From an uncultured Litoreibacter sp. (GTDB lineage Bacteria; Pseudomonadota; Alphaproteobacteria; Rhodobacterales; Rhodobacteraceae): a stretch of 64,000 nucleotides of DNA. Positions 1 to 64,000 of the stretch are shown in pieces. Both the position numbers and the translations under genes were made by a program. Numbering within the stretch: position 1 is the first letter of the stretch; each line of letters starts with the position of its first letter. Under the pieces are notes generated by a model. That model had not been told where the DNA came from. It saw only the letters and a program-made list of their open reading frames with translations, and did not search any database. The stretch covers positions 124,001 to 188,000 of the forward strand of contig CANLVO010000001.1 in assembly GCA_947494645.1 (NCBI GenBank), given 5' to 3'.

Positions 1-1
1 G

Positions 2-1381
2 ATCAGGGATGAAGTTTCTTTCAGCAACCTGAAGTTATCTAACAAAAGCGGCACCTCCTACACGCTTGTGAAGTTTGCCGCACACGGCCCCATTCGCCTG
101 AGGAGTATGAAGATTGGCGGTCGATTTAGACTGTCAGGCGGGAAGTTCAAGGAAGCATTCATAAGAGGAAAAGTAAGACCAGCAATTGATGCCGATGGCC
201 TTACGGTTCGAGGGGACGTTCGTTTGAACGAACGGGCTCAGTTTGAGGGCAATCTTTGTCTTCGTTCGGCATCTATCGATGGTCAAATCGAGATTGGAGA
301 AATCACTGTAAGGGGTGCAGTCGATCTGAACAGCTCGACAATAAGACAGAAGCTGGTTCTCGACCCCCAGAAGGGGGCAAGGATGACCCGGGGCCAGAAA
401 TCCGAAATCAAGATCGACGCGTTGGATCTGCGCTTGGCGACAGCAGGCGTTCTAAAGGACAACCAATGGACTTGGAACGCCATCGGACAGATTAATATTT
501 CTGGCCTGACCTATGACGATATTGAAAGCGAAGTCACATGGGGCACGCGAATGGACGACATGATCTTGAAAGACGAAAGAAAGGAAATCGTCTCGATAGA
601 GAGGGCCGTCGATTACAATCTGACAAAGAGATTTGGCGTTTCCCCACAACCCTTCACACAATGGGCGAGATATCTAGACAAAGAAGGGCATAGGCTTCAA
701 GCAAGTTGGGTTAGGTACAGGCGCGAGAAGTTGATGCGGCAGGCAGATTATACGGAAAGCCGTACCCTTATCAACGAACTTCAAAATTCGAATGTATTAT
801 CCTCGCGTTTTCGCAAGCTTCCGCTTTGGTTCTTGGTCAAACTGGAGCTCAGAAGAATTCTCGACTACCTATTTGGGTTTTTCTTTGGCTATGGCCATAA
901 ACCGGGACGTGCGATTGCTTCGATACTGATCATTTGGCTGGGGTCGGTTTTTCTGTATGGAACCGCTTATGATAAAGGCCAAATGGCGCCCAATTCCGAT
1001 GTCATTTTGGTTTCGAGCGAGTGGCAAGCTGCCGTCACACATGAACGCGCCTGCCCCTTGCATGACTATAGTCGCCAACAACAAAAAGATGTGGATTGCA
1101 TTCCGCCGCTCCAAATCTGGACAGGTCTCAAAAGTAATTCTGAATTTGAAGGATCAAACGCGTCTCGAGATTACGAAAACTTCAACCGCTATCTTTACGC
1201 GCTTGACCTGTTCGTACCGTTGGACTCTCTAGGGCAGGAGCTCGCTTGGGTACCCGCCCGTGATCGAGGAATGTGGGGATGGTGGGCGTACTCGTTGCGT
1301 TGGCTTATTCAGATGGCTGGCTGGATATTTACTGCTGTAGGTGCGGCAACCATTACAGGCCTTCTTGCACGGAAAGAGTGA
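2..1381 (+). CDS. Membrane-anchored beta-helix protein, 5' truncated by window edge
   Basis: The reading frame is open from base 2 without a stop, so the gene starts left of the window; the GTG at 68 is only an internal codon. The visible N-terminal part (about 130 residues) shows short repeated units alternating hydrophobic and polar residues (LNERAQFEGN, LRSASIDGQI, GAVDLNSSTI), as in pentapeptide-like or right-handed beta-helix proteins. A charged linker follows, then a membrane segment (IASILIIWLGSVFLYG), an exported or cytosolic loop with LDLFVPLDSLG, and a last hydrophobic stretch (WLIQMAGWIFTAVGAATITG). Similar proteins are usually annotated as hypothetical or as membrane-associated oxidoreductases without proof. 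Its DNA is clearly AT-richer than the next gene (one line I counted was about 43% GC), suggesting transfer. Function is unknown. Confidence 0.75.
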   Translation: MRDEVSFSNLKLSNKSGTSYTLVKFAAHGPIRLRSMKIGGRFRLSGGKFKEAFIRGKVRPAIDADGLTVRGDVRLNERAQFEGNLCLRSASIDGQIEIGEITVRGAVDLNSSTIRQKLVLDPQKGARMTRGQKSEIKIDALDLRLATAGVLKDNQWTWNAIGQINISGLTYDDIESEVTWGTRMDDMILKDERKEIVSIERAVDYNLTKRFGVSPQPFTQWARYLDKEGHRLQASWVRYRREKLMRQADYTESRTLINELQNSNVLSSRFRKLPLWFLVKLELRRILDYLFGFFFGYGHKPGRAIASILIIWLGSVFLYGTAYDKGQMAPNSDVILVSSEWQAAVTHERACPLHDYSRQQQKDVDCIPPLQIWTGLKSNSEFEGSNASRDYENFNRYLYALDLFVPLDSLGQELAWVPARDRGMWGWWAYSLRWLIQMAGWIFTAVGAATITGLLARKE

Positions 1382-1436
1382 CTTGAGAAAACACTGCCCT
1401 GCCCGTAGCCTGAAAAGAAAAAAACGGAGCGGTGGC

Positions 1437-3404
1437 ATGCGGTGGATTTTTCGGGCTTTGGGCACGCTGGTTGTGTTGGCCGTGGTGGCTCTGGCGGCGC
1501 TGCTTTTGTTTCCCACGGAACGCATCGCGCGGGTTGCGGAAAGCCAGTTTGAGCAAGCCACCGGGCGGGCGCTCAGCATCAAGGGGGGCGTGTCGCCGAC
1601 GTTGTGGCCCCGGCTGGGCGTGACCCTTGAGGATGTGACGATTTCCAACGCCGATTGGGCGGGCGCGGAGCCGATGGTGGAGGCGGGGCGCTTAGATGTG
1701 GGCGTGGGCGTCTCTGCCCTGATCGGCGGCGATGTGGTGGTCGAGGCCTTTGAGGTGGACGGGCCTGTCATCCGGCTCAGCCGCCGCGCGGACGGGGTGG
1801 CGAACTGGGATTTCCTGACCAATCTGGGCGGCGCAGATGACGGCGGCCCGTCGCGGATCAACTCCGTTTCCTTGCCCAAGGGGACGATCACCGGCGGGCT
1901 GGTCGCGTTCGAGGACGCGGTGGCGGGGGTCTCGCACCGGCTGACCGCGCTTGACGCGACATTGCGGCTGGACGATCTGGCGGGCGCGGCACAGGTGGAC
2001 CTGTCGGCGCTGTTGTCGGATCAGAGCTTCTCCCTCAGCGCGGAGGTGAACGGGTTGCAACCGCTTCTGGATGGCGGCGTGCAGGGGCTGACGGCGACCC
2101 TGGTCGTGGGCGACAATCAGGTCAGCTTTGACGGGGTCGCAGGCATCGAGCCCGCGCAGGCGAAAGGGGGGCTGGAGGCCTCCTTGCGGGACCCGGGCAG
2201 CTTGTTTGCATTGGCGGGATTGAGCGCGCCGCGTATCCCCGAAGGGCTGGGCCAGCGCATTGAAGCAGACGGTAACCTGACGCTGACGCCGGACAGCACG
2301 GTGTTTTTCCGCAACGCGACGCTGGTGCTGGACCAGAACCGGCTGGCGGGCGACGTGGATGTGGATTTGAGCGGCGCGGTGCCTCAGGTAACGGCGCGGC
2401 TGGCGGGCGACGTGCTGGATTTCTCCGCCATGAGCACGGACACCTCAGAAGAGGACGGCGCGGCCAATGTGGACAGCGGCGGCTGGTCGACGGCGCGGCT
2501 GGATGTGAGCGGGCTGTCGGCGGTGAATGGGGAGTTCTCCTTCAAGGCGAATGCGGTGGATTTGGGGTCCCTCCAGCTGGGCCCCACGGATATGGTCGGC
2601 GCATTGGAGCGCTCCCGCATGGTGTTCACCCTGAACCAGGTGACGGCGTTTGACGGCACCGTAACCGGGCAGTTCGTGATCAACAACCGCGGCGGATTGT
2701 CCGTGGGCGGGGATCTGGCGGCGTCGGGCGTGGCGATGCAACAGGTGCTGAACGATTTTGCAGGCTTTGACCGGTTGCGCGGGGACGCGGGCCTGCAGCT
2801 GAAATTTCTGGGCTCAGGCGGCAATATGGACGCGATCATGCGCTCGCTGTCGGGCACGGGCGCCTTGGCGGTGGGCGCGGGGGAGCTGGAGGGGCTCGAC
2901 ATTGCCGGCATGATCCGAAATCTCGACGCGGCCTATGTGGGCGAGGGGTCCAAGACGGTGTTTGACGCGATCACCGCCGGGTTCGAGATCGCGGGCGGCG
3001 TGCTGCGCAACGATGACCTGAACTTTGACGCCAAGCTGGTGACGGCGACCGGGGCCGGGACATTGGATTTGGGACGCCAGGAGGTGGATTACCGGCTGAT
3101 CCCGGTGGCGCTGGCGCGAGAAGACAGTAGCGGGTTTAGCGTGCCGGTGAAGATCACCGGGCCGTGGAGCGACATCCGTTTCCGACCGGACCTGAAATGG
3201 CTGGCCGACCGTGAACTGGCGGAGGAGAAAGAGGCGTTGAAGGCCAAAGCCCGCGCCCGGGAGGACGCGTTGAAAGCCGAGGCCGAGGCCAAGCTGGCGC
3301 GTGAACTGGGGGTTGAGGCGGGCGACGGGCGCTCAGTGGAAGAGGCGGTGAAGGACAAGATCGAGGATCAGGCCAAGAACGCACTGCGCCGGCTGTTTGA
3401 TTGA
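1437..3404 (+). CDS. AsmA family protein
   Basis: A 655-residue protein. The start is placed at the ATG at 1437 because GGAG lies 7 bases upstream and the N-terminus is then a clean signal-anchor helix (WIFRALGTLVVLAVVALAALLLF). Upstream in-frame codons overlap the preceding gene and give a lysine/arginine-rich leader. AsmA-like proteins are inner-membrane-anchored, with a large periplasmic beta-rich body, and belong to the bridge-like lipid transfer superfamily implicated in outer-membrane lipid homeostasis. The C-terminal part (about residues 430-620) has the AsmA_2-like pattern with glycine-rich strands (LSGTGALAVGAGELEG). The last 50 residues are a charged Ala/Glu/Lys helix. Family assignment is by pattern; the exact role is inferred. 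Confidence 0.88.
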   Translation: MRWIFRALGTLVVLAVVALAALLLFPTERIARVAESQFEQATGRALSIKGGVSPTLWPRLGVTLEDVTISNADWAGAEPMVEAGRLDVGVGVSALIGGDVVVEAFEVDGPVIRLSRRADGVANWDFLTNLGGADDGGPSRINSVSLPKGTITGGLVAFEDAVAGVSHRLTALDATLRLDDLAGAAQVDLSALLSDQSFSLSAEVNGLQPLLDGGVQGLTATLVVGDNQVSFDGVAGIEPAQAKGGLEASLRDPGSLFALAGLSAPRIPEGLGQRIEADGNLTLTPDSTVFFRNATLVLDQNRLAGDVDVDLSGAVPQVTARLAGDVLDFSAMSTDTSEEDGAANVDSGGWSTARLDVSGLSAVNGEFSFKANAVDLGSLQLGPTDMVGALERSRMVFTLNQVTAFDGTVTGQFVINNRGGLSVGGDLAASGVAMQQVLNDFAGFDRLRGDAGLQLKFLGSGGNMDAIMRSLSGTGALAVGAGELEGLDIAGMIRNLDAAYVGEGSKTVFDAITAGFEIAGGVLRNDDLNFDAKLVTATGAGTLDLGRQEVDYRLIPVALAREDSSGFSVPVKITGPWSDIRFRPDLKWLADRELAEEKEALKAKARAREDALKAEAEAKLARELGVEAGDGRSVEEAVKDKIEDQAKNALRRLFD

Positions 3405-3441
3405 CCCAAATGTGCTGCGCGCGTGGTCTTATTCTGCTCTT

Positions 3442-3487
3442 GGGGAGCTTTGCTCCCCGCCGCAGGGGCATCCCCTCAGGATATTTC
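3442..3487. repeat. Dispersed double-hairpin intergenic repeat, copy A
   Basis: Two adjacent stems: GGGGAGC and GCTCCCC (3442-3448, 3452-3458) with loop TTT, then GGGG and CCCC around CAT (3465-3475), followed by a GGATATTT-like tail. The same architecture recurs at 50916-50960 (GGGGGC TCT GCCCCC, then GGGCGTCCC, then GGAGGTATTT). It sits between the AsmA-like and gcrA stop codons, where it may also act as a bidirectional terminator. Confidence 0.6.
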
Positions 3488-3526
3488 TAGACATGGGAAG
3501 GGGATGCGGTGACGCGGTGACGCGGT

Positions 3527-4096
3527 TTAGCGGCGGCGGTCGCGACGAGCGGACATAGGCTGGAAGGCCACGCCGACATGGGCCTCGCAATAGGGTTTGC
3601 CCTGTTGTACGGGCAGGCCGCAAAACCAGAAATCTTCGGTGGCGGGATCGCCGACAGGCCATTTGCAGGTCCGCTCTGTCAGCTGCATTACCGTCAGCTT
3701 CTTCGCCTTCTTTTCGATCTCGCGCACGGAGGCGAGCGCCTCTGGGCTAATCTCGTTGGCGGAGGGTTGCGGCGGCAGGGGTTGGCCTGCGGTGACAACA
3801 AGCTTGGGCCGGATCATCGGCTTGTTGGCCGGGGCCGCATTTGCTGCAGGCTTGGTGTCAGGTTCTGCTGCAGGTTTGGCCTTGGCGGCGGGTTTGGCCT
3901 TGGCGGCTGCCTTTTCCTTGGCGGCAGGTTTGGTCGAGGACGCGCCGCCAGAGCGGTTTGACAGCCCCAGACGGTGCACTTTGCCGATCACCGCATTGCG
4001 GGTGACGCCGCCAAGTTCCTTGGCGATCTGGGAGGCGGATTTACCCTCTCCCCACATTTTCTTGAGCACTTCGACGCGGTCATCTGTCCAGGACAT
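3527..4096 (-). CDS. gcrA: GcrA cell cycle regulator
   Basis: A 189-residue protein starting MSWTDDRVEVLKKMW, the typical GcrA N-terminus. An N-terminal helix-turn-helix-like domain (residues 1-48, KSASQIAKELGGVTRNAVIGK) is followed by an Ala/Lys/Pro-rich linker and a C-terminal cysteine/histidine module (CKWP, FCG, YCEAH) that resembles a metal site. In Caulobacter, GcrA binds RNA polymerase holoenzyme and activates promoters carrying CcrM-methylated GANTC. I chose the ATG at 4096 over one 60 bases upstream because homologues begin MSWT. The upstream DNA carries two GANTC sites. The protein is basic, ending RRDRRR. Confidence 0.96.
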   Translation of the reverse strand: MSWTDDRVEVLKKMWGEGKSASQIAKELGGVTRNAVIGKVHRLGLSNRSGGASSTKPAAKEKAAAKAKPAAKAKPAAEPDTKPAANAAPANKPMIRPKLVVTAGQPLPPQPSANEISPEALASVREIEKKAKKLTVMQLTERTCKWPVGDPATEDFWFCGLPVQQGKPYCEAHVGVAFQPMSARRDRRR

Positions 4097-4409
4097 GGCA
4101 CGGCCTTCTATTTGAATCGAGAAGCCGCCCGGCGCGGTATGGCTCAGGGGCGGCATTGGTTGGAGTCAATTTAGAGCCGCGGGGCTGCGGATACAAGGCA
4201 TTAGCGGCCCTCTTGCGTCGGAGCGTGGTTTGCGGCTACACGTCCTCGCATGATCAAAACCGCACATATTACTTTTCTGCGACGCCGACGCTAAGACCGT
4301 CTGCCTTTGATCACGTGTGCACACCGCACCGACCCTCTTTCACAAATTGACACCACCCGCGAATATCCTGACAGTCAGGACTTCGTTTTATGCGTAAAGG
4401 AACACGCTC
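4097..4409. promoter_or_regulatory. Divergent gcrA / argD intergenic region
   Basis: 313 bases without a gene. On the gcrA side there are two GANTC sites, GAATC (4114-4118) and GAGTC (4163-4167), candidate CcrM methylation sites within about 70 bases of the gcrA start. On the argD side are a 10-base palindrome GTGTGCACAC (4315-4324), a TTGACA hexamer (4347-4352) without a good -10 at standard spacing, and an inverted repeat with arms TCCTGAC and GTCAGGA around one base (4366-4380). The argD ribosome site is AAAGGA about 8 bases before the ATG. Promoter positions are inferred. Confidence 0.45.
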
Positions 4410-5612
4410 ATGATCCCGTCCATTATGCCGACCTATGGCCGCGCCAAGATGACTTTTGAAAAAGGCGAAGGCAGCTGGCTGATCGAGCGAGACGGGACGC
4501 GCTACCTTGATTTCGGCGGCGGCATTGCTGTGACGGGATTGGGCCACGCGCATCCTGATTTGGTCAAAGTGGTTCAAGATCAGGCGGCGTTGCTTTGGCA
4601 CACGTCGAACTTGTACAACATCCCTGCCCAACAAGAGCTGGCCGACAAGCTGGTGGCGGAAACCTTTGCCGATACGTGCTTTTTCACCAACTCAGGCGCA
4701 GAAGCCATGGAATGCGCGTTGAAGACGGCGCGGAAATACTGGTCCGCGAAGGGCCAGCCGGAGCGGGTGAATATTATCACCTTTACGGGGTCATTTCACG
4801 GGCGGACGCTGGCCACGATCTCTGCTGCGGCCTCGGACAAGCTGACCGACGGGTTTGGTCCATTATTGCCCGGGATTATCAACCTTGAGACGGGTGATCA
4901 TGACGCTTTGACCGCCGCGATGGACGACACTATTGCCGCTGTCGTTGTGGAGCCGGTACAGGGCGAGGGCGGGATCATTCCGCTGCCCGACGCCTGCCTG
5001 AAGGGCCTGCGCGACCTGTGCGACCAGACCGGTGCGTTGATGATTTGCGATGAAATTCAATGCGGTATGGGGCGGACGGGCAAGCTGTTTGCCCATGAAT
5101 GGGCAGGGGTGACGCCCGACATCATGGCCGTGGCGAAAGGCATCGGGAACGGGTTCCCGCTGGGCGCTTGTCTCGCCACAGAAGACGCCGCGAGCGGCAT
5201 GACGGCCGGCACGCATGGGTCGACCTACGGCGGCAACCCGTTGGCATGCTCCGTCGGATCAGCGGTGATGGACCATATCGCGGATGACGCGTTTCTGGCG
5301 GAGGTGAGCCGCAAGGCCGGTTTGATGCGGCAGAAACTGGAAGGGCTTGTGGCCTCCCACCCCGACATATTTGAGCTTGTGCGTGGGGCCGGGCTGATGA
5401 TCGGCGTGAAATGCAAAGTGCCGAATTTGGACGTGATCGCGGCGGGCTACGCCGAGCATATTCTCGCGATCCCCGGCGGGGATAATGTGATCCGCATTCT
5501 ACCTGCGTTGAACATTGGCGATGACGAGATTGCGGAAGGCGTGGCGCGGCTGGACCGGGCGGCGACGGCGCTGGAACAGCGCGCCTCCGGCGCGACGGAG
5601 GCTGCATCGTGA
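4410..5612 (+). CDS. argD: Acetylornithine aminotransferase (class III PLP)
   Basis: A 400-residue class III aminotransferase, usual full length. It transfers the amino group in the N-acetylornithine step of arginine synthesis, and ArgD enzymes often also serve the N-succinyl-diaminopimelate step of lysine synthesis. Visible marks: [11 protein letters not shown] (phosphate-binding region), SFHGRT, the [11 protein letters not shown] segment with the PLP-contacting Asp214, and the Schiff-base lysine K243 in [11 protein letters not shown]. The stop codon overlaps the GTG start of argF, so the two arginine genes are translationally coupled. The paralogue AstC is possible on sequence alone, but the argF neighbour favours ArgD. 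Confidence 0.95.
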
Positions 5613-6514
5613 AACACTTTCTGGATATCCACACGACCTCTCCTGCTGATCTGCGCAAGATCATCGACACAGGCCGCACCATCAAAGAGGCGCGGGCGGG
5701 CAAGCCCAGGGGCGCGCTGGATCAGGACACCCCGCTGAAGGACCATGTGGTGGCGCTGATCTTCGAGAAACCCTCCACGCGGACGCGGGTCAGCTTTGAT
5801 GTGGGCGTGCGGCAGATGGGTGGGACGACCATGGTTCTGTCGGGCGCGGATATGCAGCTGGGGCATGGCGAGACGATTGCCGACACCGCCCAAGTGCTGT
5901 CGCGTTACGTTGACCTGATCATGATGCGGACGTTCGAAGAGGACACGCTGCTGGAGATGGCCGAACACGCCACGGTGCCTGTGATCAACGGGCTGACCAA
6001 CCGCACGCATCCCTGCCAGATCATGGCCGATATCCTGACATTTGAGGAACATAACGGCCCGATCAAAGGCAAGAAGGTTGTGTGGTCGGGCGACGGCAAC
6101 AACGTCTTTGCCAGCTTCGCGCATGCGGCCAAGCAGTTCGAGTTTGATCTGGTGTTCACGGGGCCGCCGCCATTGGATCCGGAGCCTGCGCTGGATGGGC
6201 TGTATTCCGTCGTGCGCGACCCGCATGAGGCCGTGGACGGCGCCGATTTGGTAGTGACGGACACGTGGGTGTCGATGCATGACCCGCAAAGCGCCCGCGA
6301 GCGGCGGCACAACCAGCTACGCGGCTATCAGGTGAACCGCGCGCTGATGGACAGCGCCAAGCCCGACGCGCTGTTCATGCATTGCCTGCCTGCGCATCGC
6401 GATGACGAGGCGACGTCGGAGGTGATGGACGGTCCGAACTCGGTCATTTTTGACGAGGCGGAGAACCGGCTGCACGCCCAGAAGGCGGTGATGAAGTGGT
6501 GCTTGGAGAGTTAG
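5609..6514 (+). CDS. argF: Ornithine carbamoyltransferase
   Basis: A 301-residue enzyme that condenses carbamoyl phosphate and ornithine to citrulline in arginine synthesis, cytosolic and trimeric in the family. It shows the carbamoyl-phosphate motif STRTR (residues 56-60), HPCQ (134-137) and the ornithine-site HCLPAHR (258-264). The start is GTG overlapping the argD stop (GTGA), with no room for another start without losing the MKHFLDI N-terminus typical of the family. Length and all signatures are intact. Confidence 0.97.
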
Positions 6515-6517
6515 GCG

Positions 6518-6937
6518 ATGCCTGCAGGGTTTGACAGCGAACAGGTCTGGAAGGCGCAGGGGCGCGGGTTTCAGATGGGCGTTGTTCAGCCAGAGGGTGT
6601 GGTGGTGCATCTTACCGGGCAGGTGGCCTGGGACGCGAACGAGGCCATCGTTGGTCCTGGCGATATCGAGGCTCAGACCCGGTGCTGTTTCAACAATATT
6701 GATGCTTTGTTGAACGAGGTGGGAGGCACTTTGGCAGACATTGTGACCCTGACCACCTATTTTACGGACCGGGCGCAATTGCCCGCTATTCAGAAAGTGA
6801 GGGCGGAGATGTTCGGGTCTGACAAGGGGCCTGCGTCCACCTCCGTGATGGTGGCTGGATTGGGACATCCAGATTTCCTTGTTGAGTTGACGCCGCTCGC
6901 GGTCATCCCGCGCGATAGGTATAGAGCTCCCGACTGA
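6518..6937 (+). CDS. RidA/YjgF family protein lacking the canonical arginine
   Basis: A 139-residue Rid-superfamily protein three bases after argF. The fold signature is clear: HLTGQVAWD, a central NNIDALLNEVGGTLADIV helix and a C-terminal GPASTSV...VELTPLAVIP strand pair. Archetypal RidA hydrolyses reactive enamine/imine intermediates and needs the arginine of the PAR motif (Arg105 in the family numbering). Here the corresponding residue is Ser107 (PAS), so the deaminase activity of true RidA cannot be assumed; it fits the Rid1-7 subgroups of unproven function. Co-transcription with argDF is likely from spacing. Confidence 0.88.
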   Translation: MPAGFDSEQVWKAQGRGFQMGVVQPEGVVVHLTGQVAWDANEAIVGPGDIEAQTRCCFNNIDALLNEVGGTLADIVTLTTYFTDRAQLPAIQKVRAEMFGSDKGPASTSVMVAGLGHPDFLVELTPLAVIPRDRYRAPD

Positions 6938-7011
6938 GGACCTATTCGCCGCTGGACCATGCCCGTTCTTTCTGGAAACATCTTCAAGCGATGCGTTTGG
7001 GAGGACGAGAC

Positions 7012-7713
7012 ATGATCGAAGTACCGCCACGGCTGAAGATTAATGCGACGCGGAAGCGGCCCTCAGCGGCGCAGATTGCGGCGTTTCAGAATGTGCCGAC
7101 CGGGTTTGTTGTCGATGCGATGCATGGCAAAGGGGCGCTGTCCGGGGCCATAGCGCCGCTGGGCTTTGGGCGCGACATTGAGTGTGTGGCGGCGGGGCCT
7201 GCGTTGACGGCGGATAACCGGCCTTCCGACATTATGGGCACGCTGGCGGCGCTGAACTACCTGCAGAAAGGCGACGTGATGGTCGCGGGGTTCGGCGGGT
7301 TCCAGGGCTGTGCCTCAGCGGGCGACCGGGTGACGCAGATGATCAAGAATTGCGGCGGCGCGGGCTTTGTGAGCGACGGGCCGATGCGCGATTATGCAGG
7401 GCTTGTCGAGGTGGGTTTGCCGTGCTGGTGCACCGGGCTGACGCCGAACTCGCCCTATACCTCGGGGCCCGCAAGCGTTGGGTTGCCAGTTGATCTTGGC
7501 GGCGTGCGGGTAGAGACAGGCGATATGATCGTGGCTGACCGCGACGGGGTGGTTGTGGTGCCATTTGCCCAGATCGACACGGTGATCGGACGTCTGGACG
7601 CTGTGCGCGCCGCAGAAGAGGCGCTGGACGCACAATTGTCGGGCGGGCTGAAATATCCCGAGGGCGTGGCCGAGTTGATCACCGGCGATGACGTGGCCTT
7701 CGTGGAGTATTGA
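7012..7713 (+). CDS. RraA-like / 4-hydroxy-4-methyl-2-oxoglutarate aldolase family protein
   Basis: A 233-residue protein of the RraA-like fold, formerly mis-annotated as demethylmenaquinone methyltransferase. The family motif is visible as GGAGFVSDGPMRDYAG, with the DGxxRD core used by HMG/CHA aldolases for divalent metal and pyruvate-enolate stabilisation. The ATG at 7012 is preferred over an ATG 21 bases upstream because GGGAGG precedes it at proper spacing. The usual activity would be cleavage of 4-hydroxy-4-methyl-2-oxoglutarate or oxaloacetate decarboxylation; the substrate is not determinable here. It lies 74 bases after the Rid gene. Confidence 0.85.
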   Translation: MIEVPPRLKINATRKRPSAAQIAAFQNVPTGFVVDAMHGKGALSGAIAPLGFGRDIECVAAGPALTADNRPSDIMGTLAALNYLQKGDVMVAGFGGFQGCASAGDRVTQMIKNCGGAGFVSDGPMRDYAGLVEVGLPCWCTGLTPNSPYTSGPASVGLPVDLGGVRVETGDMIVADRDGVVVVPFAQIDTVIGRLDAVRAAEEALDAQLSGGLKYPEGVAELITGDDVAFVEY

Positions 7714-7719
7714 ATACAC

Positions 7720-7819
7720 TGTGATCTCGCGTCCGCGGCTACGGAATTGCGGCGCGATTGGATTAAACATTTCACATAAAATCAGTTCGGTAACAGCTTC
7801 GCGAGATTTGTGATCTCGC
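7720..7819. repeat. Direct and inverted repeats upstream of fasciclin gene
   Basis: The 11-mer TGTGATCTCGC occurs at 7720-7730 and 7809-7819. The second copy is the right part of an inverted repeat, GCGAGAT (7801-7807) and ATCTCGC (7813-7819) around TTGTG. The element lies 63 bases before the fasciclin start and may be an operator or ECF-sigma recognition region; no sigma type can be assigned firmly. Confidence 0.45.
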
Positions 7820-7881
7820 CGTGAGATGCCGCGTATCCCTTATCACATGCCGATGGGGCATGAGACAAATTTGGGAGACAT

Positions 7882-8391
7882 ATGATGAAAACCTTGATCC
7901 AAGCTGCCGCTGTCGCAGCCCTGACCGCAGGCGCGGCCCAAGCTGCAACCATCGCCGAGATCGCTTCGGGCGACGAGCGCTTCTCGACCCTCGTGGCCGC
8001 CGTCGGCGCTGCCGGTCTTGTCGACACGTTGAACAGCGAAGGTCCGTTTACGGTCTATGCTCCCGTCAATGACGCCTTTGCGGCCCTGCCGGAAGGCACC
8101 GTCGAAACTCTGCTGAAGCCGGAAAACAAAGGCCAGCTGACCGACGTGCTGCTTTACCACGTCGATGACCGCAAGCTGACGGCTGAAGGCATCCCAGCGG
8201 GCTCCAACTACTTCAAGCCAGTGCTGGCGTCCCAGCGTCTGTGCATCACCAAAGACGCCTCTGGCGTGTCGATTGCAGACGGGACAGGCGAAAGCGCAAA
8301 CGTCGTGATTGCCAACATTCAGGCAAGCAACGGCGTGATCCATGTGATCGACAAGGTGCTGCTGCCCGGCACACGCCCTGCCTGCCACTGA
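7882..8391 (+). CDS. Secreted fasciclin-domain protein
   Basis: A 169-residue protein with a Sec signal peptide (MKTLIQAAAVAALTAGAAQA) followed by a single FAS1/fasciclin domain: FSTLVAAVGAAGLVDTLN, GPFTVYAPVNDAFAALP (box H1) and VIHVIDKVLLP (box H2). Such proteins are periplasmic or cell-surface and are linked to adhesion or stress responses in Rhodobacteraceae; a precise role is not known. Two ATGs (7882, 7885) follow GGGAG; either can serve. It is monocistronic by appearance, flanked by repeat-rich upstream DNA and a strong terminator at 8505-8537. Confidence 0.93.
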   Translation: MMKTLIQAAAVAALTAGAAQAATIAEIASGDERFSTLVAAVGAAGLVDTLNSEGPFTVYAPVNDAFAALPEGTVETLLKPENKGQLTDVLLYHVDDRKLTAEGIPAGSNYFKPVLASQRLCITKDASGVSIADGTGESANVVIANIQASNGVIHVIDKVLLPGTRPACH

Positions 8392-8394
8392 TTT

Positions 8395-8474
8395 AATTGA
8401 GCGGCGATCTAATTGAGCGGCGGGGCCGCGCATGAAGCGTGGACCCCCCGCTTGGTCTCCCCCTTAGGGGGAGA
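8395..8474. repeat. Tandem 12-mer and hairpin repeat, copy 1 of a dispersed element
   Basis: AATTGAGCGGCG is repeated at 8395-8406 and 8411-8422. A GC-rich stretch follows and ends in a perfect hairpin, TCTCCCCC (8456-8463) and GGGGGAGA (8467-8474) around TTA. The string TTGAGC-GCG...GCCGCG...GCATGA...TTGGTCTCCC recurs near 22152-22190, suggesting a small dispersed element. Confidence 0.45.
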
Positions 8475-8504
8475 GAGGCCTTGGCTGGTCGACCCAGACA
8501 AAAG

Positions 8505-8537
8505 AACGCGACGCTCTGTGACGGGCGTCGCGTTTTT
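8505..8537 (+). terminator. Rho-independent terminator of fasciclin gene
   Basis: A perfect 10-bp stem, AACGCGACGC (8505-8514) and GCGTCGCGTT (8525-8534), with a 10-base loop and a run of T to 8537. Confidence 0.85.
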
Positions 8538-8577
8538 CATTGCGTATTTTTGCGAGAATGAGGCGGGGAAGCGGGAC

Positions 8578-9063
8578 CTAGGGCGTCATGATGATGCAGG
8601 TGGTAGAAGCGGTGGCGTAAAGCTTGCCGTTTTCTACGCCCGTAATAACCCCGTTCGCGATGCCGGTAGAGCGGCCCGTATGCTGCGTGGTTCCGGTGCA
8701 ATCGACCTGCATGCCCGCCGGGATCGGGCGGATGATGTTCAGCTTCAGTTCGAGCGTCGTATAGACCGAACCTTTGGGGACTTTGGTCATCACCGCGCAG
8801 GCCAGCGCGCTGTCGAGGATCGTGGCGTACCAGCCACCATGGATCGTACCCGTCGGGTTCATCTGGTCAAAGCCCGGTGCGCCGCGAAAGACCACCTCGC
8901 CGTCTTGCACCTGGTGCAGGGCGAATTCCATCTGTCGGGCAATTGGGGCGGCAGGGATACGGCCCTCAAGAATGCCCGTCATGAACTCCATCCCCGACAT
9001 GGACAGCACCATGTCGCGGTCTGGCAATTGATCGGGCGCTGTGGCGAAAAACGGAGTGCTCAT
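8578..9063 (-). CDS. PaaI-family thioesterase (hotdog fold)
   Basis: A 161-residue hotdog-fold protein. The PaaI-type signature is visible as NPTGTIHGGWYATILDSALACAV, with HGG and the downstream Asp expected at the active site, and TLELKLNIIRPIP forms the long central strand. Family members hydrolyse acyl-CoA (phenylacetyl-CoA or other aryl and medium-chain thioesters) in the cytosol. There is no pathway neighbour to fix the substrate. It lies 47 bases downstream of metF on the same strand, so co-transcription is possible. Confidence 0.88.
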   Translation of the reverse strand: MSTPFFATAPDQLPDRDMVLSMSGMEFMTGILEGRIPAAPIARQMEFALHQVQDGEVVFRGAPGFDQMNPTGTIHGGWYATILDSALACAVMTKVPKGSVYTTLELKLNIIRPIPAGMQVDCTGTTQHTGRSTGIANGVITGVENGKLYATASTTCIIMTP

Positions 9064-9110
9064 AAGCTGGCACGCTAGGAGCGGGACGCGGCGAGAGCAA
9101 GCCCCGGGAT

Positions 9111-9977
9111 CTAGGCCACCTGCGCCAGCGGTGCCCGTGCGCTGAGGCCCAAAGCGGTGCAGATGTCGCGGGTCAGTTCGGGCCGGTTGAGCGTGTAGAA
9201 ATGCAGATGTTCCACCCCGCCTGCGACCAGATCAGAGCAAAGTTCGGTCGCGATGGCGGTGGCCAAAAGATCGCAGCGGTCATCGCGCGTGGCCGTCGCG
9301 AAGGCCTCGGTCAGCCAATCGGGCACCTTTGCCCCGCACCGGGCGGCAAATTTGCGTGTGCCTGCCCAGTTTTCAATCGGCAGGATGCCCGGCAGGATCG
9401 GCTGGGTGATGCCCGCCTTGGCGCAGGCATCGCGGAAGCGCAGGAAGCTCTCCGCCTCGAAAAAGAATTGCGTGATCGCCTCGTCCGCGCCTGCGTCGAA
9501 CTTGGCTTTCAAATGATCAATGTTCTGCGCCATTGAGGTCGCGTCCGGGTGGCTGTCAGGATAGGCCCCGACCCGGATTTTGAAGTCGCCCGTGTCACGC
9601 AAGGCGCGCGTCAGCTCTACCGCGCTGGCAAAGCCGTCTTTTGTGGGGTGAAACCCGCCAGACCCGCCAGGGGCGTCGCCGCGCAAGGCGACGATTTCGC
9701 GAATACCCGCGGCTTTGTAGCTGTCGGCGATCTCCAGCGTCTCGGCCCGTGTGGCGTCAACACAAGTCAGATGAGCTGCGACGTTGAGCCCAAGATTTTG
9801 CCGGATCGCGGTCACCGCCTCATGGGTCAGTGCCCGTGTGGTGCCGCCCGCCCCATAGGTGACAGAGACGAATTCAGGCTCGAACGGGGCCAGCACCTTC
9901 AACGTGTCCCACAGCCGAAAGGACCCGGCGAGGTTTTTGGGCGGAAAAAATTCAAACGAGACACGGGGCTGGGACAT
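9111..9977 (-). CDS. metF: Methylenetetrahydrofolate reductase
   Basis: A 288-residue FAD-dependent enzyme reducing 5,10-methylene-THF to 5-methyl-THF for methionine synthesis. It begins MSQPRVSFEFFPPKN, the family start with the catalytic-region EFFPPK; VSVTYGAGG and the long TIM-barrel body follow (DEAITQFFFEAE, PGILPI). The frame is open for another 200 codons upstream but runs through the regulatory palindrome and into metR, so the ATG at 9977 is taken. It is divergent from metR, which likely controls it. Confidence 0.96.
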   Translation of the reverse strand: MSQPRVSFEFFPPKNLAGSFRLWDTLKVLAPFEPEFVSVTYGAGGTTRALTHEAVTAIRQNLGLNVAAHLTCVDATRAETLEIADSYKAAGIREIVALRGDAPGGSGGFHPTKDGFASAVELTRALRDTGDFKIRVGAYPDSHPDATSMAQNIDHLKAKFDAGADEAITQFFFEAESFLRFRDACAKAGITQPILPGILPIENWAGTRKFAARCGAKVPDWLTEAFATATRDDRCDLLATAIATELCSDLVAGGVEHLHFYTLNRPELTRDICTALGLSARAPLAQVA

Positions 9978-10006
9978 GCGGAGGATCCTTGATGCTGGGG
10001 ACCCGG

Positions 10007-10034
10007 TTGTCTCACACGAAAGATTGTGAGACAA
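10007..10034. promoter_or_regulatory. Perfect palindrome between metF and metR
   Basis: Arms TTGTCTCACA (10007-10016) and TGTGAGACAA (10025-10034), a perfect 10-bp inverted repeat with an 8-base spacer, 30 bases before metF and 34 bases before the proposed metR start. The position fits an operator for MetR, or for another methionine regulator, acting on both genes. It does not match the enterobacterial MetR consensus TGAA-N5-TTCA. Confidence 0.75.
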
Positions 10035-10067
10035 TTTCATAACTCTCAAGATAAACATGAGGCTCAC

Positions 10068-10976
10068 TTGCATATCGAGTTCCGACACCTGCGCACCGTC
10101 AAGGCCATTCATGACTGCGGTGGATTGGCCCGCGCCGCCGATCAGCTCAACATCACGCAATCGGCGCTGAGCCATCAGATCAAGGGCCTTGAGGATCAGG
10201 CCGGGGTGGAGCTGTTCATCCGGCGCTCCAAGCCGATGAAGCTTAGCCCGGCGGGCATGAAGCTGCTGCGCGCCGCTGAGCGTATCCTGCCTGAAGTGGC
10301 GGCTTTGCAGGAGGAATTCGTCTCGCTCAGGATGGGCAAAACCGGGCGGCTGCATATCGCCATTGAATGCCACGCCTGCTTTGAATGGCTCTTCCCGGTG
10401 CTGGAGGGCTTCCGGCAATCCTGGCCCGATATTGACGTTGATATTCGTCCCGGCCTCAGCTTTGACGGGCTGCCTGCGCTGCTGCGTGAGGAGGTTGATC
10501 TGGTGGTGTCCTCCGATCCCGAGGACCTGCCGGGCGTCGATTTTACGCCGCTCTTTGACTATGAGCCGGTCTTCGTGGCCTCCGCCCAGAACCCGCTGGC
10601 GCAAAAGGAGTTTATCGAGGCAGAGGATCTACGATCCGAGATGCTGATCACCTATCCGGTGGATCGCACCCGGCTTGATGTGTTCACCGAGTTGCTTATC
10701 CCTGCAGGTGTCGAGCCGCGGGCGACACGGCAGGTGGAATTGACTGCCGTGATCTTGCTGCTTGTGGCTTCTAATCGGGGTGTGGCGGTGCTGCCCGACT
10801 GGGTGGTGCGCGAAGTGCGGTACAATTCCGATTACGTCACCCGGCCACTGACCAAAGCTGGCAAAACCAAGCGGCTATACGCGGCAACGCGCAGCGAGGA
10901 CACGCATAAGCCGTTCATGTCAAACGTCATCCGGTTGGCCCGGACGGAGCCCGTGAAGATGCAGCGCATCGGGTAG
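10068..10976 (+). CDS. metR: MetR-like LysR-family transcriptional regulator
   Basis: About 302 residues. The N-terminal winged helix-turn-helix (ARAADQLNITQSALSHQIKGLE) and the segment LHIAIECHACFEWLFPVLE closely resemble MetR of enterobacteria, including FDYEPVFVA and YPVDRTRLDV. MetR uses homocysteine as co-inducer to activate methionine genes. I place the start at TTG 10068 (GAGG 10 bases upstream, giving the family start HIEFRHLR); a GTG at 10026 is inside the palindrome and would add an atypical leader. It is transcribed divergently from metF, its probable target. Confidence 0.9.
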   Translation: MHIEFRHLRTVKAIHDCGGLARAADQLNITQSALSHQIKGLEDQAGVELFIRRSKPMKLSPAGMKLLRAAERILPEVAALQEEFVSLRMGKTGRLHIAIECHACFEWLFPVLEGFRQSWPDIDVDIRPGLSFDGLPALLREEVDLVVSSDPEDLPGVDFTPLFDYEPVFVASAQNPLAQKEFIEAEDLRSEMLITYPVDRTRLDVFTELLIPAGVEPRATRQVELTAVILLLVASNRGVAVLPDWVVREVRYNSDYVTRPLTKAGKTKRLYAATRSEDTHKPFMSNVIRLARTEPVKMQRIG

Positions 10977-11065
10977 GGACGGGCACGTATTCTGGGTGGT
11001 CTGACCCGGGCCGCTTTATCCAAATTCCGTATGGACCCGGCTTCTAGGATTGGGTGAAACATCTC

Positions 11066-11102
11066 CGAAACCGATTTCGCTTGCCTTCCGAAATCGGTTT
11101 CG
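11066..11102. promoter_or_regulatory. Two adjacent LacI-type operators
   Basis: CGAAACCGATTTCG (11066-11079) and CGAAATCGGTTTCG (11089-11102) are each 14-bp palindromes with the central CG typical of LacI-family operators; with one flanking base they are exact reverse complements of one another (15 bp). Centres are 23 bp apart, roughly two helical turns. They lie 29 bases before the LacI-type gene, so autoregulation of the whole sugar operon is the natural reading. Confidence 0.82.
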
Positions 11103-11130
11103 GTTAGCGTTTCGGTGGGAGGAAGATTCG

Positions 11131-12207
11131 TTGGGCAACAAGTCAGTCAATCTAAAAGCCTTGGCCGCGCATCTTGGTTTGACCGTCAGTACGGTCAGCC
11201 GTGCCCTCAATGATTATCCCGATATCAGCCTGGCCACGCGCAAGCGGGTGAAGGCCGCGGCGGACCAGTTGGGCTATCGTCCGAACCAGAATGCACGGCG
11301 TCTGTCCATCGGCACGCCTGAGACGGTTTGCTACCTGATGCCCCGCCAGATCGGCCCGAACGCACAGCCATTTGTGGCGCAGCTCTTGGCGGGGCTAGGC
11401 GAGGCGCTGAACGAGCGGAATTGGGACCTTCTGGTCAGCCAAGCGGATGCGTCGGTCGGGGATTTGGCCAGCATTGAGCGGCTGGTGAAGTCCGGACGGA
11501 TTGCCGGGTTGGTGATCTCCCGTCCTCTGAAAAACGACCCGCGGGTCAAGCTAATGCAAAGCCTCGGCTGCCCTTTCGTCGTCCATGGCCGCACTGAGAA
11601 AAGCGACGACTACGCATGGTATGACGTCGACGGCGAGGACGCGTTTGTCACCGCCGTGAACCATCTGGCGCGTCTTGGTCACCGCCGCATCGGGTTTATC
11701 GGCGCGCCGCTGCAATACCAGTTCGCCCAGGAGCGTCTGGACGGCTACGTCCGGGGGCTAAGCCATAACGGCCTGGATCAGGACCCCGCGCTGATCCAGA
11801 TTGCCGAATTTACCGACGAGGGCGGCACCGCCGCGGCGGGGCTGCTGATGGACTTGGATGAGCCGCCCACCGCCATTGTCTGCGTCACCGATATGATGGC
11901 ATTGGGCACGCTGGAGGCGCTGCATTCGCGCCAGATCATGCCGGGGCGGGACGTCTCGGTCATTGGCTATGACGGGCTGCATTTTGGCAAACACGCGCAT
12001 CCGCCTCTGACCACCATGGCCCAGCCGCAGGCGCATGCCGGGCGGCGTCTGGGGGATATTCTGCTGTCGATCATCGACGGGGCGGCGCCTACGAAATTTC
12101 AGGAATTGCAACGTGCCAATCTGGTGCAACGCAGTACGGACGGACCTGTGACCACATCAACATCCACAGGCCAAACACACGTTTCAGAAAGGGAGGAATC
12201 ACGATGA
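11131..12207 (+). CDS. LacI-family transcriptional repressor of the sugar operon
   Basis: A 358-residue regulator. N-terminal LacI helix-turn-helix (NLKALAAHLGLTVSTVSRAL, residues 5-24) and hinge (GYRPNQNARRLS), then a periplasmic-binding-protein-like effector domain (GIAGLVISRP-type strand, HLARLGHRRIGFIG, DVSVIGYDG). The start is set at TTG 11131, which has GGGAGGA 7 bases upstream; an ATG at 11050 would include both operators in the coding region. The gene overlaps the binding-protein start by ATGA. The effector is probably the imported glycoside or its product. Confidence 0.93.
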   Translation: MGNKSVNLKALAAHLGLTVSTVSRALNDYPDISLATRKRVKAAADQLGYRPNQNARRLSIGTPETVCYLMPRQIGPNAQPFVAQLLAGLGEALNERNWDLLVSQADASVGDLASIERLVKSGRIAGLVISRPLKNDPRVKLMQSLGCPFVVHGRTEKSDDYAWYDVDGEDAFVTAVNHLARLGHRRIGFIGAPLQYQFAQERLDGYVRGLSHNGLDQDPALIQIAEFTDEGGTAAAGLLMDLDEPPTAIVCVTDMMALGTLEALHSRQIMPGRDVSVIGYDGLHFGKHAHPPLTTMAQPQAHAGRRLGDILLSIIDGAAPTKFQELQRANLVQRSTDGPVTTSTSTGQTHVSEREESR

Positions 12208-13553
12208 AACGCACGACAACCTTGCTTACAGGGCTTCTGCTCTCCACCGCTTTGGTGGGCTCGGCCGCGGCCGATACCATCCGGGTTTGGACGATGGAAG
12301 TTCAGCCAGAGCGGATGGCCATTCAGGAAGAAATGGCGGCTGCCTTCACCGAGGCCACCGGCCACGAGGTCGAGCTGATCCCCGTCGAGGAATCCGATAT
12401 CCAGACCCGCGCAACAGCCGCCTTTGCGGCGGGCGATCTGCCGGACGTGCTCAACCACACCGTGCAGCACCTGCTGCCTTACGCCGAAGCGGGCCTGCTC
12501 GACACAGCCGCGGCGGATGAGGTGGTCAACGATCTGGGCGTCGACACTTTTGCCGAAGGCCCGATCCGCATGGCCTCCAGCGACGGCGAGATCGTCTCCG
12601 TGCCAACCGATGGCTGGACCCAGATGGTGGTCTACCGCAACGACCTGTTCGAGGCCAACGGCCTGGAAGCACCTACATCCTTTGACGCGATCCGTGCTGG
12701 CCTGAAAGCGCTGCACAACCCGCCAGAGATGTACGGTTTCGTCGCCGCCACCAAGATCGATGAAGGCTACATGATGCAGCTGATCGAGCATCTGTCGCTG
12801 GCCACCGGCTACACGCCGGTCAATGCTGACGGTACGGTGAACGAGGACACTACGAACCTCAAGCAGCTGCTGGAGCTCTATAAAGAGCTGGTCGAAGCCT
12901 CGCCCGAGGGTGATCTGTTCTGGTCGCAGTCGCGCGAGCTGTATCTGGATGGCAAGGCCGCGATGATCATCTGGTCGCCGTCTATTCTGGACGAGCTGGG
13001 CGGGCTGCGCGACAGCGCTCCGGTCACCATCAATGACGACCCAACCACCAAGGAACTGGCGGGCAACACTGGCTTTGCCACCATGGTCTCTGGCCCCGGC
13101 AATGCAGATGGGGCCGCGTGGTCTGATGTGCGCTACATGGGCATCACCGCGGACGCCAACACCGAAGTGGCGCAGGAATTCGTCAAGTTCCTGCTGTCTG
13201 AGGGCTATGGCAGCTGGCTGAGCCAAGCGCCTGAGGGCAAGTTCCCTGTGCGCACCGGGCCGTCCGCTGGGTCCAACGAGTACGAGGCCACTTGGGCCGG
13301 TCTTGATGTGGGCGTTGACCGTAAGGCACCGCTGGCCGACATCTACCCGCAGCAGGTCATCGACGACATCGTTGCAGGTCTGTCCGTGGGCGACCGCTGG
13401 GGCGTAGACTCCGGCCAGCTGGCCAACGCCTCGACCATCATCAACAGCCAGATCATGTCGAAGGTCATCCGCGAAATGACCGATGGCGAGCTGTCCGTTG
13501 ACGAGGCCGCCGACAAGATCGTCGCCGAGCACAAAGCTCTGATGGGCAACTAA
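12204..13553 (+). CDS. ABC sugar transporter, extracellular solute-binding protein
   Basis: A 449-residue family-1 solute-binding protein (MalE/UgpB cluster) with a cleavable signal peptide (MKRTTTLLTGLLLSTALVGSAAA). Mature start DTIRVWTMEVQPE; it carries the usual AAFAAGDLPDVLNH and AAMIIWSPSILDELGG segments. It captures the substrate in the periplasm for the two permeases downstream. It starts inside the lacI stop (ATGA) with GGAGGA upstream. A strong hairpin directly after the stop codon likely stabilises the mRNA for this highly needed component. Confidence 0.95.
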   Translation: MKRTTTLLTGLLLSTALVGSAAADTIRVWTMEVQPERMAIQEEMAAAFTEATGHEVELIPVEESDIQTRATAAFAAGDLPDVLNHTVQHLLPYAEAGLLDTAAADEVVNDLGVDTFAEGPIRMASSDGEIVSVPTDGWTQMVVYRNDLFEANGLEAPTSFDAIRAGLKALHNPPEMYGFVAATKIDEGYMMQLIEHLSLATGYTPVNADGTVNEDTTNLKQLLELYKELVEASPEGDLFWSQSRELYLDGKAAMIIWSPSILDELGGLRDSAPVTINDDPTTKELAGNTGFATMVSGPGNADGAAWSDVRYMGITADANTEVAQEFVKFLLSEGYGSWLSQAPEGKFPVRTGPSAGSNEYEATWAGLDVGVDRKAPLADIYPQQVIDDIVAGLSVGDRWGVDSGQLANASTIINSQIMSKVIREMTDGELSVDEAADKIVAEHKALMGN

Positions 13554-13560
13554 GTCCAAA

Positions 13561-13588
13561 GTCCGGGGCGGCGCTGGCTGCCCCGGAC
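13561..13588 (+). other. Intercistronic hairpin after the binding-protein gene
   Basis: GTCCGGGGCGGC (13561-13572) pairs with GCTGCCCCGGAC (13577-13588) around the loop GCTG, with only a G-T wobble in 12 pairs. There is no T-run, so it is a partial attenuator or 3'-end protector of the binding-protein message, as in malE-malF, not a full terminator. The permease follows 24 bases later. Confidence 0.75.
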
Positions 13589-13611
13589 ATCTTTGACACA
13601 GGTCCTCCGAC

Positions 13612-14910
13612 ATGCCGACTCCAGACACATCAAACCAAGGCCCGCCCAAAGGTCTCGGCCCTCTTGCCAAACGCGAGATGCGGTTCGCTTACCTGTTGCT
13701 GCTGCCGACCTTCCTGATCGTGCTCTCGGTCGTGCTGTTCCCGCTGATTGCCAATGTCTGGATCAGCTTCAAACCGGTAACCTTGGGCGATCTGCGCGCG
13801 CCTGCCATCCTGGTCAACGAGCGCCTGATGGGCGATCTTGAGGCGGTCGGCGACGAGGCCGACATCCGCTACCGCGCCCGCAATTCTTCGCGCAAAAGCG
13901 CGATTGCCGATGTGGTCTTCACCGACACCATCCCCGAAAGCCTGAGCGTCATCTCCGTCGATGACCGCTGCGTTGCTGACGGCCAGACCCTGAGCTGTGA
14001 TCTTGGTGACTACGAGGCCGGACAACGCGAAGATATCATCGTCCGCGTTGCGGCCACGCAGGCCTTTCTCGACGCCCCCGAAAACATCAAGGATACCGAG
14101 CCCGCCTTCACATTCGAGCCTGAGAACATCCTGACCAATGGCGACTTCACGCTCGACAATTTCCGCCGTGTCTTCAACGCCTCCGACTTCTGGACCGTGC
14201 TGTGGGCGTCGATGTATTACACCATCGCAGGCACGGTAGGTGCGCTGGTCATGGGGCTGTTCGCGGCTCAGCTGATGAACATCACCTTCGGTGGCCGGGC
14301 CTTCCTGCGCGGGCTGTTCCTATCGCCTTATGTGGCCCCCGTCATTGCCGTGGCGCTGGCTTGGGTGCTGCTTTTGGACCCCGGTCCCGGCGGCACGCTG
14401 AATGCGTTGCTGATCCAGCTTGGCGTTATTGACGGCCCGATCAGCTTCCTCGGCCAACGCGCGGTTGAGATCAATTTCCTCGGTCTCAGCTTCGACTTCC
14501 CGGTCGCGCTGACGGTGGTCATCATCTTTGAGATCTGGCGCTATTTCCCGCTGGCCATGCTCTTCATTCTGGCGCGGATGCAGTCCGTCTCAACAGACAT
14601 CTACGAGGCCGCAGAGATCGACGGGGCCACGCCCTTGCAGCAATTCCGCTTCATCTCCCTGCCGCAACTGATGGGCATCATGGCGGTGCTGTTCCTGCTG
14701 CGCTTCATCTGGACCTTCAACAAGTTCGACGACATCTTCCTGCTGACAGGCGGGGCGGCTGGTACGCGGACGCTGACAGTCAATGTCTACGAGCAGGCTT
14801 TCGCGGTCTCCAACCTCGGGGCAGGGGCCGCGGTCGCCGTGGTCGTGTTCCTTGTGCTGCTTTGCTTCTCGGTCATCTTCTTCAAATTCTCGCCGGAGGA
14901 TGACGCATGA
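13612..14910 (+). CDS. ABC sugar permease (MalF-type) with inserted periplasmic DUF11-like domain
   Basis: A 432-residue inner-membrane permease. TM1 spans about 27-52 (LLLLPTFLIVLSVVLFPLI). Unlike ordinary 290-residue permeases, about 125 residues separate TM1 from TM2. Residues 83-150 of this loop read as a DUF11/immunoglobulin-like repeat (ADVVFTDTIPESLSVISV, CVADGQTLSCDLG) with two cysteines (C120, C129) that could form a disulfide in the periplasm. The C-terminal part is a normal MetI-type domain with the EAA loop (YEAAEIDGATPLQQFRFISL). The insert may contact the binding protein, as the MalF P2 loop does, but is of another fold. The stop overlaps the next start (ATGA). Confidence 0.93.
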   Translation: MPTPDTSNQGPPKGLGPLAKREMRFAYLLLLPTFLIVLSVVLFPLIANVWISFKPVTLGDLRAPAILVNERLMGDLEAVGDEADIRYRARNSSRKSAIADVVFTDTIPESLSVISVDDRCVADGQTLSCDLGDYEAGQREDIIVRVAATQAFLDAPENIKDTEPAFTFEPENILTNGDFTLDNFRRVFNASDFWTVLWASMYYTIAGTVGALVMGLFAAQLMNITFGGRAFLRGLFLSPYVAPVIAVALAWVLLLDPGPGGTLNALLIQLGVIDGPISFLGQRAVEINFLGLSFDFPVALTVVIIFEIWRYFPLAMLFILARMQSVSTDIYEAAEIDGATPLQQFRFISLPQLMGIMAVLFLLRFIWTFNKFDDIFLLTGGAAGTRTLTVNVYEQAFAVSNLGAGAAVAVVVFLVLLCFSVIFFKFSPEDDA

Positions 14911-16139
14911 GCCGTCTTGGAAACATCTTCTACCTCTCCGTCCTGTTTGGCGCGCTCTGGGGTGCGGTTTGGGTGATCATCATCACGCTGCTGGCGCTGT
15001 TCATCTCAGGCTTGACCTTCCAGCCGCAGGTCACCGCCGGGGCGATTGCAGGTCTTGTCGCGGCGGCGCTACTGGTCTTTCAACCGCCTGCCAAACGCAC
15101 GCTCGCGATGCGGGCGCTGGCCGGATTCGCCTTCCTGCTGGTCCTTATTCTCGCCTCGGGCGCACAACCGATGGGCCTGCCTTTGAGTACCTACACCTCA
15201 GGCCAGTTCATCTTTGTCGTGCTGATGGCCGTCGTCACCGTGCAGTCGATCCACCTGACCTGCACCAATCTCGGGCCGGGTCACGAGAAACGCTACAATG
15301 TAGAAGTCCTCTGCCTCCGTTTCATCAAAGGCTTCGGCCTTGTGGCCTTCACCATTGCCGTGGCGCTGCCGTTCTTCGTCATGGTGATGATGAGCCTGAA
15401 GAACCAGCAGTTGCTCTTGTCCAACCCGCTCGATTTCTCCATCGATTTCGGGCAGGGCTTCGCTTCGCTGTTCCGCAGCTATATCGAGTTGTTCACCCAG
15501 TATCACTTCGGCACTTACCTGATGAACTCCGCGCTGGTCTCGGTGGCCACGGTCGCCATCACGTTGTTCTTCGCGGTGCCGGGGGCCTATGCCGTGGCCC
15601 GGCTGCGCTTCCCGGGCCAGAACTTCCTGTCGCGCTCCATCCTGCTGATCTACATGGTGCCGATGATCGTGCTGGTGATCCCGCTCTATGCGATCTTCAG
15701 CCAGCTCGGCATGCGCAACACGCTGTGGGGGCTGCTCTTTGTCTACCCAGCCACCACCATCCCGGTCGCGCTTTACATGCTCCAAGGCTATTTCCGGGGC
15801 ATCCCGGCAGAGCTGGAAGAAGCTGGCCTGATGGACGGGCTGACGCGGCTCAATGTGATCCGCAAGATCACCCTGCCGCTGGCATTGCCCGCGCTGGCCT
15901 CCGTCGCGCTCTATGTCTTCATGATCGCCTGGAACGAGTTCCTTTTCGCCTTCATGTTCCTCGACAATGTGGACCTTTTCACCCTGTCGCGCGGGATTGC
16001 CGAGCTCAACTCGTCTGAGGTGCCCCGCCAACATCTGATGGCAGGTGCCGTCATCGCGACCGTCCCGGTCCTCGCCCTTTTCCTTTGGTTCGAACGCTTC
16101 CTTGTGGCCGGTCTGACCGCAGGCAGTGTGAAAGGTTAA
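14907..16139 (+). CDS. ABC sugar permease (MalG-type) with extra N-terminal membrane helices
   Basis: A 410-residue inner-membrane permease. The last about 260 residues form a normal MalG-type unit: FGTYLMNSALVSVATVAIT, PGAYAVARLRF and the EAA loop (ELEEAGLMDGLTRLNVIRKI). The first 150 residues add about four hydrophobic helices (LSVLFGALWGAVWVIIITLL, AIAGLVAAALLVF, AGFAFLLVLILASG, FIFVVLMAVVTVQ) not present in typical MalG-like proteins of about 280 residues. The partner permease is also enlarged, so the transporter as a whole is non-standard. It is translationally coupled to the upstream permease. Confidence 0.93.
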   Translation: MSRLGNIFYLSVLFGALWGAVWVIIITLLALFISGLTFQPQVTAGAIAGLVAAALLVFQPPAKRTLAMRALAGFAFLLVLILASGAQPMGLPLSTYTSGQFIFVVLMAVVTVQSIHLTCTNLGPGHEKRYNVEVLCLRFIKGFGLVAFTIAVALPFFVMVMMSLKNQQLLLSNPLDFSIDFGQGFASLFRSYIELFTQYHFGTYLMNSALVSVATVAITLFFAVPGAYAVARLRFPGQNFLSRSILLIYMVPMIVLVIPLYAIFSQLGMRNTLWGLLFVYPATTIPVALYMLQGYFRGIPAELEEAGLMDGLTRLNVIRKITLPLALPALASVALYVFMIAWNEFLFAFMFLDNVDLFTLSRGIAELNSSEVPRQHLMAGAVIATVPVLALFLWFERFLVAGLTAGSVKG

Positions 16140-16142
16140 CGC

Positions 16143-17420
16143 ATGTCTCTCACCCAAACCGCCATCGACATTCTCGCCCGCAATGACCGCGGCGGGTTCA
16201 CGATCCCCACGGCGGGGCTTTACCCTTATCAATGGAACTGGGACAGCGCATTCGTGGCGCTGGGCATCGCGACCTATGACATGGACCGCGCCTGGGGAGA
16301 GATCACGTCGCTGATCGAAGGCCAATGGCCCGACGGCATGATCCCGTCGATCATCTTCCGCAGCGATGACCCGGACTATTTCCCCGGCCCGTCGCGCTGG
16401 GGCAAGACGCCCGGGCCGATCCCATCAACGGGCATCTCGCAGCCGCCCGTGCTGGCCACCATCGTGCGCAAGCTGACCCAGACTGGCACCGGGCTGGACC
16501 ACAACCGCCGCGCACAGGTGTTTGACGCTATGTTCAAATGGCACAAATGGTGGCACGAGGCCCGCACCGTGGACGGCATCGTCGCGACTGTGCATCCATG
16601 GGAGACCGGGCGCGACAATTGCCCCGAATGGAATATCGGGCTGGAGGCCATGCAAAGCGCCTCCGATCTGGCGCCCTACACGCGCATGGACAACAAACAT
16701 GTCGACCCGAGCTTCCGGCCCAGTCAGGAGCAATATGACAAATACCTCACCATCGTGCAGTTCGGCGACAGCGTCGGCTGGGACCAGCGCCGCCTGACCG
16801 ATGAAGGCCCGTTCCTGATGGCCGATCCCAACCTCCATTTCGTGCTTTTGCGTGCTGACAAGGACCTGCGTGCCATCGCTGTGTCGCTTGGCAAGCCGCA
16901 GGCGGTGTTGGAGCAGATCGACAGCTGGATCGCCAAGGCCGACACGGCAACAGACACCCTCTGGAACCCTGATCTCGGCGCGTTCACCGCCCGCGACATG
17001 CGCACCGGCACCTTTTCCAAAGGTTTCAGCAATTGCAGCGCTTTGTGCTTCTACGCTGACAGCGGCACGCCGCAGCAACGGGCCAAAACGCTGGAGCACA
17101 TGACGCGCATTGCCGCCAAGGTCGGCTACATGCTGCCCAGCTGGGACCCGGAGGCCCCTGATTTCGAGGCGCAGCGCTATTGGTGTGGGCCGCTCTGGCC
17201 GCAGATGAACTACATGACCGCGCTCGGCCTGTCAGAACAGGGCGAAGCCGAGATGGCAGGCCGGGTGCAAACCGATCTGTGCCGCGCGATTGAGAAAAGC
17301 GGCTTTTGGGAATGTTTCAACCCGCTGACCGGTGACGGTTGCGTGGGCAGTAACTTCTCCTGGACCGCCGCCGTCTGGCTGTCCTGGCAGCACGAAAACA
17401 AACTGAAAGGCGCGGCGTAA
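16143..17420 (+). CDS. GH63-type glycoside hydrolase (mannosylglycerate/glucosylglycerate hydrolase-like)
   Basis: A 425-residue cytosolic (no signal peptide) alpha/alpha6-barrel hydrolase. LYPYQWNWDSAFVALGIA, PSIIF and HPWETGRDNCPEWN (151-164, putative acid Asp158) match the GH63/MGH1 group that hydrolyses mannosylglycerate or glucosylglycerate. WECFNPLTGDG near the C-terminus holds Glu390 at the position of the catalytic base. The intracellular site means the intact glycoside is imported by the adjacent ABC system. The adjacent mannose/lyxose isomerase favours a mannoside. It starts three bases after the permease stop. Exact substrate is inferred. Confidence 0.87.
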   Translation: MSLTQTAIDILARNDRGGFTIPTAGLYPYQWNWDSAFVALGIATYDMDRAWGEITSLIEGQWPDGMIPSIIFRSDDPDYFPGPSRWGKTPGPIPSTGISQPPVLATIVRKLTQTGTGLDHNRRAQVFDAMFKWHKWWHEARTVDGIVATVHPWETGRDNCPEWNIGLEAMQSASDLAPYTRMDNKHVDPSFRPSQEQYDKYLTIVQFGDSVGWDQRRLTDEGPFLMADPNLHFVLLRADKDLRAIAVSLGKPQAVLEQIDSWIAKADTATDTLWNPDLGAFTARDMRTGTFSKGFSNCSALCFYADSGTPQQRAKTLEHMTRIAAKVGYMLPSWDPEAPDFEAQRYWCGPLWPQMNYMTALGLSEQGEAEMAGRVQTDLCRAIEKSGFWECFNPLTGDGCVGSNFSWTAAVWLSWQHENKLKGAA

Positions 17421-17444
17421 CGCCGCCCGAGGTAAGGAAAGAAC

Positions 17445-18497
17445 ATGGGGTCTATCAGCCTTCAATCGGTCGAAAAGTGGTTTGGCGAGGTTCAGGTCAT
17501 CAAGGGTGTCGATCTGGATATTCTGGACGGCGAGCTGATCATCTTCGTCGGCCCCTCGGGCTGCGGCAAATCCACGCTCCTACGCATGATCGCGGGGCTG
17601 GAGGAAACCAGCCGCGGCCAAATCTTGCTCGACGGTGAAGACGTCACCCACAAGGTCCCGTCAGAGCGGGAGCTGTCGATGGTGTTCCAGTCCTACGCGC
17701 TCTACCCCCACCTCTCGGTCGAGGAAAACATGGGCTTTGCGCTGATGACCGCCGGGGCCTCAAAGGCCGAGATCAGCGAAAAGGTGAACCACGCCGCCGA
17801 AACCCTGAAGCTGACAGATTACCTCGACCGCCGCCCGAAGGACTTGTCAGGCGGGCAGCGTCAGCGCGTGGCGATTGGCCGGGCGATCGTGCGCAAGCCC
17901 AAGGGCTTCCTGTTTGACGAGCCGCTCTCTAATCTCGACGCCTCTCTGCGTGTCGACATGCGGTTCGAGATCGCCCGGCTCCACAAGACGCTGGCCAGCA
18001 CGATGGTCTACGTGACCCACGATCAGGTAGAGGCGATGACGCTGGCCGACCGCATCGTGGTCCTCAAGGACGGGCAGATCATGCAGGTCGGCACTCCGCG
18101 CGAGCTCTATGAAAATCCCCAAAACGTCTTCGTGGCGCAATTCATCGGCAGCCCGAAAATGAACCTGATGCCCTGCGGCACAAGTGGCGACCAGTTCACC
18201 CTTGCAGGCGGCGGCACCGGCCCGTTGCAAGATGCGGGCCAAACGGGCGCAGTCCAGCTGGGCGCGCGCCCTGAACATATCGATGTGGTTGCCCCCGGCG
18301 CGGGGCAATGTGATGGTACGGTGCAGGTCAGCGAATATCTTGGCGCGGACTACTTCCACTACGTCGATTGCGGCCCGCTGGGTCTGATGACGGTGCGCAC
18401 CGCAGGGTCTGCCGAGGATCTGGAAGGCCAGACTGTGGGGTTGAAATTCGACATCAGCCGCCTGCATTTCTTCGGCGCGGACGACCAAAGAGTTTAG
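17445..18497 (+). CDS. ABC sugar transporter ATP-binding protein (MalK/UgpC type)
   Basis: A 350-residue ATPase with a nucleotide-binding domain (residues 1-235) followed by a MalK-like TOBE/OB regulatory domain. Walker [11 protein letters not shown]-loop [11 protein letters not shown], signature [14 protein letters not shown], Walker [12 protein letters not shown] and switch His in VTHDQVEAM are all intact. It forms the cytosolic motor dimer for the two permeases. SD-like AGGTAAGGAAAG precedes the ATG. It is in the operon between the hydrolase and the isomerase. Confidence 0.95.
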
Positions 18498-18506
18498 GGC
18501 AGACCC

Positions 18507-19199
18507 ATGAAGCGATCACTGATCAACGACATTCTGGCCGAGGCCGACGAGATGATGCGCCGCTTCGGCTTTGCGCTGCCGCCCTTTGCCTATTGGACGC
18601 CTGAGGAATTCAAGGCCAAGGCCCCCTCCGCCCGTCACGTCATCGACGCGCGCTGCGGCTGGGACATCACCGACTATGGCGCAGGCGATTTCGACAAAAT
18701 GGGCCTGTTCCTGTTCACCCTGCGCAACGGGCTCTTGTCCGACCTGCAAGGCGGCGGCGGCATGTGCTACGCCGAAAAGCTGCTGATCTCGCGCCGCGAC
18801 CAGCTGTCGCCAATGCACACCCATGTCATCAAGGCCGAGGATATCATCAACCGGGGCGGCGCTGATCTGGTGATCGAGCTGTTCGGCTCAGATGACAAAG
18901 GCAATTTTGCCGAAGATCGCGGCGGGCAGGTGATGTGCGACGGCATCCTGCGCGACTATGCGCCCGGCGAGAAGCTGGTGTTCAAACCCGGCGAAAGCGT
19001 CACCCTGCGCCCCGGCGACTGGCATGCGTTCTGGGGGGAGGGCGGCGACGTGCTTATTGGCGAGGTGTCCACCGTAAATGATGACGAGACCGACAACATC
19101 TTCCGCGAACCCATTGGCCGCTTTGCCACCATCGAGGAAGACGTGGCTCCGACCCATCTGCTGGTCAGCGACTATGCCGAATGGCTGGACAACGCGTAA
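18507..19199 (+). CDS. D-lyxose/D-mannose ketol-isomerase family protein
   Basis: A 230-residue cupin-fold sugar isomerase. It shows the family start (INDILAEADEMMRRFGFALPPFAYW), GMCYAEKLLISR and metal ligands in SPMHTHVIKAEDI plus GDWHAFW. Characterised members interconvert D-lyxose/D-xylulose and D-mannose/D-fructose with a divalent metal in the cytosol. As the last gene of the operon it would turn mannose released by the GH63 enzyme into fructose for central metabolism. It ends nine bases before the convergent sulfotransferase stop. Confidence 0.92.
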   Translation: MKRSLINDILAEADEMMRRFGFALPPFAYWTPEEFKAKAPSARHVIDARCGWDITDYGAGDFDKMGLFLFTLRNGLLSDLQGGGGMCYAEKLLISRRDQLSPMHTHVIKAEDIINRGGADLVIELFGSDDKGNFAEDRGGQVMCDGILRDYAPGEKLVFKPGESVTLRPGDWHAFWGEGGDVLIGEVSTVNDDETDNIFREPIGRFATIEEDVAPTHLLVSDYAEWLDNA

Positions 19200-19208
19200 A
19201 GCGCAGGC

Positions 19209-20027
19209 CTAATCGCCCAGCTTGGCATGGACCTCATCAAGGTCGATCTCCCCGATGGGCATCTTGTTGCCGGGGTCCTGCGCGTCATATTTGAACAGCT
19301 GAAAGTCGCGCTTGTAGATCTCGTAGACCAGATGCATCGACAGGTCGTCGAAATAATCCTCAATCGGATGCGCGCGTTTCGGGCCGTGGCCTTCGCTTTC
19401 GTTGAACCGCGGCACCGCTTCGATATCGACCTTCACAGGCGTCTCCACCGCGTCGAGCACGGATTTCATGCCGTCATTGAACGTCTCGGTGAAGAAGATG
19501 TTGTCGTAGCGCCCGCCATTCACGATGAAGGTGGAGATATGGCCCGACATGGCCGACCAATGGATATCGGGGTCCATCGGACGCCGCCAGCGGATGGTGT
19601 CGCGGGCAAACAGCAGGAAGCGGCGGAAGCTTTTGATCTGGTCGAACTCGAAGCCGCTGTCCGGATCACCCACCTCGATCCCGTATTTCTGCACCAACAG
19701 CGGCACCAGATTGCCCCGGTAGCGCTTGCCGTTGCGCTGGATGCCGCAGATCTTGTCAAAGAAGGAGGACAGGATGCGCCCATACGGGTTGCGCACGCAG
19801 GTAAAGGCGTAGCTTTCATGGCCCTTCACGTTGCGCTCGATCTTGGGCTGGCTGTCTTCCAGCGCCCATTTGTGCAGCTTGTCCTTGGCGTCGTGAATGT
19901 CGCCGTCAAAATAGCTGCCATGGTCCGAGTAATACATGATCTGGCCGATCGACGAGCAGGCGCATTTCGGCACCACGCGGTACACCATGCTTTCGCTTTC
20001 CGTCATCCAGGTGCCTGGAAATCCCAT
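19209..20027 (-). CDS. Sulfotransferase family protein (Sulfotransfer_2-like)
   Basis: A 272-residue protein with the two PAPS-binding signatures: VPKCACSSIGQIM (5'-phosphosulfate loop, with Lys) and CVRNPYGRILSSFFDK (3'-phosphate loop with Arg/Ser). The pattern fits the carbohydrate sulfotransferase family that moves sulfate from PAPS to sugars. There is no signal peptide or membrane helix. It is divergent from a GT14-type glycosyltransferase, so both may build a sulfated surface glycan. A later ATG (MVYRVV) is an alternative start and would leave the first loop nearer the N-terminus. Confidence 0.85.
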   Translation of the reverse strand: MGFPGTWMTESESMVYRVVPKCACSSIGQIMYYSDHGSYFDGDIHDAKDKLHKWALEDSQPKIERNVKGHESYAFTCVRNPYGRILSSFFDKICGIQRNGKRYRGNLVPLLVQKYGIEVGDPDSGFEFDQIKSFRRFLLFARDTIRWRRPMDPDIHWSAMSGHISTFIVNGGRYDNIFFTETFNDGMKSVLDAVETPVKVDIEAVPRFNESEGHGPKRAHPIEDYFDDLSMHLVYEIYKRDFQLFKYDAQDPGNKMPIGEIDLDEVHAKLGD

Positions 20028-20085
20028 AACGCCACTCGCTTCTCACTCAAACGGCATTTTGTTTACCGTTTCGACACAATTTCAG

Positions 20086-20136
20086 CCACATAACGACAGA
20101 GGGGCTGTTTATTCAACAGTCTCTGGGGTTATGTGG
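20086..20136. other. Long three-segment hairpin in divergent intergenic region
   Basis: Nested complementary arms: CCACATAAC (20086-20094) with GTTATGTGG (20128-20136); CAGAG (20097-20101) with CTCTG (20121-20125); CTGTT (20105-20109) with AACAG (20115-20119). This gives 19 pairs in three stems with small internal loops, in an otherwise AT-rich 154-base region between sulfotransferase and glycosyltransferase genes. It could be an operator or a structured leader of the GT14 gene, whose start is 46 bases on. Confidence 0.6.
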
Positions 20137-20181
20137 AGACGGTTAACAAAGTGATAAGCGACAGGTGGGTCCTTAATCCAG

Positions 20182-21759
20182 ATGGCAAAAATCGCATTCA
20201 TTTTGCTGTGTCACAAAGACCCCAAAGCCATCATCGAGCAGGCTGAACGGCTCACCGCTGCCGGCGACAGCATGGCGATCCATTTCGATGCCTCCTCGGA
20301 CGGGGCCGACTACGCCCAGATCAAGGCCGCTTTGGGCGACAACCCCAACGTTGCCTTCTCGAAAAAGCGCATCAAATGCGGCTGGGGGGAATGGTCGCTG
20401 GTGGAGGCCACCTTGCACGCGCTGCGCGCCGCAGTTGACGCGTTTCCAAGGGCCACGCATTTCTACATGCTCTCTGGTGACTGCATGCCCATCAAATCCG
20501 CCGAATACGTGCACGAGTTTCTCGACAGCCGGGACGCCGATTTTATCGAAAGCTTCGATTATTTTGCGTCAGACTGGATCAAGACCGGCATGAAGGAAGA
20601 CCGGTTGATCTACCGCCACTGGTTCAACGAGCGGGTCCGCAAGAAGCTGTTCTACGCGTCCTACCACGCCCAGAAACGGTTGGGGCTGACGCGCAAGATC
20701 CCCGAAGACCTGCAGATGATGATTGGCTCGCAATGGTGGTGCCTGCGGCGGCGCACGGTGGAATGGGTGCTCGATTTCGTGCAGGCCCGCCGCGATGTGA
20801 CGCGGTTTTTCAAAACGACATGGATCCCGGATGAGACCTTCTTTCAGACGCTGGTCCGCCATCTGGTCCCCTCAGCCGAGATCGAGACCCGGTCGCTGAC
20901 CTTCCTGATGTTCTCTGACTACGGAATGCCGGTCACTTTCTACAATGACCATTACGACTTGTTGCTGAGCCAGGATTACCTGTTCGCCCGCAAGATTTCC
21001 GGTGATGCGCTGGAGCTCAAGGCTGAACTGGGCGCGCTTTATGCCTCCGAGCGGATGGACTTTCAGACCTCGAACGAGGGCCAGACCCTGTTCAAGTTCC
21101 TCACCGGGCGTGGCCGGATCGGGCGCCGCTTCGGGCCGCGCTTCTGGGAGCGTCAGGCAAGTCTTGGCCGGGAACGCGAATTGCTGGTGATCGCCTGCAA
21201 GAAATGGCACGTCGCAAAGCGGTTGCTGCAGCGGGTGATGGAGCGCACAGATCTGCGCGGCACCGAATATCTGTTTGACGAGGAAGACACTCCGATGCCC
21301 GATCTGGGCGGCATCCAGACCACCCGCGACAAGCGCAGCCGGCATCACCGGGCGCTGCTGCGGCTGCTGTATGACCTTTACGACACCGACCGCATGGTGA
21401 TCTGCCTGGACCCGTCCAATCTGGACCTGCTGCGCGACCTGTTCGCCGACAGCGCCACCACCAAGCTGCTGGAGGTCGAATGCCGCTTTGGCGATGACTA
21501 CCTGCTGGGCCACGCGATGCGCGTCGGGCTGGCGGGCGAGATGACCCCGCAAGACACGATCAACAGGCTGCTCCCCACGGTGCGGCACAATTTCGAGTTC
21601 GAGGCCGACCAGATCCGGGACGCAGATTTCCCCAACACCTTCAAAATCAGCGAATATGAGGCGGGCGAGGGCAATATTGCCGCGCTGGCAGCCTTTTTGG
21701 ATGTTGCCGAAGGCGCAGCCCGCGATATTCTGGACGCCGACTACCTCTACGTGGATTGA
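20182..21759 (+). CDS. GT14-like beta-1,6-N-acetylglucosaminyltransferase (Branch) with C-terminal DUF5927-like region
   Basis: A 525-residue protein. Residues 1-270 resemble the core-2/I-branching (GT14) family: IAFILLCHKDPKAI, MAIHFDASSD, CGWGEWSLVEATLHAL, HFYMLSGDCMPIKS and IGSQWWCLRRRTVEWVL. This is the arrangement of bacterial Branch proteins thought to add GlcNAc or xylose to surface polysaccharides. The remaining 250 residues form a second domain seen with this family in Rhodobacteraceae (DUF5927-type); its function is unknown. No transmembrane segment is visible. It is paired divergently with a sulfotransferase. Confidence 0.85.
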   Translation: MAKIAFILLCHKDPKAIIEQAERLTAAGDSMAIHFDASSDGADYAQIKAALGDNPNVAFSKKRIKCGWGEWSLVEATLHALRAAVDAFPRATHFYMLSGDCMPIKSAEYVHEFLDSRDADFIESFDYFASDWIKTGMKEDRLIYRHWFNERVRKKLFYASYHAQKRLGLTRKIPEDLQMMIGSQWWCLRRRTVEWVLDFVQARRDVTRFFKTTWIPDETFFQTLVRHLVPSAEIETRSLTFLMFSDYGMPVTFYNDHYDLLLSQDYLFARKISGDALELKAELGALYASERMDFQTSNEGQTLFKFLTGRGRIGRRFGPRFWERQASLGRERELLVIACKKWHVAKRLLQRVMERTDLRGTEYLFDEEDTPMPDLGGIQTTRDKRSRHHRALLRLLYDLYDTDRMVICLDPSNLDLLRDLFADSATTKLLEVECRFGDDYLLGHAMRVGLAGEMTPQDTINRLLPTVRHNFEFEADQIRDADFPNTFKISEYEAGEGNIAALAAFLDVAEGAARDILDADYLYVD

Positions 21760-21774
21760 TGGAGCACCCGGAAC

Positions 21775-22146
21775 ATGGGCTTTCAGTATGACGACCAGAA
21801 TATCTTTGCCAAAATCCTGCGCGGCGAGATCCCCAATGACACGGTCTATGAGAGTGACCACGCGCTGGCCTTTCGCGATATCACCCCGCAAGCGCCCTGC
21901 CATGTGCTGGTGATCCCCAAAGGCCCTTACGTGTCGCTGGATCACTTCACGCAAGAGGCCTCAGAGGCGGAACTGGCCGGCTTCATGCGCGCCGTGGGCG
22001 AGGTCTGCCGCCTTGAAGGCGTCAGTGACAACGGATTCCGCGCCATTTCCAACGCGGGCGCCCATGGCGTCCAAGAGGTGCCGCATCTGCATGTCCATAT
22101 CATCGGCGGCCGGCCCCTAGGCCGGATGTTGGCACGCGAAACCTGA
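21775..22146 (+). CDS. HIT-family nucleotide hydrolase (histidine triad)
   Basis: A 123-residue Hint-type protein. The triad motif is HLHVHIIGG near the C-terminus, with the N-terminal NIFAKILRGEIPNDTVYE typical of the Hint branch. These cytosolic enzymes hydrolyse phosphoramidates and acyl-adenylates such as AMP-lysine; the physiological substrate is not settled. It lies 15 bases after the glycosyltransferase, probably co-transcribed by position only. Confidence 0.95.
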   Translation: MGFQYDDQNIFAKILRGEIPNDTVYESDHALAFRDITPQAPCHVLVIPKGPYVSLDHFTQEASEAELAGFMRAVGEVCRLEGVSDNGFRAISNAGAHGVQEVPHLHVHIIGGRPLGRMLARET

Positions 22147-22151
22147 CCTGA

Positions 22152-22190
22152 TTGAGCCGCGTGCCGCGGCGCATGATATTTGGTCTCCCT
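22152..22190. repeat. Dispersed intergenic element, copy 2
   Basis: TTGAGCCGCG, then GCCGCGGCGCATGA, then TTTGGTCTCCC resemble in order and spacing the element at 8411-8462. Directly after it, GCCGACCTGAGCCCCC and GTGGGCAGGTG form an imperfect GC-rich fold. It lies between the HIT and zinc-finger genes. The similarity was judged by eye. Confidence 0.35.
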
Positions 22191-22263
22191 TGCCGACCTG
22201 AGCCCCCTTGTGGGCAGGTGTGGCGCAGCTATGATGTGGCCCGACCAAAGTTGAGGAATCCCG

Positions 22264-22482
22264 ATGTCCCAGAACCCCGAAATCGACGCGCCTGAAACCG
22301 AAGTGGTCAGCCAATACCGCATCGCCTGCGACGGCGGCGACGGCGCTTTGGGCCACCCCCGCGTCTGGCTGCAAATCCCGCAAGATCTCGGTTGGGTCGA
22401 ATGCGGCTATTGCGACAAGCGCTACATCCATGCCGATCACGAGCAGGAGGTTCTGCGCAAAGGCGGCGCGGAGCGCACGTAA
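22264..22482 (+). CDS. Zinc-finger (CHCC) protein
   Basis: A 72-residue protein of the zf-CHCC family, related to the zinc-binding end of the NDUFS6 subunit of complex I. The ligand pattern is visible as ACDGG...[10 protein letters not shown]...[10 protein letters not shown] (Cys, His, Cys, Cys). Its stop codon shares the A of the polA start (TAATG), so it is translationally coupled to DNA polymerase I, a common arrangement in Rhodobacteraceae. Role outside complex I assembly is unknown. Confidence 0.92.
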
Positions 22483-25271
22483 TGGCGTTCGGCAAGGGCT
22501 GCCATCTGCATCTGATCGACGGCTCGGCCTTCATCTTCCGCGCCTATCACGCGCTGCCGCCCCTGACCCGCAAATCCGACGGCCTTCCCATCGGCGCGGT
22601 TTCGGGCTTTTGCAACATGTTGCAACGCTACGTGGACGACAACGCAGGCCCCGACGCGCCAACCCATGTGGCGGTGATCTTTGACAAAGGCAGCCACACG
22701 TTCCGCAACGACATGTACGACCAGTACAAGGCCAACCGCGAGGCCATGCCCGAGGATCTGCGCCCGCAAATCCCGCTGACCCGTGACGCCACCCACGCCT
22801 TCAACATCGCCTGCGAAGAGATGGAGGGCTATGAGGCCGACGACATCATCGCCACCCTCGCCGTGCAAGCCCGTGCGTTGGGCGGACGCTGCACGATCAT
22901 TTCCTCGGACAAAGACCTGATGCAGCTGGTGGGCGGCGGCGTGGAAATGTTCGACGCCATGAAGAACAACCGCATCGACACAGAGGGTGTGGAGGCCAAA
23001 TTTGGCGTAGGCCCCGAACGGGTGATCGACGTGCAGGCCCTGGCGGGCGACAGCGTTGACAACGTGCCGGGGGCGCCGGGCATCGGCATCAAAACTGCCG
23101 CTTTGCTGATCAACGAATACGGCTCGCTGGAGGAACTTCTCGACCGCGCGGAAGAGATCAAACAGCCCAAGCGCCGCGAAACGCTGATCGAGCACCGCGC
23201 CCAGATCGAGCTGTCCAAGAAGCTGGTGACGCTGGACGAAAAGACCCCGATCACCTTCACCATCGACGATCTCGAAGTCCGCGAGCCGGACCCTGAGAAG
23301 CTGATGGCGTTCCTTGTCGAAATGGAGTTTCGCACGCTCACCAAACGCATTGCCGACCGGCTCGACGTCGAGGCCCCGGTCATTGAAGACGCCCCAGCCC
23401 CCGCCGCCGACGCGCCCGAGATGCCGGACCTCAAGGACGCCACCTACACCACAGTGCGCGACGCCGAGGCGCTGCAATCCTGGATCGACGCCATTTACGC
23501 TCGCGGCTATGTCGCCGTGGACACCGAAACCACTGGCCTCAACGAAATGACCGCCGATCTCGTCGGCATCTCGCTTTGCGTGGAACCCGGCGCGGCCTGC
23601 TATGTGCCGCTCGCCCATAAAGCGGGCGACGGCGACGGGCTTTTCGGCTCAGAAGAGCTGGCCGAAGGCCAGATGGATCTGGACGCGGCGCTGAAAATCC
23701 TGCGCCCGATGCTGGAAGACGACAGCATCGTGAAAATCGGCCAGAACATGAAATACGACGCAAAGATCTTCGCCCGTTACGACGTGAGTATCGCGCCTAT
23801 CGACGACACCATGCTGCTCAGCTACGCGCTGCATGCGGGCCTGCACAATCACGGCATGGACCGCCTGTCAGAGCAATATCTGGGCCACACACCGATCCCG
23901 ATCAAAGAGCTTATCGGCACCGGAAAATCCGCCATCACCTTCGACAAGGTCGCGATTGACACGGCCACGCCCTACGCCGCTGAGGATGCCGACATCACCC
24001 TGCGCCTGTGGAAGCTGTTCAAGCCGATGCTGCACGCCAAGCAGGTCACCACTGTCTATGAAACGCTGGAGCGCCCGCTGATCCCGGTGCTGGCCAAGAT
24101 GGAGATGAACGGCATCAAGGTCGACCGCGACACGCTGTCCCGCATGTCCAACGCCTTTGCCCAGAAAATGGCCGGGCTGGAGGCTGAAATCCACGAGCTC
24201 GCGGGCCAGAACTTCAACGTGGGCTCCCCCAAGCAGCTGGGCGAAATCCTCTTCGACAAGCTGGAACTGCCCGGCGGCAAGAAGGGTAAGACGGGGGCAT
24301 ATTCTACCGGTGTCGACATCCTCGAAGACCTCGCGACCGAGCATGAATTGCCGGGCCGGGTCCTCGATTGGCGCCAGCTCTCCAAGCTGAAATCCACCTA
24401 CACCGACGCGCTGCAAACCCATATCAACGCCGATACGGGTCGGGTGCATACAAGCTATTCCATCGCGGGGGCCAACACGGGCCGTCTCGCGTCTACCGAC
24501 CCGAACCTGCAAAACATTCCCGTCCGCTCAGAGGAAGGCCGCCGCATCCGCGAGGCCTTCGTGGCCGAGGAAGGCAATGTGCTGGTGTCCCTCGACTATT
24601 CCCAGATCGAGCTGCGCATCCTCGCCCATATCGCCGACATTCCCGCGCTGAAACAGGCCTTCAAGGACGGGCATGACATTCACGCCATGACCGCGTCGGA
24701 GATGTTCGACGTGCCTTTGGACGAAATGACCCCCGATGTCCGCCGGCAGGCCAAGGCGATCAACTTCGGGGTGATCTACGGCATTTCAGGCTTCGGGCTG
24801 GCCCGCAACCTGCGCATCCCGCGCAGCGAAGCGCAGGGCTTCATCGACCGCTATTTCGAACGTTTCCCCGGCATCAAGGATTACATGGACGAGACCGTGA
24901 AATTCGCCAAGGAACACAGCTACGTACAAACGCTGTTTGGCCGCAAGATCAACACGCCGGAGATCAACGCCAAAGGCCCGGGCGCGGGCTTTGCCAAACG
25001 CGCAGCGATCAACGCGCCCATTCAAGGCACCGCCGCCGACGTGATCCGCCGCGCCATGATCCGCATGCCGGACGCCATCAAAGACCTGCCCGCACGGATG
25101 CTGTTGCAGGTCCATGACGAGCTGATCTTTGAGGTTCCCGAAGACAGCGTCGACAAAACCATTGAGGTGGTCCGCGACGTCATGGAAAACGCGTCCGACC
25201 CGGCGGTGCGGTTCGACGTGCCGCTTGTGGTGGATGCGGGCCAAGGCACCAGCTGGGCGGAGGCACACTGA
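22482..25271 (+). CDS. polA: DNA polymerase I
   Basis: A 929-residue full three-domain polymerase. The N-terminal 5'-3' flap nuclease is about residues 1-290 (HLIDGSAFIFRAYHALPP, EADDIIATLA). The proofreading 3'-5' exonuclease keeps its acidic residues (VAVDTETTGL, GQNMKYDAKIF, YAAEDADITLR), so it is probably active. The polymerase domain has motif A (DYSQIELRI), motif B (RRQAKAINFGVIYG) and motif C (QVHDELIFEVP). It fills gaps in repair and removes Okazaki primers. The start at 22482 is the coupled ATG; an in-frame upstream start lies inside the zinc-finger gene. Confidence 0.98.
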   Translation: MAFGKGCHLHLIDGSAFIFRAYHALPPLTRKSDGLPIGAVSGFCNMLQRYVDDNAGPDAPTHVAVIFDKGSHTFRNDMYDQYKANREAMPEDLRPQIPLTRDATHAFNIACEEMEGYEADDIIATLAVQARALGGRCTIISSDKDLMQLVGGGVEMFDAMKNNRIDTEGVEAKFGVGPERVIDVQALAGDSVDNVPGAPGIGIKTAALLINEYGSLEELLDRAEEIKQPKRRETLIEHRAQIELSKKLVTLDEKTPITFTIDDLEVREPDPEKLMAFLVEMEFRTLTKRIADRLDVEAPVIEDAPAPAADAPEMPDLKDATYTTVRDAEALQSWIDAIYARGYVAVDTETTGLNEMTADLVGISLCVEPGAACYVPLAHKAGDGDGLFGSEELAEGQMDLDAALKILRPMLEDDSIVKIGQNMKYDAKIFARYDVSIAPIDDTMLLSYALHAGLHNHGMDRLSEQYLGHTPIPIKELIGTGKSAITFDKVAIDTATPYAAEDADITLRLWKLFKPMLHAKQVTTVYETLERPLIPVLAKMEMNGIKVDRDTLSRMSNAFAQKMAGLEAEIHELAGQNFNVGSPKQLGEILFDKLELPGGKKGKTGAYSTGVDILEDLATEHELPGRVLDWRQLSKLKSTYTDALQTHINADTGRVHTSYSIAGANTGRLASTDPNLQNIPVRSEEGRRIREAFVAEEGNVLVSLDYSQIELRILAHIADIPALKQAFKDGHDIHAMTASEMFDVPLDEMTPDVRRQAKAINFGVIYGISGFGLARNLRIPRSEAQGFIDRYFERFPGIKDYMDETVKFAKEHSYVQTLFGRKINTPEINAKGPGAGFAKRAAINAPIQGTAADVIRRAMIRMPDAIKDLPARMLLQVHDELIFEVPEDSVDKTIEVVRDVMENASDPAVRFDVPLVVDAGQGTSWAEAH

Positions 25272-25624
25272 TGATCAACACATGGGCAGAGCTGCGCGAG
25301 TTGGCCCACAGTCTTGATCTGCCCGAAGTCACCGATGCTGTCAGCTGGGGCAACCCAAATGTCAAAGCCCATGGCAAGCTGTGGTGCTGGTGGTCTCCTT
25401 ATGTTGATGCGGGCATTTTCAAAGGCTCGGCCGAAGAGCGCGAGATGCTGATGGCGGCGGATCCGGAGACCTTCGTGCTGCATCCACACTACGCCAACAC
25501 CGGGCTCATCCTTGTGGCAGCGGGCCGCATCGACCCTGACTGGGCCCGGGCGCGGCTCGTACAGACCTGGCGCGATATGGCGCCAAAGACATTCCTGAAA
25601 AACTGGGATGCCCAGCAAGGCTAA
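25271..25624 (+). CDS. MmcQ/YjbR family protein
   Basis: A 117-residue protein of the MmcQ/YjbR (CyaY-like fold) family: LPEVTDAVSWGNPNVKAHGKLWCWW, LHPHYANTGLILV and DWARARLVQTWRDMAPKTFLK. Homologues have a double-wing DNA-binding-like fold; the biochemical role is unproven. The start overlaps the polA stop (TGATG), indicating coupling, although such genes are often only loosely linked in function. Confidence 0.88.
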   Translation: MINTWAELRELAHSLDLPEVTDAVSWGNPNVKAHGKLWCWWSPYVDAGIFKGSAEEREMLMAADPETFVLHPHYANTGLILVAAGRIDPDWARARLVQTWRDMAPKTFLKNWDAQQG

Positions 25625-25639
25625 CCGCTTCGAACGTGC

Positions 25640-25719
25640 AGAGATGCCCTCGCCGAAGGCGCGTTTGAGCGCAGCGAAAACCAAACATCAAGCCGCTCCG
25701 AAGGAGCGACCGTAAGGTC
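25640..25719. repeat. Cluster of small intergenic hairpins
   Basis: CGCTCC (25694-25699) pairs with GGAGCG (25703-25708) around GAA, directly followed by GACC (25708-25711) and GGTC (25716-25719) around GTAA. Upstream is GCCGAAGGC. It sits between the MmcQ/YjbR gene and the convergent DUF2798 stop and may be a bidirectional terminator or a mobile palindromic repeat. Confidence 0.45.
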
Positions 25720-25987
25720 AGTTCTGCTCGATAGCGGGGGAGGATTGCGTGATCGTGGCTTGCGGGCATTTGCAGGCGCGATAGACGTATTTGCGGATGA
25801 TCGGTCCCGCGATCAGGATCACCGTGAAGGCTACAGGCCAAGCCGTCATCCAGCCGCCCGCCCAAGTATGCATGAACGCGGCGCTCAGTCCGGCCATCTT
25901 GTAGGTCATGACGCCGCACACGATGGCTGACATCACGGCCGAGGTGATGGCGCTGAACAAGATAAGGGCAACAAACGTGCGGGACAT
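25718..25987 (-). CDS. DUF2798 small membrane protein
   Basis: An 89-residue protein with two hydrophobic segments (FVALILFSAITSAVMSAIVCG and WPVAFTVILIAGPIIRKYV) separated by a short Trp-rich loop (HTWAGGWMTAW). This layout is the DUF2798 family of small inner-membrane proteins, function unknown. It ends with a cysteine-containing hydrophilic tail. It stands alone between the hairpin cluster and the WYL regulator. Confidence 0.82.
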   Translation of the reverse strand: MSRTFVALILFSAITSAVMSAIVCGVMTYKMAGLSAAFMHTWAGGWMTAWPVAFTVILIAGPIIRKYVYRACKCPQATITQSSPAIEQN

Positions 25988-26126
25988 GGAACTCTGGCTC
26001 TCCGATACTGAGCCCCATATCTACGGCTCACCACGGATAACAAACAGTCCACAAGCGAAGGTCTATTGTGCGTCAGCGCAGAATGACGCGGCGTCTTGGC
26101 GGCAATTGTCAATTAATGAGACGTCC

Positions 26127-26846
26127 TCACGATCTCGTGAGAGGCCGCTCGCGCTCAATGTCCGGCATTTTGTCAGCCTCGCAGGTCAGGAAATCGCTCA
26201 GCATTTTCCCTGATTCTGCAGCAAATACGCCCTCGACTTGCATCCCCTCAACGCGGTCCACGCGAAACATACGAAAATCGTCCCGCAACTCGCACCACGC
26301 CACCAACGTCCAGACTTGCCCCCAGAACCACACGCCCAAGGGGCGCACCACACGTGCCGTCTCGGCCCCTGATTTGTCGCGATAGGCCAGCTTCAACCGC
26401 TCGCTTGCGGCCACATGTGCTTCAATCGCATCCAGCCGGGCGCGCAACATGTCATCCATGCCATCCGGCGCGATCGCATAGACATTCACCGACCGGGCCT
26501 TCTCCAGAGCATCCGCGGGCAAAACGGTCTCGATCTTGTCCAAGGCGTTTTCTGCGCCCAAAGCCATCGCGGCCCCGCCCCAGGCCCGGATCAACCGTGC
26601 GCCCGCGACCAGCGCGGTGACCTCCGCGCGTGTGAACATCAGCGGCGGCAAGTCATACCCGTCGCGCATCATGTAGCCCAGACCTGCTTCGCCATCGATG
26701 GGCACGCCATTGGCCATCAGGTCCGCCACGTCTCGGTAGATGGTGCGGGGCGACACTTCCAGCCGCTCCGCAAGGTCTTTTGCCGTGGTCAGCCGACCAC
26801 CCCTAAGATGTTGCACAATCTGAAAGAGGCGGTCGGCCCGGCGCAT
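26127..26846 (-). CDS. YafY-type transcriptional regulator (HTH + WYL)
   Basis: A 239-residue regulator with an N-terminal HTH_11 domain (LTTAKDLAERLEVSPRTIYRDVADL, about residues 19-43) and a C-terminal WYL sensor domain with a variant of the namesake motif (RLKLAYRDKSG, VRPLGVWFWGQVWTLVAWCELRDDFRMFRVDRV). WYL domains sense ligands or nucleic-acid fragments. It is coupled by TGATG to an upstream VOC protein, so it probably regulates that gene and itself, via the palindrome at 27272-27295. Confidence 0.93.
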   Translation of the reverse strand: MRRADRLFQIVQHLRGGRLTTAKDLAERLEVSPRTIYRDVADLMANGVPIDGEAGLGYMMRDGYDLPPLMFTRAEVTALVAGARLIRAWGGAAMALGAENALDKIETVLPADALEKARSVNVYAIAPDGMDDMLRARLDAIEAHVAASERLKLAYRDKSGAETARVVRPLGVWFWGQVWTLVAWCELRDDFRMFRVDRVEGMQVEGVFAAESGKMLSDFLTCEADKMPDIERERPLTRS

Positions 26847-27223
26847 CAGGCTGCCTCGAACAGGCCGATGGAGTTCCCATCGGGGTCAATGCAATACACA
26901 AACCGCCCAAAGGGCATCGCCACGATATCGCCGCTCGAGGTGCCACCCGCTTCAAACACACGGTCGCGGCCCGCCTCGACACTGTCTGCAATCGCCAGAT
27001 GCACGGTCGCGCCGCCGCCTTTCACACCGGGGGTCCCTTCATACAGATGCCCGGCAATGCTGGTGGCAAAATCTTTCGCCGGGAAAAACGCCACCGGGTT
27101 CGGGCCATTTTCGTCAATCGCCATCTCTTGCTGCAAAACGGCGGAGTAGAACTTCATCGCATTGGCGAGGTTCTTCACCGGGATCTCCGCCCAAACGACG
27201 GCGTGTTGTGGAAGGTCAGTCAT
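26846..27223 (-). CDS. VOC-family protein (glyoxalase/bleomycin-resistance fold)
   Basis: A 125-residue vicinal-oxygen-chelate protein with two beta-alpha-beta-beta-beta modules: VVWAEIPVKNLANAMKFYSAVL, FFPAKDF, and the C-terminal FVYCIDPDGNSIGLFE. The expected metal Glu near the end of module two is present (GLFEAA). Substrate is unknown; many such small VOC proteins act as lactoylglutathione-lyase-like enzymes or binding proteins. The ATG at 27223 is preferred because GGAG lies 6 bases before it. First gene of a two-gene operon with the YafY regulator. Confidence 0.88.
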   Translation of the reverse strand: MTDLPQHAVVWAEIPVKNLANAMKFYSAVLQQEMAIDENGPNPVAFFPAKDFATSIAGHLYEGTPGVKGGGATVHLAIADSVEAGRDRVFEAGGTSSGDIVAMPFGRFVYCIDPDGNSIGLFEAA

Positions 27224-27271
27224 GGTCATCTCCATTTGCTTAAGTGTTGATGACGTCTTCCTGACATACCC

Positions 27272-27295
27272 CTGCTGACAGCATACTGTCAGCAG
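27272..27295. promoter_or_regulatory. Palindromic operator upstream of VOC-YafY operon
   Basis: Arms CTGCTGACAG (27272-27281) and CTGTCAGCAG (27286-27295) are a perfect 10-bp inverted repeat with spacer CATA, 49 bases upstream of the VOC start. A further CTGACA half-site lies at 27261-27266. It is the likely target of the YafY-type regulator encoded in the operon. Confidence 0.75.
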
Positions 27296-27313
27296 TGTTC
27301 ACCCAAAGCAAAT

Positions 27314-27910
27314 TTAGGGCAAATCCGCCCCGCGAATGATCGGAAAGAAAGCCCCGCCGGACCAGACGCCGAACCAATCCTCGCCCTCATGTTCGGCATG
27401 CGCCCCGATATCGACCAGCCGGTAAAAGCTCTTGCGGTCGATGAGCGCCTCAAGGTTGCGGCGCACCAGAACATAAGGCGACGGCTCGCCGTCAACGGAA
27501 TACTCAACCCGTATCGGGTTCTTTGGCCCCGCAATGAACCGGTCGCCGACATGGGTCTCAAACCGCAGCTTCTGATCCTCACCGTCCCCCACCGCGTCAA
27601 AGTCAATTGCCACAAACGGCGCGTCTTCAACGGTGATGCCGACTTTCTCAACGGGGGTCACAAGGAAATAGTCGTCGCCATCCTTGCGAATAATCGACGA
27701 GAACAGCTTCACCAGCCCGGCCCGCCCAATCGGTGTGCCCAGATAGAACCACGTCCCGTCACGGGCGATGCGCATGTCCAGATCACCGCAAAAAGGCGGG
27801 TTCCAATCGTCGACCGGGGGCAGGCCCGATTTGGTCACCTCCATCGCGCTGGCGGCGATATTTTCCGCCGACGGCAAGTCAAGCTTTTGTGCGCCGGTGC
27901 CTTTTGCCAT
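27314..27910 (-). CDS. DUF1285 domain protein
   Basis: A 198-residue cytosolic protein of the DUF1285 family (two small beta-barrel-like domains), recognised by DWNPPFCGDLDMRIARDGTWFYLGTPIGR and LVTPVEKVGITVEDAPFVA. No catalytic motif is visible and the function is unknown. It is divergent from the MoxR operon, an arrangement conserved in many Alphaproteobacteria, which hints at a link to that system but does not show one. Confidence 0.88.
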   Translation of the reverse strand: MAKGTGAQKLDLPSAENIAASAMEVTKSGLPPVDDWNPPFCGDLDMRIARDGTWFYLGTPIGRAGLVKLFSSIIRKDGDDYFLVTPVEKVGITVEDAPFVAIDFDAVGDGEDQKLRFETHVGDRFIAGPKNPIRVEYSVDGEPSPYVLVRRNLEALIDRKSFYRLVDIGAHAEHEGEDWFGVWSGGAFFPIIRGADLP

Positions 27911-27971
27911 TTCTTCGTCCCATGATCACACTATAACTAAAGGTCTATATAGCCGATCACGGAGCGCTGTC

Positions 27972-28979
27972 ATGGCCGATGCAGAGAAAATGGTGAAAGA
28001 GATTGAAGCGCTTGGCGCCAAACTGGGCGAGGCGCGCAGCAGCATCGCCGCCCAGATCATTGGCCAGCAAGAGGTGGTCGACCTGTCCCTCACCGCCCTT
28101 TTGTCAGGGGGTCACGCGCTTTTGATGGGGCTACCGGGCCTCGGCAAGACGCTTCTGGTCGACACGCTTTCCACCGTGATGGGGCTGTCAACGAACCGCG
28201 TTCAGTTCACCCCGGACCTGATGCCCGCGGATATTCTGGGCTCCGAGGTGCTCGACACTGCCAAAGACGGTTCGCGCTCGTTTCGCTTTATTGAGGGTCC
28301 GATCTTCGCCCAGCTACTGATGGCCGACGAGATCAACCGCGCCTCGCCGCGGACGCAATCAGCGCTGTTGCAGGCGATGCAGGAACGCTCCGTAGCCATT
28401 GCCGGCAAAGACCGCCCGCTGCCCGCGCCCTTTCATGTGCTCGCCACCCAAAACCCGCTGGAACAGGAGGGCACCTACCCACTGCCCGAGGCCCAGCTTG
28501 ACCGCTTTCTCATCCAGATCAACGTGCGCTACCCCGACCGCGCGACAGAGCGTGACATCCTGATGGCCACCACCGGCACCAAGGACGCGGTGGCCCACAA
28601 GGTCTTCACTCCGAAACAGCTGATCGCGGCCCAAGAGCTGGTCCGCAAAATGCCCGTCGGTGATGCGGTGGTCGAACATATCCTCGATCTGGTCCGCGCC
28701 TGCCGCCCGAACGAGGCTGATGCCTCCGATCTGGTTCAGCGCACCGTCGCTTGGGGCCCGGGCCCTCGCGCCGCGCAAGCGCTGATGCTGACCGTGCGCG
28801 CCAAGGCCCTGCTGGAAGGACGGCTCGCGCCTTCGCTTGATGACGTGGCCGCGCTGGCCGAACCCGTTTTGACCCACCGCATGGCGCTCAGCTTTGCCGC
28901 CCGCGCCGAGGGCCAAGAGCTCAACGATGTAATCGCGCAAACCCTTGCGCATGTCTCCACCCGCAAAGCCGCCGCGTGA
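27972..28979 (+). CDS. MoxR-family AAA+ ATPase
   Basis: A 335-residue AAA ATPase: Walker A GLPGLGKT, Walker B LLMADEINRA, sensor VLATQNPLEQEGTYPLPEAQLDRFL and the C-terminal lid. MoxR proteins act as chaperones that activate or insert metal in partner proteins, typically with the VWA/DUF58 proteins coded next to them. The ATG at 27972 has GGAG 7 bases upstream; longer forms would overlap the divergent DUF1285 gene. First gene of a four-gene operon. Confidence 0.95.
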   Translation: MADAEKMVKEIEALGAKLGEARSSIAAQIIGQQEVVDLSLTALLSGGHALLMGLPGLGKTLLVDTLSTVMGLSTNRVQFTPDLMPADILGSEVLDTAKDGSRSFRFIEGPIFAQLLMADEINRASPRTQSALLQAMQERSVAIAGKDRPLPAPFHVLATQNPLEQEGTYPLPEAQLDRFLIQINVRYPDRATERDILMATTGTKDAVAHKVFTPKQLIAAQELVRKMPVGDAVVEHILDLVRACRPNEADASDLVQRTVAWGPGPRAAQALMLTVRAKALLEGRLAPSLDDVAALAEPVLTHRMALSFAARAEGQELNDVIAQTLAHVSTRKAAA

Positions 28980-29889
28980 TCCCCGCTTGAACCAGGATCC
29001 CGCCATAAACCCAGCCGGGCTGCGTCACCGCGCTGAGGCCCATGCCAGCGCCTTCCCGGCGCTCTTGGCAGAGGCCGAGCATCTGGCAGCGACTGTGCTA
29101 TTGGGCGATCACGGCCGCCGCAGGGCAGGGATGGGCGACGAGTTCTGGCAATACCGACCCGCAGAGAACGGCGACGGCTTGCGCGACATTGACTGGCGCC
29201 GCTCTGCCCGTGGCGACGAGCAGTTTGTCCGCCAAAAGGAATGGCAGGCCGCGCAATCGGTGATGTTCTGGGTCGATGATGCGCTGTCCATGAGCTTTAC
29301 CGGCGGCCCCGACCGCCCCACCAAAGGCCACCGCGCCCGTGTTCTGGCCTTGGCGCTCTGCGTGCTGCTCAATCGCGGCGGCGAGCGTTTCGGTCTGGCC
29401 AATCGCGGCACGCCACCCCGGCGCGGGGAGGCTCAGCTTGCCCGTATGGCGGGCCACCTGATGGACGCGGCTTTCTCCGGCGACAATGACACCGATTTCG
29501 GCACGCCCAACGCCCGTGTCCTGCCCGCTGGCTCGCGCGGGGTGTTTCTGTCGGATTTCTTCGGCGACCCGGCCCCCGTGGCCGACGCGCTGACCCGCGC
29601 CACAGATCGCGGCGTCAAAGGCACGCTGATCCAAATCCTCGACCCAGACGAGGAAGCCTTCCCCTATGACGGCCGCACCGTCTTTGAAAGCATGTCCGGC
29701 GCGGTGCGCTTCGAGACGTTGAAAGCGGGCAGCCTGAAGGACGACTACCTCGACCGGCTCGCGCAGCGCAAAGCCATGTTGCAAGACCTCTGCCGCGCCA
29801 CCGGCTGGCGCTATCTGTGCCACCACACTGACACCCCCGCGCTGAAAGCCCTGATGTGGGCCTACCGCGCATTGGACGGGTCCTCATGA
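28951..29889 (+). CDS. DUF58 domain protein (VWA-like), BatA/B operon type
   Basis: A 312-residue protein with the DUF58 core GDEFWQYRPAENGDGLRDIDWRRSARGDEQFVRQKEW, a marker of MoxR-associated systems. The protein lacks the N-terminal membrane helices found in some DUF58 members. The start at 28951 overlaps the moxR-type gene by about 30 bases, and the stop overlaps the next start (ATGA). It probably binds the MoxR ATPase; no substrate is known. Confidence 0.9.
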   Translation: MSPPAKPPRDPRLNQDPAINPAGLRHRAEAHASAFPALLAEAEHLAATVLLGDHGRRRAGMGDEFWQYRPAENGDGLRDIDWRRSARGDEQFVRQKEWQAAQSVMFWVDDALSMSFTGGPDRPTKGHRARVLALALCVLLNRGGERFGLANRGTPPRRGEAQLARMAGHLMDAAFSGDNDTDFGTPNARVLPAGSRGVFLSDFFGDPAPVADALTRATDRGVKGTLIQILDPDEEAFPYDGRTVFESMSGAVRFETLKAGSLKDDYLDRLAQRKAMLQDLCRATGWRYLCHHTDTPALKALMWAYRALDGSS

Positions 29890-32636
29890 TCGCAAACCTC
29901 GCCTTCACCACGCCGATCCTGCTGTTCACGCTGGTGCTGCTGCCGATCCTGTGGTGGTTGCTGCGCGCTGTCCCGCCTGCGCCAATCAAGCGCCGCTTTC
30001 CGGGCATCGCGCTGCTTTTGGGCCTCAAAGACGACGAAAGCCAGACCGACACCACCCCGTGGTGGCTGATGCTGCTCAGAATGCTCGCCGTCGCGGGCCT
30101 GATCATCGGTTTCGCAGGCCCAATCCTGAACCCTGACGAGCGCCAGCCCGGCTCCGGCCCGCTGTTGATTGCCTCAGACGCCAGCTGGGCCTCCGCCCGC
30201 GACTGGCCGGGCCGCATCAACCGCATGGAATCGCTGCTGGCAGAGGCCGCCCGCGATGGCCGCCCCGTCGCCATCCTGCGCCTGTCCGACCTGCCTGCGG
30301 GCGATCTGTCCTTTGTGGCCGCCGACGCGCTGATCCCCGAACTGGCGGGCCTGCAACCGGCTGCTTGGACGCCCCCCGCCGACGTGGCCGAGACGCTCGA
30401 AACCCTGACGCAAAGCGCGAATTTCGACACGGTCTGGTTCTCCGACGGGCTGTATCACCCCGCCCGTGAGGCCCTCACCACGCTGCTGCAATCCAAAGGC
30501 ACCCTCGGCGTGATCGAGGCGCAACGCCCTGTTTTTGCACTGAAACCCGCGCGCTTTGAGGGTAGCGATGTTGGCATCACCGCCATCCGCGCGACGCCCG
30601 ATAGCGCCCGCGAGCTGCCCCTTGTGGCCTACGGCCCCGACCCCAACGGGCTGGAGCAGGAGCTTGCCCGTGGCATCGCCAGCTTCGGCGCAGGCGAGAC
30701 CGAGGCTGATGTTGTCCTGTCGCTCCCGACCGAGCTGCGCAACCGTATCCGCCGGTTCGAGATTGAAGGCACGCGGTCCGCGGGTGCGGTGTCGCTCACC
30801 GATGATGCGCTCAAGCGCCGCGAAGTCGGGCTTCTGGCCTCCGATGACGGCCAGGAGGCGCAAGACCTGCTCTCGCCGCTATTCTATCTGCGCCGCGCCT
30901 TGGTGCCCTCCGCCGACATGATCGACGGCACGCTCGAAGACATGCTGCTGGCCAGCCCCGATGTGCTGGTGATGGCCGATATCGCCACGCTCAGCGAGGC
31001 GGAAACCGATCTGTTGGTCGATTGGGTGGACGAGGGCGGCTTGCTGGTCCGCTTCGCAGGCCCCCGCACGGCGGCGGCTGATCTGGAAGACACCAACCCC
31101 CTGATGCCCGTGCGTCTTCGCGCAGGCGGGCGCTCTGTCGGCGGGGCCATGTCATGGGGCGAGCCGAAGTCGCTGCGCGCCTTCACCCGTGACAGCCCAT
31201 TCTTTGGCCTGCCGCTGCCCAATGATGTCAGCGTCACCAGCCAGGTCATGGCGCAACCCGACCCCAATCTGGCCGAACGCACCATCGCCTCGCTCGCTGA
31301 CGGCACGCCGCTTGTGACCCGCCGCACATTGGGCGAGGGGCAGGTGGTGCTGTTCCACGTCACCGCCAATGCCGAATGGTCCACGTTGCCGCTGTCTGGC
31401 CTTTTCGTGCAAATGCTCGAACGCCTCGCGATCTCCACCCGCCCGGCAGAGCTCAGCGCCGAAGAGCTTGCAGGCACCACATGGCAGCCCGAAGATGTGC
31501 TTGACGGTTTTGGCCGGGTCCGCAGCGCCGACGCGATAGCGGGCATTGACGGCGCAATGCTGGTCGACCGCAATCTTGGCCCCGACTTGCGCCCGGGTCT
31601 TTATAGCAATGACAGCCGCCGGGTGGCGCTCAATGTCGTGGGCCCGGATGACACGCTGGCCCCTACCGCCTGGCCCGCCTCTGTGCCCGTCGAGGGTATG
31701 GCGCTCGCGGGCGAAACCCCGCTGGCAGGTCTGCTCCTCACCGGTGCTATCGTGTTGTTGATGCTCGATATTCTGGCCTCCCTCTGGCTGGCGGGCCGTC
31801 TCAGCTTCCGCCGCGCAGCCCCCGCCGCCTTGGTGCTGCTGGCCTTCTCGCTGCCCTTCGAGGTCCGAGCTCAGCAAGAAGAAATTCGCGCGCTGGAGGC
31901 CACCTCCGAGGTCGTCCTCGCCTATGTCAAAACCGGCGACGCGGCGTTGGACCGCACGTCTCGGCAGGGCCTGTTCGGCCTGTCGCGCAGCTTGTTGCGG
32001 CGCACCTCCGTCGAGCCTGCCGACCCGATCGAGGTCGATCTTGAGACCGACGAGCTGTCCTTTTTCCCGCTCATCTACTGGCCCATCTCTGAAAGCCAGC
32101 CGACCCCGTCCCGCGACGCCTATGCCAAGCTGAACCGCTACCTGCGCACCGGGGGCATGATCGTTTTCGACACCCGCGACGGCAATATCGGCAGCTTCGG
32201 CACGTCAACACCTATGGGCCGTAAGCTGCAGCAACTGGCCCGCCCGCTCGATATCCCCGCGCTGGAGCCCGTGCCCTCCGACCACGTGCTGACCCGCGCT
32301 TTCTACCTGCTGCAGGATTTCCCCGGTCGCCACGCCAATAACAGCGTCTGGGTCGAAGCCGCCCCCGCCGATGCCGAGCAGGTCGAGGGGCTGCCGTTCC
32401 GCAACCTCAATGACGGCGTCACCCCGGTGCTGATCGGCGGCAATGACTGGGCCGCCGCTTGGGCGCGTGACGACAATGGCAGGCCGGTCTTCCCGGTCGG
32501 GCGCGGCTCTGGCGGTGAACGCCAACGCGAGATCGCCATTCGCTTTGGCATCAATCTGGTGATGCATGTGCTGACGGGGAACTACAAATCCGATCAGGTC
32601 CACGTCCCCGCACTTCTTGATAGGTTGGGGAATTAG
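29886..32636 (+). CDS. DUF4159 protein with N-terminal BatA domain
   Basis: A 916-residue inner-membrane protein. The N-terminus is a BatA-like pair of helices (PILLFTLVLLPILWWLLRAVPP and MLLRMLAVAGLIIGFAGPIL), then a large probably periplasmic or cytosolic VWA-like region with weak motif, a membrane segment near residue 620-640 (LLTGAIVLLMLDILASLWLAG), and a C-terminal DUF4159 domain (about 690-910; ELSFFPLIYWPISESQP, GGMIVFDTRDG). It is the third gene of the MoxR operon. Function is unknown; membrane-protein assembly or stress tolerance is commonly suggested. Confidence 0.9.
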   Translation: MIANLAFTTPILLFTLVLLPILWWLLRAVPPAPIKRRFPGIALLLGLKDDESQTDTTPWWLMLLRMLAVAGLIIGFAGPILNPDERQPGSGPLLIASDASWASARDWPGRINRMESLLAEAARDGRPVAILRLSDLPAGDLSFVAADALIPELAGLQPAAWTPPADVAETLETLTQSANFDTVWFSDGLYHPAREALTTLLQSKGTLGVIEAQRPVFALKPARFEGSDVGITAIRATPDSARELPLVAYGPDPNGLEQELARGIASFGAGETEADVVLSLPTELRNRIRRFEIEGTRSAGAVSLTDDALKRREVGLLASDDGQEAQDLLSPLFYLRRALVPSADMIDGTLEDMLLASPDVLVMADIATLSEAETDLLVDWVDEGGLLVRFAGPRTAAADLEDTNPLMPVRLRAGGRSVGGAMSWGEPKSLRAFTRDSPFFGLPLPNDVSVTSQVMAQPDPNLAERTIASLADGTPLVTRRTLGEGQVVLFHVTANAEWSTLPLSGLFVQMLERLAISTRPAELSAEELAGTTWQPEDVLDGFGRVRSADAIAGIDGAMLVDRNLGPDLRPGLYSNDSRRVALNVVGPDDTLAPTAWPASVPVEGMALAGETPLAGLLLTGAIVLLMLDILASLWLAGRLSFRRAAPAALVLLAFSLPFEVRAQQEEIRALEATSEVVLAYVKTGDAALDRTSRQGLFGLSRSLLRRTSVEPADPIEVDLETDELSFFPLIYWPISESQPTPSRDAYAKLNRYLRTGGMIVFDTRDGNIGSFGTSTPMGRKLQQLARPLDIPALEPVPSDHVLTRAFYLLQDFPGRHANNSVWVEAAPADAEQVEGLPFRNLNDGVTPVLIGGNDWAAAWARDDNGRPVFPVGRGSGGERQREIAIRFGINLVMHVLTGNYKSDQVHVPALLDRLGN

Positions 32637-32637
32637 C

Positions 32638-34716
32638 ATGAACGTCATCCTCGACCCGCTCGTACCGCTGATGGCGCTCACTTTGCTGGGTGTGCTGTTG
32701 GCGGCGCTGTTGCTCTATGCCCTCTGGCGTGGCTTGCCCGGCTGGTGGCTCCGCGCGCTGGCAGGCATCGTGGTGCTGACCGCTCTGGCCAACCCGGCAC
32801 TTCAGGACGAGGATCGCGAGCCGCTGACCGACATTGTGATGATGGTCGTCGACCGCTCCGCCAGCCAGGAACTGTCCGACCGGGCCAGCCAAACCTCCGA
32901 GGCCGTCGACGCGCTCACCGCCGATATCGAGGCCCGCGGCATGGAGCTGCGCACCGTCGAGGTGCCCGACGGCATAGGCGACGCAGGCACCGAGCTGATG
33001 CGCGCGATGTCTGAGGCCCTGACGGAGGAGCCCGCCTCTCGAATCGCCGGCACGCTGCTGATCACAGACGGCCAGCTGCACGACATCGAACGCGCGCCTG
33101 AGGTGCAGGCTCCCGTGCACACGCTTCTGACGGGCCGTGACACCGATTGGGACCGCCGCCTTATTGTCAAGAACGCGCCTGCCTTTGCCATTCTCGATGA
33201 AGAAATCACGCTCACGCTGAAGATCGAGGATCAGGGCGCCGTCCCGGACGATCTGGGCGAGCTGGCCAATCTCTCCATCGCCATTGACGGCGAGGAGCCG
33301 CAGACCTTTCAGGTCCCCGTGGGCGAGGATCTCGATCTGCCTGTGACGCTGTCACATGGCGGGCGCAACGTTTTGCAATTCAACCTCGAGCCCATCGACA
33401 CGGAACTCACCGACCGCAACAACGCCGCCGTCATCCAGATCAACGGCGTGCGCGACCGCCTGCGCGTGCTTCTGGTCTCAGGTGAGCCACATGCGGGGGA
33501 GCGGACATGGCGCAACCTGCTGAAATCCGACGCCGCGGTGGATCTGGTGCATTTCACCATCCTGCGCCCGCCGGAAAAGCAAGACGGTGTCCCGGTCTCC
33601 GAGCTGAGCCTCATTGCCTTCCCCACCCGCGAGCTGTTTCTGGAAAAGGTCGAGGAATTCGACCTTATCATTTTTGATCGCTACAAACGCCGCGGCATCC
33701 TGCCCGGGCTCTATTTCGACTCGATCAGCCAATACGTGAACAATGGCGGCGCGGTCCTTGTCGCGGCCGGTCCGGACTTCGCCTCCGCCGACAGCATCTA
33801 CCGCTCCGCCTTGGGGGATATTCTGCCCGCCGAGCCCACGGCCCGCGTTTTCGAGCAGGGCTTCAAGCCCGCGATCTCCGATCTTGGCGCGCGCCACCCT
33901 GTCACCGAGGGGCTCGAAACCTTCGCGCCGCTGAAAGAGGCCGAGGACGGCACGCCCGGTTGGGGCCGCTGGATGCGCCAGATCGAGGTCACGGAAACCT
34001 CCGGCAACACCGTCATGACCGGCATTGATGACAGCCCGCTGATCACGCTCGATCGGGTCGGCGAGGGCCGCGTGGCGCTGATCGCGTCAGATCACGCATG
34101 GCTCTGGCATCGCGGCTATGAAGGCGGTGGGCCACAGCTGGAGCTGCTGCGCCGTCTGGGCCACTGGATGATGCAGGAACCCGACCTTGAGGAGGAGGCC
34201 CTGACCGCCAGCGTCGAGGGCCAGACCGTCACGCTCACCCGCCGCACCCTGTCGGAATTCGTGGGCGAGGTGACCCTGACCGCGCCCGACGGGTCAGAGC
34301 AAACCATCACGCTCAGCGAAATCAGCCCCGGTCGCTTCGTGTCCAGTTTTGAAGGCACCCAGCAGGGCCTCTACCGCGCCATCGAAGGCGAGGGGGAAGA
34401 CCAGATCGAAACCGTCTTCGGCCTCGGCCCCGCCGCCCCGCGCGAGTTCATTGAAACCGTGGCCTCTGGCGACAAGCTTGAGCCTATCGTTGCCCCGCTC
34501 AGAGGCGGCACGATGCGGCTGGAAGAGGGCATCCCGGGGCTGCGGCTGGTCGGCGAAGGCCGCAACGCCGCCGGGCGCGGCTGGATCGGCCTGACCCCCC
34601 GCGCGGCTTATCTGACCACCAACATCACGGTGACGCCGCTGGTCTCGCCCTGGTTGTTCTTGCTGATGGCAGGCCTTCTGACCGTCGCCGCATGGCTCCG
34701 CGAAGGCCGCAGGTGA
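32638..34716 (+). CDS. Membrane protein with GATase1-like domain, last gene of MoxR operon
   Basis: A 692-residue protein with two N-terminal membrane helices (LMALTLLGVLLAALLLYALW, WLRALAGIVVLTALANPAL), a region beginning MMVVDRSASQ that recalls a VWA MIDAS strand without a full motif, a class I glutamine-amidotransferase-like fold (RLRVLLVSGEPHAGERTWR, FDLIIFDRYKRRGILPG) and a C-terminal helix (WLFLLMAGLLTVAAWL). No catalytic Cys-His-Glu triad is evident, so it is probably non-enzymatic. It starts one base after the upstream stop. Confidence 0.87.
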   Translation: MNVILDPLVPLMALTLLGVLLAALLLYALWRGLPGWWLRALAGIVVLTALANPALQDEDREPLTDIVMMVVDRSASQELSDRASQTSEAVDALTADIEARGMELRTVEVPDGIGDAGTELMRAMSEALTEEPASRIAGTLLITDGQLHDIERAPEVQAPVHTLLTGRDTDWDRRLIVKNAPAFAILDEEITLTLKIEDQGAVPDDLGELANLSIAIDGEEPQTFQVPVGEDLDLPVTLSHGGRNVLQFNLEPIDTELTDRNNAAVIQINGVRDRLRVLLVSGEPHAGERTWRNLLKSDAAVDLVHFTILRPPEKQDGVPVSELSLIAFPTRELFLEKVEEFDLIIFDRYKRRGILPGLYFDSISQYVNNGGAVLVAAGPDFASADSIYRSALGDILPAEPTARVFEQGFKPAISDLGARHPVTEGLETFAPLKEAEDGTPGWGRWMRQIEVTETSGNTVMTGIDDSPLITLDRVGEGRVALIASDHAWLWHRGYEGGGPQLELLRRLGHWMMQEPDLEEEALTASVEGQTVTLTRRTLSEFVGEVTLTAPDGSEQTITLSEISPGRFVSSFEGTQQGLYRAIEGEGEDQIETVFGLGPAAPREFIETVASGDKLEPIVAPLRGGTMRLEEGIPGLRLVGEGRNAAGRGWIGLTPRAAYLTTNITVTPLVSPWLFLLMAGLLTVAAWLREGRR

Positions 34717-35073
34717 CTAGCGCAGCGGCACCTTGAACGTCGCGTCCGACCAGCCATGCACGCTGTCATGCGCCCGGATCATCACCTCAGTCACCCCGTC
34801 CGGCACGGCCACGTCAGACAGCGAGCGGGTAAATGGCTGCTCGTTTTCATGCGGGTGGTGCAGCGTGCGGTAGCCAAGCTGCGTGCCATCGGGCGCCAGC
34901 ACGGCCCAGCCGTCGGCATAGTGGTCCCAGCCGGTGTCTCCGTGGCGGATGGTCACTTCGAACGTCCATGTGGCACCCGACTTGCGGGCGGTTGCGTTCT
35001 CGACCTTGGCCTGTCCGGCAAGCGCGGGCAGGGCGGTCATCGCCAAAGCGGCAGCGGCCAAAAGCAGTTTCAT
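34717..35073 (-). CDS. Secreted hypothetical protein
   Basis: A 118-residue protein with a signal peptide (MKLLLAAAALAMTALPALAG) and a mature part rich in beta strands (TWTFEVTIRHGDTGWDHYADGWAVL, LGYRTLHHPHENEQPF). The ATG at 35073 is used because it directly follows GAGGAGAGCTGAG and gives a proper signal peptide. It is coupled to the DUF599 gene upstream (one base between stop and start). Not recognised further; its His/Trp-rich pattern is conserved in appearance but of unknown function. Confidence 0.8.
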   Translation of the reverse strand: MKLLLAAAALAMTALPALAGQAKVENATARKSGATWTFEVTIRHGDTGWDHYADGWAVLAPDGTQLGYRTLHHPHENEQPFTRSLSDVAVPDGVTEVMIRAHDSVHGWSDATFKVPLR

Positions 35074-35074
35074 C

Positions 35075-35785
35075 TCAGCTCTCCTCAGCGGGGACATCCG
35101 CCAGCAAAATCTCACGCGGGCGGGAGGAAAACTCCCTCTCCCAAATCAGGTAGCTGACCATCGCGGTGGCCAGCATCAGCCCATATGGCCCAAGCAGCCA
35201 AGCCAGGCATCCTAACGCATAATATATAGCCCGCAGGCCCCGGTTAAAGTTCCACGCCGCACGAATATTCAGTTCTGCGGCTTGTTTGGCACGCGGATAG
35301 GCTAATTCATGCCCGATGTCGTTGGGCACCGCCGCCATCACCACCGCGCAATAGCCAAAAAGCCGGTTGGCCCAGACGAATTTCAGGAAGGCATGGGTCA
35401 AGAACAGCACCACAAGGATCAGCTTAAGCTGCCACAAGGTTGTAGGACCGCCATCAAACGTCAGCTCCAGCGCTACATCCTTCAACGTGTCCGCATTGCC
35501 CACTGCAGCCAGCAACGCGCCAATGGCGATCATGCAGGCCGAGGCGAAAAAAGATGTGCCTTGTCTGAGGCTTGTCAGGATTGCCGCATCGAAAATGCGC
35601 GGCTCGCGGGTGACCAATTGGCGCATCCACTCGCGCCGATAATCCGCCATAATGATCGTCACGGAGGGCCGCTTCGCGCCCGGATGCTCGATCCGCCAGC
35701 CCAAAAGAAGGAAACTGGCAAGCAAAAGCCCAAGCGCGACCAGATCAAGCGGGCTCAGAAGGGCAGGGAGGCTGGTGATATTCAT
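35075..35785 (-). CDS. DUF599 membrane protein
   Basis: A 236-residue polytopic protein with four predicted helices (LSPLDLVALGLLLASFLLLGW, FFASACMIAIGALLAAVG, LILVVLFLTHAFLKFVWANRLFG, CLAWLLGPYGLMLATAMVSYLIW). The cytosolic loop NDIGHELAYPRAKQAAELNIRAAWNFNRGLRAIYY is the DUF599 hallmark. Function is unknown. It starts on the opposite strand from glcD, about 90 bases away across the glc operator. Confidence 0.9.
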   Translation of the reverse strand: MNITSLPALLSPLDLVALGLLLASFLLLGWRIEHPGAKRPSVTIIMADYRREWMRQLVTREPRIFDAAILTSLRQGTSFFASACMIAIGALLAAVGNADTLKDVALELTFDGGPTTLWQLKLILVVLFLTHAFLKFVWANRLFGYCAVVMAAVPNDIGHELAYPRAKQAAELNIRAAWNFNRGLRAIYYALGCLAWLLGPYGLMLATAMVSYLIWEREFSSRPREILLADVPAEES

Positions 35786-35829
35786 ATCTCTCAGGCTACC
35801 AGCGCTGTTCTGCGCTTGCCATAGGTCAA

Positions 35830-35854
35830 AATTGGTAATATGTTTTTACCAATT
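35830..35854. promoter_or_regulatory. GntR/FadR-type operator upstream of glcDEF
   Basis: AATTGGTAA (35830-35838) and TTACCAATT (35846-35854), a perfect 9-bp inverted repeat with a 7-base spacer, 21 bases before the glcD start. The TTGGT and ACCAA half-sites are those of FadR-subfamily GntR regulators such as GlcC, LldR and PdhR. No such regulator gene is in the window. Confidence 0.72.
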
Positions 35855-35875
35855 AACGTGTTTTGGAGATCCGCG

Positions 35876-37309
35876 ATGGAGATGCCAGCCCCCGACGCCA
35901 CCGTTTTGGCCAAGAAAACCCTGCTGGTGGAGCGATTGAGCGCGGCCCTGCCGGAAGACGCGGTCATCCATGCCGAACGCGAGTTAAGAGTCTATGAATG
36001 CGACGCGCTCACCGCCTATAAATGTCCGCCGCTCTGCGCCGTGCTGCCCGCTACCACCGAAGAGGTCGCCGCTGTCCTGAAAATCTGCCACGATATGGAC
36101 GTCCCGGTCGTGCCGCGTGGCTCGGGCACCTCGCTGGCAGGCGGCGCGTTGCCCACCGCCGACAGCGTGATCCTCGGCGTCGCCCGCATGAACGATGTGC
36201 TGGAGACCAATTACGACGACCGCTACATCCGCGTGCAAACCGGCCGCACAAACCTCAGTGTCACCGGCGCGGTCGAGGAAAACGGCTTTTTCTACGCCCC
36301 CGACCCGTCAAGCCAGCTGGCCTGCGCCATTGCGGGCAACATCGCGATGAATTCTGGTGGCGCGCATTGCCTGAAATACGGCGTCACCACCAACAACCTC
36401 TTGGGCGTGAAAATGGTGCAAATGGACGGCACCGTGATCGAGGTCGGCGGCGCACATCTCGATGCGGCTGGCTACGACCTGTTGGGTCTGATCTGCGGCT
36501 CCGAAGGCCAGCTTGGCGTCGTCACCGAAGCCACCCTGCGCATCCTGCGCCAACCCGAAGGCGCACGCCCCGTGCTGATGGGCTTTGATAGCAACGAAGT
36601 CGCAGGCCAATGCGTCTCTGACATCATCAAGGCAGGCGTTCTGCCCGTCGCCATCGAGTTCATGGACCGCCCCGTGATCCGCGCCACGGAGGCCTTCGCA
36701 GGCGCAGGCTACCCCGATTGCGAGGCGCTCCTGATTGTGGAGGTCGAGGGCTCCGAGAAGGAAATCGACGAGCAGCTCGGCCTGATCCTGCAAATCGCCC
36801 GCAAACATAACCCTGTGGAGCTGCGCGAAAGCACCAGCCCGGAGGAAAGCGCCCGCATCTGGCTGGGCCGCAAATCCGCCTTTGGGGCGATGGGCCAGAT
36901 CAACGACTACATGTGCCTTGATGGCACGATCCCGGTCTCATCCTTGCCGATGGTGCTGGGCCGCATTGGCGAATTGTCCAAGCAATACGGGCTGGACGTT
37001 GGCAACGTGTTTCACGCAGGCGACGGCAACATGCACCCGCTCATCCTGTTTGACGCCAATAAGGAGGGCGATCTTGAGCTGTGCGAGGCCATGGGCGCCG
37101 ACATTTTGAAGCTCTGCGTCGAGGCAGGCGGCTGCCTCACCGGCGAGCACGGCGTCGGCATCGAGAAACGCGACCTGATGACCGCGCAATTCGCGCCGCA
37201 GGATCTGGAAATCCAGATGCAGGTGAAAGACGTGTTCGACCCCAAATGGCTGTTGAACCCCGCCAAGGTCTTCCCGCTCGCCTCCAGCGCCAGCCGCCGC
37301 GCGGCCTGA
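35876..37309 (+). CDS. glcD: Glycolate oxidase subunit GlcD (FAD-linked)
   Basis: A 477-residue FAD-binding_4 oxidase subunit. The FAD region shows PVVPRGSGTSLAGGALP and FFYAPDPSSQLACAIAGNIAMNSGG, and the FAD-oxidase C-terminal domain carries NVFHAGDGNMHPLILFD and GEHGVGIEKRDLM. With GlcE and GlcF it oxidises glycolate to glyoxylate at the inner membrane, feeding electrons to quinone; glycolate is a major phytoplankton exudate. The ATG at 35876 has GGAG 7 bases upstream; an earlier in-frame ATG lies inside the operator. Confidence 0.95.
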   Translation: MEMPAPDATVLAKKTLLVERLSAALPEDAVIHAERELRVYECDALTAYKCPPLCAVLPATTEEVAAVLKICHDMDVPVVPRGSGTSLAGGALPTADSVILGVARMNDVLETNYDDRYIRVQTGRTNLSVTGAVEENGFFYAPDPSSQLACAIAGNIAMNSGGAHCLKYGVTTNNLLGVKMVQMDGTVIEVGGAHLDAAGYDLLGLICGSEGQLGVVTEATLRILRQPEGARPVLMGFDSNEVAGQCVSDIIKAGVLPVAIEFMDRPVIRATEAFAGAGYPDCEALLIVEVEGSEKEIDEQLGLILQIARKHNPVELRESTSPEESARIWLGRKSAFGAMGQINDYMCLDGTIPVSSLPMVLGRIGELSKQYGLDVGNVFHAGDGNMHPLILFDANKEGDLELCEAMGADILKLCVEAGGCLTGEHGVGIEKRDLMTAQFAPQDLEIQMQVKDVFDPKWLLNPAKVFPLASSASRRAA

Positions 37310-37344
37310 GACGGTCGGATTTGAGTATTTAGAAAGCAGTGATG

Positions 37345-38454
37345 ATGTTTGAACCTGCGACAGAGCAGCAATTGTCCGACGCCGTTCGAGACGCCACAGG
37401 CCCGCTGAAGATCCGCGGCGGCGGCACGCGGCCCATCGGCAATCCAGTTACGGGCGAGGTGCTGAGCACCGCAAATCTGTCCGGCATTTCGCTCTATGAG
37501 CCCGGCGCTTTGACCATCGTCGCGCAAGCGGGCACCCCTCTGGCCGAGATCGAGGCCGCGCTTGCAGCTGAAAACCAGCGCCTGCCATTCGAGCCGATGG
37601 ATCACCGGGTCCTGTTGGGCACCACGGGCACGCCCACCATTGGCGGGGTGGTCGCCGCCAACATCGCAGGCCCCCGCCGCATTCAGGCGGGCAGCTGCCG
37701 CGACAGCCTGATCGGCGTGCGCTTCGTCGACGGCTCCGGCACCGCGATCAAAAACGGCGGCCGGGTCATGAAGAACGTCACCGGCTACGATCTGGTCAAA
37801 CTGATGGCGGGCAGCTACGGCACGCTCGGCGTGATCACGGAGGTCTCCTTCAAGCTGCTCCCCGGCATCGCCGCCAGCGCAACAATCTGCGTCGACGGCA
37901 GCACACCCGACCGCGCAGTGGAGATCATGTCCCGCGTCCTCGGCTCCCCCTTCGAGGTCTCAGCCGCGGCGTTCGGCGGTGGGCGCACGCTTTTCCGCAT
38001 CGAGGGCTTCGCGGATTCCGTGGCCTACCGCCGAACGCAGCTGAAAACCCTGCTTTCTGAGTATGGCGAGGTAGGGCTCGAGACTGACCCCGCGAAAACC
38101 GCAGAAATCTGGGCCAACATCGCCAATGTCGCCGCTTTTCATAACACGGCGGGCGACCTGTGGCGCATCTCCGTCAAACCCTCCGACGCGCCCGCCCTGG
38201 TGGCAGAGCTGGGCGTCACGGAGACCATGCTCGACTGGGGCGGCGGGCTGATCTGGGCCTTGGCAGACCCCGGCACCGACCTGCGCGCAATCGCCCCCCA
38301 TATCAAAGGCCACCGCACCCTGATCCGCGCGGATGACGCCACCAAAGCCAAGCTGGGCGTCTTCCACCCCGAGCCCGGCCTCGCCGCCATCAGCCAGGGC
38401 CTGCGGGCCAAGTTCGACCCGCGCGGCATCCTCAACCCCGGGCTGATGGGATAA
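37345..38454 (+). CDS. glcE: Glycolate oxidase subunit GlcE (FAD-binding)
   Basis: A 369-residue FAD-binding protein, shorter paralogue of GlcD: LKIRGGGTRPIGNP, GTTGTPTIGGVVAANIAGPRR, GGRVMKNVTGYDLVKLMAGSYGTLGVITEVSFKLLP and a C-terminal LNPGLMG. Three adjacent start codons (GTG 37339, ATG 37342, ATG 37345) are possible, the last giving the usual MFEPxTEQQL. It forms the GlcDEF complex with its neighbours; spacing to glcF is three bases. Confidence 0.94.
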   Translation: MFEPATEQQLSDAVRDATGPLKIRGGGTRPIGNPVTGEVLSTANLSGISLYEPGALTIVAQAGTPLAEIEAALAAENQRLPFEPMDHRVLLGTTGTPTIGGVVAANIAGPRRIQAGSCRDSLIGVRFVDGSGTAIKNGGRVMKNVTGYDLVKLMAGSYGTLGVITEVSFKLLPGIAASATICVDGSTPDRAVEIMSRVLGSPFEVSAAAFGGGRTLFRIEGFADSVAYRRTQLKTLLSEYGEVGLETDPAKTAEIWANIANVAAFHNTAGDLWRISVKPSDAPALVAELGVTETMLDWGGGLIWALADPGTDLRAIAPHIKGHRTLIRADDATKAKLGVFHPEPGLAAISQGLRAKFDPRGILNPGLMG

Positions 38455-38457
38455 GCC

Positions 38458-39774
38458 ATGCAAACCACCTTCACCCCCGAGCAGCTGAAAGACCCCGCGA
38501 TAGAGCGGTCCAACCAGATCCTGCGCTCCTGCGTGCATTGCGGGTTTTGCACCGCCACGTGCCCCACATATCAGGTGTTGGGCGACGAGCTCGACAGCCC
38601 GCGGGGCCGCATCTACCTGATCAAGGACATGCTCGAAAATGAACGCGTCCCCGACGAGAAAACCGTCAAGCATATCGACCGCTGCCTGAGCTGTCTGGCC
38701 TGTATGACCACTTGCCCTTCGGGGGTGCATTACATGCATCTGGTCGATCACGCCCGCGAGTATATCGAGAACACCTACAAACGCCCGCTCTCGGACCGCG
38801 CCCTGCGTTGGGTGCTGGCGAAGATTTTGCCCTACCCGAACCGGTTCCGCCTCGCGCTGCTGGGCGCCAAGATCGGGCGCCCCTTTGCCTTCCTGATGCC
38901 CGACGCGCGGCTGAAGGCCATGCTGGCCATGGCGCCCAAAACCATCCCGCCGGTGTCGCGCAATGACGACCCGCAAACCTTTGCCGCCGAGGGCGAGAAA
39001 AAGATGCGCGTGGTGCTCATGACAGGCTGCGCGCAAAAGGCGCTGAACACCGACATAAACGACGCCACGATCCGGCTGCTCAAACGCTTGGGCGCTGAGG
39101 TGGTGATCCCCGAAGGCCAGGGCTGTTGCGGTGCGCTGACCCATCACATGGGCAAAACGGATGAAAGCCATGCGACGGCGGCCAAAAACATCGAAGCCTG
39201 GTCGCGGGAAATCGGCAATGGCGGGCTGGACGCCATCGTGATCAACACGTCCGGTTGCGGCACGACCGTGAAGGACTACGGCCATATGTTCCGTAACACG
39301 CCGCTGGCTGAGAAAGCCGCGAAGGTCGCGGGCATCGCAAAGGACGTCTCAGAGGTGCTGATGAAATTGGACTTTGACGCCAAGGCTGAACCCATGACCG
39401 TCGCCTACCACGCCGCCTGTTCGCTGCAGCATGGCCAGCAGATCAAAACCTACCCCAAGGACCTGCTGAAAAAAGCGGGCTTCACCGTGGTCGAGCCCGC
39501 CGACCCGCATCTGTGTTGTGGCAGCGCGGGTACTTATAATTTGATGCAGCCAGAGATCTCGGGCCAGTTGAAGGCCCGCAAGGTCAAGACGCTGGAGGCC
39601 AAAAACCCCGACGTTATCGCTGCAGGCAATATCGGCTGCATGATGCAGATCGGCTCCGCCACGCAGGTGCCCATCGTGCACACGGTCGAGCTGCTCGATT
39701 GGGCCACCGGCGGGCCGAAGCCCAAAGCTATGACGGATCAGCCACAGATCAGCGACATTCCGGTGCTGCGTTAA
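38458..39774 (+). CDS. glcF: Glycolate oxidase iron-sulfur subunit GlcF
   Basis: A 438-residue protein with two 4Fe-4S ferredoxin motifs (CVHCGFCTATCP and CLSCLACMTTCP, residues 23-90) and two C-terminal cysteine-rich CCG-type domains (GQGCCGALTHHMG, HLCCGSAGTYN). It passes electrons from GlcD/E flavin towards the quinone pool. Full length for the family. No glcC, glcG or glcA gene follows, so the operon is the minimal glcDEF. Confidence 0.96.
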   Translation: MQTTFTPEQLKDPAIERSNQILRSCVHCGFCTATCPTYQVLGDELDSPRGRIYLIKDMLENERVPDEKTVKHIDRCLSCLACMTTCPSGVHYMHLVDHAREYIENTYKRPLSDRALRWVLAKILPYPNRFRLALLGAKIGRPFAFLMPDARLKAMLAMAPKTIPPVSRNDDPQTFAAEGEKKMRVVLMTGCAQKALNTDINDATIRLLKRLGAEVVIPEGQGCCGALTHHMGKTDESHATAAKNIEAWSREIGNGGLDAIVINTSGCGTTVKDYGHMFRNTPLAEKAAKVAGIAKDVSEVLMKLDFDAKAEPMTVAYHAACSLQHGQQIKTYPKDLLKKAGFTVVEPADPHLCCGSAGTYNLMQPEISGQLKARKVKTLEAKNPDVIAAGNIGCMMQIGSATQVPIVHTVELLDWATGGPKPKAMTDQPQISDIPVLR

Positions 39775-39844
39775 TCTAAGGGCCGCATTTTCGCCCAAAC
39801 TACGGTTTAAGGTTTCGGGACAACCCGTGCTGGAGCTCCTGTTT

Positions 39845-40651
39845 ATGCGCCTTTTTTCTGTTTTTTGCGCCGCCCTGTTGGCGGCCACGCCCCTGAACGC
39901 GCAGGAAAGCTCTGCTTTACAAGAGCTCAGCACTCTTGAGGCGACAAAGGACTGGCAAGGCGTTGGGCGGCTCAATATCGGCAAAAGCGGGTTTTGCACC
40001 GGTACCCTGATCGCACCTGATCTGGTGCTGACCGCGGCCCATTGCCTGTTTGACGCTAAATCCGGCGCGCGCGCCGAAGACAACAGCATTGAATTTCTTG
40101 CAGGCTGGCAGGGCGGTCGCGCTTCTGCCTATCGCGGAGTGCGCCAGACAATTGTGCATGACAGCTACGAATACCGCTCCAGCGAAGATGAAGAACGCGT
40201 TGGCGCAGATATTGCATTGCTGCAGCTGGACCAACCCATTCGCCACCCTTCAATCAGGCCGTTCAACGCAGGCCCGCGCGTTGGGCGCGGCCATGAGCTC
40301 AAGGTCGTCTCCTACGCCCGTAACCGTGCCAACGCGCCGTCATTGCAAGACACATGCCATGTGCTGGCCAAGGATCAGGGGCTTTACGTCACCTCTTGTG
40401 ACGTCGATTTCGGCTCCTCCGGCGCGCCTGTATTCATTGAAGAGAACGGCCGCGCCGTGATCTCGTCCATCGTGTCGGCCAAGGCCGAATGGAACACCCG
40501 CCCTGTCTCATTGACCGTGGGTGTGGCTGGGCCGCTCTCAGATATGATGGACCAGCTCTCCACCCGGGCCACGGCCGCACCGTCAGCCGGGAAAAAGCTT
40601 GTATTTCAAAGCGGTCTGCAGCCCTCGGGCGCGCGTTTCGTGAAGCCCTAA
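39845..40651 (+). CDS. Secreted trypsin-like (S1) serine protease
   Basis: A 268-residue protein with a signal peptide (MRLFSVFCAALLAATPLNAQ) and an S1 fold. Catalytic His in LVLTAAHCLFD, Asp in GADIALLQLD and Ser in SCDVDFGSSGAPVF (GSSG instead of GDSGG, as in V8-like/S1B enzymes). Cysteines near His and before Ser suggest disulfides in the periplasm. The ATG at 39845 with GGAG 10 bases upstream gives the best signal peptide. There is no obvious operon partner. Confidence 0.88.
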   Translation: MRLFSVFCAALLAATPLNAQESSALQELSTLEATKDWQGVGRLNIGKSGFCTGTLIAPDLVLTAAHCLFDAKSGARAEDNSIEFLAGWQGGRASAYRGVRQTIVHDSYEYRSSEDEERVGADIALLQLDQPIRHPSIRPFNAGPRVGRGHELKVVSYARNRANAPSLQDTCHVLAKDQGLYVTSCDVDFGSSGAPVFIEENGRAVISSIVSAKAEWNTRPVSLTVGVAGPLSDMMDQLSTRATAAPSAGKKLVFQSGLQPSGARFVKP

Positions 40652-40668
40652 AAAAACGTAAACGGCCT

Positions 40669-40696
40669 CTTGAACGGCCGAAAACCATCCCCACAT
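40669..40696 (+). promoter_or_regulatory. RpoH (sigma-32)-type heat-shock promoter of ibpA
   Basis: CTTGAA (40669-40674), 14 bases, then CCCCACAT (40689-40696). This fits the sigma-32 consensus (CTTGAA, N13-15, CCCCATnT) with one substitution. Predicted transcript start is near 40704, leaving a leader of about 97 bases before ibpA. Confidence 0.7.
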
Positions 40697-40739
40697 TTAC
40701 TGCACGGACGCCGAAATCGGGTCCGCAACAGACCTAAAC

Positions 40740-40801
40740 GGCCTGTCCATTGTGGAAGGCTGTAACGACGATAACATTGCTTTTTCGAAAGGATGCGACC
40801 C
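40740..40801 (+). ncRNA. ROSE-like RNA thermometer in ibpA leader
   Basis: The final leader hairpin can pair A76-U77-U78 with G92-A93-U94 (40776-40778 with 40792-40794), bulge G40779, then CUUU (40780-40783) with AAAG (40788-40791) around the loop UUCG. The Shine-Dalgarno AAGGA is therefore inside the stem, opposite UUGCU, the arrangement that defines ROSE thermometers of alphaproteobacterial small heat-shock genes. Upstream leader bases (GGCCTG...GGCTG) may form the preceding stems; the outer limits are approximate. Confidence 0.68.
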
Positions 40802-41275
40802 ATGCGAGCTTATGATTTTGCTCCCTTGTACCGTGCCACTGTAGGCTTCGACCGCGTAGCTGACCTGATGGACCGGGTTTTGACCTCCGAGGTCAACCAC
40901 AGCACTTACCCACCTTATAACATCGAGAAAACCGCCGACGACGCCTACCGTATCTCCGTGGCCGTGGCCGGGTTCTCCGACGCTGACCTGAATGTCGAGC
41001 AGCGCGAACATGCCCTCATCGTGTCGGCCAAAAAAGCCGAAGACGAAGCAGAGCGCAGCTTCCTGCACCGTGGCATCGCGACCCGCGCATTCGAGAAGCG
41101 CTTCCACCTTGCCGACCATGTCCGCGTCACCGGCGCGTCGCACACCAACGGCATGCTGCATATCGACCTGGTTCGCGAAGTGCCCGAAGCACTGAAACCG
41201 CGCACCATCGAAATTGCCGGCAGCGCCACCAAAGTGATCGAAGGCAAAAAATCGAAGAAATCTGTCGAGGCTTAA
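40802..41275 (+). CDS. ibpA: Small heat-shock protein, Hsp20/IbpA family
   Basis: A 157-residue alpha-crystallin-domain protein. The start MRAYDFAPLYRATVGFDRV matches IbpA, and the domain runs to the C-terminus (YPPYNIEKTADDAYRISVAVAG, ALIVSAKK, FLHRGIATRAFEKRFHL). It prevents aggregation of unfolding proteins by ATP-independent holding. The ATG at 40802 is 8 bases after AAGGA, better than an ATG at 40793. An RpoH-type promoter and a ROSE-like leader precede it, and a strong terminator follows at 41300-41334. Confidence 0.95.
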   Translation: MRAYDFAPLYRATVGFDRVADLMDRVLTSEVNHSTYPPYNIEKTADDAYRISVAVAGFSDADLNVEQREHALIVSAKKAEDEAERSFLHRGIATRAFEKRFHLADHVRVTGASHTNGMLHIDLVREVPEALKPRTIEIAGSATKVIEGKKSKKSVEA

Positions 41276-41299
41276 TCCTCCCCCAAGCCTGACCAGATC

Positions 41300-41334
41300 A
41301 ACGCGGCCCCTTCCTCCCGGGGGCCGCGTTTTTT
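41300..41334 (+). terminator. Rho-independent terminator of ibpA
   Basis: An 11-bp perfect stem, AACGCGGCCCC (41300-41310) with GGGGCCGCGTT (41320-41330), loop of nine bases and a six-T run (41329-41334). Confidence 0.88.
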
Positions 41335-41362
41335 ATTGCCAAATGGTTAAGAAATTTGGCCG

Positions 41363-41423
41363 CGAGTTTTGTACAAAATGGGTTTTGGCCCTTAAAAATT
41401 GACCCCGTTTTGTACAAAACTCG
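41363..41423. other. Double TTTTGTACAAAA inverted repeat
   Basis: CGAGTTTTGTACAAAATGGG (41363-41382) and CCCGTTTTGTACAAAACTCG (41404-41423) are inverted repeats of one another with one mismatch over 20 bases, spaced by 21 bases. Each arm contains the perfect 12-bp palindrome TTTTGTACAAAA. It lies in the convergent space between ibpA and the next minus-strand gene, so an ordinary promoter operator is unlikely. Confidence 0.6.
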
Positions 41424-41468
41424 AAATTCAGCGCAATCTCACGTGTTTTGGCGTTAACCGCGCAAGGG

Positions 41469-42371
41469 CTAGAACCACTGCCCGGGCTCCATCAGCCCAT
41501 GCTCCATCAACTGGTTCGAGTTCCAGTTGAATTTTTCCGACCCTTTCCACCAGAAATGCGGGATCGCATATCTGGAACCCGGGTTTGTTATCAAGGCCTT
41601 AGCTGTCCGAAACGAACAAATCGTAGCCGAGAGATTGTGATGCCAAGGGCAAGAATAAGTGTTGTACTCCGCGTCATTGAACGTGTGATCCTCTTGCAGC
41701 TGCAACCCCGGATAGGCCTTGAACAACCCCACACGGTCTATGCGCCGTTTCAACCACGGCACATGTTCTTCATACCTCCAACGCAACCCACCAAAGAAAT
41801 CTAGCTGTCTTTCCAATGGCTTACCATCCTCGGTAAAGCGCTGCAAAGCGTAGTACCCCGACCTGTCAAAATGCGCCTGCTCCCGCGAAACCGCATTCGT
41901 ATGCTGCCCCAAATCGTTCGAATACAGATCAACCACATAGGTCATGATCGTATCGCGCCGTTCCTCGTTGCTGAATTCGGTCAGCTCCCGCACATTTCGG
42001 GTCTCGCAAAACGGGAAAAAGAGGTATTCGGCGTTAAAGCAATAATGCAGCCAAGTCTTTGGTTTTGCTTGGATAACCGTGTTCACCATATCGCAGAACG
42101 CGCCCCGTTCATGGATGTCGAGCACCACCAAATGCAACCCGTCCTGATCCTCCGGCAACAGGTCCGCAGCCCCCGCCACAACCACCTCAGAGAACCCGGC
42201 ATTCTGACAATGCGCTATGGTGCTATCGACCTCCGCATCATCCTCCAAAAGCACAATTGCAAAGGGCCCTTTGGTGCTCAGGGCCGATCCTGCCTTGTCG
42301 GAAAACGTCTTGAGGGACGGGTAGTGCATCGCGAATTTAGCCTGCTTTTTCTTTTGCTTAGCAAAGGGCAT
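41469..42371 (-). CDS. Conserved hypothetical protein, possibly glycosyltransferase-like
   Basis: About 300 residues. The body begins like a GT-A nucleotide fold ([42 protein letters not shown]) and continues with Trp/Tyr-rich segments ([46 protein letters not shown]). The aromatic and acidic pattern recalls GT2/GT92-type proteins, but no clear DXD motif is seen, so the label is tentative. It has no signal peptide and a basic first 12 residues. The ATG at 42371 follows a GTG one codon before. It is divergent from miaB by 69 bases. Confidence 0.6.
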
Positions 42372-42439
42372 CACCGCTTCAATTGCAAGAGAGCGGTACC
42401 TCTTGTAAGAGGCGGTTCAACCCCGCAACAGGTGCGCCG

Positions 42440-43750
42440 ATGGCCGATTCCAAGAAGCTCTATATCAAGACCTATGGATGTCAGATGAACGTCTATGACA
42501 GCGAGCGCATTGCCGAAGCGCTGGCCTCTGACGGCTACGAGCAAACGCTGGATCAGTCTGAAGCCGATATGGTCCTGCTAAACACCTGCCACATAAGGGA
42601 AAAAGCCGCCGAGAAGGTCTATTCCGATCTGGGCCGTTTGAAACCTCTGCACGACGAAAAACCCGACCTGAAGATCGCCGTCGCGGGCTGCGTTGCGCAA
42701 GCCGAAGGCGCCGAAATCATGCGCCGCCAGCCCATGGTTGACCTCGTCGTGGGCCCCCAAACCTACCACCGCCTGCCCGCGATGATGGAGCAGGTGCGCA
42801 GCGGTCAACAGGCGCTCGACACAGACTTTCCGGAAGAAGACAAGTTCGACCATCTGCCCAAACGTGACTTGCCTGCTCGCAACCCCTCGGCGTTTTTGAC
42901 CGTCCAGGAAGGCTGCGACAAGTTCTGCGCCTTCTGTGTCGTGCCCTATACACGCGGCGCCGAAGTGTCGCGCCCCGCCGCCCGCATTCTGAAAGAGGCG
43001 CAAGCCCTGACGGAGCGCGGCGTACGTGAAATTACCCTTTTAGGTCAGAATGTTAACGCCTATCACGGCCATAAGGACGGGCTGGCCGGCTTGATCTGGA
43101 AGCTGTCAGAGATCGACGCTTTGAAACGCATCCGGTTCACCACCTCGCACCCCAATGACATGGACGATGCACTGATTGAGGCGCATGGCACCTGCGACAA
43201 GCTGATGCCTTATCTGCACCTGCCGGTGCAATCTGGCTCTGACCGCATCCTGAAGGCGATGAACCGCAAACACACGGCAGATCAATACCGCGCCCTGATC
43301 GCCCGCATCCGCGACGCCCGTCCCGACCTGATGTTCTCGGGCGATTTCATCGTCGGTTTTCCGGGCGAAACGGACGAGGATTTCGAGGCCACGATGCAAC
43401 TGGTACGCGATGTGCATTACGGACAGGCCTATTCGTTCAAATACTCCGCGCGCCCCGGAACCCCGGCGGCCGAAAAAGAAGATGTCCCGGCAGAGATCGC
43501 GACAGAGCGTTTGCACCGGCTGCAAGAGCTATTGAGCGCCCAGCAATATGCCACACAAGCATCCATGGTCGGACGTGATGTGCATGTTTTATTTGAGAAA
43601 AAAGGACGCCAAGGCGGCCAACTGATCGGCAAATCCGACTATCTGCATGCCGTTCATTGCGAAGCTCCGGAGGAGATGATCGGCACTGTCCAGAGGGTGT
43701 CCATCACCAAATCCATGACAAATTCCCTCACCGGCGTTCTGGCGGAATAA
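42440..43750 (+). CDS. miaB: tRNA-2-methylthio-N6-dimethylallyladenosine synthase
   Basis: A 436-residue radical SAM methylthiotransferase. N-terminal UPF0004 domain ([29 protein letters not shown]) with three cysteines for the auxiliary cluster, the radical SAM motif [17 protein letters not shown] (CxxxCxxC) and a C-terminal TRAM domain. It methylthiolates i6A37 of tRNAs reading UNN codons. The start is the first ATG giving the usual [13 protein letters not shown]; a longer frame runs into the preceding intergenic space. It heads the miaB-phoH-ybeY-corC-lnt-metK block. Confidence 0.97.
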
Positions 43751-43901
43751 TGTGTGTTTGGCCTTTCTAAGGGCCAGATATGGTTATTTGTGCTTTAGTT
43801 TGCGGTGAAACTTGTTAGTCTACACGAAATGTTGAGGGCCACTTTGCCGTAGCGGCAATTTGTGGTGCATAAAAAGACATAACAGGCGAAGGACAAGAGT
43901 A

Positions 43902-44219
43902 GTGATTAACAAACTGCCCAAACCTCTGCAGGCTGTCTTGGGGGGATGCGCTGCCGCTGCTGTGGCACTCGTGCTTTCCACCTCTGGGACCACCGCGCAG
44001 CAGGAATTCATCATCACCAAAGACGGCTTCACCCAAGGCAAAATCAGCGAAAGCAACGTCAAGAGCCGCCGTGTGATCCGTGCTGAGCGGTATATCCCGA
44101 CGATTTGGGTCGACCCCGACGGGTGCGAACATTGGGTCTTTGACGACGGTTTCGAGGGCTACATGACCCCACACGTTCGTCGCGACGGCCGCCCGGTCTG
44201 CCGTGGCCGGAAAAACTAA
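43902..44219 (+). CDS. Small secreted protein, paralogue of the following lipoprotein
   Basis: A 105-residue protein with a signal peptide or anchor (PKPLQAVLGGCAAAAVALVLS) and a short mature domain ending in IWVDPDGCEHWVFDDGFEG, then PVCRG. The start is GTG 43902, with GAAGGA 8 bases upstream. The mature motif W-V-D-P-x-G-C-x-H-W-x-x-D-D-G-x-E-G-Y followed by R-x-G-x-P-V-C is repeated in the next gene. The two cysteines could form a disulfide. Not recognised in a named family; probably envelope-associated. Confidence 0.8.
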   Translation: MINKLPKPLQAVLGGCAAAAVALVLSTSGTTAQQEFIITKDGFTQGKISESNVKSRRVIRAERYIPTIWVDPDGCEHWVFDDGFEGYMTPHVRRDGRPVCRGRKN

Positions 44220-44241
44220 GAAACTTGGGGGAATTCGGGCA

Positions 44242-44535
44242 ATGAAAAAACTATCTATCGCAGCGATAGGCCTTATGGCACTGGCGGCATGTGAAAATAA
44301 CGGCGGGGACACGACCCGCGACTTTGGCCAAGGCGATGGTGACCTAAGTGAGCTGCAGGCCGGCATCTGGGTAGATCCGCGCGGCTGCGATCACTGGATT
44401 ATCGACGATGGCATCGAGGGATACCTGTCGGCGCGACTTGACCGCAACGGCAAGCCAGTATGCTCCGGCGTCGCCCCTCCGGGGTATGCGGTCGGCAACT
44501 TCAAAGGCGGTGCAGATATAGGCGACAATATCTGA
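44242..44535 (+). CDS. Small lipoprotein, paralogue of the preceding secreted protein
   Basis: A 97-residue protein with a lipobox signal (LMALAAC, cysteine becomes the lipidated residue) and the same core motif as its neighbour: IWVDPRGCDHWIIDDGIEG and later KPVCSG. A hydrophilic C-terminal tail follows. It starts at the ATG 22 bases after the upstream stop. The tandem suggests duplication with one copy made periplasmic or membrane-anchored and the other a lipoprotein. Function is unknown. A terminator follows at 44561-44592. Confidence 0.82.
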   Translation: MKKLSIAAIGLMALAACENNGGDTTRDFGQGDGDLSELQAGIWVDPRGCDHWIIDDGIEGYLSARLDRNGKPVCSGVAPPGYAVGNFKGGADIGDNI

Positions 44536-44560
44536 GCACTCCGCCAGAATGACGCTTTCA

Positions 44561-44592
44561 AAGGCTGCAGCTTAGGTGCTGCGGCCTTTTTT
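44561..44592 (+). terminator. Rho-independent terminator before phoH
   Basis: AAGGCTGCAGC (44561-44571) with GCTGCGGCCTT (near 44579-44589), an 11-bp stem with one wobble and a T-run. It separates the secreted pair from the phoH operon. Confidence 0.8.
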
Positions 44593-44682
44593 CATGACAG
44601 TAGGATGAAATTTGCCCGACTGCGCCTTGCGCCCGCTGGTACGACTTGGCAGCATAAGGTCAGCCAACATGTGGAGAACCGA

Positions 44683-45696
44683 TTGACTTTCAGCGCTTCG
44701 ACGCCGCCTCAGGCGGATGCCCCGGACCATGAGCTTGTGCTCGAATACCCAGACAACCGGTTGCTGATTGATCTTTGCGGCGAGTTTGACAGCCATCTGA
44801 CGCAAATTGAATCGATGCTAGGCGTACAAATCGTACGGCGCGGCAACCAGCTTGCCGTGATGGGAGAAGCCCGTGACGAAGCCGCCCGCGCGCTCAACAC
44901 GCTCTATGGGCGACTGGAGGCGGGCAAAGAGGTCTCTCCGGCTGAGATCACTGCAGAGCTACGCATGGGCGGCAGCGATGCGGGAACAGGAACGCTGGAC
45001 GGCGACCAGATCGAGATGTTCAAGGGCGCCGCCGTCGAGATCAAAACACGCAAGAAGACGATTGAACCACGGACACAGGCACAGAAAGATTACGTGCTGT
45101 CCCTGATGAACAACGAGCTGGGGTTCGGCATCGGTCCTGCGGGCACGGGTAAGACCTATCTGGCCGTGGCGGTGGGGGTCTCCAAGTTTCTAAACGGCGA
45201 GGTCGACCGCATCATCCTGTCGCGCCCGGCGGTCGAGGCCGGTGAGAAGCTTGGCTATCTGCCCGGTGACATGAAGGACAAGGTCGATCCTTATATGCAG
45301 CCGCTCTACGACGCGCTGAACGACTTTCTGCCCGGCAAACAAAGCGCCAAGCTGATTGAGGAAAAGCGCATCGAAATTGCGCCGTTGGCCTTCATGCGGG
45401 GCCGCACGTTGTCCAACGCTTTTGTGGTGCTGGACGAGGCGCAGAACGCAACGACCATGCAAATGAAGATGTTTCTGACCCGGCTTGGGCAAGGCTCTCG
45501 CATGGTGATCACAGGCGACCGCAGCCAAGTTGATCTGCCGCGTGGCGTCAAATCGGGGCTTCGTGATGCCGAGGATTTGCTGAAGGCCGTGCAGGGCGTG
45601 TCGTTCAGCTATTTCACCGCGAAGGACGTGGTACGTCATCCGCTCGTGGCCCGCATAATTGAAGCGTATGAGAAATTTGAAGCCACCCAAAGCTAG
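44683..45696 (+). CDS. phoH: PhoH-like ATPase (YbeZ)
   Basis: A 337-residue protein with an N-terminal KH-like/PIN-linked segment (LVLEYPDNRLLIDLCGEF) and a PhoH helicase-like domain with Walker A GPAGTGKT and Walker B FVVLDEAQNATT. It works with YbeY in ribosome and RNA metabolism. I place the start at TTG 44683 because GGAG lies 6 bases before it and an ATG at 44605 has no spacing from its purine tract and would sit 13 bases past the terminator. The 44605 start remains possible. Confidence 0.92.
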   Translation: MTFSASTPPQADAPDHELVLEYPDNRLLIDLCGEFDSHLTQIESMLGVQIVRRGNQLAVMGEARDEAARALNTLYGRLEAGKEVSPAEITAELRMGGSDAGTGTLDGDQIEMFKGAAVEIKTRKKTIEPRTQAQKDYVLSLMNNELGFGIGPAGTGKTYLAVAVGVSKFLNGEVDRIILSRPAVEAGEKLGYLPGDMKDKVDPYMQPLYDALNDFLPGKQSAKLIEEKRIEIAPLAFMRGRTLSNAFVVLDEAQNATTMQMKMFLTRLGQGSRMVITGDRSQVDLPRGVKSGLRDAEDLLKAVQGVSFSYFTAKDVVRHPLVARIIEAYEKFEATQS

Positions 45697-45763
45697 GTGC
45701 CGAAGATTTGCCGTAATTTGTCTTTAGCAGCGTGAAAAGTCTGTTCTAAAGAGGAAATAACGT

Positions 45764-45898
45764 ATGTTTGGTTACATAGAAGCGAACCTGATCCCACTGC
45801 TGATCGGCTCTGCATTTACCAGCGGCGTGGTGATCTTTTATGTTGTGATGATCCGCACAATCCGCCGCCGTGTCGCACTGGCTGCGGCAAACGGGTAA
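45764..45898 (+). CDS. Small single-pass membrane protein (44 residues)
   Basis: An open frame from ATG 45764 to TAA 45896-45898, preceded by GAGG at good spacing. The product begins MFGYIEANLIPLLIG, contains one hydrophobic helix (IPLLIGSAFTSGVVIFYVVMI) and then an arginine patch (RTIRRR), the positive-inside layout of a bitopic inner-membrane protein. It is intact and lies between phoH and ybeY on the same strand. Not recognised as a named family; translation is inferred from the ribosome site and topology. Confidence 0.62.
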   Translation: MFGYIEANLIPLLIGSAFTSGVVIFYVVMIRTIRRRVALAAANG

Positions 45899-45957
45899 AG
45901 CCGATTTCCGCTGCAGCCTGTTGACCGCGCCGCCCTTTTGCGGTCACTGCCGTCGAT

Positions 45958-46443
45958 ATGGCACAGCTTGAAATACTCATTGAAGACGCACGTTGGACGC
46001 AAGCCGGGTTAGAAACCCTGGCCCAGCGTGCCTGCGACGCTGTGCTAGCAGCGCTCGAGCTGTCTCAGGACTTCGAGATCAGCCTCATGGGGTGCGACGA
46101 TGCGAGGATCTGCGAGCTGAACGGCTCGTTTCGAGACAAGCCCACACCGACAAATGTGCTGAGTTGGCCTTCCGACGAACGTGCCGCGCCAAGTGATGGC
46201 GGTACTCCAGCAGCCCCTGATTTGGGCGACCCTGAGCTGGGCGACATTGCAATTGCCTATGACACCTGTGCGCGTGAGGCAGATGCGCAGGACAAGCCGC
46301 TTGAGCATCATGTTACGCACCTGATTGCCCATGGCGTGCTCCATTTGTTGGGCTATGACCATGAACGCGCGCAAGATGCCGCATTGATGGAAGGATTGGA
46401 GACACAGATACTTGCAAAACTGGGTATTCCGGACCCATACTAA
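45958..46443 (+). CDS. ybeY: rRNA maturation RNase YbeY
   Basis: A 161-residue metalloendoribonuclease with the zinc motif HGVLHLLGYDH (HxxxHxxxxxH) near the C-terminus, and the ELNGSFRDKPTPTNVLSWP segment typical of the family. It processes 16S rRNA 3' ends and surveys 70S ribosomes, with PhoH/YbeZ as partner. It is positioned between phoH and corC as in most Alphaproteobacteria. Confidence 0.97.
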   Translation: MAQLEILIEDARWTQAGLETLAQRACDAVLAALELSQDFEISLMGCDDARICELNGSFRDKPTPTNVLSWPSDERAAPSDGGTPAAPDLGDPELGDIAIAYDTCAREADAQDKPLEHHVTHLIAHGVLHLLGYDHERAQDAALMEGLETQILAKLGIPDPY

Positions 46444-46493
46444 CACCGCTGTGGCCTACGTCTGAACAGGCCGCCTTTTTTGGAAAAGGATCC

Positions 46494-47393
46494 ATGGGTC
46501 AAGACACCGACGCATCGTCTAGCGCAGCGCCTAGCGCGCAGGACGACCAGAGCGACGCCGCAACCCGCAGGCCCGGCCTGTTTCAACGGCTCACCGGGGC
46601 GCTCGCCCCCTCCAAAACCATATCAGATGTAACCAGCGCGCCTGAGGAAATTCCACGGATCGCAACCCCGGGCCTTGGCGTGATGAACCTGTATTCCAAG
46701 CGGGTCGAGGACGTGGCCATTCCGCGCGCCGACATGGTCGCCGTCCCGATGGATATCGCCCTTGAAGGCCTGATTAAGGTGTTCCGTGACAGCGGGCTGA
46801 CCCGCCTGCCGGTCTACAAAGAGACATTGGATACCCCCATTGGGCTGATCCACCTGAAAGACCTTGCGCTAAAACATGGGTTTAACGGCAAAGGGGCGAG
46901 CCGAGCCAAGTTCTCCATGAAGCGGTTGGCGCGGGAGGTTCTGTTTGTGCCGCCTTCCATGCCGATTGGGGTCTTGCTGCAGAAAATGCAGTCAGGCCGC
47001 AAACATATGGCGCTGGTGATTGACGAATATGGTGGCGTCGACGGACTCGTCACCATTGAGGACCTGATCGAGCAGGTGATCGGTGAAATCGAAGACGAAC
47101 ATGACGTTGAAGAGGCTGCCACATTCCGGCTGGAAAAACCCGGCACCTACATCGTGCAATCTCGCGCGCCTCTGGAGGAATTCGAAAAAGAGATCGGACT
47201 GCGCCTGTCTGATGACGAGATGGACGAAGAGATCGACTCTCTGGGTGGTTTGGTCTTCTTGCTGACTGGCCGCGTGCCTGCGCGGGGAGAAGTGGTCAAA
47301 CACCCCTCCGGCGCAGAATTCGAGATCGTCGACGCCGACCCAAGGCGCATCAAACGCATCCGCGTGCGGCTACCCGGCTACGCTGCTGAATGA
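46494..47393 (+). CDS. CorC/HlyC-type CBS-domain protein (YbeX)
   Basis: A 299-residue soluble protein with a pair of CBS domains (about 80-210: GLTRLPVYKETLDTPIGLIH, KHMALVIDEYGGVDGLVTIE) and a C-terminal CorC_HlyC domain (LSDDEMDEEIDSLGGLVFLL). The N-terminal DUF21 membrane domain of true transporters is absent, as in YbeX/CorC. It is implicated in Mg/Co homeostasis and, with YbeY, in ribosome metabolism. The stop overlaps the lnt start (ATGA). Confidence 0.94.
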   Translation: MGQDTDASSSAAPSAQDDQSDAATRRPGLFQRLTGALAPSKTISDVTSAPEEIPRIATPGLGVMNLYSKRVEDVAIPRADMVAVPMDIALEGLIKVFRDSGLTRLPVYKETLDTPIGLIHLKDLALKHGFNGKGASRAKFSMKRLAREVLFVPPSMPIGVLLQKMQSGRKHMALVIDEYGGVDGLVTIEDLIEQVIGEIEDEHDVEEAATFRLEKPGTYIVQSRAPLEEFEKEIGLRLSDDEMDEEIDSLGGLVFLLTGRVPARGEVVKHPSGAEFEIVDADPRRIKRIRVRLPGYAAE

Positions 47394-48883
47394 GAACATG
47401 GTTGCCTGAAGGCCGCGCCGCAACTGCGCTGGCGGCATTCGTCTTGGGTGCCGCAGCCGCCCTCGGACAGGCGCCTTGGAATTTCTGGTGGATATCCTTG
47501 CCCGCTTTAGCGGGTGTCTTCCTGCTTTTGCGCGAGGCCCAAAGCTGGCAGCGCGCCGCATGGGTTGGCTGGACGGCTGGCGCCGGGTATTTCGCGCTGG
47601 CGTTATTCTGGATCATCGAGCCATTTCTGGTCGATATCCCGCGGCACGGCTGGATGGCACCGTTCGCCTTGTTCTTCGTCTCGACCGGTTTCGCATTGTT
47701 CTGGGGGCTTGCCTTTGGGGTCGCGCATTGGCGCGGAGGGCGCGCGCGGCAGGTTCTTTTCGCGGTACCTCTGCTGTGCGCCGTTGAGCTGATACGCGGC
47801 CTTATCCTGACGGGTTTCCCATGGGCCATGATCGGTCATATCTGGACCGACCACCCGGCGCTGCAACTTGCGGCTTTGGGCGGGGCCGGTCTGTTGACGT
47901 TGTTCACACTTGCGATCTCTGCGCTTCCGATCCTTGTTGGCAGGCCAGCGATCGGGGTAGCTTTTGCGGCCTTCTTGCTGGCAGGGGGCTGGGGCTACGG
48001 TGCGGCCGTGCTGGCAAGGCCAGACGCTCCAGCAACGGGTAAAACCGTTCGGCTGGTGCAACCCAATGCCTCCCAACATCTGAAATGGGACCCGGCGCAT
48101 GCCGGCAAGTTTTTCGAGCGGCAGCTGGCAATGACCAGAGAGCCCGCTGACACCGAGATAGATCTTATTATTTGGCCAGAAACGTCCCTGGCGACCCGGT
48201 TGGACCAAGCTGAGGTCGCGATCCAGGCCATCGCTGATGCAGCGCAAGGCGCTCCGGTCATCTTTGGCGGCAATGATGTCGTCGATGGGACCTATCGCAA
48301 CACCATGGTCAGTCTGAACGGCGCGGGAGACCGGGCAGATAGCTACTACAAACACCACCTCGTGCCGTTTGGCGAATATGTGCCGCTAGGCGATCTGCTC
48401 GCCACATTTGGTATCAGCGGTATGGCTGCACGGGACGGAGCTGGCTATGGCACGGGTCCGGGCCCTCAATTGATCGAGATTGAAGGGGTCGGCCGCGCCT
48501 TGCCGCTAATCTGCTACGAGCTGATTTTCCCGCGCCACTTACGCACTGCGGAGCGACCGGATTTCATACTTCAGATCACCAACGACGCATGGTTTGGCAA
48601 CATTTCCGGGCCCTATCAGCATCTCGCCCAGGCCAGGCTGCGCGCAGTCGAACAGGGTCTGGGGCTTGTACGGGCGGCCAACACCGGGATTACGGCGGCT
48701 ATAGACGCGAGGGGCCGGGTGCTGCGCGAAACTCCCCTCAATGAGGCCGGGTTTCTGGACACGGACCTGCCCGGAGCGCTCCCGCCGACGCTCTATACCA
48801 AAGTGCAAGACTGGGCCATCGCCGTAATTTTGCTAGTGTTGCTGATTGTCGCTACTGCCGCCCCCAAGAGATTGCGCGATTGA
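47390..48883 (+). CDS. lnt: Apolipoprotein N-acyltransferase
   Basis: A 497-residue inner-membrane enzyme that adds the third acyl chain to the N-terminal cysteine of lipoproteins. At least six hydrophobic segments precede a nitrilase-like periplasmic domain holding the catalytic Glu (IIWPETS), Lys (YYKHHLVPFGEY) and Cys (LICYELIFP). A final helix (AIAVILLVLLIVATAA) follows. Coupled to corC by an overlapping ATGA. Confidence 0.97.
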   Translation: MRTWLPEGRAATALAAFVLGAAAALGQAPWNFWWISLPALAGVFLLLREAQSWQRAAWVGWTAGAGYFALALFWIIEPFLVDIPRHGWMAPFALFFVSTGFALFWGLAFGVAHWRGGRARQVLFAVPLLCAVELIRGLILTGFPWAMIGHIWTDHPALQLAALGGAGLLTLFTLAISALPILVGRPAIGVAFAAFLLAGGWGYGAAVLARPDAPATGKTVRLVQPNASQHLKWDPAHAGKFFERQLAMTREPADTEIDLIIWPETSLATRLDQAEVAIQAIADAAQGAPVIFGGNDVVDGTYRNTMVSLNGAGDRADSYYKHHLVPFGEYVPLGDLLATFGISGMAARDGAGYGTGPGPQLIEIEGVGRALPLICYELIFPRHLRTAERPDFILQITNDAWFGNISGPYQHLAQARLRAVEQGLGLVRAANTGITAAIDARGRVLRETPLNEAGFLDTDLPGALPPTLYTKVQDWAIAVILLVLLIVATAAPKRLRD

Positions 48884-48922
48884 CCTAGCCGCTTATGGCC
48901 AGTAGGCCCTGAGTCTCAAGTA

Positions 48923-48968
48923 CCGCCACAACGGCTTCCTGACGTGGCGGATGTGCAATAACTGGAGC
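48923..48968 (+). ncRNA. SAM/SAH-type riboswitch upstream of metK
   Basis: CCGCCAC (48923-48929) pairs with GTGGCGG (48944-48950). The loop contains AACGGCTTCCTGA, whose GCTTCC can form a pseudoknot with GGAGC (48964-48968), the Shine-Dalgarno of metK. The sequence and layout match the SAM/SAH riboswitch described upstream of metK in Rhodobacterales. Ligand binding would occlude the ribosome site and lower SAM synthetase when SAM is plentiful. Confidence 0.9.
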
Positions 48969-48975
48969 GCTTTTC

Positions 48976-50142
48976 ATGGCACGAGACAGCTACCTATTCA
49001 CTTCGGAATCTGTATCCGAGGGACATCCCGACAAAATCTGTGACCGTATTTCTGACGCGATCCTTGACGCCTTCCTCTCAGAAGAGGCTATGGCACGGGT
49101 GGCCTGCGAGACATTTGCGACGACCGACCGGGTGATCGTCGGCGGCGAGGTTGGCCTGTCGACACGCGATAAGCTGGATAGCTTCATGATGGGCGTCGAA
49201 GACATCGTGCGCGGATGCGTCAAAGACATCGGCTATGAGCAAGAGGGTTTCCACTGGAAGAACCTGAAGTTCGACAACCTGCTGCACCCCCAATCCGCGC
49301 ATATTGCGCAAGGTGTGGATAAGGATGGCGCAGGCGACCAAGGCATCATGTTTGGCTATGCATGCTCGGAGACGCCAGAGCTGATGCCAGCCCCGATCCA
49401 ATACTCCCATGCAATCCTGCGTAATCTGGCTGACGCGCGTCACGCAGGCAAAGTGCCTCAGCTTGGGCCCGACGCCAAATCGCAGCTCTCGGTGCAATAT
49501 GAGGGCGGCAAGCCGGTTGGTGTGACCTCCATCGTGCTGTCGACACAGCACCTTGACGACTCCATGAGCTCGGATGACGTGCGTGCCGTGGTCGAGCCCT
49601 ATATTCGCTCAACGCTGCCTGAAGGTTGGATATCTGATGCAACGGAATGGCATGTGAACCCAACGGGCAAGTTCGTCATCGGCGGACCGGATGGCGATGC
49701 CGGGCTGACCGGACGCAAGATTATCGTGGATACTTATGGCGGTGCGGCCCCGCATGGCGGCGGCGCGTTTTCTGGCAAAGACCCGACCAAAGTAGACCGG
49801 TCTGCGGCTTACGCCGCGCGTTACCTGGCGAAGAATGTTGTGGCCGCTGGCATGGCCTCGCGCTGTACCATTCAGTTGAGCTACGCCATTGGCGTTGCCA
49901 AACCGCTGTCCATCTATTGCAACACGCATGATACCGGCGAAGTGGATGAGGCGGCAATCGAGAAGGCCGTTGCAGACTGCATGGACCTGACCCCACGGGG
50001 TATCATTGAGCATCTTGGCCTGCGCCGTCCGATTTACCAACGTACTGCCGCCTATGGCCATTTCGGTCGGAATGCAGCGGATGATGGTGGCTTCTCATGG
50101 GAAAAAACTGATCTTGCCGACGGGTTGAAGCGGGCCGTCTGA
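48976..50142 (+). CDS. metK: S-adenosylmethionine synthetase
   Basis: A 388-residue enzyme of normal length, joining ATP and methionine to SAM in the cytosol. Visible: [18 protein letters not shown] (methionine/ATP loop), [21 protein letters not shown] and the [17 protein letters not shown]-loop region. It is preceded by a SAM/SAH riboswitch that sequesters its GGAG. It is followed by trmB, a SAM-dependent methyltransferase. Confidence 0.98.
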
Positions 50143-50167
50143 GCCTGCAATCCCTCGGTCTTAAGCT

Positions 50168-50878
50168 ATGAGCGATACCCATCCCAGCGGCGCGCCTTGG
50201 CGCAACTTCTACGGTCGGCTCAAAGGACATAACCTCAAGCCGCACCAGCAGGATTGGCTGGAAACGGATCTGCCCGGGCTTAGCCCCGGCCCGGTCTCGT
50301 GGGAGGAAAACCCTGAACGCGTAAAGCTGGATTTGGCGAAGCGATTTGGCGACCGGCCCATTTGGCTGGAAATAGGTTTTGGCGCGGGCGAGCACATGTA
50401 TCACATGGCCAAGCTCTACCCGGATGTGGGCATTATTGGTTGCGAGCCATACCTGAACGGCGTGGCTATGCTGCTGGGCAAGCTGCGCCGCGAGGCGCGC
50501 CCGAATATAGCAGTCCATGCTGGGGACGCGCGGGACCTGTTTGACGTCTTGCCTGATGGACAGGTGGAGAAGGCGTTTCTGCTTTATCCAGACCCTTGGC
50601 CGAAAGCGCGCCATCACCGCAGGCGGTTTGTCACCGCAGAACATCTTGAGCCGTTGCACCGCGTGATGGCTCCAAATGCGGAATTCAGGGTTGCCACTGA
50701 TATCAAGGATTACGTGCGCCAAACCATGCAGGAAGTGCCGCAGGCCGGTTTTGAGTGGCTTGCGGAACGGGCGGCAGATTGGCGCGAACCCTGGAGCGAC
50801 TGGTTGTCAACGCGGTATGAGCAAAAAGCGCTGCGCGAGGGGCGTGTGCCTCATTACATGACTTTCAAGCGTCATTGA
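50168..50878 (+). CDS. trmB: tRNA (guanine-N7-)-methyltransferase
   Basis: A 236-residue Rossmann-fold methyltransferase forming m7G46 in tRNA variable loops from SAM. Family marks: LEIGFGAGEHMYHMAK (SAM motif I), GCEPYLNGVAMLL, LLYPDPWPKARHHRRRFV and a C-terminal STRYEQKALREGR. Full length. It ends just before a GC-rich repeat element that probably terminates transcription. Confidence 0.96.
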   Translation: MSDTHPSGAPWRNFYGRLKGHNLKPHQQDWLETDLPGLSPGPVSWEENPERVKLDLAKRFGDRPIWLEIGFGAGEHMYHMAKLYPDVGIIGCEPYLNGVAMLLGKLRREARPNIAVHAGDARDLFDVLPDGQVEKAFLLYPDPWPKARHHRRRFVTAEHLEPLHRVMAPNAEFRVATDIKDYVRQTMQEVPQAGFEWLAERAADWREPWSDWLSTRYEQKALREGRVPHYMTFKRH

Positions 50879-50887
50879 CCAAAAGGA

Positions 50888-50960
50888 GCGCCTGCGGCGC
50901 GCATTAGGTTTTGATGGGGGCTCTGCCCCCCGCCCTTTGGGCGTCCCCCGGAGGTATTTG
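50888..50960. repeat. Dispersed double-hairpin repeat, copy B
   Basis: GCGCC TGC GGCGC (50888-50900), then GGGGGC TCT GCCCCC (50916-50930), then GGGCGTCCC and GGAGGTATTT (to 50960). It shares hairpin architecture and the tail with copy A at 3442-3487. It lies between trmB and aroA and may act as terminator or palindromic mobile repeat. Confidence 0.65.
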
Positions 50961-51039
50961 TGAAGCAATGATGGGGGGAGATGGACGGCCCGGCACGGCT
51001 GGTCTATCACCCCGTTCAGAACAATTGTGAAAGAGCCCT

Positions 51040-52392
51040 ATGTCCTCCCACGGCGACCCTATCCCGATGACCTCCTCCAAGTCTGGCCCGTTGAGCGGCA
51101 CTGCCAATGTGCCCGGAGACAAGTCAATTTCGCACCGGTCCCTGATCCTTGGCGCATTAAGCGTGGGTGAAACACGCGTGAGCGGGCTTCTGGAGGGGCA
51201 GGACGTGTTGGATACCGGCCGCGCGATGCAGGCATTTGGTGCGGATGTCATCAATAATGGCAATGGCGATTGGTCCGTGCACGGGGTCGGCGTGGGTGGC
51301 TTTGCCGAGCCAGACCAAGTGATTGATTGTGGCAACTCAGGCACTGGGGTGCGGTTGATCATGGGAGCGATGGCGACCTCCCCAATCTCAGCGACATTTA
51401 CGGGCGATGCGTCCCTGAACGGCCGTCCCATGGGGCGGATCACCGACCCGCTGGCGCTGTTTGGCACGCAAGCCTGTGGACGCCAGGGCGGCCAGCTTCC
51501 GATGACGCTAATCGGAGCCGCTGATCCTGTGCCTGTGCGCTATACAGTTCCTATGCCCTCGGCGCAGGTGAAATCGGCGGTGCTTTTGGCCGGTTTGAAT
51601 GCACCGGGCGAAACCGTCGTAATCGAGAAAGAAGCGACCCGTGACCATACCGAACGAATGCTTGCGGGTTTTGGCGCGAAGCTGAGCATTGAGACCTCGG
51701 ATGAGGACCGGATCATTACCCTAACTGGGCAGCCCGAGTTGACACCGCAAACGATCGTCGTACCGCGTGACCCCAGTTCTGCTGCGTTTCCAGTGTGCGC
51801 GGCTTTGATCGTCGAGGGCTCAGACGTTCTTGTACCCAATATCGGACTGAATCCAACGCGTGCAGGGCTATTCACCACGCTGCGCGAAATGGGTGCCAAT
51901 CTGACCTATGAGAACGAACGCGAGGAGGGCGGGGAACCTGTGGCCGACCTGCGGGCAAAATTCTCACCTGATATGCAAGGAATAGACGTCCCGCCTGATC
52001 GCGCAGCGTCCATGATTGACGAATACCCCATCTTGTCGGTGGTCGCCTCATTTGCGCGGGGCAAGACCTATATGGCGGGTGTGAAGGAGCTGCGGGTCAA
52101 GGAGAGCGACCGGATTGACGCGATGGCGGTCGGGTTGCGGGCCAATGGTGTTAAGGTTGACGAGACAGAGGACAGCTGGACCGTGCATGGCGAAGGACCC
52201 GGCAGCGTGGCCGGCGGCGGCACATGTGCCACCCATCTGGACCACCGTATTGCGATGTCTTTCATGTGCCTCGGAATGGCTACGGCCAAGCCCGTCAAAA
52301 TTGACGATGGCGGCGCGATTGCCACTTCCTTTCCAATTTTCGAAGGTTTGATGTCAGAGCTTGGCGCTGCGATACGGCGCGACAATAGATGA
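51040..52392 (+). CDS. aroA: 3-phosphoshikimate 1-carboxyvinyltransferase (EPSP synthase)
   Basis: A 450-residue EPSPS joining shikimate-3-phosphate and PEP in the shikimate pathway. [17 protein letters not shown], the PEP loop GNSGTGVRL (98-106) and the C-terminal [14 protein letters not shown] are present. Motif form resembles class II enzymes such as CP4. The residue equivalent to CP4 Ala100, which underlies glyphosate tolerance there, is Gly101 here. It is followed immediately by a small membrane protein gene (ATGA overlap) and cmk. Confidence 0.96.
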
Positions 52393-52883
52393 CCCGCTTG
52401 GGCGTGCTCAAACGCCTCGCAATTATCACTGCGGTACTACTCGGTGCGCTCAACTACGTGACTCTGGTGCGGCTCGGGTTTGCGGGACAGGTGCCTGATC
52501 TGAACCCGCTCGGCGCCTCTGAAGCGCAGATTCTGGCATTCCGCGACGCTTTGGGTTTTGAAGGACGCGCCTTGTTCAACGGGACGTACCGGCCACTTGA
52601 TTTCGGGTTTGTCGTTTGCCTGACGGGGCTGTTAGCCTTGGTGTCACAGATGCTGAGGCCAAAGCGATTTTGGTGGGCGGTGATGGTGTTTGGGATCGCC
52701 TTCGGGCTGGCGGACCTGACCGAGAACACCTTGATGGCGCAGTTGGTAAACGCAGAACCTAGCGCAGATGACGCCACTTTGGCCGCGCAGATCAATCTTG
52801 CAACGCGGATCAAATTTGCGGCGCTGTGCCTTGCTGGGGCCGCTGCAATAACCAGTTGGCGGCAGCGCGACCCTCGCGCATGA
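52389..52883 (+). CDS. Small membrane protein, four predicted helices
   Basis: A 164-residue hydrophobic protein with four likely helices ([67 protein letters not shown]). It starts inside the aroA stop codon, so it is translated with aroA. Not recognised. The helix layout and the short loops suggest an integral inner-membrane protein of unknown function. Confidence 0.8.
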
Positions 52884-52914
52884 TACGACTTGGAAAGAGA
52901 GCGAGCTGGGTGAG

Positions 52915-53523
52915 ATGATCTTTACAGTGGCGATAGACGGTCCGGCTGCGGCTGGCAAAGGGACAATCTCCAAGGAGGTGGCGGCGCATTTTGGCTTCGC
53001 GCATCTTGATACTGGCCTGATCTACCGGGCCACAGGTGCTCGTGTGTTGGCAGGGGAAGACCCTTTGGCAGCCGCGCAAGATTTGCGTCCGGAAGATTTG
53101 CAAAGGGATGATCTGCGCACTGGGGAAGTTGCACAGGCGGCTTCAAAAGTTGCTGTCATGGCTGATGTGCGGGCTGCTTTGGTCGCATTTCAGAAGAGTT
53201 TTGCCCGGCGTGAAGGTGGAGCTGTGCTGGATGGGCGCGACATTGGCACAGTGATCTGCCCTGAAGCGGAGGTTAAGCTGTTCGTGACCGCCTCTGATGA
53301 GGTGCGAGGTGAGCGGCGCTACCAAGAGCTGTTCGGCAAAGGCCAAGACGTCACCCGCGAAGGTGTCCTGTCCGACCTGAGACTACGCGACAAGCGCGAC
53401 AGTGAGCGGGAAGCGGCACCCATGAAGGCGGCCAATGATGCGGTTGTGATAGACACGTCTGAAATGACCATCACAGAAGCAGTGGAAGCGGCGGTCGCTG
53501 CTGTCGGAACAGTATTGCGCTAA
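52915..53523 (+). CDS. cmk: Cytidylate kinase
   Basis: A 202-residue NMP kinase phosphorylating CMP/dCMP, with P-loop [21 protein letters not shown]-like segment [34 protein letters not shown] and the arginines [13 protein letters not shown]. Its stop codon overlaps the convergent DUF3179 stop by three bases. In most Alphaproteobacteria cmk leads to rpsA; here two unrelated genes intervene. Confidence 0.96.
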
Positions 53524-54881
53524 CCTTCGAACAGCTCGCTGCGCGCTCCGAGATAGCCGTCCCAGGCGAACCAATAGGCGATATGGCCTGCAACACGTGG
53601 CAGGCGCTCATTGCCGGACACCAGCGCATCTTCGGTCATTTCCCATTCGCGACCATCCTCCGAGAGCAGCTTTCCTTTCTTATAAGAGACCCGTATATCG
53701 CCGCGCTCAAAAGCCCGCACGGAGCGGGTACCTTCATTGCCGATCAGCGCCAGATTGGTGCCGAGCATGGTGTCATTGATGATGCGGCCACCTCTGAAAG
53801 ATCGCAGTGGCCAAGCCTTTGCTCCGCCGAATTTGCGGATACCGAAAACGAAGTCTTTCTGTTTGTGCTTCCGTTGGTCGGTTAGCGTTGGAAACATCAA
53901 CTCGTCGGAGGAAAAATAATCGGCATAGACCACGCCGGAGCCGTAATCGCGGCGGTGACCCGTCTCAAGGGACAAGATCTTGGTGTCCGGGTTACGCGCC
54001 TTCCAACCGTCCCAATTGGTAATGACCACGGGACGCTGTTTCAGCGTGATCCCACTATTAACCAAAGGCCCCACGACAGGTTTTCCGGTAAACTGGTTCC
54101 AAAGAGAATTCGTCGCCCGGTCGAACATCAATTTGTTTGAGCGGTACAAAAAGCCGGAGGAGCCAAAGACCAGCGGTTTGGTGCGGCCCTTGACCTTGGT
54201 TTCAAACAGGATACCAGAGCCGCAAAGCGTGCAATAGGCCAACGCAACGGGCACGCCGCCTATCGTCTCGTTGAACATCTCATGCCACCCCATAATGCGC
54301 AGGGGATAGGCCCGCGTGTCCCCATTGATCGAGACGCCAAATACAAGGTCGTCGCCCTTCATATAGATCGCATCATTCGCCGGGATGAGTTTTGGATAAT
54401 CCAGCGACGGGATGCCGTCTTTGCGCACGCCGCCCCAAGTTATCTCCTCCAAACGGATGCGCATCTTTTCGGGTTTCAAAGCGTCAAGCTTGAGGAAGTC
54501 ATCGAAATTGGGGTCAATACGCAGCATCAGGTCGCGCTTGAACTCAATGAATGACGGATGCGGGGTGATTTGTGGGTTGGCCTGCTGCCACAGCATCCAA
54601 TCGAACCAGTCATCGCCGGGCTTGGCACCTGTGAGCTGCTCTAGCGTTACGACAATCTGCGCCTCAGACCCTCGGGTGAAACGCATAGATTGGATGAGAC
54701 CTGCTGCCATGTCCGGGTTGCCACGAGAACGGATGCGTTCCAGTGCGGGTGAGAACAGTCCCGGGTCGCCAGACAGGACGTCAAGCAAAGTGGTCCGGAA
54801 ATCGTTGTCCTGCGCTAGGCCGGGGCGGGCGAGCGCGGTGAATGCCAGCATGGTCATGAAGCTACGGCGGCTATGGGTCAT
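53520..54881 (-). CDS. DUF3179 protein, Tat-type signal
   Basis: A 453-residue exported protein. Its N-terminus is a twin-arginine-type signal ([21 protein letters not shown]). The DUF3179 part has the conserved [18 protein letters not shown]-like segment, [18 protein letters not shown] with two cysteines in [23 protein letters not shown] and [14 protein letters not shown]3179 proteins are envelope proteins of unknown function, the CxxC suggesting a metal or redox site. The ATG at 54881 has AGGAG 7 bases upstream. It is convergent with cmk and divergent from the phytase-like gene. Confidence 0.88.
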
Positions 54882-55020
54882 AGTGGCTCCTGCACGTTCT
54901 TGATGCATCATGACAAACTTCTTGTCTGCCCGCTGCTAAACTGTTGGTGATGACAACATAGGGCTTTCGTTAGAAATGGTGGTTGTCTTGCGTGCGGCTT
55001 TGGCATCATTTGGCGGAATT

Positions 55021-55908
55021 ATGAAAATCGCGTTCTCCAGAGCCGTAACCCGTCTACGCGTTGTAGCCGCGGCCTTTTGTTGGGCGACGGCGTCCTTCGG
55101 CGAAGGTGTCACTCATATGGGAACTGTCGAATGGGCTTCGGAAGAGGTCATCGGTGTGTCCGGCCTCGACATCAGCGCGGACGGGTTGCGGTTTTCAGCC
55201 GTTGCCGACAGGGGTTGGTTCCTGCGAGGGCAATTGAAGCGAAAGGACGGAGAACTCTCTGGCGTTGAAGTGAACAGGATCCTGCCGCTCCTCAGTGGCG
55301 ACGGTCATCCGGTCTCGGCCCGCCGAACGGAGGATCAGGCCGACGCCGAAGGTCTGGCTGTGGCGGAAGATGGCAGCTTTTGGGTGTCATTTGAGCGCTG
55401 GGCGCATGTGTCGCGATATGCAAGCCCATCAGCCGCAGCCGAATGGATTGAAGATCACTCAGATTTTGCTCGCATGAGCGACAACCGGCAGCTGGAAGCG
55501 CTGGCGCTGCATCCTGATGGCGGGCTCTACACCTTCCCCGAAAACCCTCTGAGTGGCAGTTTCCCGGTCTATGTTTTGCGAGACGCGACTTGGGAGATCG
55601 TAGGCCAGATCGACCCTAGCGACCGGTTTGCGGTTGTCGGCGCAGATTTTGGCGAAGACGGCACACTATACCTGCTGGAACGCAAGCTGGTGGTCGGACT
55701 TTGGTGGCAAAACCGTCTGCGCCGGTTTGAACCCGGGACGTTTGGAACCGGCGAGGTCCTCTGGACCAGCAACCGAGGGGAGTTCGGCAATCTGGAAGGG
55801 ATATCCCTTTGGTCCGCACCCGATGGTCTGCGCATTCTGCTGGTTTCCGACAATAATGGCAGGCGCGGGGTGCCAACGCAGTTTGTTGAGTTCCTTACTG
55901 CGCCCTGA
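55021..55908 (+). CDS. Esterase-like activity of phytase family protein
   Basis: A 295-residue exported protein with a signal peptide (AVTRLRVVAAAFCWATASFG) and a beta-propeller-like repeat body: VIGVSGLDISADGLRFSAVA, GLAVAEDGSFWVSFER, LEALALHPDGGLYTFPE, VVGADFGEDGTLYLLERKL, NLEGISLW and ILLVSDNN. This is the phytase-like esterase family (PF13449 type). The substrate is unknown. It shares a short regulatory region with the divergent DUF3179 gene. Confidence 0.85.
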   Translation: MKIAFSRAVTRLRVVAAAFCWATASFGEGVTHMGTVEWASEEVIGVSGLDISADGLRFSAVADRGWFLRGQLKRKDGELSGVEVNRILPLLSGDGHPVSARRTEDQADAEGLAVAEDGSFWVSFERWAHVSRYASPSAAAEWIEDHSDFARMSDNRQLEALALHPDGGLYTFPENPLSGSFPVYVLRDATWEIVGQIDPSDRFAVVGADFGEDGTLYLLERKLVVGLWWQNRLRRFEPGTFGTGEVLWTSNRGEFGNLEGISLWSAPDGLRILLVSDNNGRRGVPTQFVEFLTAP

Positions 55909-56124
55909 ACGGGACGCAACGCCACTTGCCCTTTGCGCGCACCCACGCTATACGCGCGCCTGTCTAAGGGGTGAGAACAACCTCAGGGCGGGCAGGGTCG
56001 GTTTTCCGGCCCTTCTTCCGTTTTGAAACTGGTTCGAAATACCTGCTGACCAAACCGAAACCCAAAGACCGGCGGAGACAACCGCATGGCCCACATAAAC
56101 CACTGATTAGGAAACCCACGCCAC

Positions 56125-57804
56125 ATGGCTACAAACGCATCTATGGACGAATTCGAAGCACTGTTGAACGAAAGCTTCGAGATGGACACACCCGACGAAG
56201 GGTCTGTCGTTAAAGGCAAAGTACTGGCAATCGAAGCTGGTCAGGCCATCATCGATATCGGCTACAAAATGGAAGGCCGGATCGACCTTAAAGAATTTGC
56301 AAATCCCGGCGAAGCGCCCGACATCTCTGTTGGCGACGAAGTCGAGGTGTTCCTCGACCGCGTTGAAAACGCACGCGGCGAAGCCTCCATCAGCCGCGAC
56401 AAAGCGCGCCGCGAGGAAGCTTGGGACCGTCTGGAAAAAGCCTACGCAGACGAAGAGCGCGTCGAAGGCGCAATCTTTGGCCGCGTCAAAGGCGGGTTCA
56501 CCGTGGACTTGGGTGGCGCAGTAGCGTTCCTTCCTGGCTCGCAGGTTGATGTGCGTCCGGTACGCGACGCGGGCCCATTGATGGGTCTGAAGCAGCCGTT
56601 CCAAATCCTGAAAATGGACCGCCGCCGTGGCAACATCGTTGTGTCACGCCGCGCCATTCTGGAAGAGTCGCGTGCTGAACAGCGTGCCGAAGTCATTGGC
56701 AACCTCACCGAGGGCCAAGCGGTCGATGGCGTGGTCAAAAACATCACCGAGTACGGCGCATTTGTCGACCTTGGCGGCGTAGACGGCCTGCTGCACGTCA
56801 CGGACATGGCATGGCGCCGCGTGAACGACCCACGCGAAATCCTGACCATCGGCGAGACGATCAAGGTGCAAGTCATCAAGATCAACAAAGAGACGCACCG
56901 CATCTCCTTGGGCATGAAGCAGCTGCAGGACGATCCATGGGATGCCGTGGCCGCGAAATACGCGCTCGATTCAACCCATCAGGGTCGGGTGACCAACATC
57001 ACCGATTACGGCGCATTTGTTGAGCTGGAACCAGGTGTTGAAGGTTTGGTCCACGTCTCCGAGATGTCCTGGACCAAGAAGAACGTGCACCCCGGCAAGA
57101 TCGTGTCCACCTCTCAAGAGGTTGAGGTCATGGTTCTGGAAATCGACAGCGCGAAGCGCCGCGTTTCTTTGGGTCTCAAGCAGACACAGCGCAACCCATG
57201 GGAGGTCTTTGCTGAGACCCACCCTGTTGGCCAAGAGATCGAAGGCGAAGTCAAGAACATCACCGAGTTCGGTCTGTTTGTCGGCCTCGACAACGACATC
57301 GACGGCATGGTGCACCTGTCCGACATCACATGGGAAGGCCGCGGCGAAGACGCGCTTGGCGATTTCCGCAAGGGCGACATGGTCAAAGCCATCGTCACCG
57401 AGGTGGATGTCGAGAAAGAGCGCATCTCTCTGTCGATCAAAGCCATGGACGGCTCGTTCGATACGGCTGTCGACGGCGTCAAGCGCGGCTCGATCATCAC
57501 CGTTGAAGTCACCTCCATCGAGGATGGCGGCATCGAGGTCGAATATGAGGGCATGAAGTCCTTTATCCGCCGCTCCGATCTGTCGCGTGACCGCGCCGAA
57601 CAGCGCCCTGAGCGTTTCGGCGTGGGCGACAAGGTCGACGTTCGCGTCACCAACGTGGATGCCAAGACCCGCAAGCTGGGTCTGTCGATCAAGGCGCGCG
57701 AGATCGCAGAAGAGAAAGAGGCCGTCGAGCAGTATGGCTCCTCCGACTCCGGCGCATCCTTGGGCGATATCCTCGGCGCGGCTCTGAAGAGCGACGACGA
57801 GTAA
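56125..57804 (+). CDS. rpsA: 30S ribosomal protein S1
   Basis: A 559-residue protein with six S1 OB-fold repeats; four consecutive ones show the standard GxVxNITxYGAFVxL pattern (for example VVKNITEYGAFVDLGGVDGL, VTNITDYGAFVELEPGVEGL, VKNITEFGLFVGLDND). S1 unwinds and anchors mRNA on the ribosome. The nearest purine tract (AGGA) is about 12 bases from the ATG, unusually far, in line with the weak ribosome sites and autocontrol of rpsA elsewhere. A strong terminator follows. Confidence 0.98.
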   Translation: MATNASMDEFEALLNESFEMDTPDEGSVVKGKVLAIEAGQAIIDIGYKMEGRIDLKEFANPGEAPDISVGDEVEVFLDRVENARGEASISRDKARREEAWDRLEKAYADEERVEGAIFGRVKGGFTVDLGGAVAFLPGSQVDVRPVRDAGPLMGLKQPFQILKMDRRRGNIVVSRRAILEESRAEQRAEVIGNLTEGQAVDGVVKNITEYGAFVDLGGVDGLLHVTDMAWRRVNDPREILTIGETIKVQVIKINKETHRISLGMKQLQDDPWDAVAAKYALDSTHQGRVTNITDYGAFVELEPGVEGLVHVSEMSWTKKNVHPGKIVSTSQEVEVMVLEIDSAKRRVSLGLKQTQRNPWEVFAETHPVGQEIEGEVKNITEFGLFVGLDNDIDGMVHLSDITWEGRGEDALGDFRKGDMVKAIVTEVDVEKERISLSIKAMDGSFDTAVDGVKRGSIITVEVTSIEDGGIEVEYEGMKSFIRRSDLSRDRAEQRPERFGVGDKVDVRVTNVDAKTRKLGLSIKAREIAEEKEAVEQYGSSDSGASLGDILGAALKSDDE

Positions 57805-57826
57805 GCAGGCGCTCTAGCGAAATTTC

Positions 57827-57858
57827 AACGGCCCCGCCTTAATCGGCGGGGCCGTTTT
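57827..57858 (+). terminator. Rho-independent terminator of rpsA
   Basis: AACGGCCCCGCC (57827-57838) with GGCGGGGCCGTT (57845-57856), perfect 12-bp stem, loop TTAATC, and a short T-run. Confidence 0.9.
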
Positions 57859-57906
57859 CGATTTGAACGGACGAGAACCGGCTGTCATTTCTTGTCCCGA
57901 ATCGGC

Positions 57907-57935
57907 TTGGCAGGTCGCAATGCACACCGCTATAC
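57907..57935 (+). promoter_or_regulatory. Candidate sigma-70-type promoter of ihfB
   Basis: TTGGCA (57907-57912), 17 bases, CTATAC (57930-57935). Transcription would begin about 180 bases before the ihfB ATG. Found by eye, weakly supported. Confidence 0.35.
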
Positions 57936-58119
57936 CCACGCTCATTTCACGATCTGGGGCCGTTATTTTTGCAATACAGGCATTTTTTTTGGTGATTTCC
58001 GGGGGGTAATCCCCTGCCAACCGCCACCTAATCCCTTTCATCAGAACGTTTATTCGGCCTATAGTCCTATATTCGTGGGGGGCCACTCTCCTACTGTTAT
58101 TATCCTGGGGAGGACTTTT

Positions 58120-58407
58120 ATGATCCGTTCAGAGCTGATCCAAACGATCGCTGACGAGAACCCGCATCTTTACCAACGTGACGTCGAACGTATTGTGAAT
58201 ACTGTTTTCGAGGAAATCATTGACGCTGTCGCAGATGGCAATCGGGTCGAGCTGCGCGGCTTCGGTGCGTTTTCTGTGAAACGCCGCGAACCTCGGATAG
58301 GCCGCAACCCTCGCACCGGCGAAGCCGTGCATGTCGAGGAAAAGCACGTACCCTTCTTCAAGACCGGCAAATTGTTGCGTGACCGTCTTAACGGAAAAGC
58401 GGGCTAG
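58120..58407 (+). CDS. ihfB: Integration host factor beta subunit
   Basis: A 95-residue HU/IHF protein ([49 protein letters not shown]), with the conserved Pro in the beta arm (GRNPRTGE) that bends DNA. Works as a heterodimer with IhfA in recombination, replication and promoter architecture. Start fixed by GGGGAGG 6 bases before the ATG; a longer frame has no such site. It precedes lapA and trpF in the usual order. Confidence 0.97.
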
Positions 58408-58416
58408 GGGCTCGGT

Positions 58417-58767
58417 ATGCGGTATTTACGATATCTGTTTTTGGCTGCTGTTGGCTTCTGCCTCTTGATCGTGGCGCTCGCCAATCGTGGCTTGGTCGGT
58501 ATCAAACTGCTTCCAGAAGAGATGGCGGCCTATATTGGCCAGCCCTTCCAATATGAAATGCCGCTATTCGTCATCATCTTCGCCAGCATTGTGGTGGGGC
58601 TGATGATTGGGTTCGTCTGGGAATGGTTCCGGGAGCACAAACATCGCGCCGAAGCCCGCCTGCAAAAACGCGAGAAAGAGCAGCTGGCGCGTCAAGTGCG
58701 TGGCATGCGTGCCGAAAAGGCCAAAGGCAAGGACGAAGTACTGGCCCTTTTGGAAAACGCGTCGTAG
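58417..58767 (+). CDS. LapA-domain inner-membrane protein
   Basis: A 116-residue protein with two N-terminal helices (LFLAAVGFCLLIVALANRG; LFVIIFASIVVGLMIGFVWEW) and a charged, helical C-terminal tail (HRAEARLQKREKEQLARQV). This is the lipopolysaccharide assembly protein A (DUF1049) layout. It lies 9 bases after ihfB and 12 before trpF, likely co-transcribed. LapA in Escherichia coli acts with LapB in LPS control. Confidence 0.87.
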   Translation: MRYLRYLFLAAVGFCLLIVALANRGLVGIKLLPEEMAAYIGQPFQYEMPLFVIIFASIVVGLMIGFVWEWFREHKHRAEARLQKREKEQLARQVRGMRAEKAKGKDEVLALLENAS

Positions 58768-58779
58768 ACCGCCCAGACT

Positions 58780-59418
58780 ATGTCTGACATTCGAGTGAAA
58801 ATTTGCGGCCTTGGAGCCGCTGATGATGTTTCGGCCTGCGCTACAGCGGGCGCGGCATATGTCGGATTTGTCTTCTTCCCCAAGTCACCACGTCATCTTG
58901 GCGTACCAGCCGCTAAGGCGCTGGCCCTTCAGGTTCCAACCGGCATCGCGAAAGTGGCTTTGGTGGTCAACGCCACCGATGACCTTCTTGACGAGTTACT
59001 TGCCGAAGTGCCCCTCGATATGTTGCAGCTGCATGGCGCCGAAACACCGGAGCGGGTGGCAGAGATCAAAGTCCGCTTTGGATTACCAGTGATGAAGGCG
59101 ATAGGCGTTGCGGACGAAAGCGACCTGCCTGCCTTGGCTGAGTATGGCCGTGTAGCTGATCAGCTTTTGGTCGATGCCAAGCCCCCTAAGGACGCGGCAT
59201 TGCCGGGTGGCAATGGGCTCTCTTTCGACTGGAGACTTCTCGCAGGTCGCAGATGGAACGTGCCATGGATGCTGGCGGGCGGCCTGACCCCGAACAATGT
59301 CGCCGAGGCGATCCGGCTGACAGGCGCGACACAGGTCGATGTATCTTCCGGTGTCGAAAGTAAACCGGGCGTCAAATCTGCAGCGCTTATCAGCGCCTTC
59401 ATCGACGCGGCCGTCTGA
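58780..59418 (+). CDS. trpF: Phosphoribosylanthranilate isomerase
   Basis: A 212-residue TIM-barrel enzyme catalysing the Amadori rearrangement of phosphoribosylanthranilate in tryptophan synthesis. Marks: RVKICGL (catalytic Cys in KICG), [24 protein letters not shown] (Asp at the active site region) and [13 protein letters not shown] with the phosphate-binding [14 protein letters not shown]. Normal length. It is separated from trpB by an unrelated sorting-signal protein. Confidence 0.97.
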
Positions 59419-59656
59419 CGCCTAAAAGGCGCGCGGAGATCAACGCCGCCACGACAGCGCCGTATATGCAGGATTTTGCAAATCAACGTCAGTTTGTTCT
59501 CAAACCAGGCATTTTCTAAGGCTTTCACGATTATTGTCGCCAAATTGGCTATTAATAACGGTCTCACGCTCCATATTTTTGCCTCATATCCTGATTAATT
59601 ATTAAGCAAGATTCATCACCTGTCAGTCTGCTCTGACGGTCAAAGGGAAGAGTTTT

Positions 59657-60184
59657 ATGAAACGCCTTTCAGTAATGGCTGCTGTCATGATCGCCCTCGC
59701 TGCACCAGTATCAGCTTCCACGGTTTCTTCTGTGGGTTCTAACGCGACGCTGTCGCCATCCGGTGGAACGTGGCGATTGAATGCAGAAGCAGTTCGCGCA
59801 TCACGGTTGCGGACACGGTCGCGCTCAATCTACCGGACTCGGAATCAGAACCGCGGTGTCAGAACCCAAGACCCAAGAACGCCGATTTACGCGATTGGTG
59901 ACACGCGCGGTCTTGGCCGTCTTTTCAATTTCGGTTCGCTCTTTGGTGGCGGTTCCAATTCACCTTTCTTCAATGGTGGAACATCTGGCCAAAACCAAGT
60001 TCTCGTTGTTGCGGTTGATCCAGAGGGCGCGGTTGTGGGCGGCATAAATGTTACTGACATCTTTACAGCCGGTGACTCGACGGCCCCAACAGGCTCGGGC
60101 GTCTCGGTTGTCCCAGTCCCTGCGTCTCTTCCGCTGCTGATCGGTGGCATCGGACTGCTGGCCTTCATTCGCCGCCGCGCCTAA
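59657..60184 (+). CDS. VPLPA-CTERM sorting-signal protein
   Basis: A 175-residue exported protein with an N-terminal signal peptide (SVMAAVMIALAAPVSAS) and a C-terminal VPLPA-CTERM tail (VPVPASLPLLIGGIGLLAF, then RRR), the exosortase recognition signal of Rhodobacteraceae. The middle is low-complexity, Arg/Ser/Gly/Asn-rich, without a recognised domain. It is likely cut and anchored by an exosortase and exported to the surface. It follows a 238-base AT-rich region and is closed by a terminator, so it is its own transcription unit within the trp gene order. Confidence 0.86.
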   Translation: MKRLSVMAAVMIALAAPVSASTVSSVGSNATLSPSGGTWRLNAEAVRASRLRTRSRSIYRTRNQNRGVRTQDPRTPIYAIGDTRGLGRLFNFGSLFGGGSNSPFFNGGTSGQNQVLVVAVDPEGAVVGGINVTDIFTAGDSTAPTGSGVSVVPVPASLPLLIGGIGLLAFIRRRA

Positions 60185-60208
60185 ACCGCGCAGAACACTA
60201 CGAATTCG

Positions 60209-60240
60209 ATGGGTCGGGCTTGCGCTCGGCCCATTTTTTA
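60209..60240 (+). terminator. Rho-independent terminator after VPLPA-CTERM gene
   Basis: ATGGGTCGGGC (60209-60219) with GCTCGGCCCAT (60224-60234), an 11-bp stem with two wobbles, loop TTGC and a T-run. It would stop transcription before trpB unless read through. Confidence 0.82.
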
Positions 60241-60274
60241 TGAAGATGCAGCTTCCATCACGGGAGGCACGCGC

Positions 60275-61507
60275 ATGGCCAACGATCTTTTCAACAGCTT
60301 CATGACGGGCCCTGACGAGCAGGGACGTTTTGGTGATTTCGGAGGGCGTTTCGTCTCTGAAACGCTGATGCCGCTGATCTTGGAACTTGAAGAACAATAT
60401 GAGCATGCCAAGACTGACCAGAGCTTCTGGGACGAAATGGATTTTCTGTGGAAGCACTATGTCGGTCGGCCGTCGCCGCTCTATCATGCCGAGCGCTTAA
60501 CAGACCATCTAGGTGGCGCCAAAATCTACATGAAGCGCGACGAGCTGAACCACACCGGCGCGCATAAGATCAATAACGTGCTGGGTCAGATCATTTTGGC
60601 CCGCCGTATGGGCAAGACACGGATCATCGCGGAAACCGGTGCCGGCCAGCATGGCGTAGCGACTGCAACTGTATGTGCCAAGTTTGGTCTGAAATGCGTG
60701 GTTTACATGGGCGCGCATGACGTGGAGCGTCAGGCCCCCAACGTGTTCCGCATGAGGCTGCTGGGTGCCGAGGTTGTTCCGGTGACGTCTGGTCGCGGGA
60801 CGCTGAAAGACGCGATGAACGACGCGCTGCGCGACTGGGTGACGAACGTGCGCGATACGTTTTATTGCATCGGCACGGTCGCGGGTCCGCACCCATATCC
60901 GGCCATGGTACGTGATTTTCAGGCCATCATCGGCAAAGAAACCAAAGAGCAGATGCAGGAAGCTGAAGGCCGTCTGCCTGACACTGTGATCGCGGCCATT
61001 GGTGGCGGATCAAACGCGATGGGGCTGTTCTTCCCCTTCCTTGACGACAAAGACGTAAACATCATTGGCGTCGAGGCGGGCGGTAAAGGTGTAAACGCAA
61101 AGATGGAACACTGCGCCTCGTTGACCGGGGGCCGTCCCGGCGTCCTGCATGGCAACCGAACTTACTTGCTACAAGATGATGACGGGCAGATCCTCGAAGG
61201 CTTTTCGATCTCCGCAGGTCTCGATTATCCCGGCATTGGTCCAGAGCACGCATGGTTGCACGAAATCGGCCGCGCGCAATATGTCTCCATCACTGACGTG
61301 GAAGCGCTGGAGGCGTTCCAGCTGTGCTGTGAGCAAGAGGGTATTATTCCGGCGCTTGAGCCGTCCCATGCGTTAGCGCATGTCATGAAGCTTGCACCAA
61401 CGTTATCTAAGGACCACATCATCTGCATGAACATGTGCGGACGCGGCGACAAGGACATCTTCACGGTGGCGAAAGCCTTGGGCTTTGAAATGGGCGAGTT
61501 CGCTTAG
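60275..61507 (+). CDS. trpB: Tryptophan synthase beta subunit
   Basis: A 410-residue PLP enzyme making tryptophan from indole and serine. It shows [11 protein letters not shown], the Schiff-base lysine in [11 protein letters not shown], the [12 protein letters not shown] loop, and the phosphate-binding GGGSNAMG. The ATG at 60275 has GGGAGG 7 bases upstream. trpA is not in the window. Own expression signal must lie between the preceding terminator and the start, or transcription must read through. Confidence 0.98.
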
Positions 61508-61532
61508 CTTTCACCTGCCAAAAACCAAACTG

Positions 61533-61566
61533 AGGCCATCTGGTTACAGTACCGGATGGCCTTTCT
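61533..61566 (+). terminator. Rho-independent terminator of trpB
   Basis: AGGCCATCTGG (61533-61543) with CCGGATGGCCT (61552-61562), an 11-bp stem with one wobble and TTTCT tail. Confidence 0.8.
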
Positions 61567-61647
61567 CTTTGCCGAATGCAGGCTAACTGTCGCCCGAATT
61601 CGTTGATAGCGTTGGCCCATCGCAGCTGTAGTTTTAAGGCCGAAGAC

Positions 61648-62304
61648 ATGTTTGGAAGCGAAAACCCAATCCTTGAATTCCGTGGCCCGTGGGGTGTTCC
61701 GATTCAGGTCGGGGGCAGCTTGATGCTGCTTGCACTGATCTTTGTGCCGCTCGGCGGCTCGTCAGACATGTTGTTCTATGGGCTGATTTCCTTTGGCATG
61801 TTGATCGCATCTATCTTTCTGCATGAGCTTGGCCACGCGTGGGGTTGCCTCATCCAAGGCATTCCGGTGCGCCGTATCATGCTGTATGGCGGTGGCGGAT
61901 TTTGCGAACGATCCGCCAGCGCAACGCCTTACGAAGAAGAGCTCATCGTCGCGATGGGTCCAATCGTCAATCTGGTGATCTGGGCCGTAGCCTCGCTTTT
62001 GGCCCCGATGATGGCAGACCCAACCATGGCGTGGGCGCTTTATTGGCTGGGGCAAATGAACCTGTTTCTGGCCTTGTTCAATCTATTGCCGGTCATGCCG
62101 CTGGATGGCGGTAAGTTGTTTCAACTCTTGCTCATGCGGTTTATGCCGCCTTTTGCCGCAACGCGGTTGGCAGGATGGATCGGCCTCTTCATGACGGTGC
62201 TCTGGATCCCGATGATGATCTGGGTCTATTTCACGCTCGGGTTCGTGCTGTTCTTTATCCCGCCCTTCGGGCTGCACGTCCAAATGACGCGGGCGACGCG
62301 TTAA
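61648..62304 (+). CDS. Site-2 protease family (M50) membrane metalloprotease
   Basis: A 218-residue polytopic protein with the zinc motif HELGHAWG (HExxH) in an early helix and the third ligand in PVMPLDGGK. Helices: SLMLLALIFVPLGG, LFYGLISFGMLIASIFLHE, VAMGPIVNLVIWAVASLLA, LYWLGQMNLFLALFNLL and MTVLWIPMMIWVYFTLGFVLFF. It is a short, PDZ-less member; substrate (often an anti-sigma factor) unknown. The start at 61648 is taken because the next upstream in-frame region is non-conserved. Its stop overlaps the convergent DUF2237 stop. Confidence 0.87.
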   Translation: MFGSENPILEFRGPWGVPIQVGGSLMLLALIFVPLGGSSDMLFYGLISFGMLIASIFLHELGHAWGCLIQGIPVRRIMLYGGGGFCERSASATPYEEELIVAMGPIVNLVIWAVASLLAPMMADPTMAWALYWLGQMNLFLALFNLLPVMPLDGGKLFQLLLMRFMPPFAATRLAGWIGLFMTVLWIPMMIWVYFTLGFVLFFIPPFGLHVQMTRATR

Positions 62305-62678
62305 TCTGTAGACAGCGCGTAGAGCCCCAGAATTTCCAGAGAGACAACATCCAGTGCCCTTTGATGGGTTGCCGCCAAGTTGACCTGTGGCGCCGCTCCT
62401 TCGTCATGCGCTTGCAGAAAACGCGACGCGCACAAGCACCATTGATCGCCCGGCTTCAATCCAGCAAACCCAAACTCTGGCCGGGGCGTGGACAGGTCAT
62501 TGCCGAGGTACTTTGACAGCGCCAGAAACTCTGCAGTCATGACGGCACAAACCGTATGACTGCCTTGGTCCATCGGCCCGGTGTCGCAGCAACCATTGCG
62601 GAAGAACCCCGTGACTGGGTCCTTCGAGCAGGTCTCAAGCGGGGCGCCCAGCACATTCAGAGACGGATCCATGTTCAT
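62301..62678 (-). CDS. DUF2237 family protein
   Basis: A 125-residue protein of the DUF2237 family (NVLGAPLETCSKDPVTGFFRNGCCDTG, HTVCAVMTAEFL, FGFAGLKPGDQWCLCASRF). The several conserved cysteines suggest a metal or redox role, unproven. The start follows GAGG 7 bases upstream and overlaps the stop of the adjacent beta-lactamase-fold gene (ATGA), so both are one operon. Confidence 0.92.
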   Translation of the reverse strand: MNMDPSLNVLGAPLETCSKDPVTGFFRNGCCDTGPMDQGSHTVCAVMTAEFLALSKYLGNDLSTPRPEFGFAGLKPGDQWCLCASRFLQAHDEGAAPQVNLAATHQRALDVVSLEILGLYALSTD

Positions 62679-63835
62679 TGTGTCACCTCGTTTACGATCA
62701 GGCGGAACATGTCGACATTTTGCTCACTGACCCCTGTCTCGCGAAAGTTGCGATCTGCAGCGGTGGTTGCGATCACCACCCCTGCTGATCGATCAATATA
62801 GACGTATTGTCCGTAAATTCCACGTGCCATGAATTGCCCGGGCTTGGCACCTACGGGTATCCACCATTGATATCCGTAGCCAATCTCGCCGGGTGCTGTG
62901 GGGGCTGAAGGGGCCGTACTTTCTGCGACCCAAGATGCAGGCACGATCTGGCGATCTCCCAGTCGGCCTTCTTGCAGGAACATCAATCCCATCCGGGCGA
63001 AATCTCGCGTCGTCAGGTTCAACCCGCCAAGCGCAAACGCCACACCCTCACCATCGGTCAGATAGTAGGGAGAGGATTCTAACCCCATCGGGGCAATTAG
63101 TTTTTCCTGCATTTCCGCGACAAGAGATTGCCCTGTTGCTGCGCGCAGCACCATTCCTAAGACATGGGTGTCGATCGACGTGTACTCCCATTCCTGACCG
63201 GGCGGTCGGGTTGTCTCTGTAAGGCCGGAGGCAAAACCATCCATCGTACCGCCCAGGGCCAACACCCGACCCATTCGATTTATGTCGCTGTCATAGTCCA
63301 AGTAATCTTCGTCAAACGAGATCCCGGAAGACATTTGCAACACGTTCCGGATCGTCGCGGCGTCATAGGCCGTTCCTTTCAGGCTTTCTACGTAGTCGGT
63401 CACTGGCGCGTCTAAATCGGGGATTTTGCCTTCGCTGACCGCGATGCCGAACAGACCTGAAAGAAAACTCTTGGCGATGGACCATCCGATGCGGCGATCG
63501 CTGGGCAGGGTCGCTTTATAATATTGCTCGACGACGACTTCCCCGTCTTTCAGCACCAGCAAAGAGGTTACGTCTCGTGCCTCAACCCAGTCCTGCACCG
63601 CGCGTGGCATGGAGACCTGTTTGCCTGGTGGCAATGGTGTTACAGGCCCGTCGCCACGGTCCAGCTCGGTCCACAGGAAAGCTTCATTCATGTTCGAGAA
63701 ATTCTCGACGATCCTGCCTTCGTCGAACAACGTGTTCACAGCCATCAGACGCGTGATCTCTTCGCGTTTCCAGAGCCCTGCAGCCGCTGCAACCAGCACA
63801 ATGGTGATGGCACCACAGGCAACCCATCGCTTCAC
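62675..63835 (-). CDS. Beta-lactamase-fold serine hydrolase (class C type)
   Basis: A 386-residue protein with an N-terminal membrane anchor (AITIVLVAAAAGLWK) and a penicillin-recognising domain: SxxK in WSIAKSF, YxS in YTSIDTHVLG and a GxxG-like third box GIYGQYVYID. Such proteins are esterases, D-amino-peptidases or PBP4-like hydrolases rather than lactamases. The start is GTG 63835, overlapping the end of an upstream gene (GTGA). Likely an operon with the truncated upstream gene and DUF2237. Confidence 0.88.
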   Translation of the reverse strand: MKRWVACGAITIVLVAAAAGLWKREEITRLMAVNTLFDEGRIVENFSNMNEAFLWTELDRGDGPVTPLPPGKQVSMPRAVQDWVEARDVTSLLVLKDGEVVVEQYYKATLPSDRRIGWSIAKSFLSGLFGIAVSEGKIPDLDAPVTDYVESLKGTAYDAATIRNVLQMSSGISFDEDYLDYDSDINRMGRVLALGGTMDGFASGLTETTRPPGQEWEYTSIDTHVLGMVLRAATGQSLVAEMQEKLIAPMGLESSPYYLTDGEGVAFALGGLNLTTRDFARMGLMFLQEGRLGDRQIVPASWVAESTAPSAPTAPGEIGYGYQWWIPVGAKPGQFMARGIYGQYVYIDRSAGVVIATTAADRNFRETGVSEQNVDMFRLIVNEVTQ

Positions 63836-64000
63836 TTGAACTTGTCCAATAGCTTCTGCATTGGGGATCGAGTGTCCTGTGGGGCAGGCGGCTCGACCTT
63901 CGGAATTGCATTGGGGTGAGCTTTCGGCTTTGACTGGCTGGTCGACGAGCGAGGCGGCGCTAGCCTAAGCGAGACCGCGTTCAGAAATCGGCCTGTGTCC
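63832..64000 (-). CDS. C-terminal end of a gene cut by the right edge
   Basis: The minus-strand frame ending TGA at 63832-63834 is open to the window end and reads a Pro/Ser/Lys-rich tail closing with QKLLDKFK. It overlaps the serine-hydrolase GTG by GTGA, the usual operon coupling here. No start or domain is inside the window; the family is not recognised. Confidence 0.6.
   Translation of the reverse strand, partial: DTGRFLNAVSLRLAPPRSSTSQSKPKAHPNAIPKVEPPAPQDTRSPMQKLLDKFK

Follow-up and report, generated by a model that had tools for sequence, protein, structure and literature searches.

What solute is taken up and broken down by the products of a seven-gene operon in an uncultured marine Litoreibacter sp. 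of the order Rhodobacterales? The operon lies in a 64,000-nucleotide stretch (the window, positions 124001–188000 of contig 1) of a 3.44-Mb genome in 8 contigs. The original prediction read it as a route in which intact mannosylglycerate (digeneaside) is imported and hydrolysed to mannose and glycerate, the mannose then being isomerized to fructose. Its gene assignments are borne out, as the ORFs, the Pfam matches and the conserved gene order agree on the seven genes and families listed in Table 1.

Table 1. Positions of the operon genes, the operators and the adjacent 3' gene in the window
Feature	Position	Strand	Evidence and remarks
Imperfect LacI-type operator CCGAAACCGATTTCGC	11065..11080	+	One mismatch; tandem, 23 bp start to start from the next operator
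Perfect LacI-type operator core CCGAAATCGGTTTCGG	11088..11103	+	Single perfect match in the 3.44-Mb genome
LacI-family repressor	11131..12207	+	Peripla_BP_3 PF13377 2e-28; LacI HTH PF00356 1e-11; TTG start
Family-1 periplasmic sugar-binding protein	12204..13553	+	SBP_bac_1 4e-24
ABC permease A	13612..14910	+	BPD_transp_1 5e-13
ABC permease B	14907..16139	+	BPD_transp_1 1e-19; MalG-like
GH63 hydrolase, mannosylglycerate/glucosylglycerate type	16143..17420	+	MGH1-like_GH PF22422 9e-115
MalK/UgpC-type ATPase	17445..18497	+	ABC_tran 3e-35 plus TOBE_2
D-lyxose/D-mannose isomerase	18507..19199	+	Lyx_isomer PF07385 4e-100
Sulfotransferase, next gene 3' of the isomerase	19209-20027	opposite to the operon	

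All seven ORFs are complete, share one strand and nearly abut, with 4-bp overlaps at two junctions and gaps of 58, 3, 24 and 9 bp at the others. The LacI frame can also be opened by an upstream TTG at 11050, in which case the operators would lie inside the frame. The set for a carbohydrate importer of the MalK type is complete, comprising an SBP_bac_1 protein, two BPD_transp_1 permeases and an ATPase with a TOBE domain. By sequence, YcjN of E. coli is the solved protein closest to the binding protein (E 1e-21); permease A contains an inserted DUF11-like domain at about residues 78–150 (score under Pfam's cut-off), permease B has an N-terminal extension of ~140 residues, and the ATPase scores 447 bits against a cut-off of 432 for the UgpC subfamily of NCBIfam.

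The operon is conserved. Its GH63 protein is 93% identical to that of the nearest named relative, another uncultured Litoreibacter (L002), and in 58 of the 80 named loci retrieved with the hydrolase as query the order LacI, binding protein, both permeases, GH63 and ATPase is kept, which excludes a chance association. Several of the other 22 loci are cut by contig ends, and in L043, L065, L074 and L077 the hydrolase is present and the transporter was not seen. Among the 29 best-scoring loci of the order (the window's own excluded), a permease or ATPase of the operon type adjoins GH63 in 28, the exception being L091.

The hydrolase, the one GH63 protein of the MgH/GgH family in the genome, matches PF22422 over its full length (1–356 of 356; 384 bits vs a cut-off of 27). 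Its nearest solved relative is MgH of Thermus thermophilus (E 1.7e-98; 42% identity), followed by GgH of M. hassiacum (about 1e-52; 31% identity). Seventeen of 18 solute-contacting or catalytic residues described for M. hassiacum GgH (PMC6608630) are identical in the window protein, and the remaining one, Q434, is replaced by F405 here and by F408 in Thermus MgH. Residue mapping gives D158 as the acid and E390 as the base; the residues in direct contact with glycerate (Y27, W31, Y79, R192 and Y346) are conserved, as is Y198 with its water-mediated contact, and in an alignment of 28 relatives none of the 18 residues of the window protein varies. M. hassiacum GgH, with an approximately tenfold preference for glucosylglycerate and a proposed role in mobilising an internal store, is inactive on glucosylglycerol and glucosylglycolate (PMC6608630), so the glycerate part of the substrate is well predicted. 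With 297 bits vs a cut-off of 550 for the GluglyHdase equivalog of NCBIfam, the protein is not filed as a glucosylglycerate hydrolase equivalog. The MgH/GgH enzymes characterised so far cleave both mannosylglycerate and glucosylglycerate (PMC6608630), and hence the hydrolase alone cannot identify mannose as the sugar.

The identity of the sugar is addressed by the last gene of the operon. Its product matches PF07385 over the entire profile (1–222 of 222; 334 bits), is the sole PF07385 protein of the genome among the matches listed in the profile search, and has one solved relative found by sequence, the D-lyxose isomerase of E. coli O157:H7 (PDB 3kmh, 3mpb; E 5e-52), whose kcat/Km ratio for mannose over lyxose is 0.75 (PMC6746899). 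It differs from that enzyme in falling under the cut-off of the LyManIsomGneg equivalog of NCBIfam (231 vs 350 bits). H104, H106, E111 and H173 do not vary among 11 sequences and also occur in the E. coli enzyme; a metal-binding role is proposed for them by analogy with H75, H77, E88 and H143 of the Thermofilum protein (PMC8378251), an assignment made without superposition. Some isomerases of the PF07385 type barely use mannose (PMC8378251).

Co-occurrence of the two enzymes was analysed in 292 genomes of the order, counting a hydrolase as full-length at 332 bits or more. The hydrolase family was matched in 108 genomes (full-length in 93) and the isomerase in 163; 79 genomes contained both genes, 14 GH63 alone, 84 the isomerase alone and 115 neither. 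PF07385 is therefore found in 79/93 hydrolase genomes vs 84/199 others (odds ratio 7.7; Fisher p 1.3e-12, a value uncorrected for kinship and too small because the genomes are related), the isomerase match being weak in one of the 79 (G246). At least 16 of the 79 genomes, counting that of the window, have the two genes no more than 10 kb apart; one of them (G096) has a stop within the isomerase frame, and 10 show the spacing of a second operon type. In the two loci of this type that were read (L130 and L131), the transporter is non-orthologous (28–43% identity where matched), the GH63 protein is distant (37–38%), and the isomerase gene (78–82% identity) comes directly after the operon.

In 22 of the 80 named loci a PF07385 isomerase gene lies near the operon. 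It follows the ATPase gene in 8 of them (e.g. L006, Jannaschia marina), is oriented divergently from LacI in 13 and lies upstream with the same orientation in 1, and its position relative to the operon differs by lineage. It was not in view in 35 of the 55 judgeable named loci, loci with an isomerase being counted even on short contigs and those without only where each flank was of sufficient length. A quick tree, with two long-branched reference rows, covered 75 of the 80 named loci (isomerase seen in 20, not seen in 35, unjudgeable in 20); L009, L018, L046, L060 and L071 were left out because ORF picking gave no usable hydrolase, and five extra rows (L130, L131 and L136–L138) were picked for a nearby isomerase, two of them being identical to named loci (L017/L136 and L014/L138). 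The tree requires a minimum of 10 changes, a number that is only indicative owing to the quality of the tree and the selection of rows.

All 14 genomes with GH63 but without PF07385 contain a gene of the AGE family, vs 10 of 16 that lack both GH63 and PF07385 (p 0.013; the 16 were the first ones listed and not a random draw). The AGE family by itself is a weak marker, and the search of the window's genome found no member of it. We found that in 3 of the 14 genomes (L151, L152 and L153), as well as in two of the named loci, L051 and L054, the AGE gene adjoins the same operon: in L151 it is divergent from LacI with an operator between them, and in L152, L153, L051 (SAR116) and L054 it comes right after the ATPase gene. 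The best NCBIfam match of all five operon-linked proteins is D-mannose isomerase, at scores of 196–351 vs a cut-off of 600. The nearest solved structures are 5x32 and 3gt5 for the L051 protein and, for the L152 protein, 2afa and YihS/sulfoquinovose isomerases, then 5x32. The occupation of the same operon slots by two unrelated isomerases is the strongest evidence for mannose as a product. Together, co-occurrence with the hydrolase and slot replacement make the isomerase point to mannose.

The regulatory sites are also conserved. The perfect and the imperfect operator end 27 and 50 bp, respectively, before the TTG at 11131, and motif fitting recovered a palindrome with the consensus TCCGAAACCGGTTTCGGA upstream of LacI in 59 of the 60 regions in which a LacI start could be reached, L006 being the exception; the input was 84 sequences, with two duplicate pairs among them. 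In 13/13 loci with a divergent isomerase the LacI operator lies between the isomerase and LacI genes, and several of these loci also have two copies. The perfect operator was further searched for in 30 of the 63 genomes with unlinked GH63 and isomerase genes. It occurred once in each of 25 genomes, within 6.5 kb of GH63 in 24 and elsewhere in one (G198), and in none of the 25 within 3 kb of the isomerase. With operators near GH63 and none at the unlinked isomerases, the regulon looks local; membership of the unlinked isomerases in the same LacI regulon found no support in the 30 genomes. Scans for sigma-70 promoters (1 vs a mean of 1.9) and terminators (8 vs 6.4) gave no signal over shuffled sequences.

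Glycerate kinase and fructokinase had been expected elsewhere in the genome, and candidates for both were found, each below its NCBIfam cut-off: one MOFRL glycerate 2-kinase candidate (210 bits vs 670 for glycerate 2-kinase) and, among eight PfkB kinases of which four were scanned, one (L124) with fructokinase as its best match (147 bits vs 450). Two ROK proteins are also encoded. A profile search of the genome with two synthase families, MPG synthase (PF09488) and GpgS_Meth, gave no match, suggesting that the substrate is probably imported rather than made.

Synthase genes do occur beside related hydrolases in other lineages. In L065 and L077 (Puniceicoccaceae and Opitutaceae), a related GH63 gene lies beside genes for mannosyl-3-phosphoglycerate synthase and phosphatase without the ABC operon, so other bacteria, and not only the red algae named in the original prediction, may make mannosylglycerate. 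In L056 and L081, the operon itself adjoins a GpgS-like gene and a phosphatase gene, which indicates glucosylglycerate at those loci. These neighbours were identified by cluster, families being scanned only in L065 and, for GpgS, in L056. The synthase neighbours thus link the enzyme family to mannosylglycerate in some lineages and to glucosylglycerate in others.

The GpgS-like neighbours raise the possibility that glucosylglycerate is the main physiological substrate, the isomerase serving another sugar or having been acquired by chance. The enzyme family accepts both substrates (PMC6608630), glucosylglycerate is a marine cyanobacterial osmolyte and a major solute of Prochlorococcus NATL2A (PMC11631117), and a linked isomerase is often absent from the operon. 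However, such an isomerase is not needed for glucose, and an accidental association is hard to reconcile with its co-occurrence with the hydrolase and with the two unrelated isomerases in the same slots; we therefore regard this explanation as unlikely. Somewhat less probable still is a generalist importer and hydrolase for which mannosylglycerate and glucosylglycerate are equal substrates. Thermus MgH, which shares the F in place of Q434, reportedly handles both about equally well (PMC6608630), and nothing decisive argues against such a system, the isomerase link saying only that mannose is one of the products.

Besides these two, other alpha-mannosides or alpha-glucosides (e.g. glucosylglycerol, kojibiose or mannosylglucosylglycerate) come into question through the binding protein, since YcjN, the solved protein closest to it, has no known ligand and belongs to a cluster with kojibiose and glucosylglycerate phosphorylases (PMC11543891). 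The invariance of the glycerate-gripping residues in the 28 aligned hydrolases, together with the inactivity of the M. hassiacum enzyme, which has the same residues, on glucosylglycerol and glucosylglycolate (PMC6608630), makes such a substrate very improbable.

From the observed gene content, residue conservation, co-occurrence, slot replacement and operator conservation, we infer the substrate, the inducer, transport, activity and the phosphorylation steps as follows. The operon is likely to be a substrate-inducible system for scavenging an exogenous 2-O-alpha-glycosyl-glycerate, in the first place mannosylglycerate, which is a probable substrate, and perhaps glucosylglycerate also. The binding protein and the ABC importer would take in the intact anion, and the cytosolic GH63 enzyme, working with inversion through its Asp/Glu pair, would release glycerate and mannose (or glucose) from it. 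Mannose would then be converted to fructose by the isomerase, and the products would enter glycolysis through a fructokinase and a glycerate 2-kinase whose genes lie elsewhere. The LacI protein is predicted to repress its own operon through the two tandem operators, with relief by the substrate or a product. The operon is thus real and conserved, and the pathway originally predicted is the most likely one: the gene functions and the chain of import, hydrolysis and conversion of mannose to fructose are well supported by the residues, the co-occurrence and the slot replacement, whereas the choice of mannosylglycerate over glucosylglycerate is less secure, since the enzymes take both (PMC6608630) and GpgS-like neighbours occur.

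Among described routes, the two closest to the operon are from E. coli. The E. coli mngRAB system also uses exogenous mannosylglycerate, which is phosphorylated on uptake by a PTS and then handled by a GH38 mannosidase. The E. coli ycj cluster has LacI-type regulation, as is predicted for the window operon. In contrast to mngRAB, the window operon would combine ABC import of the intact solute with GH63 and a mannose isomerase, and a Pfam scan of the operon genes found neither a PTS permease nor a GH38 mannosidase. The ycj cluster, with its glucosylglycerate phosphorylase YcjM (PMC11543891), resembles the operon in its related binding protein and glycosylglycerate chemistry but differs in its enzymes, there being no phosphorylase in the window operon. 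Thermus MgH (PDB 2z07, 4wva-c) shares the catalytic and ligand residues, including the F at the Q434 position, whereas here the hydrolase gene is grouped with genes for an ABC importer and a mannose isomerase, in a genome without matches to the two synthase families. With M. hassiacum GgH (PDB 5ohc and others; PMC6608630) the acid/base pair and the glycerate contacts are shared, but the identity is low, Q434 is replaced, and an internal store is presumably used there as opposed to a probably imported solute here. LacI regulators for mannose and mannosides have been described in PMC4052901, the main text of which contains no term beginning with glucosylglycer- or mannosylglycer-, and glucosylglycerate is a likely osmolyte in a mat community in PMC5507952, with no route reconstructed in the sections covered. 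Full-text searches of the open-licence literature found no title or abstract describing such an operon. The claim of a new catabolic system was nevertheless too strong: close versions are present in many related bacteria, and the operon, common in the order, combines its parts in a new way for a type of osmolyte catabolism that is already known.

We lean slightly towards regarding it as part of a widespread, undescribed marine pathway in which algal or bacterial mannosylglycerate would be taken up intact by ABC transporters and degraded without phosphorylated glycoside intermediates, and which would have been assembled more than once, one hydrolase family having been combined with two mannose isomerases that are unrelated and with two transporters that are not orthologous. 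Of 170 records of plasmid-borne hydrolase homologues, the 20 listed (no more than 46% identical) mostly carry the annotation 'hypothetical protein', 'trehalase family glycosidase' or 'neutral trehalase', and marine glycosylglycerate fluxes are hard to follow because the consumer genes are unnamed. A marker operon would make meta-omic data readable for this substrate, and the operon is a directly testable ABC-type alternative to the PTS route of E. coli. If the proposed pathway is true, mannosylglycerate would be a common exchange currency passing from marine producers to alphaproteobacterial consumers.

The GH63 hydrolase has also met other transporters, since in two relatives (L034 and L050) the GH63 protein shares 58% and 49% identity, respectively, with that of the window but the transporter components of the clusters holding it are only 26–42% identical to those of the window operon. 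Two genomes of the same family (L130 and L131) carry a second operon of LacI, ABC transporter, GH63 and isomerase genes, non-orthologous to the window operon, in which a distant GH63 gene is directly followed by that of the isomerase. The PF07385 isomerase is also encoded outside any evident sugar operon in two genomes lacking GH63 (L132 and L133), where it adjoins a Peptidase_C26-like gene (PF07722; scan of L132) and a long gene resembling malate synthase.

The first permease of the window operon contains a DUF11-like insert, whose match falls below the Pfam cut-off and which is reminiscent of the MalF P2 domain. Among 23 relatives, 14 matched DUF11 and 14 matched DUF7933 (E-values up to 1).

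Coordinates of features in the window and in L137, a locus from a same-genus genome
Feature	Location	Residues	Remark
DUF11-like insert, first permease	window 13843-14061	about 78-150	ahead of transport domain
Small protein with fasciclin domain (PF02469)	window 7882-8391		signal-like start
655-aa ORF	L137 3245-5209		upstream of L137 isomerase

A protein of 609–639 aa (cluster c7) is encoded divergently from LacI in five loci (L058, L062, L067, L075, and L081); a scan of its L062 member at 0.001 gave no hit in either Pfam or NCBIfam. In L137 the operon is present with no LacI in view, and the 655-aa ORF had no Pfam match at 0.001.

In L065 and L077, genes for mannosyl-3-phosphoglycerate synthase and phosphatase adjoin GH63 (families scanned in L065). 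The bacteria carrying these two loci (Puniceicoccaceae/Opitutaceae) are possible marine producers of mannosylglycerate.
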